This document shows positions 1-64,000 of a stretch of DNA of 64,000 bases, piece by piece. Position numbers and translations under genes: made by a program. The notes beneath the pieces are model-generated. The model searched no databases and was not told the origin of the DNA. It saw only the letters and a program-made list of their open reading frames with translations. The stretch lies in the NCBI GenBank assembly GCA_024103355.1, contig JAGFIU010000048.1, positions 1 to 64,000 of the forward strand. The letters run 5' to 3'. The stretch is from Bacteroidota bacterium. Lineage in GTDB: Bacteria > Bacteroidota > Bacteroidia > NS11-12g > UBA955. The stretch's first letter is position 1. Each line of letters starts with the position of its first letter.

Positions 1-1600
1 TGGGATTGAAACCTATGATCAAGCGGAAGCTTTTTTTGTTCCTAAATTATCTCAACTACATGACCCTTTTCTTATGAAGGACATGAAAGTGGCTGTGGAT
101 AGAATTGAATCAGCACTAAACAATGATGAAAAAGTACTTGTGTATGGTGATTATGATGTTGATGGAACTACTTCTGTTGCCACAGTTTACTCGTTTTTAA
201 GGGAACTATGGGAGCCTGACAAGATAGATTATTACATTCCTGATCGCTACAAAGAAGGATATGGAATTTCTAAAATGGGTATTGATTGGGCTAAAGAAAA
301 TCACTTTTCGCTTATTATCGCCTTGGATTGCGGAACCCGAAGTATAGAGTTGATTGCTTATGCCAAAACACTTGGAATAGATTTCATAGTGTGTGACCAC
401 CACTTGCCCGGAGAAGTTTTACCCGATGCGGTTGCTCTCCTTAACCCCAAACAGAAAGAATGTACTTATCCCTATAAGGAACTGTCCGGTTGTGGAATTG
501 GGTTTAAGCTGATACAAGCTGTTGCAAAAAGGCATGATTTGCATGAATCTAGAGTCTTCCAATATTTGGACTTGGTTGCGGTGAGTATTGCCAGTGATAT
601 TGTCGATATGATGGGTGAAAACAGGGTTTTGATGTATCTTGGATTAGAAAAACTGAACAAGAACCCTTGTGTAGGCATTCAAGCACTCATGCAAAGTTAT
701 GCTATCAAAGAACAATATGAAGTTGGGGATATAGTATTTGGGTTAGGACCCAGAATCAATGCTTCCGGAAGAATATCAGATGCGAAAGATTCTGTAAAGT
801 TATTAATTGAAAAAGATTTTCATCAAGCTACCAAAGCTGCAAAGGTGCTGAATGAGCATAATGCCGAAAGAAAAGACAGAGATACTGAAATTACCCAAGA
901 AGCTCTTGATTTGCTGCAAAATAATAATTTATTTTTGTCCAAAAGTTCGACTGTACTCTATGGAGAACAGTGGCATAAAGGTGTAATAGGGATTGTGGCG
1001 AGCCGATTGATTGAATATCACTATAAGCCCACCATCGTTTTTAGTGAAAATGATGGACTGCTCACAGGCTCAGCACGTTCAGTCAAAGAATTTGATATTC
1101 ATGAGGCTATTGCTGCTTGTAGTGAATATGTATTGCAATACGGAGGACATAAGTATGCCGCAGGATTGAGTATTAGAAAAGAAAATTTTGAAGACTTTGC
1201 ACTCAAATTTGAAGAAGTAGTTAAAAATACAATCTCTGAAGAGGCCGTTCATCCATCTATTGAATATGATACAGAACTTAATTTTTCAGATATAGATGAA
1301 AAATTTATGAGATTGTTGGAAAGATTCAAGCCTTTCGGACCCGGTAATATGACTCCTGTTTTTAGAACAAATCAAATCTACGATACAGGAAGTTCAAGAG
1401 TACTAAAAGATAAGCATATTAGAATAGTAGGCAAACAAGATGGTGTCACAATGGATGGAATTGGATTTAATATGGTAGATAATTTTGCTATAATTAACAA
1501 CCAAAAATGCTTTGATTCGTGTTATTCTTTGGAGTGGAATAGATTTAACAATAAAGTGAACATTCAGTTGAAGATAAGAGATATAAAATCATGCGATTAA
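1..1600 (+). CDS. recJ: Single-stranded-DNA-specific exonuclease RecJ (5' end outside window)
   Basis: RecJ degrades single-stranded DNA 5' to 3' in recombination and mismatch repair. The reading frame is open from base 2, so the gene starts before the window; the first in-frame ATG at 74 is internal, because the residues before it already read as RecJ ([16 protein letters not shown]). Counting from that ATG, the DHH-phosphoesterase motifs are DYDVDG (26-31), DCGTRS (85-90), CDHH (107-110) and GRIS (232-235), and the DHHA1 motif GGHKYAAG is at 357-364. About 532 residues are visible; the family usually has about 570, so only a few dozen are missing. The last 10 bases overlap lptB, which suggests translational coupling. 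Confidence 0.96.
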
Positions 1601-2352
1601 GAGCCGAGAACCTTATAAAAACATATAAAAAACGCACAGTGGTTAACCATGTTTCTGTTGAGGTTAATCAGGGTGAAATCGTTGGGTTGCTTGGCCCTAA
1701 CGGTGCGGGAAAAACAACCACGTTTTATATGGTTGTAGGATTGGTTAAAGCGGATGACGGAAAAGTATTCTTAGATGAAAAAGATATAACCAAACTCCCT
1801 ATGTATAAAAGAGCGCAAATGGGAATTGGGTATTTGCCTCAAGAAGCTTCTGTTTTTAGAAAATTAACAGTGGAAGATAATATCAAAGCAATTCTTGAAA
1901 TGCGCAAACTGACAAAGGAAGAACAGAATGATAAGTTGGAGTCTTTGTTGACTGAATTTAGTTTGCAAAAAGTACGAAAAAATCTCGGAATGGTTTTGTC
2001 CGGAGGCGAAAGACGAAGAACTGAAATTGCACGCGCTCTTGCTTCTGAACCTAAATTCATCCTTTTGGATGAACCCTTTGCAGGTGTTGACCCCATTGCT
2101 GTTGAGGATATTCAAGGTATTGTCGCAAGTTTGAAGACAAAAAATATCGGAATCCTAATCACAGACCATAATGTTCAAGAAACACTGAGCATTACGGATA
2201 GAGCTTATTTGCTTTTTGAAGGAAAACTTCTTAAACAAGGAACTGCGGAAGACTTAGCTCATGATGAGTTAGTTCGTAAAGTCTATTTGGGAAAAAACTT
2301 TGAACTCAAACGCAAAGATTTCTCTAATTTTAGAACAAACACAGAGCAATAA
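1591..2352 (+). CDS. lptB: LPS export ABC transporter ATPase LptB
   Basis: Cytoplasmic ATPase that powers lipopolysaccharide extraction from the inner membrane with LptF and LptG, neither of which is in the window. Walker A is GPNGAGKT (35-42), the Q-loop is YLPQE (81-85), the signature is LSGGE (136-140), and Walker B runs into the D-loop as [11 protein letters not shown] (158-168). The spacing [15 protein letters not shown] and the length of 253 residues fit LptB (about 240) rather than a generic importer ATPase. The start overlaps the end of recJ, and the next gene begins 5 bases after the stop, so the three probably form one transcript. Confidence 0.93.
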
Positions 2353-2357
2353 ATTCT

Positions 2358-2813
2358 ATGTTAAATATTGACTTTAAAAGGCTTCTTTTTACACAAGTCA
2401 AGCAATTACTTTTAGAAAGAATAGAACAATTTAAGCAGATGCTGTTTGTTTTAGATGAAGCAAACCAAGGTGAAGAAAAAAGTTCAAGCGGAGATAAATA
2501 TGAAACCGGTATTGAGATGATAAAACAAGAGCAAAACAAGATTGGGACACAAATTGCTGAAACTATGAAGATGCTTGATATGTTTATTCGATTAAGCACC
2601 TCAGCAAGTCCTGTAATTTCCAATGGTTCTCTTGTGAGAGCCAATGACAAACTCTTTTTTATTTCGATTCCCTTAGGGAAGATTGCAATTAAAAATCAAG
2701 AAATTATCTGTATTTCAGGGGTTTCTCCTATTGCGCAAATGATGAAAGGGAAGCAGGTCGGAGATTCTTTTGTGATGAATGAGAATAAATTTACAATTTT
2801 GGACGTGATTTGA
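2358..2813 (+). CDS. GreA/GreB-like transcription factor-related protein
   Basis: A 151-residue protein with a charged N-terminal helical half and a C-terminal beta-rich half ending in VGDSFVMNENKFTILDVI, which resembles the FKBP-like C-terminal domain of GreA/GreB. The conserved stretch SSSGDKYETG sits at about residues 38-47. I recall Bacteroidota homologues of this size, some mislabelled as 3-oxoacyl-ACP synthase. The sequence lacks the full GreA coiled-coil length, so RNA-cleavage stimulation should not be assumed; it could be a Gre-like factor binding the RNA polymerase secondary channel. It lies 5 bases after lptB and converges on the TonB receptor gene. Confidence 0.7.
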   Translation: MLNIDFKRLLFTQVKQLLLERIEQFKQMLFVLDEANQGEEKSSSGDKYETGIEMIKQEQNKIGTQIAETMKMLDMFIRLSTSASPVISNGSLVRANDKLFFISIPLGKIAIKNQEIICISGVSPIAQMMKGKQVGDSFVMNENKFTILDVI

Positions 2814-2827
2814 TTGCTAAATCGCGG

Positions 2828-4888
2828 TTACCAAGTCCATATCAGGTTAATATAAAAATTTCTCCCCGGTCTTGGAATTCGGTTCCAATCGGAAAAAGTG
2901 GTGTAATAGGTGTCGAAGATATTTTCAACTCCTGCTTTAATATTTAGTGATTGTCTTTTTAGTTGAAAATTCTTGGAAACAGCCAAATCAAATAGAGTAT
3001 AAGGTTTTACAAACGTTTCGCCAAAGTAAGGATTGTAAGCTGTATTCCCGTCTGCACCGGTGATTTTGGCCTCTATATTGAAAGATTTTGAGGTATATCG
3101 TATTTCACTTGAATAAGTCAACGGTTGAATCAAAGGAAGATTGCCAATTTGTGCGCCTTTGCCTTTGCGATAGCTTAACCCTGCTGACCATATCCAACGC
3201 TTGTGAATTTGATATGACATTTCTAAGGCAGTATTCAACAATTGTGCGCTGCTCAACTGTTTGTAAACCCTAATACCATCGGCAACAATGGTCATGGGTG
3301 CAATACCGGTGTCAGGCAATCCTATAATATAATCTTTGATATAAAAGAATGAAGCACTGACTTTTGCAGAGAATCTGGAGTTTTTGAAATTGATTTTCCC
3401 ATTCAAATTACCCGAACTTTCGCTTTTCATTTCCGGATTTCCAATATAGTCGTATTTGTCAAAACTATTGAACAAATAGAAACCATATCCTTCTGAAACA
3501 CTTGGTGCACGCTCCCCGTATTCTGCGCCTAATGTAAAGTCAAATTTGTTTATTTCATAAATTACAATGCCTGAAAACCGCTTTAAAATTCGGTTTTTTG
3601 AATTGCTAAGATTTGGATAGAATATTTTTAAGCTATTTAAACCCAGCTCACTGTCAATCTTGTTGTTGTGAAAAGCTATTCCGGTGTTCAACATTAGTTT
3701 CAGCCTATTGGAAACAGAAAAAAAGTCTTCTAAAGACAAATCAACATAATTGGTTTTTATGTCAGGCCAAGTCAACATAAACATCGGAGGATTTGAAGTG
3801 TTTGATGGGTACATTGTCATGTTTGCAAGGGATGTGTTTTGGTGACCGCTTAAGGTAGTTTTCCAAAAATGTCTTTGATATTTACCTTGCACAAATGAAT
3901 AAAAACCGGATGTCTTGCTCCAACCCGGCATGTCCATTCGGATTGGCACATCCGAGCGTTTGGAATCATCCATTACATGTTTAACATCGTTATAATATAT
4001 TTTTGTTTTCCATAATCCAATCATCGGTGATACATGATGGCGTATGTATTCTAAAGAACCTATCAATGCTCTTGCCAAAGAAACGTCCATGGGCAATGCA
4101 GGATAGCCGATGTCGGTCGCTAAATCATAGATAATGGAAGCTTCGATTTGACTGTGTTCATTGATTTTGTAACCCACAATTGCAGAGGTATTGTATTTGG
4201 TGAACTGAGAGTTTTGAATCTCTTGATTGTGTCCCGCTTTGTAATTCCCGGCATTTCTGAATGTGAAATCAATATCAGAAAAAAACTTAGGATGTGAATA
4301 TGAAATGCCGGTTCCAATAATTTTATGCAGGTTGTTTGTTTCAATGCCCGAAAATGCACTGCCACCTAATTTTTTTTCTCCAAAACTACCTTTTCTTCTA
4401 ACCAAATCCAAGCTGCCGGCTATGGAAGAGCCGCCAAAAGAGCCGGATTGCCCGTTATGGATGGATGCTTTGGACAAGTTTGTAATTTCAACATAAGAAG
4501 TTACCGGATCCATTTTGTCTGTGCATGCACCATAAATACGCATTCCGTCAATTGTTATAACACTTCGTTCTGAACTCATACCATTGAGAAATGGTTCCCA
4601 TGCATAGGAACCTCTGCGAATCATATTGATTGATTGGTTGCTCTCAAGATATCCGTCTATTCCTGAAAGCGGCTTGTTGGATTGATCCTTAGTATTTTTT
4701 GAGGTATTGATTTGAACTTCATCCAATAGCTGATTTTGAATGGAGTCTTTGCTGTTGTTCTGACCAAAAGAAGAAAATGAAAAAATAAGGATAAACAAGG
4801 TAATGAAAAATCCTTTCTGATTTTGAATCAATAAAATCAAGGGGATATGCCATTGGCAAAAAGTGTCTATTTGTTTTTTCTGACTCAT
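2828..4888 (-). CDS. TonB-dependent receptor, copper type (OprC/NosA-like)
   Basis: Outer-membrane 22-strand barrel receptor of 686 residues. A signal peptide is visible (KGFFITLFILIFSFSSFGQ, about 26-43), then a plug domain with IDGMRIYGACTDKMDPVTSY (about 113-132). That Cys/Met-Asp-Pro plug signature is the one seen in the OprC/NosA copper receptor family. The barrel ends in an aromatic strand (FYINLIWTW). An in-frame TTG lies 12 bases upstream, but the ATG at 4888 is the better start. There is no carboxypeptidase-like N-terminal domain, so it is not a SusC protein. It is the last gene of a three-gene minus-strand operon whose middle product is a Met/His/Cys-rich lipoprotein, which supports copper as the ligand. 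Confidence 0.85.
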   Translation of the reverse strand: MSQKKQIDTFCQWHIPLILLIQNQKGFFITLFILIFSFSSFGQNNSKDSIQNQLLDEVQINTSKNTKDQSNKPLSGIDGYLESNQSINMIRRGSYAWEPFLNGMSSERSVITIDGMRIYGACTDKMDPVTSYVEITNLSKASIHNGQSGSFGGSSIAGSLDLVRRKGSFGEKKLGGSAFSGIETNNLHKIIGTGISYSHPKFFSDIDFTFRNAGNYKAGHNQEIQNSQFTKYNTSAIVGYKINEHSQIEASIIYDLATDIGYPALPMDVSLARALIGSLEYIRHHVSPMIGLWKTKIYYNDVKHVMDDSKRSDVPIRMDMPGWSKTSGFYSFVQGKYQRHFWKTTLSGHQNTSLANMTMYPSNTSNPPMFMLTWPDIKTNYVDLSLEDFFSVSNRLKLMLNTGIAFHNNKIDSELGLNSLKIFYPNLSNSKNRILKRFSGIVIYEINKFDFTLGAEYGERAPSVSEGYGFYLFNSFDKYDYIGNPEMKSESSGNLNGKINFKNSRFSAKVSASFFYIKDYIIGLPDTGIAPMTIVADGIRVYKQLSSAQLLNTALEMSYQIHKRWIWSAGLSYRKGKGAQIGNLPLIQPLTYSSEIRYTSKSFNIEAKITGADGNTAYNPYFGETFVKPYTLFDLAVSKNFQLKRQSLNIKAGVENIFDTYYTTFSDWNRIPRPGRNFYINLIWTW

Positions 4889-4937
4889 CCTATATACCAA
4901 TGTTATATCCCCTTATGTTAAATTGTGTTATTATATC

Positions 4938-5813
4938 TTAGTTAAAAACAAGTTCAAAGAAGATGCTGCTGCTTTTCACAGTGCCTTCAATTTTCTCTCC
5001 TTTGATAACGTTATTGTCCGCATCTTCTATGATAAGATTAATTTTCCAATAACCTGACATTGTAAAATTTACCTTTCCGGCATACTCACCCGAGCAACAA
5101 TCGCCTATAAGGGCTGTATTGTTAGGAGAAGTATGGTTGCCCATATCAGGCATACGCGGATCTATTTTGATGGTATATCCTCCAACCGGTTCAAAAGTGT
5201 TCATGTCTTTCATTTTATACAAAACAGCTTTCATATCATTTATTCCGATTTTGGGATTCACAGGCTCTGTCATCGCAACAACATATTTAACACTATCACT
5301 ACCCATAAATGAACTGTATGTTTTCTTTGAAGTTTGTTCTACCACAACTTTTCCGCTCATATTATATTCAACACCGTCAATGGTATAATTGAATGTAAGT
5401 TCCCAATATTCCATGTCATTACTTGCCATTTGGAACACAATGCCTGCCATGTAGGTAGCCGAGGTTCCTTGTTTTTTTGAAATTGATGAGATTGGGCATG
5501 AGTGTGACATTCCGGTCATGTGCATCATTGGCAGAATCTTTACTGTTGCATTTTGCTGAAGATTTCCATCTTTAGATTTTATTTGAAAATAAATATTGTT
5601 GTATCCGGTTTGAAGTTTCCCGTTGCTTGTATAAAGATTGATTGTATGCTTATCATTATTAAAAGTAGTGTTGAGTATTAATCCTTCTACTTCATTTTTT
5701 GGTTCGGGCAAGGGTTTTTCCTCTATTGTTTCTTTTTTACAAGAGCTTAGTAATATAGATGCACTCATGAAGATAATCATTGAGTTCAGCATCATTGATT
5801 TGATTGATTTCAT
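4938..5813 (-). CDS. Met/His/Cys-rich lipoprotein, probable copper-binding partner of the TonB receptor
   Basis: A 291-residue lipoprotein: the signal peptide ends in LLSSC with Cys25 as the lipidated residue, followed by KK. Two similar beta-sandwich halves are visible, resembling YtkA/FixH-like domains. The first carries ILPMMHMTGMSHSCP (about 92-106), a dense Met/His/Cys cluster. The second has DPRMPDMGNHTSP and GDCCSGEYAGK. Such clusters are typical of periplasmic Cu(I)/Cu(II) sites, but no family assignment is certain. The gene lies 49 bases before the copper-type receptor on the same strand, so it may pass copper to or from the receptor. Direct metal binding is an inference. Confidence 0.75.
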   Translation of the reverse strand: MKSIKSMMLNSMIIFMSASILLSSCKKETIEEKPLPEPKNEVEGLILNTTFNNDKHTINLYTSNGKLQTGYNNIYFQIKSKDGNLQQNATVKILPMMHMTGMSHSCPISSISKKQGTSATYMAGIVFQMASNDMEYWELTFNYTIDGVEYNMSGKVVVEQTSKKTYSSFMGSDSVKYVVAMTEPVNPKIGINDMKAVLYKMKDMNTFEPVGGYTIKIDPRMPDMGNHTSPNNTALIGDCCSGEYAGKVNFTMSGYWKINLIIEDADNNVIKGEKIEGTVKSSSIFFELVFN

Positions 5814-5971
5814 TTCTTAATTTTTTTTGTTTTAATTTTTTTCTAAAATGTGCTTCTAATAAGCAGGCACACGACATCATTATTTGTTGTATAGCAACTT
5901 ATTTGATTAGACACTAAATACCTGCACACTTTATTAAAAGGTATTTTGTGCCGGATTTTATAAAATATAAA
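5814..5971. other. Gap inside the copper operon with small inverted repeats
   Basis: This 158-base AT-rich gap separates the small membrane protein gene from the lipoprotein gene. It contains GTTG-N5-CAAC (5886-5898) and AAATACC-N17-GGTATTT (5916-5946). No good TAnnTTTG box faces the lipoprotein gene, so that gene probably depends on the promoter at 6369-6399. The repeats could be a weak attenuator or operator, but they are short. Confidence 0.3.
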
Positions 5972-6352
5972 TTAAGAAATTCGTGGAGGATGAAACACAG
6001 AGAATTTGATTTCAGTACATATTCCTATGCAATCAGGAATAGAGAGCGTTTGCGAATCAGAATCGTTTTGTAGCTCAAACAAAGACAAAAAGTTGAAATT
6101 ATCTGAAAATAATTGTATTTCTCTCACTTTCAGGTCAGGGAATTGTTGTTCTTGCTGCTTCTCATTTTCTTTAAGTTCATGATTCAGATAGCATTTCCCG
6201 TCACAATCAGAATCCTTATTCAATCTGTTTTCGCATAAAGTTTTGGCTATATACTCCCTTTGAATATAGAATGAAGCGATAATCCATATCTGTGAAGTGC
6301 TTTGAAGTACTACACTAATAATTAGAAGATATGTCAGAAAGTATCTTTTCAC
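5972..6352 (-). CDS. Small membrane protein with CENR...CDGKCYL Cys motif
   Basis: A 126-residue protein with one N-terminal hydrophobic segment (about 4-28) followed by AKTLCENRLNKDSDCDGKCY (about 36-55), a Cys-rich loop that would lie outside the cytoplasmic membrane. The C-terminus ends FHPPRIS. I recall similar small Bacteroidota proteins beside metal-handling genes, but they have no established function. It is the first gene of the operon and has the best promoter of the three. The three Cys in a CxnCxxxC arrangement could bind copper or form a redox pair. It has no similarity I can name to a known copper chaperone. Confidence 0.7.
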   Translation of the reverse strand: MKRYFLTYLLIISVVLQSTSQIWIIASFYIQREYIAKTLCENRLNKDSDCDGKCYLNHELKENEKQQEQQFPDLKVREIQLFSDNFNFLSLFELQNDSDSQTLSIPDCIGICTEIKFSVFHPPRIS

Positions 6353-6368
6353 TTCATTATTTCGGCAA

Positions 6369-6399
6369 CAAATTTAAATTTCGTTTTTTGTATAATCAA
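6369..6399 (-). promoter_or_regulatory. Full Bacteroidota-type promoter of the copper operon
   Basis: Read on the minus strand this is TTG (6399-6397), 20 bases, then TAAATTTG (6376-6369), matching the TTG-N17-23-TAnnTTTG consensus. The start codon of the small membrane protein is at 6352, so the leader would be only about 10 bases. Confidence 0.65.
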
Positions 6400-6501
6400 T
6401 GATATTTATCAGGGTTATAAAGCGCATGAAAGGTTACAATCTCGAATAAAAAATTACTTGTGTATTCGTTAAATAAAATGCAAACCTTGTGCTTCACGTC
6501 T

Positions 6502-6509
6502 TATTTTTG
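6502..6509 (+). promoter_or_regulatory. -7 box TATTTTTG of the FAD oxidoreductase gene
   Basis: A perfect TAnnTTTG followed by C, with 9 bases between the box and the ATG at 6519. No clear TTG -33 element is seen. It lies inside a GTG-started extension of the reading frame, which argues against that longer start. The transcript would have almost no leader. Confidence 0.5.
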
Positions 6510-6518
6510 CACACATAC

Positions 6519-7526
6519 ATGAAAGAAAAGGTTTTGGTGGTAGGTCAAGGTTTGACCGGCTCGGTCTTAGCGCTTCAGCTTAGGGAAAGAGGACATCAGG
6601 TATGGATTGTAGATGAAGACAGAGAATATACCTCGAGCAAAGTTGCTGCGGGATTATTTAACCCTTTGGTTGTAGGTAGGCTCAAAATCACATGGAATGC
6701 AGAAGAACTCTTTGCACATTTCAACGACTTTTATACCAAAATTGAGAAGATTTTAGATACTTCGTTTTTTCATCCTATGCCTTTGTTGCATTTGTGTAAA
6801 GATATTGAGGAGCAAAATGATTGGGATGTTTTAGCAGGAACTGACAAAACAGCAAAATGGGCAGAACCGTATTTTGGAGCAATTCCTTCCTATATTCATT
6901 CCACATTTGGATGTTTTTTAGTAAAGAAAACCGGATGGGTGGACTTACTTCTTTTTCTTGGTAAATTCAAAAATTTGATGATTTCTGAAAGCAGGTATAT
7001 TGTTGATTCACCAATGATTGGTAAAGATATAACTTCAGAAAATGATGGTTTTCTATATAGAAACATGAAGTTTGACCGGGTATTTTTATGCAGAGGAGAG
7101 TTTGAAAGGGAACAACCGGATTTTGCCCATCTTCCATACAATCCAGTAAAAGGACAACTTTTCAATATTGAAACTGATTTTGACTTAGAGCCAACAATTT
7201 TTCATAAACAAGTTTTTATGTTACCAACGGGAAAAAGAACCGCAATCGTAGGTTCTACTTACACTTGGAACAAGATGGACTATGAAGTAGAATCTAAAGA
7301 CACCGAATTTTTAAAAGAAAGATTAGATGATTTTTTGCTTGGAAATTATAAGATAACTCAAGTGAAAGCGGGTGTTCGCCCTGCATTTCACTACGGCAGA
7401 CCTATGTTTGCTGAGCATAAAGAAATCAAAGAGCTGTATGTGCTCAATGGGATGGGTTCCAAAGGAGTAACCTTAGCACCGTATTTTGCTGAACAACTAC
7501 TGAATTCAATTTATGGTAGGAACTGA
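6519..7526 (+). CDS. FAD-dependent oxidoreductase, DAO family
   Basis: A 335-residue soluble enzyme. The N-terminus is a Rossmann FAD-binding fold: VLVVGQGLTGSVLALQL with the acidic strand end WIVDED (about 31-36). The C-terminal part has GVRPAFHYGRP and NGMGSKGVTLAPYFAE, as in D-amino acid oxidase and MnmC-like oxidases, where the flavin ring and pyrophosphate are held. The substrate cannot be told; amine or amino acid oxidation is likely. The frame is open upstream to a GTG at 6489, but the ATG at 6519 is preferred because a -7 box lies between them. The SDR gene follows after 26 bases. Confidence 0.8.
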   Translation: MKEKVLVVGQGLTGSVLALQLRERGHQVWIVDEDREYTSSKVAAGLFNPLVVGRLKITWNAEELFAHFNDFYTKIEKILDTSFFHPMPLLHLCKDIEEQNDWDVLAGTDKTAKWAEPYFGAIPSYIHSTFGCFLVKKTGWVDLLLFLGKFKNLMISESRYIVDSPMIGKDITSENDGFLYRNMKFDRVFLCRGEFEREQPDFAHLPYNPVKGQLFNIETDFDLEPTIFHKQVFMLPTGKRTAIVGSTYTWNKMDYEVESKDTEFLKERLDDFLLGNYKITQVKAGVRPAFHYGRPMFAEHKEIKELYVLNGMGSKGVTLAPYFAEQLLNSIYGRN

Positions 7527-7552
7527 TTTTTTTAAATAATATTGCAAAACGA

Positions 7553-8356
7553 ATGAATCTCAAGGGTAAGAAGATAGTAATCACAGGTGCATCCTCGGGA
7601 ATCGGACGTGCGTTAGCTGTTGAGGCGGTACAACGTGGCGCAATCGTTAGTGTGGGCTCCAGAAATCAAGATGCTCTTGCAAAACTTTCGAAGCAATGTG
7701 GGGATTCAAATCTGTATTTTGCTGAATTGGATGTTGCAGACAGAAATAGCTGTGAGGAGTTCATTAAATTATCAGCAAAGAAGTTAGGTGGGATAGATGT
7801 ATTGATAAACAATGCTGGAATTAGTATGAGAGCAAATTTTGCTCAATTAGATTTATCGGTAATTGAACATGTGATGCAGGTTAATTTCTTTGGAGCAGTG
7901 TATTGCACACATGCTGCAATGCCATTTTTGTTGCAGTCTAAAGGTTCAGTAGCAGGGGTGAGTTCTGTTGCAGGATTTAACGGACTGCCGGGAAGAACCG
8001 GATATTCAGCTTCAAAATTTGCATTACAAGGATTCTTAGAATCTTTGAGAACCGAGAATTTATATACGGGACTTCATGTGATGATTGCTTGTCCGGGATT
8101 TACTGAATCAAATATTAGAAATACTGCTTTAAATGCAGAGGGTAGAACACAAAATGAATCTCCGCGAGATGAAACCAAAATGATGAGCGCAGAAGAAGTG
8201 GCTGTTAGGATTTTGAATGGAGTTGAAAAAAGAAAAAAAAGACTCATTATGACTACACAAGGAAAACTCAGTTTCTGGTTAAGTAAATTTGCTCCGGGTA
8301 TTTTGAGGAAACTCACATATAATCACATGAAATCAGAACCGGATGCCCCTTTTTGA
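7553..8356 (+). CDS. Short-chain dehydrogenase/reductase
   Basis: A 267-residue classical SDR. The cofactor motif is TGASSGIGRAL (about 11-21), the structural motif is NNAG (about 86-89), the catalytic Ser sits in GVSSVAG, and the active-site pair is YSASK (Tyr and Lys about 151-155). The fold acts in the cytoplasm with NAD(P)H. The C-terminal tail (FWLSKFAPGILRKLTYNHM) resembles SDRs of the DHRS7/YqjQ-like group, often of unknown substrate. It is probably cotranscribed with the preceding flavoenzyme and ends before a strong bidirectional terminator. Confidence 0.87.
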   Translation: MNLKGKKIVITGASSGIGRALAVEAVQRGAIVSVGSRNQDALAKLSKQCGDSNLYFAELDVADRNSCEEFIKLSAKKLGGIDVLINNAGISMRANFAQLDLSVIEHVMQVNFFGAVYCTHAAMPFLLQSKGSVAGVSSVAGFNGLPGRTGYSASKFALQGFLESLRTENLYTGLHVMIACPGFTESNIRNTALNAEGRTQNESPRDETKMMSAEEVAVRILNGVEKRKKRLIMTTQGKLSFWLSKFAPGILRKLTYNHMKSEPDAPF

Positions 8357-8380
8357 TATTGTATTTGAGGTACTATGAAA

Positions 8381-8416
8381 AAAAAAGCTATTTTCAGAAT
8401 CGAAAATAGCTTTTTT
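8381..8416. terminator. Bidirectional terminator between SDR and citrate synthase genes
   Basis: A perfect 15-bp stem: AAAAAAGCTATTTTC (8381-8395), a 6-base loop, and GAAAATAGCTTTTTT (8402-8416). A-tracts on one side and T-tracts on the other make it work for both converging genes. Confidence 0.9.
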
Positions 8417-8429
8417 GAGTGAAAACTGA

Positions 8430-9716
8430 TTATCGTTTATTAATCTCAACAAAAGGTCTGAGATTGTTTCCGGTATAGATTTGACGAGGTCTTCCGATAG
8501 GTTGTCCTTCTTTGGTCATTTCTTTCCATTGAGCAATCCACCCGGGAAGTCTTCCAAGTGCGAACATTACCGTAAACATATCGGTAGGGAAGCCCATAGC
8601 TCTATATATTATTCCTGAATAAAAGTCTACATTAGGATAAAGTTTCCTCTCAACAAAGTATGAGTCTTTTAGCGCAACCTCTTCTAATTTCTTTGCAATT
8701 TCCAAAATAGGGTCATTGATACCAAGTTTATTAAGAACATCATCGCAAGCTTTTTTGATGATTTTTGCTCTTGGATCAAAGTTTTTGTATACTCTATGTC
8801 CAAATCCCATAAGTCGGAATGGGTCATTTTTGTCCTTGGCTTTATTGATGAATTTGGCTACGTCACCACCATCGGCTTTGATTTGCTCAAGCATCTCAAG
8901 AACTTGCTGATTAGCACCTCCGTGGAGTGGCCCCCAGAGTGCTGCAACTCCTGCTGCGATTGAAGCATATAAGCTTGCATGGGATGATCCTACCAAACGT
9001 ACAGTAGAAGCTGAACAATTTTGTTCGTGGTCAGCATGTAGGATTAATAATTTATTCATGGCATCGACATAAACAGGGTCAACTTCGTATTCATCAGAAA
9101 CATGTTTGAAAGTCATGTTTAAGAAGTTAGAAACATAGTCGAGTTTATTGTTTGGATAGATAAATGGATGTCCTGTGCGCTTTTTATAAATCATTGCACA
9201 AAGTGTTGGCATCTTAGCAATGAGTCTAAGCATTGTCCTACGCTTTTGCTCATCAGAGCGATTTGGGTCTAATGATTTTGGATAGTATGCAGAAAGTGCT
9301 GACATCATTGAAATCAATTGTCCCATTGGGTGCGAACCTGTAGGAAAAGATTTGAAGATGTTTTGTAAATCTTCATTAACAAGTGTGTGGATTTTGATTT
9401 CATTATTAAAATCCTCAAGTTGTTTTTGTGTAGGTAGTTCTCCGTCTAATAGCAAATATGCAACTTCAGTAAAACTTGCCTTTTCGGCAAGTTCTTCAAT
9501 ACTATATCCTCTATAATGCAGAATTCCTTTTTCTCCATCCAAAAAAGTAATTGCACTGGTTGTAGCGCCTGTGTTCTTATATCCGGTATCTAAAGTTATA
9601 TACCCGGACATACTTCTAAGATTCGAAATGTCAATGGCTTTCTCGTTCTCTGTTCCTGTGATTACCGGCAACTCATATTCTTTGCCGTCTAAAATGATCT
9701 TTGCTGTTTCTGACAT
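8430..9716 (-). CDS. gltA: Citrate synthase
   Basis: Condenses acetyl-CoA and oxaloacetate to citrate, the entry step of the TCA cycle. The 428-residue length fits the hexameric type II enzymes of Gram-negative bacteria. Catalytic residues are visible: His265 in LHGGANQ, His307 in GFGHRVYKNFDPRA, and Asp364 in DFYSG. It also has HADHEQNCSAST (227-238). The N-terminal beta domain (AKIILDGKEYELPVI) is the part linked to NADH control in type II enzymes. It is monocistronic, with the bidirectional terminator just downstream. No clear -7 box was found; the nearest candidate, TAACTTGC, is one base short. Confidence 0.97.
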   Translation of the reverse strand: MSETAKIILDGKEYELPVITGTENEKAIDISNLRSMSGYITLDTGYKNTGATTSAITFLDGEKGILHYRGYSIEELAEKASFTEVAYLLLDGELPTQKQLEDFNNEIKIHTLVNEDLQNIFKSFPTGSHPMGQLISMMSALSAYYPKSLDPNRSDEQKRRTMLRLIAKMPTLCAMIYKKRTGHPFIYPNNKLDYVSNFLNMTFKHVSDEYEVDPVYVDAMNKLLILHADHEQNCSASTVRLVGSSHASLYASIAAGVAALWGPLHGGANQQVLEMLEQIKADGGDVAKFINKAKDKNDPFRLMGFGHRVYKNFDPRAKIIKKACDDVLNKLGINDPILEIAKKLEEVALKDSYFVERKLYPNVDFYSGIIYRAMGFPTDMFTVMFALGRLPGWIAQWKEMTKEGQPIGRPRQIYTGNNLRPFVEINKR

Positions 9717-9953
9717 ATTGGTAAAATTTTATTGTTTTGATTGTTTATTGAACTCGTTTTAAAACGGTGCGCAAGTTAGTTGTTTTTTGCAAATAAGACG
9801 ATAGTTTTGACAATTAAAAATGCCTTTTTGGAGGTTATTTTTTCATTAAATCTTGGAGTTTTTTTCTCTGTTTGGAATTATTGATTCTGAAATAATAAAA
9901 TATGTAGTTGAGTCAAAAAATGAGGATGTGCTGAATTATTGAATATACATGAT

Positions 9954-9961
9954 TACCTTTG
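9954..9961 (+). promoter_or_regulatory. -7 box TACCTTTG of nadK
   Basis: A perfect TAnnTTTG 23 bases before the nadK ATG at 9985. No TTG at the right distance upstream. It lies in the 268-base gap between the divergent gltA and nadK genes, which holds nothing else recognisable. Confidence 0.45.
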
Positions 9962-9984
9962 TTGCCTCAAAGCATAGATAGCAG

Positions 9985-10866
9985 ATGATAGTGGCAGTTT
10001 ATTCTCGTGATTTGTCAAATGAATTATCCAAAAACACTTTGTTAAGAGTAATTCGTTATTTGGAAAATCTTTCGGTAGAGATAATTTTACATGAGAGTAT
10101 TGTTGAGGACCTATTTGCTTATAACATAACAACAAACAAATACCCAATATTCTCGCATTTTGATAGAGGTAACACAGACAATCCTGAATTGCTCATAAGC
10201 ATTGGAGGAGATGGAACTATTTTAGATACTTTGATGATAGTTCGCAACACAGGTATTCCGGTTTTAGGAGTAAATACGGGAAGACTTGGTTTTCTGGCAG
10301 CGATATCGCCTGAGAGCGTAGAAAAAGCAATTGATGCTTATTTGAAAGGTGCTGTTATTATTGATGAAAGGTCCGTAATTGAGCTAAAAACTTCTAAAGA
10401 CTTATTTACATTTAATTATGCATTAAATGATTTTGTTGTTAACAAAAAAGATAGTTCCAGTATGATTAAAGTTCACACATATTTAAATGGTGAGTATTTT
10501 AATTCTTATTGGGCAGATGGATTAATTTGTTCTACACCCACAGGGAGCACCGGATACAATCTAAGTTGCGGAGGGGCGATTTTACATCCCAATAGTAAAA
10601 GTTTTGCAATAACACCCATTGCTCCCCATAATTTAAATGTACGCCCATTTGTAATTCCTGATGACCATGTTCTTGCATTTGAGGTAGAGGGCAGGAGCAC
10701 TGCATTTTTGGCGAGTTTGGATGCTCGCTCAGTAACTCTAACACCGGATGTGCAGATAGCGGTTAAAAGAGCTGATTTTAATTTTAACCTTGCAAGACTT
10801 AAGGGAGAGAATTTTATGAATACATTACGGCTCAAGATGATGTGGGGGGTAGATGTTAGAAATTAG
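9985..10866 (+). CDS. nadK: NAD kinase
   Basis: Phosphorylates NAD+ to NADP+ in the cytoplasm. The 293-residue protein carries the diagnostic GGDGT (74-78), NTGRLGFLA (97-105), and the C-terminal domain motif TPTGSTGYNLSCGG with the acceptor-binding Asn/Ser residues. Length and order match bacterial NadK. It is followed by a 120-base gap and then the desaturase gene, which has its own -7 box, so the two are probably transcribed separately. Confidence 0.96.
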   Translation: MIVAVYSRDLSNELSKNTLLRVIRYLENLSVEIILHESIVEDLFAYNITTNKYPIFSHFDRGNTDNPELLISIGGDGTILDTLMIVRNTGIPVLGVNTGRLGFLAAISPESVEKAIDAYLKGAVIIDERSVIELKTSKDLFTFNYALNDFVVNKKDSSSMIKVHTYLNGEYFNSYWADGLICSTPTGSTGYNLSCGGAILHPNSKSFAITPIAPHNLNVRPFVIPDDHVLAFEVEGRSTAFLASLDARSVTLTPDVQIAVKRADFNFNLARLKGENFMNTLRLKMMWGVDVRN

Positions 10867-10938
10867 AGCTACTCCTAGTGAATATCTAATTGTCACTTAT
10901 TCCGTAACAAATAATTCATCACGTATTTATTTAATACA

Positions 10939-10946
10939 TACATTCG
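10939..10946 (+). promoter_or_regulatory. -7 box TACATTCG (TTCG variant) of the desaturase gene
   Basis: Matches TAnnTTCG and is followed by C, like four other boxes in this window. The ATG lies 40 bases downstream at 10987. No -33 TTG is evident. Confidence 0.4.
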
Positions 10947-10986
10947 CACACATTCACAAAGACTTAACCAGTTCAAAATTAGTATA

Positions 10987-12081
10987 ATGAAATTTAAAGC
11001 AATAAAATTTAATAAAGATGACCGTCCTGAGTTTTTTAATGAACTGAGATTAAGAGTAAATAAATACTTTGAAGAGAATAATATTCCATCTACTGCCAAT
11101 GTAAACATGAAGATTAAGACAGTGTTTCTGTTGCTTCTGTATCTGGTACCACTTGGAGTGTTGATATTTGGTACAGTTTCGAATTTTTGGACTATGATAT
11201 TAATGTGGGTGCTGATGGGATTTGGATTTTCCGGAGTTGGTTTGTCAATCATGCACGATGCAAACCATGGTGCATACTCAAAGAACAAACGTGTAAATAA
11301 CGCACTAAGTTTAATGCTAAACCTGGCAGGTGGCTATCATATTAATTGGCGAATTCAACACAATGTGTTGCATCATTCATTTACAAATATTTTAGGTTAC
11401 GATGAGGATATTGAAAAGTCAATTATCAGAATGAGTCCTGACCAGAAGTATAAACAGTATCATAGATTCCAAGTTTTATACGCACCAATACTTTATTCTA
11501 TTATGACATTTTATTGGATAGTTTCTAAAGATTTTGAGCAACTATTTAGATACGATAAAAAGGGACTTCTTAAATCTCAAGGGAAGACTTTTAGCAAAGC
11601 ATTGATAGAAATATTAGTTACAAAAATTTTGTATTTTCTTGTTGTGCTGATTATTCCTATGATGGTTTTGCCTTTTGCATGGTGGCAGGTTTTTATTGGA
11701 TTTCTTGTAATGCATATTATTGGCGGACTTACATTGGCTCTCATATTTCAGACAGCACATGTCAATGAAAATACTGATTTTTACATTCCTAACAAGGAAG
11801 GAGATAGTATTGATAACAGTTGGGCGATTCACCAAATTCTTACAACTACAAATTTTGCCCACCGAAGCAGCATATTCTCTTGGTATATAGGTGGTCTTAA
11901 TTATCAAATCGAACATCACCTGTTTCCTGGTATTTGTCACGTTCATTACAAAAAATTATCACCAATTGTAAAACAAACGGCTGAAGAATATAATCTTCCA
12001 TATTATCAAAAGAAAACATTTGCGGGCGCAGTAATAAGTCACTTCAAACTCTTATATCGTTTGGGTTTGAATAAGAATTAA
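10987..12081 (+). CDS. Membrane fatty acid (acyl-CoA/acyl-lipid) desaturase
   Basis: A 364-residue integral membrane di-iron desaturase. The three His boxes are HDANH (about 95-99), HNVLHH (about 131-136) and QIEHH (about 310-314). The Gln in the third box is typical of front-end and linoleoyl-CoA-type desaturases rather than classic delta-9 enzymes. Two pairs of transmembrane segments lie at about 40-85 and 195-240. It would introduce a double bond in membrane lipid acyl chains, perhaps in temperature adaptation. Exact regiospecificity cannot be read from sequence. It converges on the barrel gene with 4 bases between them. Confidence 0.88.
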   Translation: MKFKAIKFNKDDRPEFFNELRLRVNKYFEENNIPSTANVNMKIKTVFLLLLYLVPLGVLIFGTVSNFWTMILMWVLMGFGFSGVGLSIMHDANHGAYSKNKRVNNALSLMLNLAGGYHINWRIQHNVLHHSFTNILGYDEDIEKSIIRMSPDQKYKQYHRFQVLYAPILYSIMTFYWIVSKDFEQLFRYDKKGLLKSQGKTFSKALIEILVTKILYFLVVLIIPMMVLPFAWWQVFIGFLVMHIIGGLTLALIFQTAHVNENTDFYIPNKEGDSIDNSWAIHQILTTTNFAHRSSIFSWYIGGLNYQIEHHLFPGICHVHYKKLSPIVKQTAEEYNLPYYQKKTFAGAVISHFKLLYRLGLNKN

Positions 12082-12085
12082 ATTG

Positions 12086-13771
12086 TCAAAATCGATATCC
12101 AATTCCTGCTGTGGCATTAAAACCGTATACAGGGAATTGGTACCATCTTTGATACATGGTTCCGGCCAAATTATTTAATTGGATAAAACATAGAAACCCG
12201 TTATTAAGAATATATTCAGCTCCTAAATTAATGTCGAAAAGTGCTTTTAAATTGACTTTATTCAGATTTTCATCCAATGCAGTTCTATTTCCCAAGGATA
12301 TGATATCCAGATGCGTAAACAATTTTTTTGACATACAATAATGCGAACTTAATTTCACCTCAAAATCAGGATAGAGCCATGCTTCTTCTTCGGTTTCCAT
12401 TTTGTAATGATTGTATTTTCCACTTAGATTAACCCATACCTTGTCCCCCAAGTTATAGTTTAATTGTCCTTTGATATAGGAATAGATTCCGTTATCATAC
12501 CTGAGAGAGAATCGTCTATAAGGATCGTCACTGCCAACAAATAAAGGCATGTTGGCTATTTGTGCACTTGAGGCTTCTAATTGAAGAACGGTTCCGGGTG
12601 CGACATTGGCATCAACCCCTCCAAAGAATCTAAAACTCGTAAATTCATTCTTTAATAATGGGGTCTCTTGCAAAAATGGATTCAAAGTATAAAGTGTTTG
12701 TAAGCCTTGTTTCTTGTAGCCTCCGTCAGTTCCTAAGAATAGGACTGCTTTTTTATTTATAAGAGGTATTTTGGCGGTAATATTTGGAGTGATAAATGCC
12801 TGTGGTTCTAGCGAATCTCCATAAACATCAAAATTAAAACCAACATTAGCCACCACTGTTTTGCCGGCAATATCAAAAGTTAATTCTTCATTGGCTTTTA
12901 ACCAAACAAAGTAGCGGTTATATGAATTAGCATTGCTATATCTTAGATGGTCTATGTTCGTTGATAGTTTTATGTCGAGAGGTTGTGTAGAACCCGTTTT
13001 AATAAAACTCTCATGTTCCATCAGCATGTGACCTTTTATTTGAAAACTGTTTTCATACACAAAATGAGACATGTTAAACCTGTTAAACTCTAAATCTGTT
13101 CTAAAATATGGTCGTTTTGTTACATAGTTTATATCTCCAAACTTATAATAAGTGTTTACATTCCATTGCTCCAAATAGCGTGAGACATCTTTTTTTCGTA
13201 TAGTTGGTTCAATAGAGTCTGGAAGATTATAGAAGTGCATGACATCTCTTGAAAAATCAAATGATACTCCAAACTCTTCTTTGTGGCTAAAGATTTTTGC
13301 AAAAGCACCGGCTTCGTTTCTGCTATAATCCTTGTTTGATTTTGGAATGTTGCTTGAATAATGATTATAGCTTCCCCCATAAGCATTGTTTGCATTACTG
13401 AAATTATTAAACATGAAATTCCCGTTCCACGAGTTGAGATTACCATATCCCACTTTGGCTAATCCATTGGGTAAAGTTCTCTTATGTTCCGGGAAAAAAG
13501 CAACGGGTGCCAATACATGAATGTCTTTACTTGTTTGTGAAAACTTGTCAATTGTTTTGTAGCTAAAATTTGGTTTTGCAGTTTGGTTGTTCCTTGTGAT
13601 TTTTGGGAGTATTTCCAATTTTCTTCCCTCAGAAAGAGAAGGGTTTGTTGGAACAATTATAAATACATTACCTTCTGATGAGTCTTTTTGTGCTGATGTG
13701 TGAAAGCTTTGAAGCAGCAAAGACGTGAGAAAAATTAAAAATAACAAATTCTTTTTTCCGAGTGTATTCAT
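12086..13771 (-). CDS. Outer-membrane beta-barrel protein of unknown function
   Basis: A 561-residue protein with a signal peptide (LLFLIFLTSLLLQSFHTSA, about 9-27) and no lipobox. From about residue 100 to the end it is made of alternating amphipathic strands rich in Tyr, Asn and Gly, ending in the aromatic C-terminal strand NATAGIGYRF, the mark of a BAM-inserted barrel. It resembles TonB-receptor-like barrels that lack the plug domain. I do not recognise a specific family or ligand. It is monocistronic, with no clear TAnnTTTG box in the 237-base gap upstream. Confidence 0.75.
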   Translation of the reverse strand: MNTLGKKNLLFLIFLTSLLLQSFHTSAQKDSSEGNVFIIVPTNPSLSEGRKLEILPKITRNNQTAKPNFSYKTIDKFSQTSKDIHVLAPVAFFPEHKRTLPNGLAKVGYGNLNSWNGNFMFNNFSNANNAYGGSYNHYSSNIPKSNKDYSRNEAGAFAKIFSHKEEFGVSFDFSRDVMHFYNLPDSIEPTIRKKDVSRYLEQWNVNTYYKFGDINYVTKRPYFRTDLEFNRFNMSHFVYENSFQIKGHMLMEHESFIKTGSTQPLDIKLSTNIDHLRYSNANSYNRYFVWLKANEELTFDIAGKTVVANVGFNFDVYGDSLEPQAFITPNITAKIPLINKKAVLFLGTDGGYKKQGLQTLYTLNPFLQETPLLKNEFTSFRFFGGVDANVAPGTVLQLEASSAQIANMPLFVGSDDPYRRFSLRYDNGIYSYIKGQLNYNLGDKVWVNLSGKYNHYKMETEEEAWLYPDFEVKLSSHYCMSKKLFTHLDIISLGNRTALDENLNKVNLKALFDINLGAEYILNNGFLCFIQLNNLAGTMYQRWYQFPVYGFNATAGIGYRF

Positions 13772-13992
13772 ACGAGTGCGAATGTGATTCTAATATTTTA
13801 AGTATAAAGTCTCGTTTTCTCAACATTGTTGAGAGGGTTGCAAGGTTGTGTATATATAAAAGCACATACTTTGAGTAGAAGTTATGCTTCAAATTTTAAT
13901 TCTAAAATACGGGTGCAAAATTTTATAGACCGAATACGGACCAAACCGATTAGATTTAGATAAAATCAGACTCAACAATCAATCGTAAAACT

Positions 13993-14000
13993 TATTTTTG
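13993..14000 (+). promoter_or_regulatory. -7 box TATTTTTG of the ccm operon
   Basis: A perfect TAnnTTTG followed by C, ending 8 bases before the ccmC ATG at 14009, so the transcript would be nearly leaderless. No TTG -33 element at 17-23 bases. Confidence 0.5.
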
Positions 14001-14008
14001 CAACCGCT

Positions 14009-14695
14009 ATGCCAAAGCTCTCGTGGTGGAAATATCTTGCAATCGGACTCATTTTATATGCTCTAGTTGGCGGAATGTTAATCAATGTACCTACAGACGT
14101 GGGGATGTTGGATCAAACTATCCGAAACCTTTTCTATCATGTTCCTATGTGGTTTTCAATGATACTCCTTTTAATGGGATCGTGGATTTATAGTGTTTTG
14201 TATCTTAATTCACTAAAGGCTAATTATCATCGTTGGGCATACGCATTAGGCGTTGCAGGTACTTTGGCAGGTTTTTGCGGTATATTTACCGGAATGCTCT
14301 GGGCTAGTTCTACTTGGGGGACCCCATGGACGCGTGACCCAAAGTTGAACGGTGCTGCGGTTGGATTGCTTATATATGTCGCGTATTGGTTGCTTTATCG
14401 CTCTATTGCTGACCCAATTAAATCTAGAAAGATTGCTGCAATATACAATGTGTTTGTTTATCCAATTTTCATTGCTCTGATTTGGATAATTCCAAAACTT
14501 TCTGATTTTTCTATTCATCCGGGAAGTGGTGATACTGTTGGTTTTAATCAATATGACCTTAATCAAAATATGAGGTATGTTTTTTATCCGGCTATAATCG
14601 GGTGGTCCCTCTTGTTTGTTTGGGTTGCGAGTTTAAAAGTTCGCTTAGATAAAGTAGAATCAGATTCTGGAAATTCTAAAGAAAATATACTATGA
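14009..14695 (+). CDS. ccmC: Cytochrome c maturation protein CcmC (haem-handling membrane protein)
   Basis: A 228-residue membrane protein with six hydrophobic segments, which presents haem to CcmE in the periplasm. The Trp-rich periplasmic signature is degenerate: STWGTPWTRDPKLNG (about 108-122) in place of the usual WGTWWVWD. Flanking His residues are visible in LFYHVPMW (about 43-50) and SIHPGSGD (about 168-175). The stop overlaps ccmD as ATGA, so the genes are translationally coupled. CcmA and CcmB are not in this window and must be elsewhere if present. Confidence 0.88.
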   Translation: MPKLSWWKYLAIGLILYALVGGMLINVPTDVGMLDQTIRNLFYHVPMWFSMILLLMGSWIYSVLYLNSLKANYHRWAYALGVAGTLAGFCGIFTGMLWASSTWGTPWTRDPKLNGAAVGLLIYVAYWLLYRSIADPIKSRKIAAIYNVFVYPIFIALIWIIPKLSDFSIHPGSGDTVGFNQYDLNQNMRYVFYPAIIGWSLLFVWVASLKVRLDKVESDSGNSKENIL

Positions 14696-14907
14696 AAAAT
14701 ATTATCAAATATTTAATTCCCTCTGCTCTATTAATGCTTTTGTCTCAAGGACTGCATGCACAAGCAGAGTCAGGAATGTCTAATTCAAAAATCGAAGTTG
14801 TAATAGGTGTTATTGTAATTATATTCAGTGTTGTTGTTTTATATCTTATCAGGTTGGAAAAAAAAATAAATCTATTAGAGAAACGAAATAAGGAGGAGCA
14901 GTTATGA
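14692..14907 (+). CDS. ccmD: CcmD-like small membrane protein
   Basis: A 71-residue protein with a cleavable-looking N-terminal segment (LIPSALLMLLSQGLHAQA), one transmembrane helix (IEVVIGVIVIIFSVVVLYLI, about 34-53) and a charged C-terminal tail. CcmD proteins help release haem-loaded CcmE from CcmC. Sequence similarity in this family is always weak, so the call rests on size, topology and its place between ccmC and ccmE, overlapping both by four bases. Confidence 0.75.
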   Translation: MKNIIKYLIPSALLMLLSQGLHAQAESGMSNSKIEVVIGVIVIIFSVVVLYLIRLEKKINLLEKRNKEEQL

Positions 14908-15296
14908 AAATTGGGCATATCATTAGTATTATTGCTCTTGGCGTTGTTTTGGCTGTTGTTTTAAGTTTTTATGGAGACAGAAGTTACTATGTTACTTTCG
15001 AACAAGCAGAACACTATGCAGAGAAGAAATCAAAGAAAGATTACCATGTTGTTGTTAGGATTGACAAGAGCAAACCACAAGAATATGATCCCATCAAAAA
15101 CCCTGACTATTTTGCATTTTATGCCTCAGACACTTTGGGGGTAGAGCGTAAGATCGTTTATAATGGCAGTAAGCCTACCGACCTTGACAGAACTGATAAG
15201 ATTGTTGTGATTGGCAAAGCACAAGAGGATTATTTTCTTGCTGTTGATATTCTTAAAAAGTGCCCATCAAAATATGAAGCTGAAGGGATAAAATAA
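14904..15296 (+). CDS. ccmE: Cytochrome c maturation haem chaperone CcmE, Cys-type
   Basis: A 130-residue periplasmic haem chaperone anchored by one N-terminal helix (about 5-22), followed by an OB-fold domain. In most proteobacteria the haem-binding motif is HxxxY; here the matching position reads KKCPSKYE, giving CxxxY (Cys120, Tyr124). This is the Cys-type variant known from some sulfate reducers and archaea. The OB fold is recognisable from DYFAFYASDTLGVERKIVY and DKIVVIGKA. It lies between ccmD and ccmF in one operon. Confidence 0.9.
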   Translation: MKIGHIISIIALGVVLAVVLSFYGDRSYYVTFEQAEHYAEKKSKKDYHVVVRIDKSKPQEYDPIKNPDYFAFYASDTLGVERKIVYNGSKPTDLDRTDKIVVIGKAQEDYFLAVDILKKCPSKYEAEGIK

Positions 15297-15308
15297 TATT
15301 TAGGTAAG

Positions 15309-17897
15309 ATGGAAAAAGTTACGTTTGTTGGAGAACATTTATTATTTGGTAATTTAGGAAATATCGCTGTTGTATGCTCATTTATCTTTTCAATTTTAGC
15401 ATTTGTTGGGTACTATTTTAAAGAAAAATATAATGATGAGTCTTGGGGTAAGATTGGAAAGATATCCTTGTGGATTCACTCTGCTTCTGTATTAGCAATT
15501 TTTGTTATTTTATATTGGCTTATTCATGGGCACTATTATGAATATCAATATGTTTGGAAACATTCCTCAAATACACTCCCAAGTTATTTTATGATTTCTT
15601 GTTTCTGGGAAGGACAAGAGGGTAGTTTTCTACTCTGGATGTTTTGGCATGTAATGCTTTCACTGATTATTTATTTTCGTCCAACCAAACTTAGCTATGG
15701 GGCTATTGCCGTAATTATGCTTGCACAGGCAGTTCTATCATCCATGCTGTTGGGGATCAACTTTCTTGGGATGAAAATAGGCAGCAGTCCATTTGCCTTG
15801 CTTAGAGATGTGCAACCGGAGATTCTTGATATTCCAAGGCTTCAGATGATAGGAAAAGCAAATTATTTATCGTTGATTGAAGATGGCTCAGGGTTGAATC
15901 CACTGCTACAGAATTATTGGATGGTTATTCATCCGCCTACTCTGTTTCTTGGTTTTGCTGCAATGGTAGTCCCATTTGCATACATGATTTCTGCATTTTG
16001 GAAGAGAGACCATAGCTCTTGGATTAGACCCATGATTCCATGGGCTTTATTTTCAGTTATGATTTTGGGTGCAGGGATTATTATGGGGGCATTTTGGGCA
16101 TATGAATCATTGAGTTTTGGAGGATATTGGGCATGGGATCCGGTCGAAAATGCATCTTTAATGCCTTGGATTCTGATGGTCGCAGTTGTACATCTTTTGC
16201 TAATTCTTAAAAATTCCGGTCAGTACAAAGTGCTGACGATCATGTTGATATGCTTTTCCTTTTTCCTTGTTTTGTATGCAACATTCCTTACCAGGAGTGG
16301 TGTGTTGGGAGAAGCTAGCGTACACTCTTTTACGGATTTAGGGTTGTCAGGACAATTGTTATTGTTCATTTTTATGTTTATTTTCCTAGCTGTTTATGCT
16401 TCAATTAATAATAAAAACAGGGCAATTATCTTCTTAAGTCTATGCGTATTGCTTATTGGGTTTAACTTTCTATCAATAAAATATCACTGGCTTTCGACTC
16501 CGGTTATGAATTCTTTTAACTTAGTTATGCTCCTCGGATTTATCTATTGGTGGGCAAAGGAGTTAATGAATGTTTATCCGGCTAAGAAAGTTGATGAAAA
16601 TATTTGGAGTAGAGAGTTCTGGATGTTTATTGGTTCACTTGTATTGTTGTTGTCGGCATTTCAAATCATATTCTATACGTCTGCACCTGTATTTAATAAA
16701 CTCTTCAACTTGAATCTTGCTGTTAATAAACCTGAATTCTATAACAAATTTCAATTACCATTTGTTATTGTCATTGCACTCCTTTCGGGGTTGGGGCAAT
16801 TTTTTAATTACAGATATTCAGATAAAAAAGTCTTCTGGAAAAATCAACTTATTCCTATAGTGGCTTCTTTGATTCTTGGAGTGGTATTAATCCTCTCATG
16901 GAAAATATATCATTTCAATTTTGCACTCATGCTTATTCTCTCTGTATATTCTGTAGTTGCTAATACTATCTATCTATTTAAAAACTTAAGAGGAAAACTC
17001 AAATTGGGAGGAGCATCAATTGCACATGCCGGATTTGGTTTAATGATGATTGGGGTGTTGGCTTCTTCAATCAATAAAGAGGTTTTAACTCATAATAATA
17101 TTAATAGAGATTTTGTGGATGGAAGTACCGGAGAAAAAGCTCAAGCTTTTAATCGAGAAAATATGTTGTTGAGAAGAGGAGATACAGTTCGTATTGCAAA
17201 CTATCTCGTTTACTATGACACTATCTCAGATATACCACCCGATAAATACTTTCATGTCCATTGGTTGAGAACCAATGAAAGAGGTGAAATAGTTGAAAAA
17301 TTTACCCTCAAACCCAACGCACAGAATAATCCCAAGATGGGAGGGTTGATTTCAAGCCCTGATACCAGACACTATCTCAGCCATGATATTTATACCCATG
17401 TAAACCATGAAAGCGGCTTAGAGACAGTCGAAGATTTTAAGAATTTCAAAAAAGATACCGTGCGTGTAGGGCAATATTTTACAACAACTTCAGGAACTAT
17501 AAGAGTAAAAGTTGCAGATATTGAAAATTTTAAAAGCGATGATGGGAAAAAAGTAAGACTGATTGCTAATCTTGAAGTGCAATCCTTAGGAAAAGTCCAA
17601 ACAATTCCTGCAAGCATGATAATTAATATGGAAACCAATCAAATTGAATATGAGGATGCACAGTCTAATGAAGCCGGATTCTTAGGAAGGCTTTTGTCTA
17701 TCATCCCATCTGAGAATATGGAATTGGTGATTACAACTGCAGAGCGAAAACCGATTTTTGATTATATCATTATGAAAGCGGTTAAATTCCCATGGGTTAA
17801 TCTACTTTGGAGCGGAACAATTATTCTCACGATTGGTTTCTCATTGAGCATTGCTCAAAGAATTAAAGAAATGAGAAAGTGGAACCCAAGCACTTAA
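15309..17897 (+). CDS. ccmF: Cytochrome c maturation protein CcmF/CcsA-type haem lyase
   Basis: An 862-residue polytopic membrane protein that attaches haem to apocytochrome c. The WWD-domain signature is GGYWAWDPVENASLMPW (271-287), preceded by FWEGQEGSFLLW (99-110) and a conserved periplasmic His in IHPPTLFLG (207-215). At least 14 hydrophobic segments are visible. The protein is longer than a typical CcmF (about 650), because a soluble segment of about 230 residues (about 600-825) sits before the last helix; such periplasmic domains also occur in CcmF but this one is large. It overlaps the next gene by 19 bases. Confidence 0.92.
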   Translation: MEKVTFVGEHLLFGNLGNIAVVCSFIFSILAFVGYYFKEKYNDESWGKIGKISLWIHSASVLAIFVILYWLIHGHYYEYQYVWKHSSNTLPSYFMISCFWEGQEGSFLLWMFWHVMLSLIIYFRPTKLSYGAIAVIMLAQAVLSSMLLGINFLGMKIGSSPFALLRDVQPEILDIPRLQMIGKANYLSLIEDGSGLNPLLQNYWMVIHPPTLFLGFAAMVVPFAYMISAFWKRDHSSWIRPMIPWALFSVMILGAGIIMGAFWAYESLSFGGYWAWDPVENASLMPWILMVAVVHLLLILKNSGQYKVLTIMLICFSFFLVLYATFLTRSGVLGEASVHSFTDLGLSGQLLLFIFMFIFLAVYASINNKNRAIIFLSLCVLLIGFNFLSIKYHWLSTPVMNSFNLVMLLGFIYWWAKELMNVYPAKKVDENIWSREFWMFIGSLVLLLSAFQIIFYTSAPVFNKLFNLNLAVNKPEFYNKFQLPFVIVIALLSGLGQFFNYRYSDKKVFWKNQLIPIVASLILGVVLILSWKIYHFNFALMLILSVYSVVANTIYLFKNLRGKLKLGGASIAHAGFGLMMIGVLASSINKEVLTHNNINRDFVDGSTGEKAQAFNRENMLLRRGDTVRIANYLVYYDTISDIPPDKYFHVHWLRTNERGEIVEKFTLKPNAQNNPKMGGLISSPDTRHYLSHDIYTHVNHESGLETVEDFKNFKKDTVRVGQYFTTTSGTIRVKVADIENFKSDDGKKVRLIANLEVQSLGKVQTIPASMIINMETNQIEYEDAQSNEAGFLGRLLSIIPSENMELVITTAERKPIFDYIIMKAVKFPWVNLLWSGTIILTIGFSLSIAQRIKEMRKWNPST

Positions 17898-18664
17898 ATA
17901 TCACCTTTATCATCATTGGCTCAGGGAATGTGGCATCCTCTCTGGGAAAAGTTTTGGTAGAAAAAGGGCATCATCCTTTGGGTGTTTATTCAAGAAATCC
18001 TATTAGCGGAAGCAAATTGGCTGAAGAATTACAAACTGCCATGCTCACTGATTTTGCTTCAGTAAAAGAACCTGATTTAGTATTTCTCTGTGTGGCTGAT
18101 TCTCAGATTAAATCTGTTGCCCAATCTTTGCCCAATTGGGAAAACGCCATTATTTGTCATTGTAGTGGGGCAACTGATTTGAGTGAAATTTCTGCTATTG
18201 TCAATAAAGCCGGAGTGTTCTATCCGATGCAATCTTTTATTAAGGAGAAAAAAACTCATTGGAACGAGGTGCCAATCCTGATTGAAGGAAGTAATAATGA
18301 AATTGTTAGTCATCTGATTGAGGTTGCAAATTCGCTTAGTGCGCGTGTTTCCGAATGTAATTCCCGAAAAAGGTTACAGTACCATTTGGCAGCAGTCATA
18401 ATCAACAATTTTACCAATCATCTTATTGCACTATCTCAAGAGTTTTGCAATAAAAACAATCTTGATTTTTCAAATCTTAACCCTTTGCTTAATGAGACTC
18501 TAAAGCGCGCTCAGTCAGGCAATGCAAAAGAAATGCAGACCGGACCTGCGATTCGAAATGACCAAAATTCGCTCAAGAAGCATTTGCAACTTTTGTCTGA
18601 ATATCCTGAATTGTCAGAAGTCTATCTCACTTTGACAAAATCCATTCAAAAAATGGGCAAATAA
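17879..18664 (+). CDS. Rossmann-fold protein with DUF2520 domain
   Basis: A 261-residue protein: an N-terminal NAD(P)-binding fold (FIIIGSGNVASSLGKVL, about 10-26) like that of F420-dependent NADP reductases, then a helical DUF2520 domain with YHLAAVIINNFTNHL (about 163-177). The function is unknown; a role in coenzyme A or pyrroline-like metabolism has been guessed for relatives but not shown. The start is GTG at 17879 inside the end of ccmF; no in-frame ATG exists near it. The stop directly abuts the stop of the convergent pseudouridine synthase gene. Confidence 0.8.
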   Translation: MEPKHLNITFIIIGSGNVASSLGKVLVEKGHHPLGVYSRNPISGSKLAEELQTAMLTDFASVKEPDLVFLCVADSQIKSVAQSLPNWENAIICHCSGATDLSEISAIVNKAGVFYPMQSFIKEKKTHWNEVPILIEGSNNEIVSHLIEVANSLSARVSECNSRKRLQYHLAAVIINNFTNHLIALSQEFCNKNNLDFSNLNPLLNETLKRAQSGNAKEMQTGPAIRNDQNSLKKHLQLLSEYPELSEVYLTLTKSIQKMGK

Positions 18665-19828
18665 TTATTGAAGTTTCTTCTTAGCCCTTTTGAGCTGTGC
18701 AATCTCAGCATTTTTTAAAAACCGAAATTTACCTCTTTCCACTCCTTTTTTAGTAAATGGACCAAAAGAAACCCGGTCTAATTTTTCAACCGTGTGCCCC
18801 AGATGCTCAAACATCCTGCGGACGATTCTGTTTTTTCCGCTGTGAATTTCTATACCTATTACATTCTTGTCCTCTGTATTTGCATAAGAAATGGCATCCG
18901 CGTGAATCATACCATCCTCGAGTTCTATTCCGTCAGCAAGTTTTTCGAGTTCTGCTTGTGTTACATTTTTTGCCAGTGTCACTTCATATATCTTTTTCAC
19001 TTCAAAAGAAGGGTGGGTGAGCTTTTGAGCTAATTCTCCGTCATTGGTCAGCAATAAGACACCGGTCGTTTTTCTATCAAGCCTCCCGATAGGATATACT
19101 CGTACATCTATTTCATCTGAAATTAAATCCATTACGGTTTGTCTCCCCGATTCATCTTTGGTTGTTGTGATATAGTTCTTAGGCTTATTCATCAACAAAT
19201 AAACCGGTTTTTCAGGTAGGATTTTATTACCTTTATATTTAACAATATCACGTTTGTCCACTTTTGTCCCTAATTCAGTAACGACTTTTCCATTGACTGA
19301 AACCAAACCATCGGTTATCAATTTGTCAGCTTCCCTTCTGCCGCAAATGCCGGCATTTGATATATACCTGTTGAGTCGTATGGGCCAATCAAATTTCATG
19401 AACTCATCTTCATAGCCTTTCTCTTTTGTTAACTCTGCTTTTTTATCTTTTCTATAATTTTTTACTTTATTAAATCTCTTTTTCTGCAAATCTGATTTTG
19501 AATTGAATTTGCTTTTGCGCTCTTTTATAAAAGAAGACTTTCTTTCTCTCTTTTCATCGTTATCGGAGAAACGTTCTTTATTCGGCTTAAATTCACCGTA
19601 TCTCTTACCGCGTTGAATATTGTCTCTGTCGGATGAAAAACTTTCAGATGATTTTTTATGAAATCCTGATTTTGAATGGGATGCTTCTCCATTTCTCTTT
19701 TTAGAAAATCCAGAGTTTCTTTCCCCGCGTTCTTTATTTTCTCCTTTAAAACTTGTCTTTTTAAAGTTTTTCTCGGATGATTTTTTTTCTTTTCTTGGAG
19801 AAAAATCTCTTTTCGGTTTATTGTTCAT
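18665..19828 (-). CDS. RsuA/RluB-type rRNA pseudouridine synthase with long basic N-terminus
   Basis: Converts a uridine in ribosomal RNA to pseudouridine, most likely RluB-like on 23S rRNA. The S4 RNA-binding domain is at about 149-195 (LNRYISNAGICGRREADKLI) and the catalytic motif GRLDRKTTG is at 248-256 with Asp251 as nucleophile. The first 140 residues are a Lys/Arg/Ser-rich, low-complexity extension with repeated GFSKK- and GFHKK-like segments, probably disordered and RNA-binding. Such extensions are common in Bacteroidota members of this family. Its substrate site cannot be fixed without comparison to RluB, RluE, RluF and RsuA. Confidence 0.88.
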   Translation of the reverse strand: MNNKPKRDFSPRKEKKSSEKNFKKTSFKGENKERGERNSGFSKKRNGEASHSKSGFHKKSSESFSSDRDNIQRGKRYGEFKPNKERFSDNDEKRERKSSFIKERKSKFNSKSDLQKKRFNKVKNYRKDKKAELTKEKGYEDEFMKFDWPIRLNRYISNAGICGRREADKLITDGLVSVNGKVVTELGTKVDKRDIVKYKGNKILPEKPVYLLMNKPKNYITTTKDESGRQTVMDLISDEIDVRVYPIGRLDRKTTGVLLLTNDGELAQKLTHPSFEVKKIYEVTLAKNVTQAELEKLADGIELEDGMIHADAISYANTEDKNVIGIEIHSGKNRIVRRMFEHLGHTVEKLDRVSFGPFTKKGVERGKFRFLKNAEIAQLKRAKKKLQ

Positions 19829-19848
19829 CTATTATTTGAATGAGATTG

Positions 19849-19867
19849 CAAAGATATTCAGAATATC
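19849..19867 (-). promoter_or_regulatory. -7 box TATCTTTG overlapped by a 15-base palindrome
   Basis: On the minus strand TATCTTTG (19856-19849) lies 20 bases before the pseudouridine synthase ATG at 19828. The palindrome GATATTCAGAATATC (19853-19867) has 7-base arms around one central base and overlaps the box. It may be a repressor site or chance. Confidence 0.45.
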
Positions 19868-19935
19868 GCTCTCGGTGAGTTTTTATATTGGACGAAAAGT
19901 GTGTTTGAGAGGAAGGTAATTATATTTATAATGAA

Positions 19936-20904
19936 TTAGGAAACCGGAATATATATTTTCTGAACCAATTCAAGATATTCATCCTCCATTTTGCTGTTAG
20001 CGGTAATTCCGCCTCCACTTCTAAAATACAACTGATGATTATTCTTTTCGATAAAACGAATAGATACAGCACTATCAATTGATGAGCCGTCAAAAAAGCC
20101 AAACACCCCAGTGTAAAACCCTCTGGAATCAATCTCACATTCTTTAATGATTTCAAGAGTCTTTTCTTTTGGCGCGCCACTAATAGAACCTGCGGGTAAA
20201 AGTTTTAAGAAATCTTCTCCTATTGTATTGCGCCAATGTTCATCCAGTATGCCTTTTATTTCTGAACTTGTCTGATAGATTTCATTTTTATGGGTTTTAA
20301 TTTTCTCCGGATAGCGATATCGGGTTACCGTAATATCCTTCGCAATCATAGCCATATCGTTACGTAATAAGTCAACAATGGTATTGTGTTCCCACTCTTC
20401 TTTTTTGTTGTTAAGCAATATTTCCTTTGCATTTGGAATGTTTGCATCTATAGTTCCTTTCATTGGATAAGTATAGATTTCATTTCCGTTAATTCTGACA
20501 AAACACTCGGGCGAAAAAACTACAAACTTGTCTTGAAACAACAGTTTATAAGGTGCTTTGGAAAGATGAAAAATTTCTGAAAGATCAATGGCAGTGTTGA
20601 TTCTTGAAGGAAAAGTAAGGTTCAAAAGGTAACTGTATCCATTTTCAAGGTATTCTAAAGCTGTATTATATCGGTCGGAAAACATTGCTTTCTCTATAGG
20701 CTGAATTTCTAATTCTATTTTTTTGGAAATTTCAATTTTATTGCAATTGGTTTTTCCTTTAATATCAAACAAAATACCTTTCTTAGATGCCTCATCCGGG
20801 CTGTATAAGAAAAATTTCTCACATTCAAAATCAATAATAAAAACAAAAGCCTGTTGTGATAATACACGCTCTGAGAACAGATTGATAAATTCACTTTTTT
20901 TCAT
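19936..20904 (-). CDS. pabB: Aminodeoxychorismate synthase component I (PabB-like)
   Basis: A 322-residue chorismate-binding enzyme that makes aminodeoxychorismate for the PABA branch of folate synthesis. Visible signatures are YPMKGTID (about 144-151), LLRNDMAMIAK (about 178-188) and AGSISGAPKEKT (about 229-240), followed by RGFYTGVFGFFDG and RSGGGITANSKMEDEY near the end. The short length, with a reduced N-terminal part, is common for Bacteroidota PabB and differs from TrpE. One base separates it from pabA, which supplies ammonia. A role in anthranilate synthesis cannot be wholly excluded. Confidence 0.88.
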   Translation of the reverse strand: MKKSEFINLFSERVLSQQAFVFIIDFECEKFFLYSPDEASKKGILFDIKGKTNCNKIEISKKIELEIQPIEKAMFSDRYNTALEYLENGYSYLLNLTFPSRINTAIDLSEIFHLSKAPYKLLFQDKFVVFSPECFVRINGNEIYTYPMKGTIDANIPNAKEILLNNKKEEWEHNTIVDLLRNDMAMIAKDITVTRYRYPEKIKTHKNEIYQTSSEIKGILDEHWRNTIGEDFLKLLPAGSISGAPKEKTLEIIKECEIDSRGFYTGVFGFFDGSSIDSAVSIRFIEKNNHQLYFRSGGGITANSKMEDEYLELVQKIYIPVS

Positions 20905-20905
20905 T

Positions 20906-21475
20906 CTAAATTATAAGAAAGTTGTCAATGATAATATTACCGTATTTGCTCAAAAATGACTCAGGATGAAATTGTACTCCAAAAATTGGCTGTTCTTTGT
21001 GCCTTACAGCCATCAAAATGCCTTCGTCTGTCTCTGCGCTTATTTGCAAACATGAAGGCAAAGATTCAGTTTTGATTGCCCATGAATGATATAGTCCTAC
21101 TTCTATTTTATCGGGGAGTGTCTTAAAAATAGTAGTTTTATTGTCTATTGAAATTAATTTTTTGTGTCCGTGAAGTACGCGAGTCATTCTATACAGCTCT
21201 GCTCCGAAATATTCGCAAATAGCCTGATGTCCCAGGCATATTCCCAATAAAGGCTTGCTTTGTTGAATACAGTGTTTGATTGTTTTTTCGATTGCAGGGA
21301 ATTCCGAAGATTTTCCCGGACCGGGTGAAATGATAACCCTGTCAAATCGAGATAATAATTCTTCATTCAAATTGCCGGATTTGACTACCTCAAAACCTCC
21401 GGAAGCTAGGGTTCTTAAAATGTTTACTATATTAAAAGTAAAGGAGTCGTTGTTGTCTAAGAGCAAGAGAGACAT
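20906..21475 (-). CDS. pabA: Glutamine amidotransferase subunit (PabA/TrpG family)
   Basis: A 189-residue class I glutamine amidotransferase that makes ammonia for PabB. The catalytic triad is readable: Cys80 in GICLGHQAI, then His170 and Glu172 in VQFHPESF. The oxyanion segment SPGPGKSSE is at 50-58. The start MSLLLLDNNDSFTFNIV is the canonical PabA/TrpG N-terminus. It lies between xth and pabB with gaps of 14 and 1 bases, so the three genes form one operon. Pairing with pabB favours PabA; in some bacteria one such subunit serves both PABA and tryptophan synthesis. Confidence 0.9.
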   Translation of the reverse strand: MSLLLLDNNDSFTFNIVNILRTLASGGFEVVKSGNLNEELLSRFDRVIISPGPGKSSEFPAIEKTIKHCIQQSKPLLGICLGHQAICEYFGAELYRMTRVLHGHKKLISIDNKTTIFKTLPDKIEVGLYHSWAIKTESLPSCLQISAETDEGILMAVRHKEQPIFGVQFHPESFLSKYGNIIIDNFLII

Positions 21476-21489
21476 TTTGAGGTTTGGTT

Positions 21490-22254
21490 TTAAATACTAA
21501 GCTCGGTAACGACAGCGCAATGGTCACTTTGGTTATTTTCAGGCAGCATTCTTGAGGTTGCCAGATTGTCGTGCAAAGGGGTAGTAGCTGCAATATAATC
21601 TATGCGCCAACCTTTGTTTCGCAATCTGGCGGCTGCTCTGTAGCTCCACCATGAATAGTTGTTGGGCTCAGGATTAAATCTTCTGAAAGTATCAATAAAT
21701 CCGGACTCGAAAAATTTGTCCATCCATTCTCGCTCTTCGGGGAGAAACCCACTGCTGTTTTTGTTCCCGACAGGGTCGTGGATGTCAATAGGGCGATGAC
21801 AAATGTTATAATCTCCGCATATCAACAATTTAGGAAAGTCTTTTCTCAACTGATTGGTGTAATGTAAAAAGAAGTCAAGAAACTCCATTTTGAAATCTTG
21901 TCTTAATTCACCGCTGGAGCCGGATGGAATATATAAACTCATTACAGAAAACTCATCAAAATCAGCTCTTATCATTCGTCCTTCGTTGTCATACAACTCA
22001 TGCTCACAACCAAAATGGATATTATTGGGTTGTGTTTTTGACAGCAATGCAGTTCCGCTATAACCCCTTTTTTGTGCAGGAAACCAATAGCAATGATATC
22101 CCAATTGTTCAAATTGCTCGATAGGAATCTGAGGCTTCTCTGCTTTTATCTCTTGTAAACAAAGAATATCAGGTTGCTTTTCTTGCAAGAATGCAATAAG
22201 TCCTTTTTGAATTGCAGCCCTGATACCATTTACATTATATGTCATTACCTTCAT
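21490..22254 (-). CDS. xth: Exodeoxyribonuclease III
   Basis: A 254-residue AP endonuclease and 3' exonuclease for base-excision repair. Motifs of the EEP fold are MTYNVNGIRAA (4-14, Asn7), LQEIKAE (33-39, Glu35 as metal ligand), YIPSGSSG, GDYNICH (catalytic Asp and Asn) and SDHCAVV at the end. The protein length matches the family. It leads the operon xth-pabA-pabB, and the promoter box lies only 5 bases before its ATG. Confidence 0.95.
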   Translation of the reverse strand: MKVMTYNVNGIRAAIQKGLIAFLQEKQPDILCLQEIKAEKPQIPIEQFEQLGYHCYWFPAQKRGYSGTALLSKTQPNNIHFGCEHELYDNEGRMIRADFDEFSVMSLYIPSGSSGELRQDFKMEFLDFFLHYTNQLRKDFPKLLICGDYNICHRPIDIHDPVGNKNSSGFLPEEREWMDKFFESGFIDTFRRFNPEPNNYSWWSYRAAARLRNKGWRIDYIAATTPLHDNLATSRMLPENNQSDHCAVVTELSI

Positions 22255-22259
22255 GGTAG

Positions 22260-22267
22260 CAAAGGTA
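22260..22267 (-). promoter_or_regulatory. -7 box TACCTTTG of the xth-pabA-pabB operon
   Basis: On the minus strand TACCTTTG (22267-22260) is followed by C and ends 5 bases before the xth ATG (22254). If transcription starts about 6 bases after the box, the mRNA begins at the start codon. No -33 TTG at 17-23 bases. Confidence 0.5.
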
Positions 22268-22489
22268 TATACAAGTTCGATTTTGGAATTGTATATTTTA
22301 ATTTATAAATTAAATTAGAATATCCCCTCTTTTTTAGAGTTATTTTCGGTTATCAACTAACGTGTATTAGTTCACTTTATTAACACTCAAAAATATTTGA
22401 AAATAAAGAGGTTTAGTTCATTTCGTGACTTACTTCTTTTATTGTTGATATTTTTTTTAGAAAAAAATATGATGGTTTAATAAATGCTC

Positions 22490-22497
22490 TACCTTCG
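22490..22497 (+). promoter_or_regulatory. -7 box TACCTTCG (TTCG variant)
   Basis: TAnnTTCG followed by CGCGCG, 35 bases before the ATG at 22533. It probably drives the two-gene operon of the small secreted protein and the large type IX cargo protein. The rest of the 278-base gap from xth is AT-rich and holds nothing else I can identify. Confidence 0.45.
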
Positions 22498-22532
22498 CGC
22501 GCGAATTCTTTGAAACCTCAAAAATATTAAAT

Positions 22533-23225
22533 ATGAAAAAAATAACATTTTCAACATTGCTAAGCATTCTATGCATAGTTTCAATGTCGTTTTCATTACC
22601 TGAGTCAAACAAAGGTATGTCAGCTCAGTCGGAGCCGTTTACGGAAAAGGTTTTGATATCTTACAATGAGAGTATACCGCTCGATTATGAATTAAGCTCA
22701 TATGTAGATTGGGTGATAATTCAGTCGGGAACACCCATTGCTTCGGGAATAGGGGATGCGCTAAAAAATTATGTTTTTATGGTTCCGGGCGATTATGTAA
22801 TACAGATTAATGACAAATCACCTCATAGTGCAGAAGAAGATGATTGTAGCTATAAATTATTGCCTTCTAAAATAGAGTTAACAGTGAGCCCTGTTCGTAT
22901 GACATATGAAATGGGAAGCATAACCTTCACCCGTCCGATAGTCGGGGGAGACAATATGAATGGGGGGCAGGTACAAGTAAATGTACTTGTTGAGACTTTT
23001 GATAACCAACCTGTTCAGCATCCTTTCCCATACTTCCGTTCAGCAGGTGTGGAAACGACTATTGAGGGAATGCTGACCAACCCTCTTTTAATGCTTCATC
23101 CGGGAATAAATGTACTGACTTATGATTTGAAGGGAAGTGCCCCCAAACACACTTACATCATGTTTGATTTTTTGGACTACAATGGTAAGATTCAGTGTTA
23201 CTATCACCCCTCAGAAATTCAATAA
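22533..23225 (+). CDS. Secreted protein of unknown function, operon partner of the large surface protein
   Basis: A 230-residue protein with a signal peptide (ITFSTLLSILCIVSMSFSLP, about 4-23). The mature part is beta-rich and acidic, with a DDCSYKL and a CYYHPSEIQ segment giving two Cys that could pair. It has no lipobox and no type IX sorting domain, so a periplasmic location or extracellular release is possible. I recognise no family. It lies 18 bases before the 1361-residue surface protein and is likely cotranscribed, which suggests a helper or co-secreted role; this is inference. Confidence 0.7.
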   Translation: MKKITFSTLLSILCIVSMSFSLPESNKGMSAQSEPFTEKVLISYNESIPLDYELSSYVDWVIIQSGTPIASGIGDALKNYVFMVPGDYVIQINDKSPHSAEEDDCSYKLLPSKIELTVSPVRMTYEMGSITFTRPIVGGDNMNGGQVQVNVLVETFDNQPVQHPFPYFRSAGVETTIEGMLTNPLLMLHPGINVLTYDLKGSAPKHTYIMFDFLDYNGKIQCYYHPSEIQ

Positions 23226-23243
23226 CCTAAAAAACACACTCAA

Positions 23244-26200
23244 ATGAAAAAACAATACATAAACAAAGTTTTTTTAGTACTCATCTCCCTAATCTCAGGT
23301 ATGAGTAATATAGAAGGACAACAATATTGTGATGAGCCGCCTGTAGGATGTGACAAAACGGATCTTTCTAATTATGGATTCTCATCCAATAATGATGCAA
23401 ATACAATTGAATACGATAATTTGGTTTCCGGATTTCATGCGACCTTTTCCCGAAATGGAGATGGAACATTTTCTATATGGGGGCAAGGTGCAGCCTCAAA
23501 CGGGACAGGTGATGTGTTGTCTCCTTTAGAGATTAATGCTACCAATTACCCCGGATTGACGGGTATTCCAATTAAAACAGCTTTGGGAACTCGTGGTGGT
23601 TCGAGTGATAGGCACCAATTTGTTGTGTTAACAACCCATGGTTTGTTCGTTTGGGGTGAAGAAGGAATTTTAATGAATGAAGATATTACTTCTGGTACTT
23701 CATTTCAGAGGGTTGATTATACCAAAATGAACAGCAGTGCAGACACAACAGGTCTTCCATCGGGAGTTACACCCGGAGATGTAAAGATGATGTTTGGTAC
23801 AAGAGGGACATTGGCAATTACCACATGTAGTGGTAGTGTATGGGTGTTATCAATGCAAGAACCAATGAGGGGAGCAGGGAGCAGCGGAACTTCAAGTACC
23901 GATCAATGTACTTGGCGGCAAGTTAGAACTAGTGGGGGGGGGCATCCGGTATTAACCAATATAGTTGCAACCAGAGGTTGCTATAATTCAATGTTTGCAT
24001 TAGATTCCTCCGGTAAGTTGTGGACTTGGGGTGTAAGAACTTATCTTGGAAATAACACGGGTATAAATAGTAATGTTACTTATGCTACTCAGATGACATG
24101 GTCTTTATCAAGAATTAAGATGATTGGAATGACATGTTATGCTTCGTCTACCGATAGGATTTCCTATTATGTATTGGACACTTTGGGAAAAGTATATGCA
24201 TTAGGAGCAAATAATAAAAAACAATTAGGCGATTTTACTACAACCGAAAGACAAGCGTGGGTACAATGCCGGTATGATAATACTCCTACTTACATGAGCG
24301 ATATTGTTTGGATTAGCCCAAATGAGCATGATGGAACAACTGCCACAACGAATCCGGCTATCAATGTCTTAAATAAATACAAAAAGGTATGGGCATGGGG
24401 AAGTAGTGAGGGTAGTATGATTGGACGAGGTTCCAGTGATAATTATGATCCGGGGGTTCCATCCGGATTGGGCGCGAGTGCAGATTCATTTCTGACCGTA
24501 GAGACCGGAGGTCATACCTCAATGGTTATTAAGCAATGCGAAAGTCATTTTGGATATGTAGGACACAGGATTAATGGCAGTATGGGTAATGGAAGTGCTA
24601 CAAATACTAATGAATCAAGTTATACATACGCAACTGCGCCTGTGGATATTTGCAGAGCAGGAACCAAACCCAATCTAAAAATAAAGCCAAAAATAGATTT
24701 TGGCTCATCCGGTTCTGATAATTGCTATGAGACAGAATATGTTTTGACCAATGCAATCAAAGGGGCGAAGTATGTAGTGCTGTCAGATACGGGTAATGTT
24801 GTTGACTTAGACAGTTTGAATCCGGACACCTCATATCTTCGATTTGATGAACCTGGATATATTCAGGTTATGTCTTATATAAAAGATGTATGCAGTAATA
24901 TATATAGGGACACAAGTAATTTTACAGCGATAAAATGTAAGTTTACGACACCCGATGTCAATATGGGATTTATCAATATAGACCTCAAAGGAGATGTTTC
25001 TACGAATGATAGTATTGTATATTCCGCCACTCCATATGGCAGTGCAAGTTTGGTAAAAAGTCCAAGCGGCAGCAGTCCAAATTTAAGTTTGTCATCTGAC
25101 GGCAAATACACATTTGATTCAGATAAGCCCGGAAGCTATGTATATAAGATAGATGTATGCAATCCGGGTCAGTCTTCAGGTTGTCCAACGGAATACTTGA
25201 TGATTTTACTAAAAGACAAAGACTCGTTGAGTAATTTTCCATTTGCAGGCACAGATATAGCGAGCACAAAAAAGAATATAGCCGTCACTCTTCCCACCTT
25301 GGATAATGATCAATCGGGCGCTCCCGGAGGCTTGTTGGACACTTCGAGTATCTCGATTGTAGCGGCAAGTGCCCCCAACCCAGTAACAGAAGGTAGTTTG
25401 AGTATAAATCCATCTACCGGAGCAATCACATTCACCCCTGTCAGCGGATTTGTAGGCGAAGTAACGTATTATTATGAAGTATGTGATCAATCATCCATTC
25501 CCAAATGTGGAATCGGGATGCAGCGAGTTTATGTGAATGGAAGGGGTGTTCAGAACACTACCCTATCTTCAGATGACTTTCATTCAAAGGTAAAGAATAT
25601 AAAAGTAACAGGAAATATTCTTCTTAATGATTTAGACCCCGAAGGGAACACCCAAAGTGCGACACCCAAAACAGTCAATACGTCCGGTGTCGGCAAATAT
25701 GAAGTAGTTGCCAATGGAGATTATACATTCACGCCTGCAATGGGATTTTATGGGACAGCCAACTTTGAGAATCAAGTATGCGATAATGGGACACCCGTAG
25801 CGTGTACAAAATCGACTATTTATTTTGTAGTAGAGAATGATTACACAGAGCCAGATGTGAACAAGGTAGAGCAAGGTAAGATTGTAAGCGGAGATTTGCA
25901 TAAGAATGACAATCTGCCGGTGGGCTATTTTTATGGCAATCTTCAAGCGGATATAGGCAATCCGTCAGCAGACACTCCCGTATTAAATAGTGATGGTACC
26001 TATACATTTACCACTTCAACCATAGGGCTTTATCATTTTGAGATAGATGTGTGTACTCCCGGAGCGAACCCTTATTGTTATACTGAGAAACTCACCATCA
26101 ATGTAACCGACCCGATTTCAATATCGAACCTGCCTGTTACAACCAAAGATTTGGCAATTATGGAGGGGCATCCAAGCAGTCCATCCACAATCACAATCAA

Positions 26201-27329
26201 TGTGAGAGCAAATGATAATATAGCGAATATATTTGGCAAGGTAAACAGCGGAGTAGGGACATTAAGTAATCCCACGATAAAAACAAACAAAAATGGAGCA
26301 ACCATTAGTGTTAATGGGAGCGGTAATGTTACCTATAAGCCAAAGAACGGATTTTATGGGATAGATACATTTACATATGAGGTATGTGAGTTACCCGGAG
26401 GTAGTCTTTGTAAAGAGGAGATGGTTATAGTAACGGTAAATGATATAGATGCCCCTGTTGATATTATAGCTTCAGATGATTACAATACAACATATAGCAA
26501 TACGAAGTTGACAGTGAGCAGTGCAAGTCAGGGAGTTCAAATCAATGATTTTACAACTCAAGATGGAGGTTCATGGCAATCAAGAGTGGGCGGTAATGTA
26601 TCAGTAAGGCGAACCACAAGTTTGTCGGTAACCGGAGGCAGTATCAATATGGAAGATGATGGTACATATGAATTTCAGCCATCATTGAATTTTGTAGGTA
26701 CGGCAGTTATTCCATATACCACATGTCGCGGGACATTGTGTGCAGGGGGTACTCTTTATATACAAGTATTTGATTTAACGCTTTTGCCGGTAAAGTTAAT
26801 AGATTTTGAAGCAGAGAAGATAGGCGATCGTCAAGTTGAATTGTATTGGAAGACAAGTTCGGAAGAGAACAACAATTATTTTACAATAGAGCGAAGTTCA
26901 GATATGGAAAATTGGATTGAAGTAGGTCGGGTAGCAGGTGCCGGTACGAGCTACCAAGAGAATCAATATATGTTGAGAGATAATTCTGCCCCCACCGGTA
27001 TATTGTATTATAGATTGTCACAGACCGACTATGACGGGGCAGAGAATCAGATAGGGGTTGCAAAGGTTGGCTCAGAAGACATAGATTCCAAGTCCTTTAT
27101 ACTGTATCCAAATCCATGTAGGAATGAGTTGAATGTAGGCGGATTTATAAAAAGTACAGTACATTATGAGATATATAACACCATAGGCAAGAAGGTCTTA
27201 GGTGGAGAAGGAGCAGTAGGCAGGGAGTTGAAGATAAATGTAGAAGCATTACCCGGTGGAACCTATTTCTTTATTTTGTCAGATAAATCAGGAGTGAAAA
27301 GTAGAATTGCATTCATTAAAGAGGATTAA
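23244..27329 (+). CDS. Large surface protein: RCC1-like repeats, Ig/cadherin-like repeats, type IX sorting domain
   Basis: A 1361-residue secreted protein. A signal peptide covers about 1-25. Residues about 60-430 carry RCC1-type blade motifs: FSIWGQG, LFVWGEEG, LWTWGVRTYLG, VYALGANNKKQLGDF and VWAWGSSEGSMIG, suggesting a beta propeller. Residues about 470-1170 hold several Ig- or cadherin-like domains (for example VRANDNI, and NVTYKPKNGFYGIDTFTYEV). A linker (LPVKLIDFEAEKIGDRQVEL) precedes the C-terminal sorting domain with LYPNPCRNEL at about 1286, ending VKSRIAFIKED. This architecture fits an adhesin or surface-layer protein exported through type IX secretion. A run of nine G (23934-23942) lies in the propeller part at about residues 231-233. 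Confidence 0.85.
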   Translation: MKKQYINKVFLVLISLISGMSNIEGQQYCDEPPVGCDKTDLSNYGFSSNNDANTIEYDNLVSGFHATFSRNGDGTFSIWGQGAASNGTGDVLSPLEINATNYPGLTGIPIKTALGTRGGSSDRHQFVVLTTHGLFVWGEEGILMNEDITSGTSFQRVDYTKMNSSADTTGLPSGVTPGDVKMMFGTRGTLAITTCSGSVWVLSMQEPMRGAGSSGTSSTDQCTWRQVRTSGGGHPVLTNIVATRGCYNSMFALDSSGKLWTWGVRTYLGNNTGINSNVTYATQMTWSLSRIKMIGMTCYASSTDRISYYVLDTLGKVYALGANNKKQLGDFTTTERQAWVQCRYDNTPTYMSDIVWISPNEHDGTTATTNPAINVLNKYKKVWAWGSSEGSMIGRGSSDNYDPGVPSGLGASADSFLTVETGGHTSMVIKQCESHFGYVGHRINGSMGNGSATNTNESSYTYATAPVDICRAGTKPNLKIKPKIDFGSSGSDNCYETEYVLTNAIKGAKYVVLSDTGNVVDLDSLNPDTSYLRFDEPGYIQVMSYIKDVCSNIYRDTSNFTAIKCKFTTPDVNMGFINIDLKGDVSTNDSIVYSATPYGSASLVKSPSGSSPNLSLSSDGKYTFDSDKPGSYVYKIDVCNPGQSSGCPTEYLMILLKDKDSLSNFPFAGTDIASTKKNIAVTLPTLDNDQSGAPGGLLDTSSISIVAASAPNPVTEGSLSINPSTGAITFTPVSGFVGEVTYYYEVCDQSSIPKCGIGMQRVYVNGRGVQNTTLSSDDFHSKVKNIKVTGNILLNDLDPEGNTQSATPKTVNTSGVGKYEVVANGDYTFTPAMGFYGTANFENQVCDNGTPVACTKSTIYFVVENDYTEPDVNKVEQGKIVSGDLHKNDNLPVGYFYGNLQADIGNPSADTPVLNSDGTYTFTTSTIGLYHFEIDVCTPGANPYCYTEKLTINVTDPISISNLPVTTKDLAIMEGHPSSPSTITINVRANDNIANIFGKVNSGVGTLSNPTIKTNKNGATISVNGSGNVTYKPKNGFYGIDTFTYEVCELPGGSLCKEEMVIVTVNDIDAPVDIIASDDYNTTYSNTKLTVSSASQGVQINDFTTQDGGSWQSRVGGNVSVRRTTSLSVTGGSINMEDDGTYEFQPSLNFVGTAVIPYTTCRGTLCAGGTLYIQVFDLTLLPVKLIDFEAEKIGDRQVELYWKTSSEENNNYFTIERSSDMENWIEVGRVAGAGTSYQENQYMLRDNSAPTGILYYRLSQTDYDGAENQIGVAKVGSEDIDSKSFILYPNPCRNELNVGGFIKSTVHYEIYNTIGKKVLGGEGAVGRELKINVEALPGGTYFFILSDKSGVKSRIAFIKED

Positions 27330-27365
27330 AAGGCCTCTCTATTCTCTATATTGATTGAAATTGTT

Positions 27366-27401
27366 GGTTTTGGATACTAAAAGGTATCCAAAACTGTTTT
27401 A
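27366..27401 (+). terminator. Terminator-like hairpin after the large surface protein gene
   Basis: Stem GTTTTGGATAC (27367-27377), loop TAAAAG, then GTATCCAAAAC (27384-27394), an 11-bp perfect stem, followed by TGTTTTA. The T-tract is modest. It lies 38 bases after the stop and 36 bases before the convergent gene. Confidence 0.65.
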
Positions 27402-27436
27402 TAGGGTTACTAAAATTTTATAATTATAACCAAAAC

Positions 27437-28636
27437 TTAATGTTGCATCATGGCATCAACAATCGATTTTCTTAATTCATAGAAAAGCGGTCGTAAACGG
27501 CTGTCACCATCGGTGCCGTAATTAATGATTAATGCTAAGGTTTGTTTGTACTCCGGGAAATAAAACAAATCTGCGGTATAACCTAAATCCCTTCCTCTGT
27601 GTCCATAAGCATATTCTTTGGGATTGGTTCTCAATAAAAAGTCTTTCATTATTCCTGCACCTAATTCCCTCTCTTCATAACCTTTTTCAGATTTGCCAAA
27701 AATCAGCATTTGATTGAGAGAGTTGGTTGTAAGTAATGTTTTATGTATTAACAGAGCATCTATAAAATCCCTAAGGTCAAATACATTGGAATAGATTCCG
27801 GTATAACCATTTCCACTGCCTGTATTATAGCTGCTCAAGTTTTCCAATCTGCCGTTGTTGTATAAATCATAATATCCTTGAGCAACCTTTCCTTCAGGGA
27901 GGGGGTCATGATAAAAGTAGTAGGTATTGTTTAACCCCAACGGTTCTAAAATCTTTTCGTGTAATAACTCTTGATGTGGTTTTCCTCCTATTTTGTCAAT
28001 AACCATACTGAGTAACAAAGTGTTGGTATTTGAGTAAGATGGCCCATTTCCCGGAGTATACAACGACTTTTTTCCCCTGACATATTCCAATATATCCATT
28101 TGGTTTCTGTGTCGTGGAGGATTGTTAAGTATATCTAAATAGAATTTAGTATCCGTAATTACGTCAAAGATTCCTGTATTGTGCATCATTAACTGTCTGA
28201 CAGTTACTTCGTTTGCATTGGCAATGCCTTCGAGTTCTTTTGAATCAAGGTATTCACTAATCTTCTTGTCTAAATCCAACTTGCCTTCTTCCTGCATCTT
28301 AAAAGCCAATACCCCTATAAAAATCTTGGTCAGACTTGCTACTTTAGAAATATGACAAGGTTGCATTTTAATTTTGTTTTTGATATCTGCATAGCCCGCG
28401 GATCCTACATAAGTACCATTGCTGTCAACCACTAAAAGTGCGATACCGGGAAACCCGTCTGCAACGGCTTTATTGAGTATAGAGTTAAATAATTCAGATT
28501 TGGGATGTCCGGAGTGATTCTCAGAAGCATTACATACTTCTGATTTTGTGATACTTTCCTTCGAACATGAGGCTATGAACATAACAGAAAATAATCCTAA
28601 ATAGAATAGTCTAAATTGTTTCATTGATAATTTCAT
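27437..28636 (-). CDS. Lipoprotein serine hydrolase (class C beta-lactamase/DD-peptidase family)
   Basis: A 399-residue enzyme with lipobox FIASC (Cys24), so it is anchored in the envelope. The serine penicillin-recognising fold shows SLTK (Ser101, Lys104) as the SxxK motif, YSN (201-203) as the YxN motif and YGHRGRDLGY near residue 350 in place of the KTG box. Such proteins act as D-aminopeptidases, DD-carboxypeptidases or esterases; resistance to beta-lactams cannot be inferred. It starts 3 bases after the stop of the small barrel gene upstream, so the two form an operon. Confidence 0.87.
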   Translation of the reverse strand: MKLSMKQFRLFYLGLFSVMFIASCSKESITKSEVCNASENHSGHPKSELFNSILNKAVADGFPGIALLVVDSNGTYVGSAGYADIKNKIKMQPCHISKVASLTKIFIGVLAFKMQEEGKLDLDKKISEYLDSKELEGIANANEVTVRQLMMHNTGIFDVITDTKFYLDILNNPPRHRNQMDILEYVRGKKSLYTPGNGPSYSNTNTLLLSMVIDKIGGKPHQELLHEKILEPLGLNNTYYFYHDPLPEGKVAQGYYDLYNNGRLENLSSYNTGSGNGYTGIYSNVFDLRDFIDALLIHKTLLTTNSLNQMLIFGKSEKGYEERELGAGIMKDFLLRTNPKEYAYGHRGRDLGYTADLFYFPEYKQTLALIINYGTDGDSRLRPLFYELRKSIVDAMMQH

Positions 28637-28639
28637 GGT

Positions 28640-29257
28640 TTATTTGTTAGAAGTATTAAAAATTGAAAAACGTGCTCCAAGATGCAAAGCACTATTGGGT
28701 AAAATAGGAACGTATTTATTAACAAACGGCATTTGTAACCAAAATTGATATTGTAAGAAAAACTCCATTGGAAAATGACAAGAATGAGAGAAATCATAGC
28801 CAAGCAACAAAGAGAACGTACTCATGAATTGAGGTCTTCCAAACTTGCCGACCTGATGATATTCGCCATCTTCTAATTCGAACTGTTGAAGGTCAGCAAA
28901 TGAGTGCAGATAACCTATTCCCAACAAACTTTGAGCGTATAGAGCTGAATATATCTTGTGCTGATAGCCAAGTTCTGAATAAAGTTGTACAGCATTTTGC
29001 GAAAAACGGTGATAAAAATATCCAAACTTAAATGTCTGAAATAAGCGACTTTTCTCTTTTATTACATAATCATAAGAAGTTCCAATGGTAAAGCCGGGAT
29101 GTATTGTTTTGCTGAAAACTCCTGCATAACCGCTTCCGGGAAGCATTGTGCCATTATTGAATATACTGAATGTAATCGGGTAGCTCTGCTCATGTGCTGC
29201 TTGTAGCTTTCCAAGAGAAGATAAGACAAGAAATGAAATGATGATTAGCTTCTTCAT
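28640..29257 (-). CDS. Small outer-membrane barrel protein, unknown function
   Basis: A 205-residue protein with signal peptide (LIIISFLVLSSLGKLQA, about 4-20) and a mature part of eight to ten amphipathic strands rich in Tyr and Phe, ending HLGARFSIFNTSNK, consistent with a small outer-membrane barrel. I recognise no specific family. An in-frame extension to 29284 exists, but the ATG at 29257 places the signal peptide correctly and leaves the -7 box outside the gene. It is cotranscribed with the serine hydrolase. Confidence 0.65.
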   Translation of the reverse strand: MKKLIIISFLVLSSLGKLQAAHEQSYPITFSIFNNGTMLPGSGYAGVFSKTIHPGFTIGTSYDYVIKEKSRLFQTFKFGYFYHRFSQNAVQLYSELGYQHKIYSALYAQSLLGIGYLHSFADLQQFELEDGEYHQVGKFGRPQFMSTFSLLLGYDFSHSCHFPMEFFLQYQFWLQMPFVNKYVPILPNSALHLGARFSIFNTSNK

Positions 29258-29269
29258 TTTGATTGTTGA

Positions 29270-29291
29270 ATTAGATTGGCTCAAATCTAAT
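29270..29291 (-). promoter_or_regulatory. -7 box TAGATTTG inside an 8-bp inverted repeat (possible operator)
   Basis: ATTAGATT (29270-29277), six bases, AATCTAAT (29284-29291) is a perfect inverted repeat. The minus-strand box TAGATTTG (29289-29282) lies within it, 24 bases before the barrel ATG at 29257. The overlap would let a dimeric regulator block polymerase. Confidence 0.5.
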
Positions 29292-29351
29292 CAACAAATA
29301 GAAATTCTTACTTAAAATATGCTTAAGAGAAGTAGAGCTATGGATAATGAA

Positions 29352-30011
29352 TTATCTCAAATCATCCGTTGTAGTTGCTGGATATACAATCGGGTCATAT
29401 TCAAAGAATTTAGAATCAAGTTCTTGATTGCTTTGTTGAGAAATAATATTAATTGTTTGGCGAATTCCACTTTTATAACTGATATCAACCTGTTTGATAT
29501 TAGAATCGTCTTCTTTTACATGAAGGGTGATATAAAAGTACGGTTTCTTTTTGTCGTTTGGATTTAACGCTATCTTGTTATACTTGATATTATCTTTGGT
29601 ATAGTTACCGTCAAATTTTGATTGAAACCCTTTTTGATAAAAATTGAAAATAGTTGCAGGGCTTATTTCAACGTTTTTAGAATCATAGTTTTCTATGGTA
29701 AGTTCTTTTGAATTTTTTAGATATGTCCAGATAACTTTACCGTTACAGATGATAATGTGTTCATTTAATTCGAGTTTATAGTTGTCGCCTTTAACCCAAA
29801 TTTTACCAAACTCAGTTACAGGCTCAACTTTTTCTGCCTTATTTTCAGTAGTAATGTTAAATTCAGAATATAATGTCTTTTGGTTTTTATAGGTCTTGGT
29901 AACTTTGTTAAGAATTTCTTTGGCTTTTTGCTCCAAATCGATTTGTGTAAATGCAAGTCCGGAAAATCCAATAATAAGAGTAAATAAGGTAAGTGTTTTA
30001 AGGTATCTCAT
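29352..30011 (-). CDS. lolA: Outer-membrane lipoprotein carrier LolA-like protein
   Basis: A 219-residue periplasmic protein with a signal peptide (LTLFTLIIGFSGLAFTQ, about 6-22) and the LolA beta-half-barrel fold: EFGKIWVKGDNYKLEL (about 67-82), WTYLKNSKELTIENYD (about 95-110). LolA shuttles lipoproteins from the LolCDE complex to the outer membrane. In Bacteroidota, which have no LolB, LolA-like proteins may carry out delivery directly; this is family knowledge and untested here. It lies 3 bases after ftsK, so the two genes share a transcript, an arrangement common in this phylum. Confidence 0.87.
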   Translation of the reverse strand: MRYLKTLTLFTLIIGFSGLAFTQIDLEQKAKEILNKVTKTYKNQKTLYSEFNITTENKAEKVEPVTEFGKIWVKGDNYKLELNEHIIICNGKVIWTYLKNSKELTIENYDSKNVEISPATIFNFYQKGFQSKFDGNYTKDNIKYNKIALNPNDKKKPYFYITLHVKEDDSNIKQVDISYKSGIRQTINIISQQSNQELDSKFFEYDPIVYPATTTDDLR

Positions 30012-30014
30012 TGT

Positions 30015-32537
30015 TTAATTATCTATATTCAAGTTAGTCAAAAAATGTTCCAAACTATCAATGTCATGAATGAGTACATCTCTGGCTTTTGAGCCTCTGC
30101 TGGAACCGACAATCCCTGCAGCTTCGAGTTGGTCAATCAATCTGCCTGCCCGGTTATAGCCGATTTTGAGTTTACGTTGTATCATTGATGTAGAGCCTTG
30201 CTGTGTTTCCACAACAATGCGTGCGGCTTCATCAAACAAAGGGTCTTTGTCTTCTGCATCAAAATCATTGTTTCCTTCTCCTTCTTCACCCGGAGCTTCA
30301 GGCAGAATAAACGCGCTGCCAAATCCTTTTTGGTCAGAAATGAAGTCGGCAACAGCATCTGCTTCAGGAGTATCCACAAATGGACATTGTAATCGTATCA
30401 AATCGCTACCAGAATAGAATAACATATCTCCTTTTCCTATGAGTTGGTCTGCTCCGTTACTGTCTAAGATAGTGCGACTGTCTATCTTTGAAGTAACACG
30501 GAATGCTAATCTTGCAGGGAAGTTTGCTTTGATTGTTCCTGTTATAATATTTACAGAAGGTCTTTGTGTAGCCAAAATTACGTGTATTCCAACCGCACGA
30601 GCCAATTGTGCCAATCTGGCAATGGGCGTTTCTACCTCTCGGCCTGCTGTCATCATCAAATCTGCCACTTCGTCTACAACTACTACAATGTAGGGGAGAA
30701 ATGCATGTCCTTTCTCAGGATTCAACCTACGCTCTTTGAACTTAGTGTTATATTCTATAATATTTCGGCAACCTGCATCCTTTAATTGATTATACCGGTT
30801 GTCCATCTCAATACACAAGGATTTCAAAGTGTCAGTTACTTGAGATGTATCGGTAATGATGGCATCTCCTTCTCCGGGAAGTTTTGCAAGAAAATGTTTC
30901 TCTAATTTATTATAAAGAGATAGTTCAACCTTTTTGGGGTCAACCATCACAAATTTTAATTCGGTAGGGTGTTTTTTATACAACAATGAGATAATCAAAC
31001 AGTTCAACCCAACGGATTTTCCTTGACCTGTGGCTCCGGCTACCAATAGATGAGGCATTTTGGCTAAGTCAGCTATATAAAGTTCGTTGGAAATTGTTTT
31101 ACCCAAGATAACAGGCAATTCAAATTTACTCTCTTTAAATTTCTTACTTTTTATAACAGAACTCATGGGAACCATCTCCGGTTTCTTATTAGGAACCTCG
31201 ATTCCTATTGTTCCTTTTCCCGGTATGGGTGCTATAATTCTGATTCCAAGAGCAGCAAGGCTGAGTGCAATATCATCTTCAAGATTTTTTATTTTGGAAA
31301 TCCGCACCCCCGTTTCAGGGATTATTTCATAGAGTGTAACAGTTGGCCCAATCGTGGCTTTGATTTCTTTGATACCAATATTGTAGTTGTTCAGTGTATT
31401 CAAAATCAATGATTTGCTGCTTTCCAACTCATCTCGGTCTATTTCAGCTTTGTTGATTTCATATTCTTTGAGCAAATCATCTGTGGGAAATTGATATCCG
31501 GGCAAATCCAACCAAGGATCGTAAGGCTCATCTATTCCATAATGTTCTTTTCTTTCCGGAGTGTTTTCGGGATTTTCTGATACCTCAATATCGGATGTCT
31601 CTTCTATAGCAAATGGAATTTCATCATTTACAGGATTCTCGTAATCTTCTTGTTGATTTTCTGCTATATCCGGATTTACTAATTTAATATCATCTTCACT
31701 ATCAGACATGTCTGCATCATTGCTGAGTATGACCTCATTCGGTTTTTCTTCCCACGGAATATCTTCATCATCGAAAGATGCTTCAGTATCTTCAATATCA
31801 CTCACTATGGGATTAGGCTCAGTAGTCAGAATATTTTCATCAGTATGCAAATCTATATCAGCAGGATTTTGTGCTTTGTTGAGTGATGGGAGTATGTTGA
31901 TTTTGAGATAAGTTACCATAAAAATAAAGCCGGATATTGCGATTAGAAACACTGTTCCAATTGAGCCTAACAATCCCTTCAGCCACTCAACTCCAAAATA
32001 ACCTATTCCACCTCCAAGATAGAGTTGCCCACCTTGAATAAATCCCAAAGTCATTGTTCCCCATAATAACATGAAAAGTGTGATTCGGGAAAAACTTTTC
32101 TGTTTGAAGAGAGTTTTTCCGATAAACATTTTAAGCCCCAGATTAAGCAGTAATAACAAGGGGAGTATTGCCAAAATCCCAAACCACCGGTAAACTATTA
32201 AATACGAAAGCATTGCTCCGAACATCCCCATAAAATTATGTGCAATGATGGGATTATTAATTTTCAGCCAATTCCAATTTTTCCCGATAATTAATGCTTG
32301 GTCGCTGTTACCCATGAACATATTTAACCAATAGGAGAAATAGCTTAGGATTGCATAAGCTGAAAATCCCATCATGACAAGACCCAATAGTTGCATTGTT
32401 TTAGGGTCTTTGAGAATAGATTTTATTGTAACACTGCCAACATCTTCACCGACCATATTTTTTTGGTTTGGTGCAGTCTCCAAAAAATCATTCATTGGTT
32501 TGTTTTCTTTCTTCTTTTCTATATTCTTTCCAAACAC
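30015..32537 (-). CDS. ftsK: DNA translocase FtsK
   Basis: An 840-residue membrane-anchored translocase that clears and aligns chromosome ends at the division septum. Four hydrophobic segments lie between about 48 and 210, then an acidic linker (about 230-340), then the motor: Walker A GATGQGKS (501-508), Walker B VVVVDEVADLM, and a gamma winged-helix domain at the end (about 770-840; QRKLKIGYNRAGRLIDQLE) that reads the KOPS orientation sequences. The longest frame starts at a GTG (32537); an ATG at 32495 gives a protein 14 residues shorter and is equally possible. Confidence 0.95.
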   Translation of the reverse strand: MFGKNIEKKKENKPMNDFLETAPNQKNMVGEDVGSVTIKSILKDPKTMQLLGLVMMGFSAYAILSYFSYWLNMFMGNSDQALIIGKNWNWLKINNPIIAHNFMGMFGAMLSYLIVYRWFGILAILPLLLLLNLGLKMFIGKTLFKQKSFSRITLFMLLWGTMTLGFIQGGQLYLGGGIGYFGVEWLKGLLGSIGTVFLIAISGFIFMVTYLKINILPSLNKAQNPADIDLHTDENILTTEPNPIVSDIEDTEASFDDEDIPWEEKPNEVILSNDADMSDSEDDIKLVNPDIAENQQEDYENPVNDEIPFAIEETSDIEVSENPENTPERKEHYGIDEPYDPWLDLPGYQFPTDDLLKEYEINKAEIDRDELESSKSLILNTLNNYNIGIKEIKATIGPTVTLYEIIPETGVRISKIKNLEDDIALSLAALGIRIIAPIPGKGTIGIEVPNKKPEMVPMSSVIKSKKFKESKFELPVILGKTISNELYIADLAKMPHLLVAGATGQGKSVGLNCLIISLLYKKHPTELKFVMVDPKKVELSLYNKLEKHFLAKLPGEGDAIITDTSQVTDTLKSLCIEMDNRYNQLKDAGCRNIIEYNTKFKERRLNPEKGHAFLPYIVVVVDEVADLMMTAGREVETPIARLAQLARAVGIHVILATQRPSVNIITGTIKANFPARLAFRVTSKIDSRTILDSNGADQLIGKGDMLFYSGSDLIRLQCPFVDTPEADAVADFISDQKGFGSAFILPEAPGEEGEGNNDFDAEDKDPLFDEAARIVVETQQGSTSMIQRKLKIGYNRAGRLIDQLEAAGIVGSSRGSKARDVLIHDIDSLEHFLTNLNIDN

Positions 32538-32650
32538 CGGCTTACTTTATATGAAATGATGTGCAATATTCGATAATAATAAAGAGCCATTATAGCGAAA
32601 GATTTCCTATTAATGTTTAAAAGATTAGGAAAGTGTAAATAATACTATGC

Positions 32651-32658
32651 TATTTTCG
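32651..32658 (+). promoter_or_regulatory. -7 box TATTTTCG (TTCG variant) of fabD
   Basis: TAnnTTCG followed by C, 26 bases before the fabD ATG at 32685, in the 147-base gap between divergent ftsK and fabD. No -33 TTG seen. Confidence 0.4.
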
Positions 32659-32684
32659 CCCTCAATCAAAATCATAATAATAAA

Positions 32685-33542
32685 ATGAGCAAAGCATATA
32701 TTTTCCCCGGACAAGGTGCGCAGTATTCCGGCATGGGTAAGGAACTGTATCACGGCAATTCAAAAGCAAAACAATGGTTTGATAAGGCCAATGAAATATT
32801 GGGTTTTGAGATTACAAAAACCATGTTTGAAGGAAGTGATGAAGATTTAAAACAGACCAAAATAACCCAACCGGCAATTTTCTTGGATTCAGTTATTCAA
32901 GCTTTTTGTTTGGAAGAATTTAAACCGGCAATGGTAGCAGGCCATTCTTTGGGTGAGTTTTCCGCATTGGTTGCTGCCGGTGCACTCAATTTTGAGGATG
33001 GTTTAAGATTGGTTTCAGAAAGAGCGTTGTCCATGCAAGTTGCTTGCGAAGCAAAACCATCTACAATGGCAGCAGTGTTAGGATTGGATGATGCTAAAGT
33101 AGAAGAAATATGTGCATCTGTCAAAACAGGTATTGTTGTGCCCGCAAATTATAACTGCCCCGGACAGCTTGTGATTTCAGGTGAAATCGAAGCAGTTAAT
33201 CAGGCATGCGAAAAACTCAAAGAAGCCGGAGCTAAGAGGGCATTGGTACTTCAGGTAGGAGGCGCGTTTCACTCTCCTCTAATGCTGCCTGCACAAGAAA
33301 GATTGGCTAAAGCAATCGCTGGCACAGAGTTCAAATCACCCTCTTGTCCTATTTATCAAAATGTAACAGCTCAGGCAGCCTCAAACCCGTCTTTGATTAA
33401 AGACAACTTATTGAAACAACTCACTGCACCAGTCAAATGGACACAAACAGTTCAACAAATGGCTAAAGACGGAGCAACCGAGTTCATTGAAGTGGGACCG
33501 GGAAAGGTTTTGACCGGATTGGTTAAAAAGATTTTGGGATAA
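32685..33542 (+). CDS. fabD: Malonyl-CoA:ACP transacylase
   Basis: Loads malonyl groups onto acyl carrier protein for fatty acid synthesis. The 285-residue protein begins KAYIFPGQGAQYSGMG, has the nucleophile elbow GHSLGE (Ser88) and the catalytic His196 in GAFHSPLM, and ends GPGKVLTGLVKKI as is usual. The gene stands alone from other fab genes but is followed after 17 bases by a glycosyltransferase on the same strand, perhaps one transcript. Confidence 0.96.
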   Translation: MSKAYIFPGQGAQYSGMGKELYHGNSKAKQWFDKANEILGFEITKTMFEGSDEDLKQTKITQPAIFLDSVIQAFCLEEFKPAMVAGHSLGEFSALVAAGALNFEDGLRLVSERALSMQVACEAKPSTMAAVLGLDDAKVEEICASVKTGIVVPANYNCPGQLVISGEIEAVNQACEKLKEAGAKRALVLQVGGAFHSPLMLPAQERLAKAIAGTEFKSPSCPIYQNVTAQAASNPSLIKDNLLKQLTAPVKWTQTVQQMAKDGATEFIEVGPGKVLTGLVKKILG

Positions 33543-33559
33543 TTCCATAAGAACATATT

Positions 33560-34351
33560 GTGGATGTTAGCTTAATCATCGGAGTTTATAAAAATATTGC
33601 AGCCTTAGACCTTATTTTACAAAGTGTTGCCAAACAAAGTTTTTCAGGGAAAATAGAGGTCATTATTGCCGAAGATAACAATGCTGAAGAGATGAAATCA
33701 GCAATTATGCAATGGAAGACGCAATATCGTTTTTCTATTGAACATGTTTTTCATCAAGACTTAGGTTTTAGAAAATGCAAAATTCTCAATGCTGCGGTTC
33801 TTAAAAGTACCGCTCCCTATCTGATTATCATAGATGGAGATTGTTTATTGCACAAGAAATTTTTTGAATCTCATCTTAGATTCAAACAACCTAAAACAGT
33901 GTTGTACGGACGCAGGGTTATGTTATCAGAAAAAATAACCCGTAAAAACCTTAAAAAAATGAAACTGCCTAATTTTAATCTATTTACTTTGTGGCTCAAC
34001 GGTGCAAAAAGATTGGATGCCGCATTGTATTTAAGCAAAAAAAAACCAAATGAAAAGAAAGGTTTTTGGGGACATAATTGGTCTGTTTATAAAGATGATT
34101 TCATGTCTGTAAAAGGTTTTGATGAACAATATGAAGAAGCTGGAATAGGAGAGGATACAGATATTGAATGGAGAATGGAGATGAAAGGATTTCAATTCTT
34201 TAGAATCAAAAACAGTGCAATTCAATACCATCTTTGGCATCCGCTTAATTATACCGACACAAGCAAAGTCGAAAAAATATTGAATGAAAAAAAAGTCAAA
34301 TGGCATGCTTCGCATAACCCTGATTTGTTATTAGGGAGTTTGGATATATAA
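33560..34351 (+). CDS. Family 2 glycosyltransferase
   Basis: A 263-residue GT-A fold glycosyltransferase, probably cytoplasmic or membrane-associated. The N-terminal nucleotide-sugar site is VSLIIGVYKN (about 3-12) with EDNN (about 38-41), the metal motif is IIDGDCLLHK (DGD, about 92-94) and the acceptor end is GIGEDTDIEWRM (about 197-208), the ED(T)D signature of galactosyltransferase-like C-terminal domains. The start is GTG at 33560; no in-frame ATG lies nearby. A run of nine A (34037-34045) encodes KKK. Sugar donor and acceptor are unknown. Confidence 0.85.
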   Translation: MDVSLIIGVYKNIAALDLILQSVAKQSFSGKIEVIIAEDNNAEEMKSAIMQWKTQYRFSIEHVFHQDLGFRKCKILNAAVLKSTAPYLIIIDGDCLLHKKFFESHLRFKQPKTVLYGRRVMLSEKITRKNLKKMKLPNFNLFTLWLNGAKRLDAALYLSKKKPNEKKGFWGHNWSVYKDDFMSVKGFDEQYEEAGIGEDTDIEWRMEMKGFQFFRIKNSAIQYHLWHPLNYTDTSKVEKILNEKKVKWHASHNPDLLLGSLDI

Positions 34352-34503
34352 TAAGGATAGGGCAGGACTCAAATTTATTTTAAATAAAGTTGCCATGTAT
34401 TGAGTGTATTATAGTTGGATAATTTGTGCATATCCTTTTTGCAAATGTTAATAACCCCCGAACTGAATACACTTATTTGCAGGCTCGAAAATTGAGAATA
34501 GAG

Positions 34504-35526
34504 ATGGCAGACAGTAAAGCAGAAAAGATTAAAGCACTCAAGCTAACTATAGATAGACTTGAGAAGACCTATGGCAAAGGTGTAGTGATGAAGATGGATG
34601 AGCATGGTGTAGCTGATGTATCTGTCATTTCTACAGGTTCATTTGGTTTGGATTTAGCCTTAGGTATTGGAGGGTTCCCTCGTGGTAGAATAGTTGAAAT
34701 ATACGGCCCTGAATCATCCGGTAAAACCACTTTGGCATTGAGTTGTATTGCTCAAGCCCAAAAAAACGGAGGATTATGTGCGTTTATAGATGCAGAACAT
34801 GCATTTGATAAAATATATGCACAAAAATTAGGAATTAATGTTGAAGACCTTTTAGTATCACAACCTGATGATGGAGAACAAGCATTGGAAGTAGCCGACA
34901 ATTTGATTCGCTCGGGAGCTTTGGATGTTGTGGTAATTGACTCTGTTGCAGCTTTGGTTCCAAAAGCTGAAATTGAAGGAGATATGGGAGATTCTAAAAT
35001 GGGTTTGCAGGCACGATTGATGTCGCAAGCACTGAGAAAACTTACCGGAACCATCAACAAAACAGGATGTATCTGTATTTTTATCAATCAGTTGAGAGAT
35101 AAGATTGGTGTCATGTTCGGTAATCCCGAAACAACAACCGGTGGTAATGCACTCAAATTCTATTCTTCTATAAGAATTGATATTCGCAGAATAGGACAGA
35201 TAAAAAATGGTGATGAAATATTAGGAAACAGAACCAAAATAAAAGTTGCCAAAAACAAACTTGCACCACCCTTTAAAGTTGTTGAATTTGATATCATCTA
35301 TGGACAAGGAATTTCACGTATTGGAGAGATTCTTGATATGGCAGTAGATAATGGAATTATCAATAAGAGCGGTTCTTGGTTTAGTTATGGTGACACTAAA
35401 CTTGGTCAAGGCAGAGATGCGGTAAAAGATTTATTAACCGATAACCCTGAGTTGATGGCTGAAATCGAAGCCAAACTCAAAGAAAAGGTGCTGGGTACTG
35501 CCCCTGCATCTGTACAGACTGAATAA
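34504..35526 (+). CDS. recA: Recombinase RecA
   Basis: A 340-residue DNA strand-exchange protein. Walker A is GPESSGKT (68-75), the Walker B segment is [13 protein letters not shown], and the L2 loop includes [15 protein letters not shown]. The family core is complete, with only a short variable C-terminus. The frame stays open upstream to 34426, but the ATG at 34504 gives the usual N-terminus [15 protein letters not shown] saw no clear SOS box upstream, as is common in Bacteroidota. A strong terminator follows after 25 bases. Confidence 0.98.
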
Positions 35527-35551
35527 TTGTTTTTCATGATTATTTATATGC

Positions 35552-35599
35552 AAACAGGTTTATAAGGCCCCTATCCCCAAGGGGCTTTCCTGTTTTTTA
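35552..35599 (+). terminator. Two-step hairpin terminator of recA
   Basis: Outer stem AAACAGG (35552-35558) with CCTGTTT (35589-35595) and inner stem AAGGCCCC (35564-35571) with GGGGCTTT (35581-35588, one G-T pair), followed by T-rich sequence. Only five unpaired bases lie on one side between the stems. Confidence 0.85.
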
Positions 35600-35704
35600 C
35601 TTGTTTCTGTTTATAATCTTTGTTTATCTCAGCTAGAAAATATTTTTTCAAGTTTTTTTGATTCAAATACTCACTTATAACAACTATCTTAAAGATAGCG
35701 GCAG

Positions 35705-36646
35705 CTAAAACTTTAAATAGTGACCTTGTAATCTGTGATTAAGGGTGTTGTATTCCAATGCAGGAAAGGGAAATTTGAGGCAGTTGAGCGCAGAATAAAA
35801 CATCTTTCCCCATTGGCTTTTGGGTTTTGCTAACTTTATCCAATCAATACCCGCTGATAAATAAAACTGTCTGTATCGTTTGATGTGTGAGTAATCATAG
35901 CTTATTCCCGTATTATTGTCTGTCCATTGATTCCCAAATCCACCTAACATGCCGTCAGCTCCATATCCAATTTCTATATTCAGCCATTCGGGTATATATT
36001 TGCTCTTGCAACCTGTCAGAGAATGGATATTCCCGCTTAGCCAATAGGTTTGCCCGTTATAATCCTTGAGAAACTCTTGCTGAAATCCTTTTCCTAATGC
36101 ATTAGGGCGCATTGGGGCATAGCGAGTTGGAGTAAAAGACCATTTCATGGTAATTCTCTGTTCTCCCCATTTTCTGGCTTGTGAATAAGCCATAACGGAA
36201 CCGACAGTGTTGGCTATCAAGTCGGGAACAGAGGCTCCCCAATATGTAGAAAAGCCGTCCAAAATTTCAATGGTTGTCTGAAATGCTGCACCAAAAATTA
36301 ATCCGTTCAAGGCTGCTTGTTTGTTATTAAACCCAACCATCAAACCTGCTTGATGTCCCATAACCGTTAGATAGTAGGCAGAAAAACAATGTCCCAACTT
36401 ATCCATTTGCAACCATTCTTTGCTATCATCGAAAAAATGAAATTTGCCCATTGGATAACCGCTATACCATTCAAAATATAGTCCGGAATGTGTTGCTAAA
36501 CCTAATCCTATTTCGCTATAAACTAATGTCTTTTGCTTTCTGCTTAAATGTGTGGTTGAGTCTGAAATTTGTGCATTGGTTGAAAGGGTTATTCCCAAGC
36601 AAAGGGTAAGAATCAAAAAAAAATATTTTTCAGAACCATTAAGCAT
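35705..36646 (-). CDS. DUF2279 (YfiM-type) outer-membrane-like protein
   Basis: A 313-residue protein with a signal peptide (YFFLILTLCLGITLSTNAQ, about 8-26). The DUF2279 core is recognisable: DKLGHCFSAYYLTVMG (about 82-97) and GASVPDLIANTVGSVMAY. The function of the family is unknown. The C-terminal third (YDYSHIKRYRQFYLSAGIDW) looks beta-rich, consistent with an envelope protein. The start overlaps the end of the phosphoglucomutase gene by 8 bases, so it is the last gene of a four-gene operon. Confidence 0.75.
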   Translation of the reverse strand: MLNGSEKYFFLILTLCLGITLSTNAQISDSTTHLSRKQKTLVYSEIGLGLATHSGLYFEWYSGYPMGKFHFFDDSKEWLQMDKLGHCFSAYYLTVMGHQAGLMVGFNNKQAALNGLIFGAAFQTTIEILDGFSTYWGASVPDLIANTVGSVMAYSQARKWGEQRITMKWSFTPTRYAPMRPNALGKGFQQEFLKDYNGQTYWLSGNIHSLTGCKSKYIPEWLNIEIGYGADGMLGGFGNQWTDNNTGISYDYSHIKRYRQFYLSAGIDWIKLAKPKSQWGKMFYSALNCLKFPFPALEYNTLNHRLQGHYLKF

Positions 36647-38042
36647 GAATGGTAGATTTTACCGCATCTAAAATTTTATATGCACCTTCGCTCGTAGCAG
36701 ATTCTGCATAAACTCTTAAAACCGGCTCTGTTCCTGATGGGCGTATCATAACCCATTCGCCACCCTGAAGATGAAATTTATAACCATCAAGGTCTTCGGT
36801 TTTCTCCACTTGATAGTTTCCAAATTGTTTGAATTTACCGGCTTTACAATCTGAAATAATATTCTGTTTTAGTTCTTCACTGATTTTGAGGTCATAGCGC
36901 TCAACAGCAAATGCTCCTACAATTGCATACATCTCTTCAACAAGTTCCTCAATTTTTTTGTCTGTTTCAGCCATATAAGCCATCAAAATAAGTCCCATCC
37001 AAATACCATCTCTTTCAGGAATATGACCTTTGATAGCAATACCCCCGGACTCTTCCGCCCCGACCAAAACATCATCTTCCACCATGTGTTGGCAGATGTA
37101 TTTAAAACCAATTTTGGTGGTGATGGTTTCTAAACCGAGTTTTTGCGCTAATAAATCTACTTTGGATGAAACACTGAAACTCTTCACTATTTTTCCGCTC
37201 ATCCCTTTATATTTTACGAGATAATATGCAATAAGCAATATCAAATGATGTGAGTCAATAAATCTGCCTTTTGAATCAAAAAAACCAATTCTGTCAGCAT
37301 CACCGTCAGTCGCTAAACCAAAATGCAAATTGGGAGTATTTGCAATCAGGGTAGAAACTTCCTGCAAATTTTTCAGAATAGGTTCCGGTGCTGTATCTCC
37401 AAAACCGGGATTGTGTTCACAGTGCAAAAAGGTAGCGTTGGGCAATATTTTTTTAGCCAAACTTTGACCGGCACCATACATCGCATCATACACCAAGTGG
37501 TTGGAAATCTTATGAATTTTATTAAGGTCAAAACTTGATTTTACATGTTCTGAATAGATTTGCTCAAAATCAGAATAGATAACTTTACCGGTATTAACCA
37601 AGTCTCCCAATTCAGGTAAATTCCGGTTTGGGGTGTCTTCTACCAATTTTTCTATTTCACTGATTTCGTCCGGCAGGACAGGACCTCCATAAGATGCTTT
37701 TAGTTTATAGCCGTTATATGAAGGAGGGTTATGACTTGCGGTAATAATGATGCCTGCATCGGTTTTCAATTTTACATTGGCAAATGAAATCATGGGTGTA
37801 CTCACGAAATTGGGTGATAAGTAAACTGTTATGCCGTGATGTGCCAAACATCGAGCAGTATATTCCGCAAACATCTTGCCGCCAAATCTGCAATCGTATC
37901 CCAAGGTAATTTTTGGCTCTTTATGTTTTTTATTGAGCCATTTTGCTGTGGCATGGGCGATTCGCAATACATTGTCTGCTGTATATGCATCCCCAATGAT
38001 TTCTCTCCATCCGTCTGTTCCGAATTTTATCTGATATGTCAT
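36639..38042 (-). CDS. Phosphoglucomutase/phosphomannomutase family protein
   Basis: A 467-residue alpha-D-phosphohexomutase that moves a phosphate between C1 and C6 of a hexose phosphate. The catalytic phosphoserine is Ser103 in TASHNPPSYNGYK (101-113), the metal loop is DGDADR (about 238-243), the sugar loop is AEESGGIAIKG and the phosphate loop RPSGTEPVLRVY is near the C-terminus. Whether the substrate is glucose, mannose or glucosamine phosphate cannot be decided. It sits between the unknown secreted protein and DUF2279 in one operon. Confidence 0.92.
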   Translation of the reverse strand: MTYQIKFGTDGWREIIGDAYTADNVLRIAHATAKWLNKKHKEPKITLGYDCRFGGKMFAEYTARCLAHHGITVYLSPNFVSTPMISFANVKLKTDAGIIITASHNPPSYNGYKLKASYGGPVLPDEISEIEKLVEDTPNRNLPELGDLVNTGKVIYSDFEQIYSEHVKSSFDLNKIHKISNHLVYDAMYGAGQSLAKKILPNATFLHCEHNPGFGDTAPEPILKNLQEVSTLIANTPNLHFGLATDGDADRIGFFDSKGRFIDSHHLILLIAYYLVKYKGMSGKIVKSFSVSSKVDLLAQKLGLETITTKIGFKYICQHMVEDDVLVGAEESGGIAIKGHIPERDGIWMGLILMAYMAETDKKIEELVEEMYAIVGAFAVERYDLKISEELKQNIISDCKAGKFKQFGNYQVEKTEDLDGYKFHLQGGEWVMIRPSGTEPVLRVYAESATSEGAYKILDAVKSTIHA

Positions 38043-38057
38043 CTTTGTTGTTTTGTC

Positions 38058-39176
38058 TTAATTCGTTTTGGAATATTTCACAAACCTAGTGAGTTGTGTC
38101 CATGAATATTCCTTCATCGCCTGATAATACAAGGTTGCATCCTCAGGGTTAATATAACTTTTGTTAATCTTTACAAGTTGAAAATCAAACTGCTTTTCAA
38201 GCAAGATATCTTCTATTGATTTGAGTCCGATATTGAATTTTAAAATCCTTAGGTATTCAATACTAATAGGATTTAATTTCTTATTGTTTACATAAATTGT
38301 GATTGAGCGTGGAATCATGGTGATATAATCTCCGTATTTTTCCCAAACCTCATCCACTTCTATTCGTGTTACAGCAAATTCAGAACGGTATTTTTTGAAA
38401 TCAAAATATTTATCCGCTCCTAACTCAAAAAATACTTCAAGATTTTCAAATAGTAACTTTTCAAATCCATCAAAGAGCTGCATGCCTATTCCGTATTTAT
38501 CAATCGGCTTTTTGTCAATACTATAAGTTACCTCTTTAATGGGTTTAAGAAAAATTTGAGTTTCTTGTTTTTTGTCAGGATTTACTGCTTGTGCGTGAAT
38601 CTTTGCTTCCAAATCTATATTCTTTTCAAAATTTTCTGTCCCAAACTGAACAACAGAAAATATATATCTTCTGCTGTAAAGTGCTGCCATATATGACACA
38701 AATGCGGGACCATTCGCATTCGATTTGATGTGTTCTTTGAAAAGAAAAGGTGCGGCTTCTTCCATGTCAATATAACCATAAGAAACACGACCTTTAGGAC
38801 TTTCGTTCATGAATGACAACCCTATAATGTCGAAAGCAAATTTGTTGCGTGACGAGGTCCATAATTCATTAATAAAAATGTATTTTGATTTTGTGAATTC
38901 AGTGTTTGTACTGTTTTCAATACTTTGAAGTGCATCTGCTGAGATTTTGATAGTTTTTTTTGGCGAGTCCCATAATGTAATTTTTTCTTGCAGAACCAAT
39001 GCATAGATTATTTCGGGCAATTGTCCGGCAAGGTTAAAACCCATTGTATCAGGTTGGTTCTCAGATGAAACTACAAGCAATACCGGCACATTGGTATAAA
39101 TGCCCTTAGCTTTCAGTCCTGCCGAAATACAAAGAAGAATACTAAAAATAAAATATGAAAATGTCTTCTTTAGCAT
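38058..39176 (-). CDS. Secreted protein of unknown function coupled to glutaryl-CoA dehydrogenase gene
   Basis: A 372-residue protein with a signal peptide (FSYFIFSILLCISAGLKA, about 6-23), no lipobox and no transmembrane helix beyond it. The mature part is mixed alpha/beta with LQEKITLWDSPKKTIKIS near residue 65 and SYMAALYSRRYIFSVVQFG near residue 160. It faintly recalls gliding-motility accessory proteins, but I cannot support that. Its ATG overlaps the stop of the glutaryl-CoA dehydrogenase gene as TAATG, and the mutase gene follows after 15 bases. Confidence 0.7.
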   Translation of the reverse strand: MLKKTFSYFIFSILLCISAGLKAKGIYTNVPVLLVVSSENQPDTMGFNLAGQLPEIIYALVLQEKITLWDSPKKTIKISADALQSIENSTNTEFTKSKYIFINELWTSSRNKFAFDIIGLSFMNESPKGRVSYGYIDMEEAAPFLFKEHIKSNANGPAFVSYMAALYSRRYIFSVVQFGTENFEKNIDLEAKIHAQAVNPDKKQETQIFLKPIKEVTYSIDKKPIDKYGIGMQLFDGFEKLLFENLEVFFELGADKYFDFKKYRSEFAVTRIEVDEVWEKYGDYITMIPRSITIYVNNKKLNPISIEYLRILKFNIGLKSIEDILLEKQFDFQLVKINKSYINPEDATLYYQAMKEYSWTQLTRFVKYSKTN

Positions 39177-40405
39177 TAGATAAACGCATTCTCTCCGGTT
39201 ATTTCCTTACCCAAAATAAGCAGATGTACATCATGTGTTCCTTCATAGGTAATAACGCTTTCCAGATTCATCATGTGACGCATAATAGGGTAGTCTCCTG
39301 TTATCCCCATAGCCCCGTGGACTTGTCGGGCTTCTCTGGCTATATTCAATGCCATTTCAACATTGTTGCGTTTAGCCATGGAAATTTGGGCTGATGTTGC
39401 TTTTCCTTCATTCATCAAGGTTCCAAGTCTCCAAGCCAAAAGTTGTGCTTTGGTAATTTCAGTAATCATTTCGGCTAATTTCTTTTGCTGTAACTGAAAT
39501 CCGGCAATGGGTTTATTAAATTGTTTTCTTTCTTGAGAGTATCTCAAAGCAGAATCATAGCAATCCATTGCTGCTCCAATAACTCCCCAACTTATTCCGT
39601 AACGTGCAGAGTCTAAACATGTTAATGGACCTCTTAATCCTTTTACATTGGGAAGAATATTTTCTTTAGGCACTTTTACATTACTAAAAATCAACTCTCC
39701 GGTTGCACTGGTTCGCAAACTCCATTTTCCATGTGTTTCGGGAGTAGAGAATCCCTCCATTCCTCTTTCGACTATCAAACCTCTGATAATTCCTTCTTCA
39801 TCTTTTGCCCACACAACTGCTATGTCTGCAAATGGGGCATTGGAAATCCACATTTTAGCACCATTGAGCAAATAATAATCGCCCATGTCTTTAATATGAG
39901 TTACCATGCCTCCCGGATTAGAACCGTGATCAGGCTCAGTAAGCCCAAAACAGCCCATCAATACTCCTTGCGCTAACTTGGGTAAATATTTCTTTTTTTG
40001 TTCTTCTGAACCAAATTTGAAAATAGGATACATTACCAAAGAACCTTGTACCGATGCCGTGGAACGAATCCCTGAATCGCAACGCTCCAACTCCTGCATA
40101 ATAATTCCGTAAGTAATATAATCCATGCCACCGCAACCATATTCAGAAGGCAGCTGAGGGCCGAATGCACCAACTTCTGCTAAACCTTTTATGATATGAT
40201 GAGGGAAAACAGCAGATTGCGCTGATGCTTCTATGATTGGGGATACTTCTTTTTTTATCCAACTTCTAACTGCATCTCTTATCATCAAATGTTCTTCGGT
40301 AAAAAGAGTGTCTACATTGTAAAAATCATGCGGCTGAAAGCGGTCTTTGCCTTGATTTTGCTCTTTGATTTTTTCGAAATCAATAGTATTCGCGTTGGCT
40401 GCCAT
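39176..40405 (-). CDS. gcdH: Glutaryl-CoA dehydrogenase-like acyl-CoA dehydrogenase
   Basis: A 409-residue flavoenzyme. The acyl-CoA dehydrogenase fold is complete: FTLTEPD-like FGLTEPDHGSNPGG (about 152-165), KMWISNAPFADI, and ERKQFNKPIAGFQ. The catalytic base is Glu388 in ITYEGTHDVHLLILG, the exact signature of glutaryl-CoA dehydrogenases, which oxidise and decarboxylate glutaryl-CoA to crotonyl-CoA in lysine and tryptophan breakdown. No other glutarate genes are nearby. It is the first gene of an operon with the secreted unknown, the mutase and DUF2279. Confidence 0.9.
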   Translation of the reverse strand: MAANANTIDFEKIKEQNQGKDRFQPHDFYNVDTLFTEEHLMIRDAVRSWIKKEVSPIIEASAQSAVFPHHIIKGLAEVGAFGPQLPSEYGCGGMDYITYGIIMQELERCDSGIRSTASVQGSLVMYPIFKFGSEEQKKKYLPKLAQGVLMGCFGLTEPDHGSNPGGMVTHIKDMGDYYLLNGAKMWISNAPFADIAVVWAKDEEGIIRGLIVERGMEGFSTPETHGKWSLRTSATGELIFSNVKVPKENILPNVKGLRGPLTCLDSARYGISWGVIGAAMDCYDSALRYSQERKQFNKPIAGFQLQQKKLAEMITEITKAQLLAWRLGTLMNEGKATSAQISMAKRNNVEMALNIAREARQVHGAMGITGDYPIMRHMMNLESVITYEGTHDVHLLILGKEITGENAFI

Positions 40406-40411
40406 AAGGCG

Positions 40412-40419
40412 CGAATTTA
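40412..40419 (-). promoter_or_regulatory. -7 box TAAATTCG (TTCG variant) of the gcdH operon
   Basis: Minus-strand TAAATTCG (40419-40412) followed by CGCC and ending 6 bases before the ATG at 40405, so the transcript would be nearly leaderless. No -33 TTG. Confidence 0.45.
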
Positions 40420-40530
40420 GAATAATTTTCTATTCTCTAAGCATTTGCTTTGTTCTATCATTGCATTATGCTATTGGATAATTATTGAGAAAATAATGTT
40501 TGATAAAACGAGTCTAATAACTCAAACTAA

Positions 40531-42243
40531 TCAGATTAAGATAAGTTCTTTCCACAAAAAGCTGAATAAATCGCTGATATAAGTTTCTGAACAACCAAAT
40601 TGTACTCCTGCAAGTGAATAGATTTCGGGTATAGGTCTTGTATAACCCGCTTTGAGTGCGTTCTTATAGTTTTCAATACCTTTTGTTTTATTGCTTTTAT
40701 AGTTTTTCCAAACACCAATTGCTCCAAGCTGGGCAAAACCATATTCAATATAATAGAACGGGATTTCAAAAACGTGAAGTTGTGCATGCCATGAGAAGTT
40801 TTTGTATGCTTCCACACCTGAATAGTCAATCAAACCTGTCTCAAATCTATCTGAAATTCTATTCCAGGCAACAATCCTTTCTTCTTTGGTATGGTTGGGA
40901 TTTTCATATATCCAATGCTGAAAAGCATCAATAGTAGCAATCCAAGGCAGTGTGAAAATAATTCCTTCCAATTGTTCTCTTATAGCACGCTTGTGGTCTG
41001 TCGGTTGAGGGTAAAATTCATCCCAAACATCCATGCTCAATAATTCCATGCTCATGGAAGCCAATTCGGCAACTTCAGATGGTGTCTCTTTAAATGCTTC
41101 GAGTGCTAAATCCCTTGTCAAGAAGGAGTGAATAGCATGTCCTCCTTCGTGCACCATTGTTTCAACATCGCGATGAAGAGAAGCAGCATTCATAAATATA
41201 AAAGGAACTCCGGTCTCCGCCAGGGGATAATTATAACCTCCGGGAGCTTTCCCTTTTCTGCTTTCCAAATCTAAGTGTTTCATTGAACGCATTGTCGCAA
41301 TGCAATCAGCAAAAAATGAATCAATGCGGCCGAATCCTTTAATTGTTTTATTCAGCAAATCTTCACCATCTTCGAAAGGATGTAGTTTGGGCAGGTTATC
41401 GGGGTCAACAGATGTGTCCCAAGGTCTGAGTGCTTCGAGATTGAGTATTTCTTTGCGTTTTTGGTGTAGTTGCTTTTTCAAAGGAACTACAACTTTTTCT
41501 ATGGCATTATGAAAGTCAAAACAGTCATTAACGCTATAGTCAAAACGATTGAGTGCCTTAAATTTATAATCTCTGAAATTCTTAAACCCGGCATTTATTG
41601 CTACTTGATGTCTGAGAGAGAGCATTTCAGAAAAAATCTCATCTAAACGCTCATGATTTTTGTATCGCTCCTCCTGAATAGCCCTGTATACTTTTTCACG
41701 AATGTTTCTATTATTGTCTTTCAAATAAGCTGCTGCTTGTTGTAGAGTGAGTTTTTTGCCTTCCCATTCTACTTCCATTTGTCCACTGATAGCACTATAC
41801 TCTTGAGCTAGGGTCTGAATTTTTGTTTCAATCGGAATGTTTTCCTCACGATAAAGTTCAATTGCCGTTTTTACTTGTCTGAAATACAGCAAATAGGCCT
41901 TGTCAGACTGTTCTAATTCCTGCAAATAGGGAGAAGCGACTAATTTCTTATTTAATAAATCTTCGTAGGGTGCTAACTGAGGTTGAATATTGGTAACAAA
42001 ATCCAGATAAGCCTTTTCGTACTCTTTGTTGGCGGTATCACAAGTCATGTGAATGTATCTCCATGCAAGGTCTTCGCTGACTGTGCTTTCAAGTTCACTC
42101 ACTTTTTTTAACCAAAACTCAAATTCTTGTTTGGTGTGAAAATCTTCGTCTATTAATTTTTTAAAATAGGGTTGAAGCTCTTCCCAATGAGTGATTTTAT
42201 AATCTTTTGGAAGAAATATACGAGGATGCGGTTTGATGTCCAT
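40531..42243 (-). CDS. M3 family oligoendopeptidase (PepF-like)
   Basis: A 570-residue zinc peptidase of the cytoplasm that trims short peptides. The zinc motif is HEGGH (365-369) with a third ligand Glu in ETPSEVAELAS (about 386-396). The preceding segment PGGYNYPLAETGVPFIFMN is typical of the M3B branch. Size and domain order fit oligoendopeptidase F, though most M3 enzymes of this phylum are uncharacterised. It lies 12 bases after the DUF5606 gene on the same strand, so they are probably cotranscribed. Confidence 0.92.
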   Translation of the reverse strand: MDIKPHPRIFLPKDYKITHWEELQPYFKKLIDEDFHTKQEFEFWLKKVSELESTVSEDLAWRYIHMTCDTANKEYEKAYLDFVTNIQPQLAPYEDLLNKKLVASPYLQELEQSDKAYLLYFRQVKTAIELYREENIPIETKIQTLAQEYSAISGQMEVEWEGKKLTLQQAAAYLKDNNRNIREKVYRAIQEERYKNHERLDEIFSEMLSLRHQVAINAGFKNFRDYKFKALNRFDYSVNDCFDFHNAIEKVVVPLKKQLHQKRKEILNLEALRPWDTSVDPDNLPKLHPFEDGEDLLNKTIKGFGRIDSFFADCIATMRSMKHLDLESRKGKAPGGYNYPLAETGVPFIFMNAASLHRDVETMVHEGGHAIHSFLTRDLALEAFKETPSEVAELASMSMELLSMDVWDEFYPQPTDHKRAIREQLEGIIFTLPWIATIDAFQHWIYENPNHTKEERIVAWNRISDRFETGLIDYSGVEAYKNFSWHAQLHVFEIPFYYIEYGFAQLGAIGVWKNYKSNKTKGIENYKNALKAGYTRPIPEIYSLAGVQFGCSETYISDLFSFLWKELILI

Positions 42244-42255
42244 ATCAACTCGTAT

Positions 42256-42819
42256 TTATTGAGCTTTTCGAGGTGTTGAAATAGATTTGGCTGCTTTGCC
42301 TTTGGTATTAACCTTTGGAGCTGCTTGTTTTACCTGCGCTTTTGGAGTTTTTTTGGTTTCTTTCTTGACCTCTTTTTTCTCACCGACTGCCGACTCTGTG
42401 GATTCAGTTTTTTCTTCGTCTTTGGCTTCAAGTTTTTCAAAGTCAATTTGATCCTTTAGGATATTCCACCAGCCCACCAATTTCTTCATATCGGACACAT
42501 ATACACGTTCTTTGTCATATTTTGGAACGATGGCACCAAGAAAAGATTTCAGACTATTGTCATCTGCTTTTTTATCCGGTACAGTCAAGCCGCCTTCTGT
42601 CTGTTTTTTAATTTCAAGTAATACCTCGGATAGTTTTACCTCTTCATTTTCGGTAAAAATTGCAACGTCACTTAAAACGGATATCTTCTGAGTGGGAGAG
42701 GTGGCGATTTTGCGAGCAGCACCATCCAATGATTCAACAATAAGTCCGTTTTTACGTTGGCCAATAACTTTGTACAATCCGGGAGCTCCGGCAATAGCTA
42801 CAACATCTTTTAATTCCAT
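42256..42819 (-). CDS. DUF5606 domain protein with basic low-complexity tail
   Basis: A 187-residue protein whose first 125 residues match the Bacteroidota DUF5606 family (MELKDVVAIAGAPGLYKVIG, ESLDGAARK, LSDVAIF). The function is unknown. The tail (about 130-187) is a run of Lys, Glu, Ala and Thr typical of disordered or nucleic-acid-binding ends. The frame extends upstream to a TTG at 42831, but the ATG at 42819 fits the family start. A well-formed promoter lies upstream at 42847-42875. Confidence 0.85.
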   Translation of the reverse strand: MELKDVVAIAGAPGLYKVIGQRKNGLIVESLDGAARKIATSPTQKISVLSDVAIFTENEEVKLSEVLLEIKKQTEGGLTVPDKKADDNSLKSFLGAIVPKYDKERVYVSDMKKLVGWWNILKDQIDFEKLEAKDEEKTESTESAVGEKKEVKKETKKTPKAQVKQAAPKVNTKGKAAKSISTPRKAQ

Positions 42820-42846
42820 GTTTTGTTTCAATATTTATTGAGTGTT

Positions 42847-42875
42847 CAAAAATAGTTTATTTGCTTGTAATGCAA
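42847..42875 (-). promoter_or_regulatory. Promoter of the DUF5606-M3 peptidase operon
   Basis: On the minus strand TTG (42875-42873), 18 bases, TATTTTTG (42854-42847), a full match to the Bacteroidota consensus. The leader to the ATG at 42819 would be about 20 bases. The rest of the 271-base gap to trxA shows no further feature except the weak box at 43062. Confidence 0.65.
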
Positions 42876-43061
42876 GGAGGGTAACATGTAACTTTTTAAC
42901 AAATTAACCATATCAAACTCTGACAGTACATTTTGTATGATGATGAAGGTAAAATACAACATTGTTTTGATTATTAAGTGCCTTTATTGTAGCGAATTTG
43001 GCATTATGGCAGAATTAATTCCTATTTTGTCAGCAAAAATGCTTTGGCAATTTATTTGGTG

Positions 43062-43069
43062 TTAATTTG
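43062..43069 (+). promoter_or_regulatory. Possible -7 box TTAATTTG of trxA
   Basis: One mismatch from TAnnTTTG and followed by CG; the same TTAATTTGCG occurs before the HsdR-like gene at 63430. It lies 21 bases before the trxA ATG and inside the TTG-started extension of the frame. Confidence 0.35.
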
Positions 43070-43090
43070 CGAACAGAAAATATATACATT

Positions 43091-43408
43091 ATGGCTTTAA
43101 CATTTAATGATTCTAACTTTCAGAACGAAGTTTTAAATTCAGACAAACCTGTATTGGTTGACTTTTGGGCAGAGTGGTGTGGACCTTGCAGAATGATTGC
43201 ACCTGTAGTAGAAGAGTTGTCTTCTGAGTATTCAGGTAAAGCAGTTATTGGAAAGGTTAATGTTGATGAAAATCCTGGAATTTCAGGACAATTTGGTATC
43301 AGAAGCATCCCTACTTTGTTGATTTTCAAAGGTGGTAAAGTAGTAGATAAACTTGTAGGTGCACTACCAAAAAGTCATATTGCTGCTAAAATAGAAGCAC
43401 ATTTATAA
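43091..43408 (+). CDS. trxA: Thioredoxin
   Basis: A 105-residue cytoplasmic disulfide reductase. The active site is WCGPC (Cys30, Cys33), followed by the cis-Pro loop [13 protein letters not shown] (about 72-84). The length and [10 protein letters not shown] start fit classic thioredoxin 1. An in-frame TTG at 43067 would add eight residues, but the ATG at 43091 is the expected start. The DUF58 gene follows after 14 bases. Confidence 0.96.
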
Positions 43409-43422
43409 TCTCATAAGTTTCT

Positions 43423-44328
43423 ATGCTTCGGGAAATTGCACAAAGCTTTTCCTCATTAGATTTCTTTGCCCGTGAAACGGTTGAAGGATTTATTACGGGC
43501 ATGCACAAAAGTCCTTTTCATGGATTTAGCGTTGAGTTTGCTGAACATAGAGCTTATAATCAGGGGGATAGTATTCGTAATATTGACTGGAAATTATTTG
43601 CAAGAACAGATAATTTATTTGTCAAACGCTTTGAAGAAGAGACCAATCTAAGAGCACACTTGCTATTGGATACATCAACTTCAATGTATTATCCCTCTAT
43701 TCAAAATAGTAAACTTGAGTTTGCCCTTAAATCTGCTGCTGTATTAAGCTATATGCTTAAAAAGCAAAGGGATGCATTTGGAATTACTTTTTTTTCAGAA
43801 AAGATTAATCAGCAAACCTCTGTAAAATCTTCTTCAAGTCACTATCAGGATGTTATCTCGCTTCTTGAAAGCTATAGAGGAGCAAAAGCTACTCAAAATC
43901 AAACTAATATTGTATCTATGCTTCATTTGATGGCAGAAAAGATACACAGAAGAAGTTTGGTTATCCTTTTTTCGGATTTGTTTGATTCTGCAACCTTTGA
44001 GAATCCCCAGCCTTTGTTTGATGCATTCAACCATCTTAAATTTAAAAAACACGAAATCATCATTTTTCATATTGTTTCAGGAAAAGAAGAACTTAAATTT
44101 AATTTTCCTTCCGGACCACACAAATTTGTGGATGCAGAAACCGGTGAAGAACTGAAAGTCAATACAGATGAAGTGAGGGAAGAATACCTCAAAAGGATTC
44201 AAAATTTTAATAAACAGATGAAACATAAATCTTTGCAATATGGTATCGATTATATAGAGGCTGATATTGACAAAGGTTTTGAACAGATTTTGTTGCCATT
44301 CTTGCTCAAGAGACAAAAACTGAATTAG
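43423..44328 (+). CDS. DUF58 domain protein (vWA-like)
   Basis: A 301-residue protein of the DUF58 family, which has a von Willebrand A-like fold and is often paired with MoxR ATPases. Typical signatures are GFSVEFAEHRAYNQGDSIRN (about 35-54), DWKLFARTDNLFVKRFEEE (about 56-74), and LLLDTSTSM (about 80-88), which carries the MIDAS-type DxSxS metal site. The partner MoxR gene is not in the window. The function is unproven; in related systems these proteins act in assembly or stress response. A bidirectional terminator follows after 32 bases. Confidence 0.9.
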   Translation: MLREIAQSFSSLDFFARETVEGFITGMHKSPFHGFSVEFAEHRAYNQGDSIRNIDWKLFARTDNLFVKRFEEETNLRAHLLLDTSTSMYYPSIQNSKLEFALKSAAVLSYMLKKQRDAFGITFFSEKINQQTSVKSSSSHYQDVISLLESYRGAKATQNQTNIVSMLHLMAEKIHRRSLVILFSDLFDSATFENPQPLFDAFNHLKFKKHEIIIFHIVSGKEELKFNFPSGPHKFVDAETGEELKVNTDEVREEYLKRIQNFNKQMKHKSLQYGIDYIEADIDKGFEQILLPFLLKRQKLN

Positions 44329-44360
44329 TTTTTAACATTCCGGTTATTTTAATAATCAAT

Positions 44361-44396
44361 AAAAAAGCCGTTCCAAAATCTCGGAACGGCTTTTTT
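44361..44396. terminator. Bidirectional terminator between DUF58 and rpsA
   Basis: Perfect 14-bp stem: AAAAAAGCCGTTCC (44361-44374), loop of 8, GGAACGGCTTTTTT (44383-44396). Serves both converging genes. Confidence 0.92.
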
Positions 44397-44417
44397 AATT
44401 AGAATGTTTATGTTGAA

Positions 44418-46586
44418 TTATCCATGAATTGCTTTAGCTTCCTCAATCCATTTTTCCCAATTAGACCAGCTTGTGATGTTGTCTTTTTCTTCAAGTTTCT
44501 TCACATCATCTTCTGTCAATGCTGCAAGTTTTGCATAAGAATCAATGCCAATGGCAATGAGTCTTTTCTCAAATGCAGGACCAACACCGCTAAGTTTTTT
44601 TAGATCATCAGCTTTTGCTTTTTTTGCTTTATCAACTTTTGGTTCATCCTTTTTAGAAGAATCTTTTGCCTCAGCTTTCTTTACCGGCTTCTTTTCCTCT
44701 TTCTTTACCGGCTTCTTTTCCTCTTTTGTGTCTTTATTATCAAATAGAGCAATTAAGTTATCAAAAGAACCGAGTTCGCCTAAAGTAGTCTTTTCGTTAG
44801 CCTGGTTGATTTGGTTAACTGTTTTTGAAGTACTTTTAGCTTGTTTTTCTTTCTTCTTATTCTCAGAATCTTTCTTCTCATCTTCATGAGCTTTCCAAAT
44901 CACAGTATGAGAAAGAATGATTGTTTTGGCATCTTTATTAAACTCGATTACTTCTGCTTCAATAGTCTGTTCTTCTTTAACAAGAGTATTGTCTTGTGTT
45001 GCTAAGTGACGTTTAGGTATAAATCCTTCAATCCCATAAGTTAATTGAACTGTAGCTCCTTTGTCATTCAAATCAACAATAGTTGCTTCGTGACGAGTTC
45101 CGACTTTGAAGATTGATTCAAAAGCATCCCATGGATTTTCTTCAAGTTGTTTGTGTCCAAGAGAAAGTCTTCTGTTCTCACTGTCGATTTCAAGAACAAT
45201 CACATCAATTTTCTCGTCCTTTTTTATAAACTCGGCCGGATGTTTAATTTTCTTTGTCCAAGAAAGATCTGAAACGTGAACTAACCCATCAACACCCTCT
45301 TCTAATTCAACAAACAAACCATAGCTTGTCAAGTTCTTAACAATACCGGTGTGTTTGCTGCCAATTGCATATTTTTCCTGAATGGTTTGCCAAGGATCAG
45401 GAGTTAATTGTTTGATACCTAATGAAATCTTTCTTTCTTCTTTTTCAAAAGTTAAAACAACAGCTTCAATTTCATCACCTACATTTAAGAAATCGGAAGG
45501 ATTTCTTAAATGTTGTGACCAACTCATTTCAGAAACGTGGATAAGACCTTCAACACCCGGTTGTATTTCAAGGAATGCACCGTAGTCAGCTACAGTAACA
45601 ATTTTACCTTTTACTTTCGCTCCAACTTTAATACTTTCATCCAATGAATCCCAAGGATGTTCAGATAATTGCTTCATACCAAGTGAAATTCTCTTTTTCT
45701 CATCATCGAAATCAAGTACTACAACATTTATCTTTTGGTCTAAATGTAATACTTCTTCAGGGTGATTAATTCTTCCCCATGAAATATCGGTAATGTGCAA
45801 TAATCCATCAACACCACCTAAGTCAACAAATACTCCAAACGAAGTCATATTTTTAACAACCCCTTCCAATACTTGTCCCTTTTCAAGACTAGATAGAATC
45901 TCTGATTTTTGTGCTTCAATATCGTCTTCAATCAAAGCCTTATGTGAAATGACAACATTTCTGAAAGTCTCGTTAACTTTTACAACCTTAAACTCCATTT
46001 CTTTTCCAACAAATTGGTCGTAGTCACGAATAGGTTTAGTGTCAATTTGTGAACCGGGAAGAAATGCATCAATTCCCATTACGTCAACCACTAATCCGCC
46101 TTTGGTTCTGGAAGTAACAAGACCTTTGAGAACTTGGTCTTCTTCCATTGCTTTACAGATTTCAATCCAAGAGTTTTCTTGTAGTGCTTTCTTTCTGGAA
46201 AGAATAAGTTGTCCCGATGCATCTTCTGTTTGTTCAACATAGACTTTCACCTTATCTCCGATTTTTAATTCCGGCATATCTCTAAATTCATTTTTAGAAA
46301 TAATACCATCGGATTTGAATCCTACATCCAGCACAACTTCTTTGTCAGTAATTGAAACAACTTTGCCTTCTACAATTTCATTCACTGTGAGTGTTGCGAG
46401 GGTTTTGGAGTAAAGCTGCTCCATTGATTCTTTTTCTGCTTTAGAGTAGTTGCCGAATCCGGCTCCATCCATACTCCAATCAAAATCATCCGGATTATGC
46501 ACTTTCTGTGCTAATTCGGGTTGAGTCTTAGTGGCTTTTGCACTCTTTGTTGACTCTTCTGGGTTTAAATTTTTTTCTTCTGTCAA
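44418..46586 (-). CDS. rpsA: Ribosomal protein S1 with C-terminal helix-hairpin-helix fusion
   Basis: A 722-residue S1 that captures mRNA on the 30S subunit. Six S1 OB-fold repeats lie in a row at about residues 65-575 (for example SFGVFVDLGGVDGLLHITDI and SYGLFVELEEGVDGLVHVSD). A charged spacer with a duplicated EEKKPVKK (24-base tandem repeat, 44676-44723) leads to an added helix-hairpin-helix domain (DDLKKLSGVGPAFEKRLI) ending in EEAKAIHG, as seen fused to L21 in this phylum. The start is TTG at 46586: a promoter and a Shine-Dalgarno sit inside the longer open frame, and TEEKNLNPEE follows. It is monocistronic. Confidence 0.93.
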   Translation of the reverse strand: MTEEKNLNPEESTKSAKATKTQPELAQKVHNPDDFDWSMDGAGFGNYSKAEKESMEQLYSKTLATLTVNEIVEGKVVSITDKEVVLDVGFKSDGIISKNEFRDMPELKIGDKVKVYVEQTEDASGQLILSRKKALQENSWIEICKAMEEDQVLKGLVTSRTKGGLVVDVMGIDAFLPGSQIDTKPIRDYDQFVGKEMEFKVVKVNETFRNVVISHKALIEDDIEAQKSEILSSLEKGQVLEGVVKNMTSFGVFVDLGGVDGLLHITDISWGRINHPEEVLHLDQKINVVVLDFDDEKKRISLGMKQLSEHPWDSLDESIKVGAKVKGKIVTVADYGAFLEIQPGVEGLIHVSEMSWSQHLRNPSDFLNVGDEIEAVVLTFEKEERKISLGIKQLTPDPWQTIQEKYAIGSKHTGIVKNLTSYGLFVELEEGVDGLVHVSDLSWTKKIKHPAEFIKKDEKIDVIVLEIDSENRRLSLGHKQLEENPWDAFESIFKVGTRHEATIVDLNDKGATVQLTYGIEGFIPKRHLATQDNTLVKEEQTIEAEVIEFNKDAKTIILSHTVIWKAHEDEKKDSENKKKEKQAKSTSKTVNQINQANEKTTLGELGSFDNLIALFDNKDTKEEKKPVKKEEKKPVKKAEAKDSSKKDEPKVDKAKKAKADDLKKLSGVGPAFEKRLIAIGIDSYAKLAALTEDDVKKLEEKDNITSWSNWEKWIEEAKAIHG

Positions 46587-46643
46587 ATTATAGTTCCTCC
46601 TTTTGGGGGCGGCAAAATTAAATCTTTTAAGATTAAATACAAA
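46587..46643 (-). promoter_or_regulatory. rpsA promoter and leader with strong Shine-Dalgarno
   Basis: On the minus strand: TTTG (46643-46640), 19 bases, TAATTTTG (46620-46613), then a leader with AAAGGAGG (GGAGG at 46600-46596) nine bases before the TTG start. The run CCCCC just before AAAAGGAGG could pair with the GGAGG with one mismatch and hide it. The spacer holds a small inverted repeat AATCTT-N2-AAGATT (46621-46634). This is the best-formed promoter in the window. Confidence 0.75.
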
Positions 46644-46769
46644 TGCCATTTTTATACTGTATTCTTTCTTGATAATCGGACTTCTTACAGGGTTGTGCAT
46701 TAGATTTATTGATATATTCTTCATTATTCTTGTTGTTCTTTGGCGCTTTTATTTTTAAACGTTATAGCA

Positions 46770-46777
46770 TACTTTTG
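46770..46777 (+). promoter_or_regulatory. -7 box TACTTTTG before the small lipoprotein frame
   Basis: A perfect TAnnTTTG followed by C, ending 7 bases before the TTG at 46785. The nearest upstream TTTG (46739-46742) is 27 bases away, too far for a normal -33. Confidence 0.4.
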
Positions 46778-46784
46778 CTCCGTT

Positions 46785-47060
46785 TTGAGATTTATTAAGC
46801 TGCTTGTATTATTTGGCTTAGGTGTTGTCCTAATCTTTGGTTTGGACTCTTGCCAATCATCTGCATCGAGTTGTGGAAATGAAGTACACGTTTCAAAATC
46901 GCCTAATAGAGGCCGTTACACTACAACAAGTTGTGGAAACCAAGTTCATAAAGCTTGTACAAAGCGGAAACTTCGAAAAAAGGATCGAGGACTTTTTGGA
47001 AAGGAAGGAAATCCTTATAGCTCTAGAAAGATTAGAGGAACGGGAGGAAAACTTAATTGA
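46785..47060 (+). CDS. Possible small lipoprotein with an internal 20-residue duplication
   Basis: About 91 residues from a TTG start. A hydrophobic stretch (FIKLLVLFGLGVVLIFG) ends in LDSC, a possible lipobox. The mature part has SCGNEVH and SCGNQVH exactly 20 codons apart, the DNA copies beginning at 46869 and 46929, then a Lys/Arg-rich tail with GLFGKEGNP. Small basic Cys-containing lipoproteins of this kind are frequent in Bacteroidota and mostly unannotated. The start is uncertain: no ATG is available. A second frame at 46837-47070 competes. Function unknown. Confidence 0.45.
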   Translation: MRFIKLLVLFGLGVVLIFGLDSCQSSASSCGNEVHVSKSPNRGRYTTTSCGNQVHKACTKRKLRKKDRGLFGKEGNPYSSRKIRGTGGKLN

Positions 47061-47113
47061 GAGATGTTAAATCCTGAAAGTTGGTTGATTGATAGTGTTT
47101 GAAGGGATTATAC

Positions 47114-47944
47114 CTAATACATTTTTTGGAAAAATTCCTTTCGTCCGTTTATTAATTTAATATATCGGTCACAATTGGTATTGCCAAAAGCGTTATAATC
47201 AACAACCCATCCTTGTTTTCCCAACATTATTTCTTGGGTACCTTTTCTGAACATGCCGGAGCAAGAGGAGGAATATTGTAATGTCAATGCCTTATCAATC
47301 ACAGATTTAAAATCTGATTTGAAATTCCCCTGTGAGTTGCCTGTCAAAAAGAGGGTACTGCCCCATAGGTCATTAAGGGTATTGTTGTCTAATCTAATAT
47401 TGCCTTCGAAATTCATCTCTGCTTCTGTTGTTTCATTTTTGTATTTCATTTTTGAAACCGAAATTTGCCAGTCATTGGCATTAAGTCTGTTAAAGCTGAG
47501 AGTACCATTTATTTTTCTCATTTTCTTGAAATAATAACCGGAGAAATATCCTATTGAATCCACTGTGTTGATACTGCCTTTTATTTCTTCATTATTAATT
47601 GAGTTGTCAACTACCAAATGCAACATACCGTTTCTGAGTTTTTTGTCCATTCCATATAAATACTTCTCATTAAATTTATCATAATCAGTGAATTGGATAT
47701 AGACCTCAATGCCGGTATTGTCAGAAAACAGGGAATCTACCCAATATAGATTAGTTCCTTGAGCAAACATTTTGGTTGAAATGGCTGAATCTATGTTTGA
47801 CAGAATGTCGTAGGCAATAGAGAATAGGCTAGAGGTGTGGTCTTGAAATTCAATGATTTCACTCACGGTATCAACATTGTCTTCATAATTTTTTTTACAA
47901 GAAATAAGAGCAAATAGTGCGATAAAAATAGATAGTATTCTCAT
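47114..47944 (-). CDS. Lipoprotein of unknown function
   Basis: A 276-residue lipoprotein with lipobox ALISC (Cys16) followed by KK. The mature part alternates predicted beta strands (GTLSFNRLNANDWQISVSKM, EMNFEGNIRLDNNTL) and a C-terminal GKQGWVVDYNAFGNTNCDRY with two Cys. I recognise no family. The start codon overlaps the aminotransferase stop by four bases (ATGA), so the two are coupled. Confidence 0.75.
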   Translation of the reverse strand: MRILSIFIALFALISCKKNYEDNVDTVSEIIEFQDHTSSLFSIAYDILSNIDSAISTKMFAQGTNLYWVDSLFSDNTGIEVYIQFTDYDKFNEKYLYGMDKKLRNGMLHLVVDNSINNEEIKGSINTVDSIGYFSGYYFKKMRKINGTLSFNRLNANDWQISVSKMKYKNETTEAEMNFEGNIRLDNNTLNDLWGSTLFLTGNSQGNFKSDFKSVIDKALTLQYSSSCSGMFRKGTQEIMLGKQGWVVDYNAFGNTNCDRYIKLINGRKEFFQKMY

Positions 47945-49137
47945 TCAGTTAGTATTTTGTCAGCGACTTGGTTCATTATTTTGCAAGCCATTGAAATTTC
48001 TTCTTCATTAATTATCAACGGTGGTGAAAGTCTGACTTTGTGAGGTGCATACAAAAACCAATCAATCAATACCCCACTTTCTATGCATGTCTGAACAAAT
48101 TCCAAGCATTTTTCTTGATTAGGCAGTTCGATTGCTAACATAGCACCTTTCCCGTTGATAGTAGAGAGAGCAGGGTGAGTGAGACGTCTTTTGAATAGAG
48201 CTTCGATTGTTAAAGCATTCTCCCAAAGTTTTTTTTGGATAATTTCTTCTAACCCTGCCAAAGCAGCAGCACAAGATACCGGATGCCCGCCAAATGTTGT
48301 GATATGCCCAAGAATTGGATTTTGGGACAATACGGACATTGTTTTTTTGTCTGAAATGAAAGCTCCCAAAGGCATTCCTGCCCCAAAAGCTTTTGCCAAT
48401 ATAAGTATGTCGGGTTTTATATCATAGTGTTCAAATGCGAAAAGTCTCCCGCTTCTTCCCATTCCACATTGAACTTCATCTAATACAAGCAAAGTTCCAG
48501 TCTCATCACATTTCTTTCTTAGTGCTTGTAACCACGCGGTTTCAGGAGGTGTATATCCTGCTTCACCCATTATTGTCTCCACAAAAATAGCTGCTGTTTT
48601 GGTGGTTATGGTCTGTAAGTCTTCTAAATTATTTTGATTGATTCTTTTGATTTGAGGAAGTAGTGGCCTGTAAAAATCGGTATAATATGATTCCGCACTA
48701 AGACTAATAGGCCCATGAGTGCTGCCATGATAAGCATGATTGAGTGCTATCATTTCGCTTCTGCCTGTTGCTCTTTTAGCTAATTTCATAGCACCTTCAA
48801 TTGCCTCACTTCCGGAATTGGTATAGTAGATTGATGAGTTTTCTTTAAATGGCAGGTATGCTGATAGTTTTTCAGCCAATTTTACTTGAGGTGTTTGCAC
48901 AAGTTCTCCATAGACCATAAGATGAAGGTATTTTTTAGATTGTTCTTCAATTGCTTTAATTACCTTTATGTTTCCATGTCCGAGAGAACTAACGCTGATA
49001 CCTGAAATTAAATCGAGATATTTTTTGCCGTTATTGTTGTATAAATAAACCCCGTTTGCGCTTTCAATTTCGAGTAGCAGTGGGGCTTGGGTGGTCTGAG
49101 CAAGTAAGTTTAGAAAGAGTGTTTTTTGAGAAATCAT
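47941..49137 (-). CDS. Class III pyridoxal-phosphate aminotransferase
   Basis: A 398-residue aminotransferase of the acetylornithine/ornithine/GABA group. Lys249 in LILAKAFGAGMPLGAF binds PLP, and Asp220 in VLDEVQCGMGRSG holds the pyridine ring. It also has YYTNSGSEAIEGAMKLA and HAYHGSTHG. The amino donor cannot be told; with no arginine or proline genes nearby, ornithine, lysine or 4-aminobutyrate are all possible. The lysine option would suit the glutaryl-CoA dehydrogenase elsewhere in the window, but that is only a guess. The HU terminator lies just upstream. Confidence 0.88.
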   Translation of the reverse strand: MISQKTLFLNLLAQTTQAPLLLEIESANGVYLYNNNGKKYLDLISGISVSSLGHGNIKVIKAIEEQSKKYLHLMVYGELVQTPQVKLAEKLSAYLPFKENSSIYYTNSGSEAIEGAMKLAKRATGRSEMIALNHAYHGSTHGPISLSAESYYTDFYRPLLPQIKRINQNNLEDLQTITTKTAAIFVETIMGEAGYTPPETAWLQALRKKCDETGTLLVLDEVQCGMGRSGRLFAFEHYDIKPDILILAKAFGAGMPLGAFISDKKTMSVLSQNPILGHITTFGGHPVSCAAALAGLEEIIQKKLWENALTIEALFKRRLTHPALSTINGKGAMLAIELPNQEKCLEFVQTCIESGVLIDWFLYAPHKVRLSPPLIINEEEISMACKIMNQVADKILTE

Positions 49138-49140
49138 AGC

Positions 49141-49168
49141 AAAAAAAAAGCCTCGCTAATGCGAGGCT
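49141..49168 (-). terminator. Terminator of the HU gene
   Basis: On the minus strand an 8-bp stem AGCCTCGC/GCGAGGCT (49168-49161 and 49156-49149) with loop ATTA, followed by nine T (49149-49141). It lies 24 bases after the HU stop and only 3 bases before the aminotransferase ATG, so that gene needs its own or read-through transcription. Confidence 0.9.
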
Positions 49169-49191
49169 CAAAGGAAAATAAAAAGGTAGAA

Positions 49192-49464
49192 TTATCCAAC
49201 TTTTTTAGCTAAGTCAGAACCTGCTTTGAATTTAACTACTTTCTTAGCAGGAATTTTGATTTCTTGACCTGTTCTTGGGTTACGTCCTTTTCTTGCAGCT
49301 CTTTTAGTAACTGAGAAAGTTCCAAAACCAACTAAGATAAGGTTGTCGCCTTTTTTTAATGCTTTTGAAGTAGCATCAATGAATGAATTTAGAGCTGCTG
49401 AAGCTTGTACTTTTGTGATTGCAGCATCTTTTGCAATGTGATCGATTAAATCTGATTTGTTCAT
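49192..49464 (-). CDS. hup: HU family DNA-binding protein
   Basis: A 90-residue nucleoid protein that bends DNA as a dimer. The HU signature GFGTFSVTKRAARKGRNPRTG (about 46-66) with Pro at the tip of the DNA-wrapping arm is intact. Length and the start MNKSDLIDHIAKDA are standard. It is monocistronic, between its own promoter (49502-49531) and terminator. Base use in the coding region is slightly richer in optimal-looking Lys and Ala codons, consistent with high expression. Confidence 0.96.
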   Translation of the reverse strand: MNKSDLIDHIAKDAAITKVQASAALNSFIDATSKALKKGDNLILVGFGTFSVTKRAARKGRNPRTGQEIKIPAKKVVKFKAGSDLAKKVG

Positions 49465-49501
49465 AATATTTAATTATTTAAGTTAATAAAATTTACATCG
49501 T

Positions 49502-49531
49502 CAAAAGTAGGCTATGGAATTAGAAAAGCAA
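49502..49531 (-). promoter_or_regulatory. Full promoter of the HU gene
   Basis: On the minus strand TTG (49531-49529), 19 bases, TACTTTTG (49509-49502), a complete consensus match. The leader would be about 32 bases to the ATG at 49464. Confidence 0.7.
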
Positions 49532-49583
49532 GCAGTGTGACGTTTTTTTTAGTGTGATTTATTCACTAAAAATCAACATAAGT

Positions 49584-50111
49584 TTAGAGTATTTTGCTTA
49601 TCGAGTTAATTACCTCATTATCAGTGTTTTGCATCTCTATTATTGTGTGGTCATTGTTGATTATCAGGGCTGCAAGTGAGAAGAAAGGCTCTCTTTTTTC
49701 CAATAAAAAATACATTTTATCTTCTATTTCTTTGTTGGAACTGCCTGCAAATAGCGGTCTTGAGGTCTTATTTGTGCAGTTTCTTTGTAATAAAGTTTCA
49801 AAATTTACTTTCAGATAAATGGTTATTCCATGCTTATTCATCCACTCCATATTGTCTTTATAGGCTGCAGTACCTCCCCCGGTGCTGATTACTGTTTTTG
49901 TCTTTATTTTTAATTTTGTTAAATAGAATCTTTCTAATTCTCTAAATCTCTCTTCATCTATTTGATTAAATATATCAGAGATTGATTTGCCTTCATTTGT
50001 CTCAATATATAAGTCCAAATCAATAAAATCATATCCGAGTTCTTTTGCTAATTTATTGCCAAATGTAGTTTTGCCGCTTGCAGGCATTCCTACAATAAAA
50101 ATATTTGACAT
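49584..50111 (-). CDS. aroK: Shikimate kinase
   Basis: A 175-residue P-loop kinase that phosphorylates shikimate in aromatic amino acid synthesis. Walker A is GMPASGKT (8-15), the shikimate-binding Asp lies in FIDLDLYIE (about 31-39), the Arg-containing RFRELE-type segment follows, and STGGGTAAYKD (about 76-86) is the conserved Gly-rich loop. Length is standard. It follows the permease gene by 4 bases; no other aro gene is near. Confidence 0.93.
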   Translation of the reverse strand: MSNIFIVGMPASGKTTFGNKLAKELGYDFIDLDLYIETNEGKSISDIFNQIDEERFRELERFYLTKLKIKTKTVISTGGGTAAYKDNMEWMNKHGITIYLKVNFETLLQRNCTNKTSRPLFAGSSNKEIEDKMYFLLEKREPFFSLAALIINNDHTIIEMQNTDNEVINSISKIL

Positions 50112-50115
50112 ATTA

Positions 50116-51156
50116 TTATCTTAATTTAGGGTCTAAATATTTATAAGATAAGTCAACCAAGGTGTTAACTATAATGAAAATGATTGCAATGTAAATAACT
50201 CCTCCGGAAACAACCGGTAAGTCACTCATTTGTACAGATTCAATGAGTACTTTTCCGAGCCCTTTCCAATTAAAGATGTATTCTACAAAGAACGCACCCG
50301 CCATCATGGAAGCAAACCAACCTGATGCAGCAGTGATAACCGGATTAAGTGCGTTTTTTAATGTGTGTTTCAATATGATAAGATAGGGGGGCAAGCCTTT
50401 TGCTTTAGCAGTTCGAATATAATCACTCTCTAAATTAGCCAAAACAGAAGTGCGCATCAGTTGTGTGATTACGGCAACAGGTCTGACAGCAAGGGCAATT
50501 GCCGGTAAGATTAAATTAGATAATGTTAGAACCTGTTTTCCACTTTCCATATCTATTGAAAAGAGACTTCCTGTCAAAGGAAGACCAGTGTATTGATACC
50601 ATATAAACCCAAATAACCAAGCAATTATTATTGAAGAGAAGAAAGATGGTACCGAAATGAATAGTGTACTAAGAAAAAGAAGTAATGAATCTATAAGATT
50701 TTGGTAATTAAGTGCGGCAATAATCCCAAAAAGAATTCCAATAATAAATGCAAAGGTCATTGCTACACCCGCTAATATTAATGTGCCAATTAATGCTTCC
50801 ATTAATATATTAACAACAGATCTTCGATTTTGATATGAACGCCCCAGTTCCGGATTTTTGAAAACAATGGAATTATTTTCAGATAGGCTTATCTCATACC
50901 AATTCTTTGGTATATCTGGCTTTGAAAAGATCCCAATAGGGCTCAATTGTTTTAAGTAATTTAAATATCGAATGAAAACGGGCTTATCTAATCCTAATTC
51001 CTCTTTGATTGCTTGTTTTGTTTGCAAGTCTGCTCTTTGTCCAACCATCATGTCTTCGGCATCCGGAAAAACATAAAATAAGATGAAGCACAGAGTTATA
51101 ACCCCCCATAGGATACTTATTGAATAAAGTGCTTTGCTTGCAAGGGCTTTAATCAT
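50116..51156 (-). CDS. Peptide/nickel-type ABC transporter permease (DppB-like)
   Basis: A 346-residue inner-membrane permease of the DppB/OppB group. It has about six transmembrane segments, a periplasmic region after the first, and the cytoplasmic EAA loop DYIRTAKAKGLPPYLIILKHTLKNALNPV (about 244-272). Such permeases normally work with a DppC partner, a binding protein and ATPases; none is in the window. The upstream gene lies 2 bases away and the downstream gene 4, so it is the middle of a three-gene operon. Confidence 0.88.
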   Translation of the reverse strand: MIKALASKALYSISILWGVITLCFILFYVFPDAEDMMVGQRADLQTKQAIKEELGLDKPVFIRYLNYLKQLSPIGIFSKPDIPKNWYEISLSENNSIVFKNPELGRSYQNRRSVVNILMEALIGTLILAGVAMTFAFIIGILFGIIAALNYQNLIDSLLLFLSTLFISVPSFFSSIIIAWLFGFIWYQYTGLPLTGSLFSIDMESGKQVLTLSNLILPAIALAVRPVAVITQLMRTSVLANLESDYIRTAKAKGLPPYLIILKHTLKNALNPVITAASGWFASMMAGAFFVEYIFNWKGLGKVLIESVQMSDLPVVSGGVIYIAIIFIIVNTLVDLSYKYLDPKLR

Positions 51157-51158
51157 AA

Positions 51159-52685
51159 TTAATATTTAATCCTTTTCTTGATTCGCTTGAAAGGAGGAAT
51201 TCTATGAGTATCCCAATTTTTAATTACAATTGGACCTTTTAATAAAATTACTCCGGGATTTGAACGTATTATTGATTTCACAAACTTATTATCTGCTGAG
51301 CAGAATTTGAAATCAAGGTGATGTGTTGCAGCAAAAGAATCAAGAATGTCTTGAGAATTACTGGTAATAAACCAAACTGCAAGCCCAGTTTCTTTACTCC
51401 AATTATTTGCAAGTTCAACTGCTTTATTTATTCCTTTTTTATTTGCTAATGTAATATCGTAGGAGGCAATTATGAGCTGATAATCTTTGCTATTAAGAAT
51501 GGAATCGGAAACATCACCAAGCATAGGGTGAATGATATCATGGAAGTTATCTAGCTTTGGTTTGTATGCTTTTTGTATTATTTTTTCTTTTCTGTCAACG
51601 TACTCCCAATTTTCATCATCTATTGGTGCATTATTGATATCAAATTCTTTTGTCTGTCCATCATTTTTGTTTTTGTAATAATATTGAATCTGCATTATAT
51701 CATCCTTGGGTTGACCTTCTGGAACCAATGTTCTTTCTAATAAATTATTGCCATTGGCAAAATTTAAAAAGTTAATAGGGGGAAGGAAATAGAGTGCATA
51801 TAAACTATATGAGAAAGATAAAATGGTTAGGAAGATAGCCGATTTATATGAAAAACCACTTGAGAAAATTGGTTTAATTATTTTTTGTTTTGAGAGTAAT
51901 ATTAAAATAAGGAGCAGCAGAATGATATCCTTATAGAAAGATTGCCAAGGGGTTAATTTGATTGCATCACCAAAACATCCGCAATCAGTAACTTTATTAA
52001 ACACTGCGGAATAACCTGTTAAGAAGGTGAAGAAAATAATCATTAATAATGTTACAAGAAGTGAGGGAAGAGGCTTCCATCCAATTAAGATGATGAAGCC
52101 TAATACAAGTTCAAAAACACATATACTCATACCGATCCAAAGTGAGTATGGCACAAGAGAGTCAAAGAATTTAGATACCAGTGGTTGTGGTTTAAGATTC
52201 TCGGAATAATCAAGTGTAATCTTGTTTTCTATATCGTTATAAGGAGAAATAAGCTCAGTAAAATTATTTTTGGGATTTTCTAGCAAAGCCCATTCAATAT
52301 AGATAGAATCAGTTTCATTGTTATGAGGTTTGTAGAGATAATTTTCATCCATAACTACCTCATTGTCAATGCTAATTATAATATTAGTGGAAATAAAGGT
52401 GTCATTGCCTACCTCCATTAAATCTTTGTCGGTCTTGCTCGTTAACCAAAGTGTACTTTGTGTTTTATTTTTATAAACGGCAAAATTCTGAATAACTTCA
52501 TTGCCGCGTTGGTCTGTAATATGAATATGCAAACTATCTTGTTGAACATCCAAATCTTCTGAAAAGACATCAAAGTATTCTTCCATTTTATAGGAAAAAC
52601 CAATAGGGTCATTAAACTTAACAAATCCGGAAAACATAAAAAGCAATCCTACGAGAACTCTGATTGTGTTTATAATTAACTTCAT
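51159..52685 (-). CDS. BT_3928-type DoxX/MauE membrane protein with thioredoxin-like C-terminus
   Basis: A 508-residue membrane protein. The first helix segment (IRVLVGLLFMFSGFVKFNDP) is DoxX-like, a periplasmic region of about 130 residues follows, then several helices with VTDCGCFGDAIKLTPWQSF (about 229-247), a Cys motif shared with MauE-like proteins. After the last helix the C-terminal domain (about 330-508) looks thioredoxin-like but shows no CxxC. The family is widespread in Bacteroidota and of unknown function, possibly in redox or vitamin-K-epoxide-like chemistry. It leads the operon with the permease and aroK. Confidence 0.82.
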   Translation of the reverse strand: MKLIINTIRVLVGLLFMFSGFVKFNDPIGFSYKMEEYFDVFSEDLDVQQDSLHIHITDQRGNEVIQNFAVYKNKTQSTLWLTSKTDKDLMEVGNDTFISTNIIISIDNEVVMDENYLYKPHNNETDSIYIEWALLENPKNNFTELISPYNDIENKITLDYSENLKPQPLVSKFFDSLVPYSLWIGMSICVFELVLGFIILIGWKPLPSLLVTLLMIIFFTFLTGYSAVFNKVTDCGCFGDAIKLTPWQSFYKDIILLLLILILLSKQKIIKPIFSSGFSYKSAIFLTILSFSYSLYALYFLPPINFLNFANGNNLLERTLVPEGQPKDDIMQIQYYYKNKNDGQTKEFDINNAPIDDENWEYVDRKEKIIQKAYKPKLDNFHDIIHPMLGDVSDSILNSKDYQLIIASYDITLANKKGINKAVELANNWSKETGLAVWFITSNSQDILDSFAATHHLDFKFCSADNKFVKSIIRSNPGVILLKGPIVIKNWDTHRIPPFKRIKKRIKY

Positions 52686-52711
52686 CTCTTATAATGTATT
52701 TCTAAAGTAGG

Positions 52712-52742
52712 CAAATATAATATTAGGAGATGATTAACTTCG
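52712..52742. promoter_or_regulatory. Divergent -7 boxes for the DoxX operon (-) and folP (+)
   Basis: Minus strand: TATATTTG (52719-52712), with a TTG at 52745-52743 spaced by 23 bases. Plus strand: TAACTTCG (52735-52742), the TTCG variant, followed by C. Both genes' promoters are packed into about 35 bases, so their transcription may interfere. Confidence 0.5.
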
Positions 52743-52771
52743 CAAAATTCTTTATTGCTTTGCAGCCGAAA

Positions 52772-53647
52772 ATGGATATCCCAAATAAATATTACTTACA
52801 ACTAAATCTTAGAGGCAAGCTACATACTTGGTCAAACCCTTTGATAATGGGGATTTTAAATATTACTGATGATTCGTTCTACAAAGAAAGTTGCGTTTTA
52901 TCTACTGAGCAAATTATAGAGAAAGCAGGAACGATGTTGGATGAAGGTGCAGATATTTTAGATTTGGGTGCTCAGAGTACACGTTTCGGGGCATCTGTTA
53001 TATCATCCAATGTTGAAATAGAGAGATTAATTCCAGCTATACAAGGAATTTTGAAAAATTATCCTCAAGCAATATTAAGTATTGACACATACTATTCCGA
53101 GGTTGCAAGATATTGTATTTTATCCGGAGCACATATTATTAATGATATCAGTGCAGGTGATATGGATACAAATATGCTGAAGACGGTCTCTGAAAATAAT
53201 ATCCCATTTATTGCGATGCACATGCAAGGGACACCTCAGAGTATGCAGATTCAGCCATACTATGAAGATGTTTGCTGTGAAGTTAGTAATTATCTTCAAG
53301 CAAAACTCAAACAGGCTAGTGAACTTGGTATCAAAGATGTTATTGTTGATTGTGGATTTGGTTTTGGGAAGACTATTGAACATAATTATAGTTTGTTGCG
53401 AAATTTAAAGGCAATTAAAAATGTTATACAAGCACCAATATTAGTCGGAATCTCTCGGAAATCTATGTTATGGAAGTTGTTTAATTCATCACCTCAAGAG
53501 ATGTTGCCAGCCACAAGTGCATTGAATCTGTTTGCATTGCAACAAGGGGCAGATATTTTGAGAGTTCATGATATCAAAGAGGCAGTACAAATTAGATTTT
53601 TGCATGCTGAATATCTTAATCCGCTAACTTTGCCGAAAAAATTTTAA
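52772..53647 (+). CDS. folP: Dihydropteroate synthase
   Basis: Joins PABA to the pterin diphosphate in folate synthesis; target of sulfonamides. The 291-residue protein has IMGILNITDDSFY (about 25-37), LDLGAQSTRFGA (about 65-76), and DCGFGFGKTIEHNYSLL, the usual pterin- and phosphate-binding segments. The frame opens at 52730, but the TAACTTCG box falls inside that extension, so the ATG at 52772 is chosen. It is followed by the SCO cluster after 11 bases. PABA for this step comes from the pabAB pair at 19936-21475. Confidence 0.93.
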   Translation: MDIPNKYYLQLNLRGKLHTWSNPLIMGILNITDDSFYKESCVLSTEQIIEKAGTMLDEGADILDLGAQSTRFGASVISSNVEIERLIPAIQGILKNYPQAILSIDTYYSEVARYCILSGAHIINDISAGDMDTNMLKTVSENNIPFIAMHMQGTPQSMQIQPYYEDVCCEVSNYLQAKLKQASELGIKDVIVDCGFGFGKTIEHNYSLLRNLKAIKNVIQAPILVGISRKSMLWKLFNSSPQEMLPATSALNLFALQQGADILRVHDIKEAVQIRFLHAEYLNPLTLPKKF

Positions 53648-53658
53648 TGTAAATCAAA

Positions 53659-54342
53659 ATGAGTGATACACCCAAAAAAAATACCTCCTCCTTGGTTACG
53701 ATACTCTTGATTACTTTGCTAATTGTTGCACCCATAGTGTGGATAGTAATTTTTAAGACAGGGAGGCACCTTACCGAAAAATTGCCAATCTTGTTTGAAA
53801 GAACCGTAGATGCTAATGGTGATACTATATATCATACTATTGATGACTTTGAATTTACAAATCAATTAGGTGAAAAAATTACCAAGCAGAGTATTAAAGG
53901 TAAAATAGCCCTAGTCAATTTCTTTTTTGCAAGTTGTCATGATGTTTGTCCTGAGATGAATCGAAATCTTCAAGAGGTGTATAAAGAATTTCTTAAAGAT
54001 GACAACGTAATATTTTTGTCACATTCTGTTGACCCTGAACATGACTCAGTTCCCGTCTTGTTTGAATACAGCAAAAGATTTGGTGCGGAAGCGCCTAAAT
54101 GGAACTTTTTGACCGGTTCAAAGGAAAAAATTTATGATATAGCTGAAGTATCATATAAGTTATTAGCGAATGAAGATAGAGAAAACAATAGTTTCTTTCA
54201 TAGTGAAAATATTGTTTTAGTTGATAAAGAAGGTAGAATTAGGGGAATTTTTCCGGGAAGACGAGGAATGGCTAAAGATGGAATACCTGCAATTATTGAT
54301 GCTGTGAGAGCATTAGAATATGAATACAAACAACAACAATAA
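53659..54342 (+). CDS. SCO1/SenC copper-delivery protein
   Basis: A 227-residue membrane-anchored thioredoxin-fold protein that loads copper into the CuA site of cytochrome c oxidase or handles related thiols. One N-terminal helix lies at about 12-32. The copper ligands are Cys93 and Cys97 in CHDVC and His181 in FFHSENIVLVD. The fold segment FEFTNQLGEKIT precedes them. It overlaps the DUF420 gene by one base (TAATG). Oxidase subunit genes are not in the window. Confidence 0.92.
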   Translation: MSDTPKKNTSSLVTILLITLLIVAPIVWIVIFKTGRHLTEKLPILFERTVDANGDTIYHTIDDFEFTNQLGEKITKQSIKGKIALVNFFFASCHDVCPEMNRNLQEVYKEFLKDDNVIFLSHSVDPEHDSVPVLFEYSKRFGAEAPKWNFLTGSKEKIYDIAEVSYKLLANEDRENNSFFHSENIVLVDKEGRIRGIFPGRRGMAKDGIPAIIDAVRALEYEYKQQQ

Positions 54343-54896
54343 TGAAAGAGATAACATTCAAAAGAATCATTATCGTATTGTCAGTTGTTCTTCCTCTTAT
54401 GGTATTTATGCTATTTAGAATAAAAATTGATGGCTATAATACTAACTTCCTTCCTCCAATCTATGCCACAACCAATGCAATTACAGCGATCCTGCTTGTT
54501 GCAGCACTTTTTGCAGTCAAAAGACGTAAAATTGAATTACACGAAAGACTTATAAAGATTTGCCTTGGGTTATCTGTCCTTTTCATTGTGCTATATGCAA
54601 TTCGTCACATGACTGCAACTGAAGTACGTTATGGTGATACAAATGGAGATGGATTTTTGTCTGAAACTGAATTATTTAATGTGAGAGTTACACGATATAT
54701 CTACTACTTTATTCTGATTTCCCATATAATGCTTTCTGTGATAGTAATTCCTTTCGTTTTATTTGCATTTATGAGAGGAATGCTCAATCAAATTGAAAAG
54801 CATAAAAAAATTGTCCGATTTGCATTCCCAATTTGGTTATATGTTGCTGTTTCGGGAGCATTGGTTTATTTAATGATTTCACCTTATTATATCTAA
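54342..54896 (+). CDS. DUF420 membrane protein (CtaM-like)
   Basis: A 184-residue membrane protein with four to five helices. DUF420 proteins accompany cytochrome oxidase genes; the Bacillus homologue CtaM is needed for haem-copper oxidase activity. Characteristic residues are HERLIKICLG (about 68-77) and YAIRHMTATEVRYG (about 86-99). Coupled to the SCO gene by a one-base overlap and followed by the small CxxC protein after 4 bases, which strengthens the oxidase-assembly role. Confidence 0.87.
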   Translation: MKEITFKRIIIVLSVVLPLMVFMLFRIKIDGYNTNFLPPIYATTNAITAILLVAALFAVKRRKIELHERLIKICLGLSVLFIVLYAIRHMTATEVRYGDTNGDGFLSETELFNVRVTRYIYYFILISHIMLSVIVIPFVLFAFMRGMLNQIEKHKKIVRFAFPIWLYVAVSGALVYLMISPYYI

Positions 54897-54900
54897 GAAA

Positions 54901-55134
54901 ATGAAAAAATATATTAGTCTAATGATGATTGCACTTATGAGTTCATTAGAAGGATTAGCACAATGTCCAATGTGTAGAAGTGCAGTGGTTTCTTCATTGG
55001 ATGCACACGATTCGAAAGTTGTAGGCCTTGGATTAAATCCGGGGATTTTGATGATGTTGGCTACCGTTTATGCAATAATCTTTATTAGTGTTGGTATGTG
55101 GTATTACAAGCACAAAAAAACACATAGGGGCTGA
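54901..55134 (+). CDS. Small membrane protein with secreted CPMC motif
   Basis: A 77-residue protein: signal sequence (YISLMMIALMSSLEGLAQ), then CPMCRSAVVSS (about 22-32) at the mature N-terminus, one transmembrane helix (about 46-68) and a basic tail. CxxC with a Met between is plausible for copper or for thiol exchange. I know similar small proteins from Bacteroidota oxidase clusters but no tested function. It closes the SCO-DUF420 cluster. Confidence 0.78.
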   Translation: MKKYISLMMIALMSSLEGLAQCPMCRSAVVSSLDAHDSKVVGLGLNPGILMMLATVYAIIFISVGMWYYKHKKTHRG

Positions 55135-55237
55135 AGTTGAGTATTAAACATCCTCATTACTTTCTTTATTCTTAATAAAGTTGTTTTATTAATTGATATT
55201 TTGGCCATATTTGCATATTCAATCAAATATAAAAGTT

Positions 55238-55753
55238 ATGAAAAGGACTATTACAACAATTTTTTCTGTTTTACTTGTTACCTCTCTTATCCTTGTATCG
55301 TGCAAGAAAAGTGAGAGCACAGATGATCAAAAGGAAACAAATCCTTGTGGAGATAAAAACGTTTGTTTCAAAGTTGATGATTTGAGTTTTTCATTTAATG
55401 CAAAATGGCTTGCTCAAGCACAAGACAAGTATAAAATTTATTTTAACCAATCCTTAGGTGGAACGAGTAACGAGCGACTTGATATCATTATCAAATGTTT
55501 AGGAGGTCTTAAAACTGGTGATTACCAATTTATTGATTTTAATACACCGCTAAATGACGACCGTAAAGCAACTTTTGAGTATTACAAAAATGAAGCAGGA
55601 GAACTTACTCAATTTAGATGTGAGTCTGGTACATTAAAAATTACAAAGTATGAAGACCAAACCATTTCGGGAACTTTTACATGTGCCGCAAAAGATAAAG
55701 ATGATAATGCTGTGATATTAAAGTCTGGAAACTTATATCAGGTAAAGAATTAG
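55238..55753 (+). CDS. Lipoprotein of unknown function
   Basis: A 171-residue lipoprotein with lipobox LVSC (Cys22) and KK after it. The mature domain is a small beta-rich fold (CFKVDDLSFSFNAKWLAQ, GTFTCAAKDKD) with paired Cys, similar in look to many Bacteroidota DUF-type lipoproteins. The frame extends upstream to an ATT at 55193, which is unlikely. A strong terminator follows after 18 bases. Confidence 0.75.
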   Translation: MKRTITTIFSVLLVTSLILVSCKKSESTDDQKETNPCGDKNVCFKVDDLSFSFNAKWLAQAQDKYKIYFNQSLGGTSNERLDIIIKCLGGLKTGDYQFIDFNTPLNDDRKATFEYYKNEAGELTQFRCESGTLKITKYEDQTISGTFTCAAKDKDDNAVILKSGNLYQVKN

Positions 55754-55771
55754 TATTTGATAACTATCCTA

Positions 55772-55810
55772 AAAAAAGCTGCTAAAACAATTCGGGTTAG
55801 CAGCTTTTTT
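55772..55810 (+). terminator. Strong terminator after the lipoprotein gene
   Basis: Perfect 14-bp stem AAAAAAGCTGCTAA (55772-55785) with TTAGCAGCTTTTTT (55797-55810), loop of 11. Confidence 0.9.
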
Positions 55811-55823
55811 GTTTTAATAGAAT

Positions 55824-55831
55824 TAACTTTG
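55824..55831 (+). promoter_or_regulatory. -7 box TAACTTTG of the aminopeptidase-pdxA operon
   Basis: A perfect TAnnTTTG followed by C, 23 bases before the ATG at 55855. It begins 13 bases after the upstream terminator stem, so the promoter region overlaps the hairpin. No -33 TTG at the usual distance. Confidence 0.5.
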
Positions 55832-55854
55832 CACGCCTTAAATTATTATAAACC

Positions 55855-57279
55855 ATGATAGAAGTAAAACAAGCTTCGAAAAAAATAATTGCAGAAGCAA
55901 ATATTATTTTGTTTGACAAAGTAACTTCGATACCCGCTTCAATGCTCGGAAGTAATATCAAGAATAAATTGAAAGGAATAGAATTGAAAAAACCATTGAG
56001 TTATTTTGATGGAACTACCTTGTTTTTTTATCAACTCTGCAATGATTCTAAAGATTGGAAAAACAGAGAACAACTCCGAAAAAATGCAGCATTGGCAGTT
56101 TCCACCATGAAATCCCAAAACCTTACTCAAGTTAAAATCTGTGATTATTGTGGCGTAAGTGCTGCTGTTAAAGCATATTGCGAAGGAATCATTTTAGGTT
56201 CATATAGCTTTACAAAGTACAAAACGGACAAAAAGGTAAAAAATTCAAATGAGTTTGCAGTCTATCTTTCATCCAAAAAGATAAAAAGTGCCGAGTTGAA
56301 AGAGTGGAATATTCTTTGGGAAGCAGTTTATAAATCAAGAGATTTGGTCAATGAACCTAATTCTTACTTGACTGCACCAAAACTTTCTGAAGAATTTGTC
56401 AAAATGGGAAAAGAGGCCGGTTTTCAAGTTGAAGTATGGAATGAAACCAAAATCAAAGCTCAAAAGATGGGAGGTATCTTAGGCGTTAATAGTGGAAGCA
56501 TGATGCCGCCAACTTTTAATATCATGGAATATAAACCCAAGGGAGCTAAGAATAAGAAACCTATTGTGTTGGTAGGGAAGGGAGTAGTATATGATACAGG
56601 GGGGATGAGCTTAAAACCTACTGCCAATAGTATGGATTATATGAAATGCGATATGGCGGGTTCAGCAGTTGTTGCCGGTATCTTATATGCAGCTGCAAAA
56701 TCTAAACTACCATTACATATCATCGGGTTAGTGCCTGCAACCGACAACAGACCCGGAGAAGAAGCCATTGTTCCCGGAGATATTATTACCATGTATAGCG
56801 GAAATACAGTTGAGGTCAAGAATACAGATGCAGAAGGACGTTTGATTCTTGCTGATGCATTGCATTATGCGAAGAAACTCAATCCGGAACTTGTTATTGA
56901 TTTTGCAACACTCACAGGTGCAGCAGTAAGAGCTATTGGAAGCTATGCATCCGCAATTATGGGGACAGCGTCTGATAAAGTGTTTAATGCTGTGGAAAAT
57001 AAAGGATATGAAACTTTTGAACGTGTAATTCGTTTCCCGCTATGGGATGAATATGGCGATGAATTAAAATCAGATATTGCAGATTTCTCTAACCTCGGGA
57101 AAGGTGAAGGCGGGCAAATGTCTGCAGGTAAATTTTTAGAGAAATTTACGGATTATCCTTGGTTGCATTTGGATATTGCCGGAACAGCATTTATGCACTC
57201 AAGTGCTGATTATAGACCCGCAGGTGGTACCGGTGTGGGTGTCAGATTGATTTTTGAATACTTAAAAACTTTGATATAG
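55855..57279 (+). CDS. pepA: M17 leucyl aminopeptidase family protein
   Basis: A 474-residue cytosolic metallopeptidase that removes N-terminal residues from peptides. The two-metal site is clear: GKGVVYDTGGMSLKP (about 240-254), MKCDMAGSAVV (about 262-272) and NTDAEGRLILADAL (about 322-335) with Asp and Glu ligands. The N-terminal domain is divergent, as in many family members. The stop overlaps the upstream-most possible start of pdxA, so the genes are coupled. Confidence 0.92.
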   Translation: MIEVKQASKKIIAEANIILFDKVTSIPASMLGSNIKNKLKGIELKKPLSYFDGTTLFFYQLCNDSKDWKNREQLRKNAALAVSTMKSQNLTQVKICDYCGVSAAVKAYCEGIILGSYSFTKYKTDKKVKNSNEFAVYLSSKKIKSAELKEWNILWEAVYKSRDLVNEPNSYLTAPKLSEEFVKMGKEAGFQVEVWNETKIKAQKMGGILGVNSGSMMPPTFNIMEYKPKGAKNKKPIVLVGKGVVYDTGGMSLKPTANSMDYMKCDMAGSAVVAGILYAAAKSKLPLHIIGLVPATDNRPGEEAIVPGDIITMYSGNTVEVKNTDAEGRLILADALHYAKKLNPELVIDFATLTGAAVRAIGSYASAIMGTASDKVFNAVENKGYETFERVIRFPLWDEYGDELKSDIADFSNLGKGEGGQMSAGKFLEKFTDYPWLHLDIAGTAFMHSSADYRPAGGTGVGVRLIFEYLKTLI

Positions 57280-57281
57280 TG

Positions 57282-58370
57282 ATGAATAATAAAAAAACTG
57301 TGATTGGAATTTCGATGGGTGATCCCAGCGGAATCGGAATGGAAGTAATATTGAAAACCTTAAACCATGATTTTGTTTATGATTATTGTACTCCTGTTCT
57401 ATATGGCTCAACAAAAGTTTTCTCAGATGTAAAAAACAAGATAGACGGAGAAACTCTATCATACAATTTGATTAAAAAAATTGATGAAGCACAAGATGGT
57501 AAACTGAATTTGATATCAACTTCCAACGAACCTTTTGAATATACTTTAGGACAACCTTCAAAATCTTCCGGAAAACAAGCTTTGTTGGCAATTGACAGAA
57601 TGTTGAAAGATGTTTCTGAAGGCAAACTTCAAGTAATTGTTACAGCTCCCGTTGACAAAAATACCATCAATGGTAATATTGCTTTCAACGGCCATACAGG
57701 CTATATAGCAAAGCATCTTGGAGTAAAAAATCATTTGATGATACTTTTTAATGATGAATTAAGGGTTGGTTTGGTGACAGAACATATCCCCATTTCTGAA
57801 ATAACAAAAACAATTACGAAAGAACTCATTGTTGCAAAGGCTCAAACTTTTATTGATGCATTGAGAAATGATTTTGGAATAATAAAACCTAAGATAGCAG
57901 TATTGGGATTGAATCCGCATGCCGGAGATGGCGGAGCAATTGGAAAGGAAGAAGAGTCTATAATTATGCCTGCGATAGAGTCATTCTCTGCTAATGATAA
58001 TGCCTTTGTCTTTGGGCCATACTCAGCAGATGGGCTATGGGGTTCCAAAAACTTGATGAGATTTGACGGAGTTTTGGCAATGTACCACGACCAAGGCTTG
58101 GCACCGTTCAAAGCACTTGCTTTTAATGAAGGAGTTAATTTTACAGCAGGTCTTCCAATTATTAGAACAAGCCCTGACCATGGAACTGCTTACAATATTG
58201 CCGATAGATTTGAGGCTTCTCCAAGTTCATTCAGTGCATCTTTATTTTCTGCCTTGAAACTTTATGCAACCCGTAAGGAATTAGAGGAACTGAAAGCGAA
58301 TTTTCTGCCATTTTCTGAATTGAAGCGTGAACGTTTCCGTCTTGAGACAAGAGACTTGGATAATATGTAA
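57282..58370 (+). CDS. pdxA: 4-hydroxythreonine-4-phosphate dehydrogenase PdxA
   Basis: A 362-residue enzyme of pyridoxal 5'-phosphate synthesis by the DXP-dependent pathway. Signatures are VIGISMGDPSGIGMEV (about 7-22), FNGHTGYIA (about 132-140) with a metal-binding His, GLNPHAGDGG (about 210-219) and YHDQGLAPFKAL (about 267-278). A GTG at 57279 overlaps the previous stop; the ATG at 57282 is taken. It is cotranscribed with the aminopeptidase. No terminator hairpin of note follows; only a 6-bp inverted repeat (58370-58393). Confidence 0.94.
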   Translation: MNNKKTVIGISMGDPSGIGMEVILKTLNHDFVYDYCTPVLYGSTKVFSDVKNKIDGETLSYNLIKKIDEAQDGKLNLISTSNEPFEYTLGQPSKSSGKQALLAIDRMLKDVSEGKLQVIVTAPVDKNTINGNIAFNGHTGYIAKHLGVKNHLMILFNDELRVGLVTEHIPISEITKTITKELIVAKAQTFIDALRNDFGIIKPKIAVLGLNPHAGDGGAIGKEEESIIMPAIESFSANDNAFVFGPYSADGLWGSKNLMRFDGVLAMYHDQGLAPFKALAFNEGVNFTAGLPIIRTSPDHGTAYNIADRFEASPSSFSASLFSALKLYATRKELEELKANFLPFSELKRERFRLETRDLDNM

Positions 58371-58407
58371 CAATTGTATTTTTTATTAATTGTAAAGTTT
58401 CGGTTGT

Positions 58408-60198
58408 TTATTTTCTCCCGAATAATTCATTGATTTCTATTGCAAAATTCTCGCTGATTACTTTACGTTTCATACTTAGTTTTGGGGTGAGTTCGCCCAT
58501 TTCTAATGAAAATTCTCTTGGTAAAAGCTTGAATTTTACAATTTTTTCGTAGTCAGTAAGTTCTTTATTGACTTCTTCGATGAGTCCTTTGTAGAACTTT
58601 ATTACTGCCTCATTATTCAGCACATTATTTATATCTACAAAACTTAGATTGTTTTCATTCATCCAATTTTTGATATTTTCAAAACTTGGAACTATCAATG
58701 CGCCCACGTATTTTTCATTAACTCCCACAACCATGGCTTGTTCTATAAAAAAACTCTCCTTGAGTTTGTTTTCAATGGGTTGTGGTGCTATGTATTTGCC
58801 TCCGCTATTTTTAAATAATTCTTTTTTTCGGTCGATAATCTTATAAAACTTTCCGTCAACAAGTTCTCCTATATCTCCGGTGTGGAGCCACCCATTGATT
58901 ATCATATTGTCGGTTTCTTCTTTGTTTTTATAATAACCCACCATCACATTATCGCCTTTGCATAAGATTTCTCCGTCATCTGCCAACATTACTTCTGTGT
59001 TATTGATTACAGTCCCAATAGTGCCAATCTTTCGATTCTGTTTTCCAAATCTGTTTACTGTTATAACAGGAGAACTCTCGGTAAGTCCGTATCCTTCCAT
59101 AATCGTAATCCCTGCCGCGGTGAACAATGTAGCCAGTTTTGGAGGACATGCGGCACCACCAACAACAATTGCGCGAACTTTTCCTCCGAGTGCTGCCTGC
59201 CATTTGCTGAAAATAAGTTTTCTGGCAATAGAAAGTTGAAAATTGTAGAATAGGGTATTGCCTTCAATTTTGTATTTGCTGCCCAAACGAACTGCCCAAA
59301 AGAATAATGTTTTCTTAATGCCGCTTAGCTCATTACCTTTTTTAATAATTTTTTCATAAACTTTCTCAAGCAAACGGGGTACTGTAACAAATAATGCAGG
59401 TTTTACTTCTTTTAGATTGTCTGCAATGGTTTCCATTCCTTCTGCGTAATAGATAGAATACCCATTGTATATATAGATATATGTTACGGTTTTCTCAAAA
59501 ATGTGGTTTAGGGGTAAGAAACTCAAACTCTTTTTATCTTCTTCTCTAACCCCTATCTCGTCAATTACGTCTTTTACGTTTTTGACATTACTTACAATGT
59601 TTTTGTGACTCAACATGACGCCTTTTGGTTTTCCCGTTGTGCCTGAAGTGTAGATAATAGTAGCAATATCCTCTTCTTTTATTGCTGCTTTTCGCTTTTC
59701 AATCTCTGATATTTCACTTTCGTTGGGTGTAGAAAATATTTGTCTCCATGAGTTAGTGTCTTCACCTTCGTCAAAGGTGAAAATGTCTTTTAAAGAAGGA
59801 ATCTTCTCTTTTACTTCACTGAGCTTTTTATATAGAGATTTGTTGTTTACAAAACAGTATTTGACCTCTGCCTCATTAAACACGTAGATGATATCTTCAA
59901 TATTAGTATTAGGATAGAGCGGCACTAGAACTGCTCCGGATTGCTGAGTTGCAAAATCAGTAATGAGCCATTCTGTCCTACTATTGCTGATAAGCCCTAT
60001 CTTATCCTGATTTTCAACTCTGCTTTTTTGTTGGATACCTAATTTTATTAAACCATTTGTGAGTGCATTTACATCATCCAAAATCTGTCTGAAACTCTGT
60101 TCCTTATAAACTCCGTTAACTTTTGATGCAAGAAGTACCGATTTTTTCTTAATTCTCTCAAACGAGAGGCAGTCAAACAGTCGTTGAAATTGTTCCAT
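58408..60198 (-). CDS. Long-chain acyl-CoA ligase (AMP-dependent synthetase)
   Basis: A 596-residue adenylating enzyme that activates fatty acids as CoA thioesters. The AMP-binding core is IIYTSGTTGKPKGVMLSH, with YGLTESSP and the hinge region GWLHTGDIGEL, and the C-terminal domain KNSGGKYIAPQPIENKL. The eukaryote-like length with no signal peptide matches the FadD15/ACSL group common in Bacteroidota. The frame extends to an ATG at 60246, but a -7 box lies inside that extension, so the ATG at 60198 is preferred. Confidence 0.9.
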   Translation of the reverse strand: MEQFQRLFDCLSFERIKKKSVLLASKVNGVYKEQSFRQILDDVNALTNGLIKLGIQQKSRVENQDKIGLISNSRTEWLITDFATQQSGAVLVPLYPNTNIEDIIYVFNEAEVKYCFVNNKSLYKKLSEVKEKIPSLKDIFTFDEGEDTNSWRQIFSTPNESEISEIEKRKAAIKEEDIATIIYTSGTTGKPKGVMLSHKNIVSNVKNVKDVIDEIGVREEDKKSLSFLPLNHIFEKTVTYIYIYNGYSIYYAEGMETIADNLKEVKPALFVTVPRLLEKVYEKIIKKGNELSGIKKTLFFWAVRLGSKYKIEGNTLFYNFQLSIARKLIFSKWQAALGGKVRAIVVGGAACPPKLATLFTAAGITIMEGYGLTESSPVITVNRFGKQNRKIGTIGTVINNTEVMLADDGEILCKGDNVMVGYYKNKEETDNMIINGWLHTGDIGELVDGKFYKIIDRKKELFKNSGGKYIAPQPIENKLKESFFIEQAMVVGVNEKYVGALIVPSFENIKNWMNENNLSFVDINNVLNNEAVIKFYKGLIEEVNKELTDYEKIVKFKLLPREFSLEMGELTPKLSMKRKVISENFAIEINELFGRK

Positions 60199-60230
60199 AG
60201 TTGAGTATGTATTATTGTATATTATGTGGT

Positions 60231-60238
60231 CAAAAGTA
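60231..60238 (-). promoter_or_regulatory. -7 box TACTTTTG of the acyl-CoA ligase gene
   Basis: Minus-strand perfect TAnnTTTG (60238-60231), 32 bases before the ATG at 60198. No TTG at the usual -33 distance. Confidence 0.45.
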
Positions 60239-60280
60239 CATATCATTTAAATAAATAAAAATACTTAGACTTATTTAAAA

Positions 60281-60312
60281 ATAAAAGGCTGTCCTCACGT
60301 GGACAGCCCTTT
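60281..60312 (-). terminator. Terminator of the BNR-type surface protein gene
   Basis: An 8-bp stem GGCTGTCC/GGACAGCC (60287-60294, 60301-60308) with a 6-base loop; the minus-strand side runs into TTTTATTTTT. It sits 26 bases after the stop. Confidence 0.85.
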
Positions 60313-60334
60313 ATTTATATTAAGAATTCAGTCA

Positions 60335-62287
60335 TTATTCCACTATCATCTTTCGTGTTACAGTATTACTACCTGAAGTCAGAGTATAAAAATAAATTCC
60401 GCTGCTCCAAGCAGAGCCATCAATGGAAATAATATGATTTCCTTGGGCAAGATTTTGAATTTTATTATTTAGAATAACCTTACCTGTGATATCTCTAACT
60501 TCTACATTAAGGGCAGGAGTATATCCATTAAGGTAAATTGTAATTTCTGTTTGTTCTCTAAAAGGGTTTGGTGCATTCTGAGAAACCACAAAAACATTTG
60601 ATTTGGAATTAATTTCTTGAACATTCAATCCCCACATGTTGCCAACCAAAGAATCTAAAATATCTTGTTTGGGTATAGCCGCATAATAAATATCATTGCC
60701 TGATTCAGAAATCGGATGATTGTTTGCAGAACCGGAGTTGTTAGACAAGTTGGTTCCGGGAATATTATCTTGCTGGAATATTAAATGAACAAACTCATTA
60801 ACCCTTCTAGCTATAGAGGGAAAGTCATTTTCTTTATTTATAGTTTTGGTTAAAGCTTGTGGTCCGTGCCAAGTTTCACCTCCGTCTTTTGAAAACATTA
60901 TATATATAGCTCTAAAATTTAAAAGGTTGTCATCTAGTGCACCTTCAACGGGCATAGAGAATGCAACATAAAGATTTCCCTCAGCATCAATCCCTGCTGA
61001 AGGTTGTCTTAATATTGAAGTATTGCCAAGTCTTGCAACAGAAAGAAGGTCTGAAGGAATTATCCCATTTTCAAGATTCCAATAGGTTCCTCTTTCCACT
61101 TTGTACTCTTCGTTTCTATCTCTATCAAACATAAGGGCATTTGCAATAACGTTGACATTCGAATCATCCTCATTCCAATACATCAATGCCGCAATTCCTG
61201 GGAAAAAGCTATAACTGTCATCAGTTGAGTCAGTTTTTAAAACTCTACCTAACCCATACCAAACATGACATTTGCCATTGTTATCAATTAATACGTCCAT
61301 AGTGCCATCGCTACAATAAGGTGTGTCAACTGCCAATGTTCCTTTTTTTAGAGGAGCGTAAGGGAAAGAATCGACAAAGTAATGAGTGAATGTTGTACCG
61401 TTATTTGTTGATTTCCATAATGAAACATCGGTACCCAATCTGCCGGTAACAATTGCAACAATACTGTCTTTTACATCAATTGCGTAAGTGTCACCACCAC
61501 CGTATGCCCAACGTGTAGAATCATAATTTGGCAGCAAGACATGTTCGATATCCCATGTCTGACCTCCATCAGAAGAGCGAGAATAGGTCATTGGTGATTT
61601 AACGCCATTAACTGTGGGTGAAGGAGGGTCTGATGGTGCTGAAGAGTCTGCATAGTTCGAAATAACATGAATATAATTTAACCCATCTGTGCCGATTCTA
61701 GCCCATAATGGTCTTAGCTTGGTTTGTGTTAAAATGGGTTTTTCAGTAAAAGATGTGTTTCCTATTGCATTGTTTGTGGACATAATAAATCCACCATCTT
61801 CTGCGCTGTGTGCGATAATTACTTCTTTATTGCCTCCAATAAGGCCGATACTTGGCCATCCTGTTCTTTTTGTTTCAATTCTTGGAGTTGCTTCATCGGG
61901 TACACTCATCCAATTTGTTTTGTCATTATGATTATAACCGGTACCTCTATTGGCAAAAGCGTTGTCAGTAGAGGTTGTCCAAACAGCACTAATTGTTCCA
62001 TCAGGGTAAAGGATAATTCGTTTGCCCATAGATGCATTTGATTGTTGGTCATATTTCGTATTTCCTATTTTTATAAAGGAATAATTGGCCTCGCGTCTAT
62101 CTATACCGGATGACTTTTTTGATGGCACAACCACAGGATTAGGGTTTGGTTGTTGAACTACAGGTGCTTTATCCTGAGTTACTACAGGTGTATTAGAAAC
62201 TACAACCTGATTTGAATTTATCTTGCTTTGTGCATATAAACCGCCCGCAGCAAGAATCGAAATGAAAGTTAAGTAAATCTTTTTCAT
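60335..62287 (-). CDS. Secreted BNR/sialidase-like protein with type IX sorting domain
   Basis: A 650-residue secreted protein. A signal peptide (IYLTFISILAAGGLYAQ, about 3-19) is followed by a Pro/Val/Gln-rich linker (about 20-60) and a propeller-like region with BNR-type Asp boxes SSDGGQTWDIEHV and SKDGGETWHGPQ. The C-terminal 85 residues form a type A sorting domain (NAPNPFREQTEITIYL to NTVTRKMIVE). Asp boxes alone do not prove sialidase activity, and the catalytic Arg triad is not evident. It is monocistronic. Confidence 0.85.
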   Translation of the reverse strand: MKKIYLTFISILAAGGLYAQSKINSNQVVVSNTPVVTQDKAPVVQQPNPNPVVVPSKKSSGIDRREANYSFIKIGNTKYDQQSNASMGKRIILYPDGTISAVWTTSTDNAFANRGTGYNHNDKTNWMSVPDEATPRIETKRTGWPSIGLIGGNKEVIIAHSAEDGGFIMSTNNAIGNTSFTEKPILTQTKLRPLWARIGTDGLNYIHVISNYADSSAPSDPPSPTVNGVKSPMTYSRSSDGGQTWDIEHVLLPNYDSTRWAYGGGDTYAIDVKDSIVAIVTGRLGTDVSLWKSTNNGTTFTHYFVDSFPYAPLKKGTLAVDTPYCSDGTMDVLIDNNGKCHVWYGLGRVLKTDSTDDSYSFFPGIAALMYWNEDDSNVNVIANALMFDRDRNEEYKVERGTYWNLENGIIPSDLLSVARLGNTSILRQPSAGIDAEGNLYVAFSMPVEGALDDNLLNFRAIYIMFSKDGGETWHGPQALTKTINKENDFPSIARRVNEFVHLIFQQDNIPGTNLSNNSGSANNHPISESGNDIYYAAIPKQDILDSLVGNMWGLNVQEINSKSNVFVVSQNAPNPFREQTEITIYLNGYTPALNVEVRDITGKVILNNKIQNLAQGNHIISIDGSAWSSGIYFYTLTSGSNTVTRKMIVE

Positions 62288-62369
62288 TGTAAACAATTAT
62301 TAAATTTTAATGGGTGTAAAAGTAGCTATTATTACAATAGGAAAAAAAATCAAAAGGAGAAAAACTGAA

Positions 62370-63404
62370 TTATTTTGCTCCGGAACTGAATATTCGGATT
62401 ACAAGTTCTCTCATTAAATCACCCTCAGAAGTATAATTGCCTCCTACACCTTTTGATTTCAAATCGTAGTATTTTAGCAGTGATAAAATATTGTCTATCC
62501 TTTCAACACCATAATTAGCAGCAGCTATTTTATATTCAGTCAAAAAGAAGTGATGAATACCAAGTTTTGAAGCTAATTCTTGCGGAGATAAGTGCTTGAA
62601 TTCATGGAAAAGAAGTATTTTGTTAAAGTATGAAAACAGATTGCTGATTGTCAACAACAAAGGGTTTTTAGCAGGGTCATTAGCAAAATAATTGATGATT
62701 TGAATTGACTTGTTATAATTGTTTTCACCAATTGCTTTTTGTAATTCAAATACGTTAAAATCTTTGCTTATCCCAATGTTTTCTTCAATATGTTTTGTAT
62801 TGATAATTTGTACTTCCTTTGGAAGTTGTATCAACATTTTTTCAATCTCATTTTCAATCTTGCTTAAATCATTACCAAGATATTCAGCTATAAGCATTGC
62901 AGCCTGTGATTGGATAGTTAATCCTTTGCTTTTAATATAGTTTTCAATCCACATCGGGACTTGGTTGTCGTACATGCGGTCGCAGTTCATAAAAGCATAT
63001 TTCTGAAACAACTTGCCAACCTTTGTCCTTTGGTCAATTTTCTTGTTTTTGTAGTTAATGACCAAAATTGTGCTTTTAAGCGGATTCTCAAGGTATGAGA
63101 TAAAATCATCCAATTGGTCTTTGTGTAAATTCTGAGCTTCTTTAACAATAATAACTTGATACTCAGATCCCATAGGATAACGTTTTGCCGCCATTATGAT
63201 GTCTTTTACTTTTACATCTTTACCATACAAAACAGATTGGTTAAACCCTTTTTCTTCGGGTTTTAAAACAGTTTCTTCAATGAGTGAAGACAACTTGTCT
63301 ATGTAATAGGTTTCTTCTCCTTGCAGAAAATAGACAGGTGAAAACTCTCTAATCTTAACTTGATTTGCAAGTATTTTAAAGTCATCAGCCGGATTTTTTG
63401 CCAT
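62370..63404 (-). CDS. holA: DNA polymerase III delta subunit
   Basis: Opens and loads the beta clamp as part of the clamp loader. The 344-residue protein starts MAKNPADDFKILANQV and contains PVYFLQGEETYYIDKLSSLI, the AAA+ like N-terminal domain without a functional P-loop, then GIHHFFLTEYKIAAANYG and LKSKGVGGNYTSEGDLMREL near the end, as is typical of HolA. The frame extends to 63446, where it would overlap the divergent gene's ATG, so the inner ATG at 63404 is used. Confidence 0.9.
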   Translation of the reverse strand: MAKNPADDFKILANQVKIREFSPVYFLQGEETYYIDKLSSLIEETVLKPEEKGFNQSVLYGKDVKVKDIIMAAKRYPMGSEYQVIIVKEAQNLHKDQLDDFISYLENPLKSTILVINYKNKKIDQRTKVGKLFQKYAFMNCDRMYDNQVPMWIENYIKSKGLTIQSQAAMLIAEYLGNDLSKIENEIEKMLIQLPKEVQIINTKHIEENIGISKDFNVFELQKAIGENNYNKSIQIINYFANDPAKNPLLLTISNLFSYFNKILLFHEFKHLSPQELASKLGIHHFFLTEYKIAAANYGVERIDNILSLLKYYDLKSKGVGGNYTSEGDLMRELVIRIFSSGAK

Positions 63405-63429
63405 AAGTGTTCTTTTCGCTGCTTTGTTT

Positions 63430-63437
63430 TTAATTTG
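63430..63437 (+). promoter_or_regulatory. Possible -7 box TTAATTTG
   Basis: One mismatch from TAnnTTTG, followed by CGC and ending 8 bases before the ATG at 63446; identical to the box before trxA. Low confidence alone. Confidence 0.3.
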
Positions 63438-63445
63438 CGCTTTCA

Positions 63446-63898
63446 ATGCAAGAGATTAACCTTCCCGGATTTTCACCGCTTTTTAAAAACTCAGGGCAAA
63501 GGAAATACATTTTTGACTCTTTTAGAAAAAAGTTTGTAACACTCACACCCGAAGAATGGGTGCGCCAACATTGGGCGCACTATCTATTAAACAATATCGG
63601 TGTACCTAAAGGATTGATTGGAATAGAGGTTTCTCTTCATGCAAACAATATGCGAAAACGGGCTGATATTGTTGTTTTTGATAAGTCGCAAAATCCCGCT
63701 TTAATTATAGAATGTAAAGCACCCGGTGTTCAACTAACTGAACAAACATGTTTACAAGCCGCTAATTATAATACTGTTTTCAAAGCCAAATACCTTATCG
63801 TGTCAAATGGTTTGCAACATTTTTTGTTCGCAATAGATTTTGAAAACAATGTTTCGATGCGGTTGAGTGAATTGCCACACTTTGAAAATTGGCAGTGA
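63446..63898 (+). CDS. Stand-alone HsdR N-terminal-like (PDDEXK) protein
   Basis: A 150-residue protein resembling the N-terminal nuclease domain of type I restriction subunit R. The signature KRADIVVFDKSQNPALIIEC is followed by KAP, giving the D...ExK catalytic triad (Asp about 74, Glu about 89, Lys about 91), then a helix with QAANYNTVFKAKYLIVSNG. No hsdM, hsdS or helicase part is present. Stand-alone copies of this domain are frequent in Bacteroidota and their function is unknown; a housekeeping nuclease is more likely than a restriction system. Confidence 0.83.
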   Translation: MQEINLPGFSPLFKNSGQRKYIFDSFRKKFVTLTPEEWVRQHWAHYLLNNIGVPKGLIGIEVSLHANNMRKRADIVVFDKSQNPALIIECKAPGVQLTEQTCLQAANYNTVFKAKYLIVSNGLQHFLFAIDFENNVSMRLSELPHFENWQ

Positions 63899-63923
63899 AA
63901 ATAATCTTGAAAACTAATCTTAT

Positions 63924-64000
63924 TTAATAGGGTTGAGTTTTGGTAATCTCATCGAAATAGGTCAATTTTGTCCCCTCATTAAAAACAATAATAGACCCAA
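63924..64000 (-). CDS. Partial minus-strand frame entering from the right edge
   Basis: Reading leftwards from the window edge, an open frame of 24 codons ends in TAA at 63926-63924 (tail TYFDEITKTQPY). The reading looks protein-like and no other frame fits, but it is too short to identify. It would converge on the HsdR-like gene with 25 bases between. Confidence 0.35.
   Translation of the reverse strand, partial: GSIIVFNEGTKLTYFDEITKTQPY

Follow-up and report, generated by a model that had tools for sequence, protein, structure and literature searches.

A three-gene copper-import operon that is conserved in Bacteroidota occupies positions 6399 to 2828 on the minus strand of the 64,000-nucleotide stretch of DNA analyzed here (the window). 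Its first gene probably encodes a short nascent-chain copper-sensing peptide, which would stall the ribosome and so control the lipoprotein and receptor genes of this copper-uptake operon. Copper uptake and the control of copper import are little known in Gram-negative bacteria.

The operon in the window and in relatives

Along the minus strand, a promoter-like element is followed by a small-protein gene, a lipoprotein gene, and a TonB receptor gene. All of these pieces had been named in the initial annotation and were found, as were the segments it had singled out, MMHMTGMSHSCP, GDCCSG, and CTDKMDPVTSYVE. It made no mention of the strand. The features are:

6369..6399, minus: promoter-like TTG-N20-TAAATTTG element of the Bacteroidota -33/-7 type (sequence pattern)
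5972..6352, minus: small leader protein, 126 aa, GTG start, with N-terminal hydrophobic helix, Cys box, and C-terminal HPP
6191..6235, minus: Cys box C40-x9-C50-x-G-x-C54, proposed copper sensor, invariant in 44 diverse sequences
5984..5992, minus: H121-P122-P123, proposed arrest motif three residues ahead of the stop codon; P122 and P123 invariant
5814..5971, minus: 158-nt gap between the leader and lipoprotein genes, where Rho-dependent or other attenuation is proposed to occur
4938..5813, minus: lipoprotein, 291 aa, two YtkA/CrdA-like Ig domains (Pfam YtkA, AF2, CrdA fold match)
5493..5531, minus: domain 1 proposed metal motif P95-MM-H-M99...H104-S-C-P107 (conservation)
5118..5159, minus: domain 2 proposed metal motif P219-R-M221-P-D-M224-G-N-H227-T-S229-P230-N-N232 (conservation)
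2828..4900, minus: OprC/NosA-like TonB-dependent copper receptor, 690 aa (alignment, conservation, profile)
4511..4525, minus: CxxxM (C126-T-D-K-M130) in the plug, invariant and aligned with OprC C143/M147
3971..3979, minus: HxM (H308-V-M310) in the barrel, aligned with OprC H323/M325

Among 73 homologous small genes, 14 are preceded by the -33/-7 pattern, compared with 1.4% of windows drawn at random from these loci, and scans for sigma-70 promoters and terminators gave signals that never rose above those of shuffled sequences. All three genes are presumably read on one transcript.

The proposal that the three families belong together was borne out, beyond what chance would give, in 80 loci for which the lipoprotein profile was the sole query. 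Of these, 79 have the receptor gene adjoining and about 75 have the small gene, which leads under both orders of lipoprotein and receptor; a few loci (L040, L078) carry the pair with no detected leader. The leader family also stands first in MbnP/MbnH, SCO, PCuAC, PepSY_TM, and other TBDR operons, which are the neighbors reported for CruR. In some lineages, the same lipoprotein-receptor pair is headed instead by unrelated leaders that have Cys motifs and end in RPP or RGPP.

Genes of the nos cluster adjoin the operon in 15 to 19 of the 80 loci, and some lipoprotein-receptor pairs sit inside nos operons. In many relatives the pair is thereby linked with N2O reductase, a copper-containing enzyme that matters for the climate. 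The haem-copper oxidases that had been suggested as recipients of the copper are encoded in the genome, cbb3 and aa3 types included. The genome lacks NosZ, with only weak matches at the cupredoxin level, and a nos link in the window organism was dropped on this ground. A PF18764 search carried no information, its controls being without a match, and neither the SCO-like gene at 53659 nor the one that follows it has an NCBIfam match.

Anatomy of the leader

Across 44 sequences, the only invariant residues of the leader are C40, C50, G52, C54, P122, and P123. The stretch between the Cys box and the Pro-Pro is poorly conserved despite its fixed length: the distance is 63 to 71 residues, with a median of 67, in 140 sequences. 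In 137 of these 140, the Pro-Pro stands 1 to 8 residues ahead of the stop codon, against a background of 15 in 1187 proteins with Pro-Pro within the last nine residues. Because 77 of the leaders were collected by Cys motif and position only, their Pro-Pro is an independent finding; the 62 further leaders came from a full-length profile that included the tail, and their Pro-Pro carries a risk of circularity. The initial annotation had overlooked that the small protein ends in FHPPRIS-stop and that its gene always comes first.

Values of dN/dS between 0.14 and 0.33 indicate that the ORF is translated; the middle part is likewise under purifying selection, and a stable protein would look the same. 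AF2 sees one helix and no further fold, and an N-terminal helix of membrane type is predicted at residues 2 to 38. The family has no Pfam or NCBIfam model; among 345 sampled Bacteroidota genomes, 142 carry it.

In its design, the operon resembles CruR-BfrG(CrtA)-BP2921 of Bordetella pertussis (PMC9426467, PMC12914433), which likewise comprises three genes with a TBDR downstream. CruR too is a small first protein of exported type whose Cys motif lies at a fixed distance from a terminal Pro-Pro, and its family heads Sco, PCuAC, MbnPH, and PepSY_TM operons. The two differ in Cys motif (C-x9-C-x-G-x-C versus CXXC), C-terminal motif (HPP/RPP/KPP versus RAPP), Cys-to-PP spacing (about 67 versus 45), and operon partner (a YtkA lipoprotein versus a PepSY_TM protein), and the receptor is OprC-like, unlike that of the CruR operon. 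Assignment of the leader to DUF2946 (CruR) was rejected: PF11162 is unmatched in its own genome and in 44 family members, and the hhalign probability is 0.6%.

CutF of Rhodobacter capsulatus and the CutF-like proteins (PMC9973294) are also below 150 aa and upstream of copper genes, with CxxxC and a near-terminal Pro-Pro; unlike CutF, the leader is associated with no conserved stem-loop across the next start and no MCO downstream. The criteria for CutF-like proteins include fewer than 150 aa, PP in the last 15 residues, a same-strand downstream gene at no more than 1000 nt, and CxxxC (PMC9973294), and the leader agrees with these (126 aa, PP 3 from the stop, a 158-nt gap, CDGKC). For the Sec signal peptide of this class, the leader offers its predicted N-terminal helix at residues 2 to 38 as a candidate. 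The in silico CutF-like list includes many Bacteroidota proteins (PMC9973294), so the leader family may be on it; the main text of that study describes neither the family, its spacing, nor this operon.

The earlier statement that the small protein has no described role thus stands for the family, as judged by database name, and fails for the class, since CruR/CutF-like proteins have been described (PMC9426467, PMC9973294). A literature search on MbnP/MbnH and on copper uORFs in Bacteroidota turned up no description of the leader family.

Receptor and lipoprotein

C126, M130, H308, and M310 of the receptor are invariant in 31 sequences and make up a complete CxxxM-HxM site, the copper site of OprC (PMC8610252), in agreement with the OprC/NosA-like identity first proposed. 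M271, M322, and M324 correspond to the OprC silver ligands M286, M339, and M341 and are invariant in relatives; three of the five silver-site methionines of the OprC methionine track are thus matched, the other two ligands being unaligned. Against TIGR01778, the receptor scores 126.2 bits (cut-off 472.45), and the equivalog level is not reached. The nos neighbors in relatives fit the role of NosA, and one Bacteroidota receptor with the CxxxM-HxM motif has been noted in Bizionia (PMC11213822). Unlike OprC, for which no such partners are known, this receptor is accompanied by a lipoprotein and a leader peptide; OprC-type receptors thereby gain a probable copper-collecting surface lipoprotein.

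The lipoprotein matches the YtkA-like domain PF13115 in two stretches (2.7e-10; 41.2 bits versus a gathering threshold of 25.9). Its AF2 model (pLDDT 93.3) matches the silver-bound copper protein CrdA (9ll4) with Z 13.6; the Foldseek matches were chiefly generic Ig-like folds, among which CrdA alone stood out. Residues P95, M97, M99, H104, and P107 of domain 1 and P219, M221, M224, H227, S229, P230, and N232 of domain 2 are invariant in 45 sequences, and the protein looks like a copper binder. It shares with CrdA of Helicobacter pylori (PDB 9ll2/9ll4) an Ig-like copper/silver-binding fold and the motifs P-x-M-P-x-M and Y..K..L.M.G.W. CrdA, however, is a single-domain protein of copper resistance, whereas the lipoprotein has two domains and is encoded beside an importer.

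The lipoprotein probably resides at the cell surface. Surface lipoproteins carry an acidic signal after the lipid cysteine, the LES (PMC5080379), and acidic residues at this place average 2.20 in the family versus 0.73 in control lipoproteins; in the window, the lipoprotein itself has a weak export signal, CKKETIEE.

Pairing of a TBDR gene with a surface lipoprotein that bears an export signal is familiar from SusC/SusD and BtuB/BtuG of Bacteroidota. The present pair differs from these in its copper cargo and in a lipoprotein fold unrelated to SusD.

Proposed copper control and its alternatives

In the mechanism that we favor, the first gene would yield a short leader peptide targeted to the membrane. 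Under copper scarcity, the ribosome translating it would pause at HPP, three residues ahead of the stop codon, and while halted would keep the lipoprotein and receptor genes expressed. Copper bound to the box of three cysteines, which lies about 67 residues earlier in the nascent chain, would end the pause and lower downstream expression; as with CruR, the fall would probably come from Rho-dependent termination between the leader and lipoprotein genes. At its two Met/His sites the lipoprotein may gather copper and hand it on to the receptor, which would take it at its methionine track and CxxxM-HxM site. TonB would then drive the copper into the periplasm, where it would serve haem-copper oxidases in this organism and N2O reductase in relatives. 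Because the leader has no recognizable DUF2946/CruR homology and ends in HPP, not RAPP, we infer stalling from its design; the sign of the copper response is uncertain because CutF responds in the opposite direction to CruR.

Rho is encoded in the genome, and a C>G excess at 6038-5935 is weak and local; as proof of a Rho site, this bubble was dropped. The gap folds with z -3.15 in the window versus -1.73 in a sister genome, where the fold differs, and no fold is conserved in the gap among 13 Aequorivita-group loci. A CutF-type stem-loop over the next ribosome-binding site, for which no conserved structure appeared in the sister genome or the 13 relatives, was set aside.

The initial annotation had assigned the small protein to a copper relay. 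As a membrane-anchored chaperone, it would take periplasmic copper from the receptor on its Cys box and pass it on, and the three conserved cysteines, the predicted membrane helix, the strict co-occurrence with the pair, and purifying selection over the whole ORF all agree with such a role. We nevertheless regard it as quite unlikely and gave it up as the main reading, since it leaves the leader's design unexplained: the invariant Pro-Pro 1 to 8 residues ahead of the stop, the fixed spacing of 63 to 71 across a poorly conserved stretch, the first position before many different copper operons, and the replacement by leaders that are unrelated yet built alike. AF2, moreover, finds nothing folded beyond the one helix. 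These features are instead those of a copper-sensing arrest uORF.

A leader working as CutF does, with copper prolonging the pause and raising downstream translation, or one acting by translational coupling, is unlikely. The CxxxC, intergenic gaps mostly of about 35 to 125 nt, and a window gap that folds better than shuffles are consistent with it; the stem-loop is not conserved, OprC and BfrG are copper-repressed, and more uptake under plentiful copper is physiologically implausible for a receptor operon. That the operon imports something other than ionic copper, such as zinc or a metallophore or some further metal complex, is very improbable: TBDR specificity is easily misread from sequence, and the TIGR01778 score is far short of its cut-off, but no variation is seen at the four OprC copper ligands or at three of the silver-site methionines, the lipoprotein is CrdA-like, and nos, SCO, PCuAC, and MbnP genes form the contexts of the operon or of the leader family.

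Beyond the copper-sensing leader itself, we tentatively suggest that Bacteroidota may own widespread nascent-chain copper sensors unrelated in sequence to DUF2946. A tether fixed at about 67 residues could hold the Cys box where SecYEG opens to the periplasm at the very moment when HPP is in the ribosome, letting periplasmic copper gate translation directly, and at least three unrelated leader families may have converged ahead of the same receptor/lipoprotein pair. A 2025 survey of RAPP/RGPP uORFs reported none ahead of copper-related genes in Bacteroidota (PMC12992588); a common leader family with another, proposed arrest motif is one that searches of the RAPP/RGPP type would miss.

Conservation of the probable copper operon

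Three genes are read from the minus strand of the window behind a TTG-N20-TAAATTTG element.

6399-6369, minus: TTG-N20-TAAATTTG element
6352-5972, minus: small protein (leader), 126 aa, GTG start
5813-4938, minus: lipoprotein, 291 aa
4900-2828, minus: receptor, 690 aa

Elements of this class precede 14 of 73 homologous small genes, compared with 1.4% of random windows; generic sigma-70 and terminator scans gave no signal exceeding shuffles, the expected outcome in this phylum. A lipoprotein profile scan of bacterial genomes returned 80 loci from Bacteroidota and some Ignavibacteria. The receptor adjoins the lipoprotein in 79 of these and the small gene lies upstream in ~75, confirming that the three families grouped by the initial annotation co-occur in other genomes. 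Gene order is leader–lipoprotein–receptor or leader–receptor–lipoprotein, with the leader first either way. A nos cluster (NosZ, NosL, NosD, NosF, NosY) adjoins the operon in 15 to 19 of the 80 loci. In a separate lineage (L209, L210), the lipoprotein–receptor pair sits within a nos operon (NosZ side genes, NosL, NosD, NosF), beside NosL and without a leader.

The receptor matches Pfam Plug and barrel models, and its TIGR01778 TonB-copper match is weak for an equivalog (126 bits; cut-off, 472). By sequence, its closest solved structure is Pseudomonas OprC (1e-17). Receptor C126/M130 and H308/M310 align to C143/M147 and H323/M325 of the OprC CxxxM-HxM copper site, and M271, M322, and M324 to M286, M339, and M341 of its silver-binding track; all seven residues are invariant among 31 relatives. 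Bizionia provides the single prior mention of a Bacteroidota OprC-like receptor in the literature surveyed (PMC11213822).

The lipoprotein contains two YtkA stretches (Pfam), and AlphaFold2 models it with confidence (pLDDT 93.3) as two beta domains. Among solved structures, domain 1 stands out in its similarity to Helicobacter pylori CrdA (Z 13.6, rmsd 2.2 over 103 residues; next unrelated matches, Z <10), a copper protein whose structure was determined with silver bound; a profile search also recovered CrdA, through domain 2 (2.6e-6). Both domains retain an invariant Pro/Met/His motif and a Trp. At positions +2 to +6 past the lipid Cys, the family averages 2.20 acidic residues, whereas control lipoproteins from the same loci average 0.73, none having at least three. 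This stretch resembles the export signal of surface lipoproteins (PMC5080379); the signal of the window lipoprotein itself, CKKETIEE, is weak.

Anatomy of the leader and a proposed mechanism

No Pfam or NCBIfam model covers the leader, and AlphaFold2 predicts a single N-terminal helix and little more. Its substitution pattern (dN/dS 0.14-0.33) indicates that it is translated, with the strongest constraint in the Cys box (C40-x9-C50-x-G-x-C54). Across 44 diverse sequences, only C40, C50, G52, C54, P122, and P123 are invariant; in the window leader, the last two belong to an HPP motif three residues before the stop. Pro-Pro lies close to the stop in all 77 loci where the leader was picked by position and Cys motif alone. 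In 140 pooled leaders, it is 63 to 71 residues from the Cys box (median 67) and, in 137, at most eight from the stop; as background, 15 of 1187 proteins have Pro-Pro among their last nine residues.

Copper-sensing upstream ORFs are already known as a kind. CruR, first in a TonB receptor operon of Bordetella, is copper-responsive, sensing the metal through CXXC and arresting at a C-terminal RAPP 45 residues away (PMC9426467); arrest of this type has been demonstrated in vitro (PMC12992588). The reported operon neighbors of CruR are nearly identical to those of the window leader family (PMC9426467). CutF, with CxxxC and a proline-rich end, has a similar mode of action of opposite sign (PMC9973294). 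Its survey lists many Bacteroidota proteins in bulk (PMC9973294), possibly including this leader family. An EMBO J survey reported copper-gene RAPP/RGPP leaders to be absent from Bacteroidota (PMC12992588). What is new is the anatomy and spacing that define the family, its association with an OprC-type receptor and a CrdA-like lipoprotein, its fixed first place across two gene orders, and its substitution by unrelated leaders.

We propose that at low copper the ribosome would pause at HPP, keeping the operon on, and that copper on the Cys box would end the pause, after which attenuation could act. The CutF authors allot ~30 residues to the ribosome tunnel and ~17 to membrane crossing (PMC9973294), so a 67-residue tether would place the Cys box just past SecYEG, on the periplasmic side. 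By this analogy, tether length favors periplasmic copper as what the leader senses. Rho is present in the genome; attenuation is the least supported step, because the searches turned up neither a clear Rho site nor an RNA fold that is conserved.

Unrelated leaders in the same place

Some lineages carry a different small ORF ahead of the same lipoprotein–receptor pair. One such family carries WN..GW, several Cys and His, and a terminal RPP-stop.

L211, 4242-4670, minus: second-family leader
L212, 2234-2653: second-family leader
L213, 2411-2800: second-family leader
L214, 2331-2798: second-family leader

Two further loci (L206, L215) have DUF2946-type leaders ending in RGPP. The operon of these two loci is longer, encoding the leader, MbnP-like and MbnH-like proteins, a YtkA lipoprotein, and an OprC-like receptor. 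Profile comparison found no relation between replacement leaders and the window family except the terminal PP. Because unrelated sequences share one design and one location, these comparisons argue strongly that the leaders would act in cis, and disfavor a shared catalytic or carrier role.

Leaders and respiratory genes beyond the operon

Of the 345 Bacteroidota genomes sampled, 142 contain the leader family and only 51 the lipoprotein. In 60 further regions, the small gene heads operons for MbnP, MbnH-like di-haem proteins, SCO, PCuAC, PepSY_TM, superoxide dismutase, or other TonB receptors. Two clusters (L134, L139) each carry tandem leaders, one before SCO and a superoxide dismutase-like gene and the next before MbnP–MbnH, which suggests separate control points along one cluster. 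At five loci (L137, L142, L149, L162, L183), a leader and TonB receptor are followed by a BNR-repeat protein with a CQCCRTN motif.

The window's own genome encodes five COX1-family proteins, cbb3 and aa3 types among them, but lacks NosZ. Two further regions of the window were noted.

53659-54896, plus: SCO-like protein (FFASCHDVCPEMN), then a small membrane protein
14009-17897, plus: CcmC/CcsA-like and CcmF-like cytochrome c maturation genes, identified by eye

No Cys/PP leader directly precedes the SCO-like gene, which, with the small membrane protein, may serve the aa3-type oxidase. The cytochrome c maturation genes are consistent with respiration that requires haem and copper.
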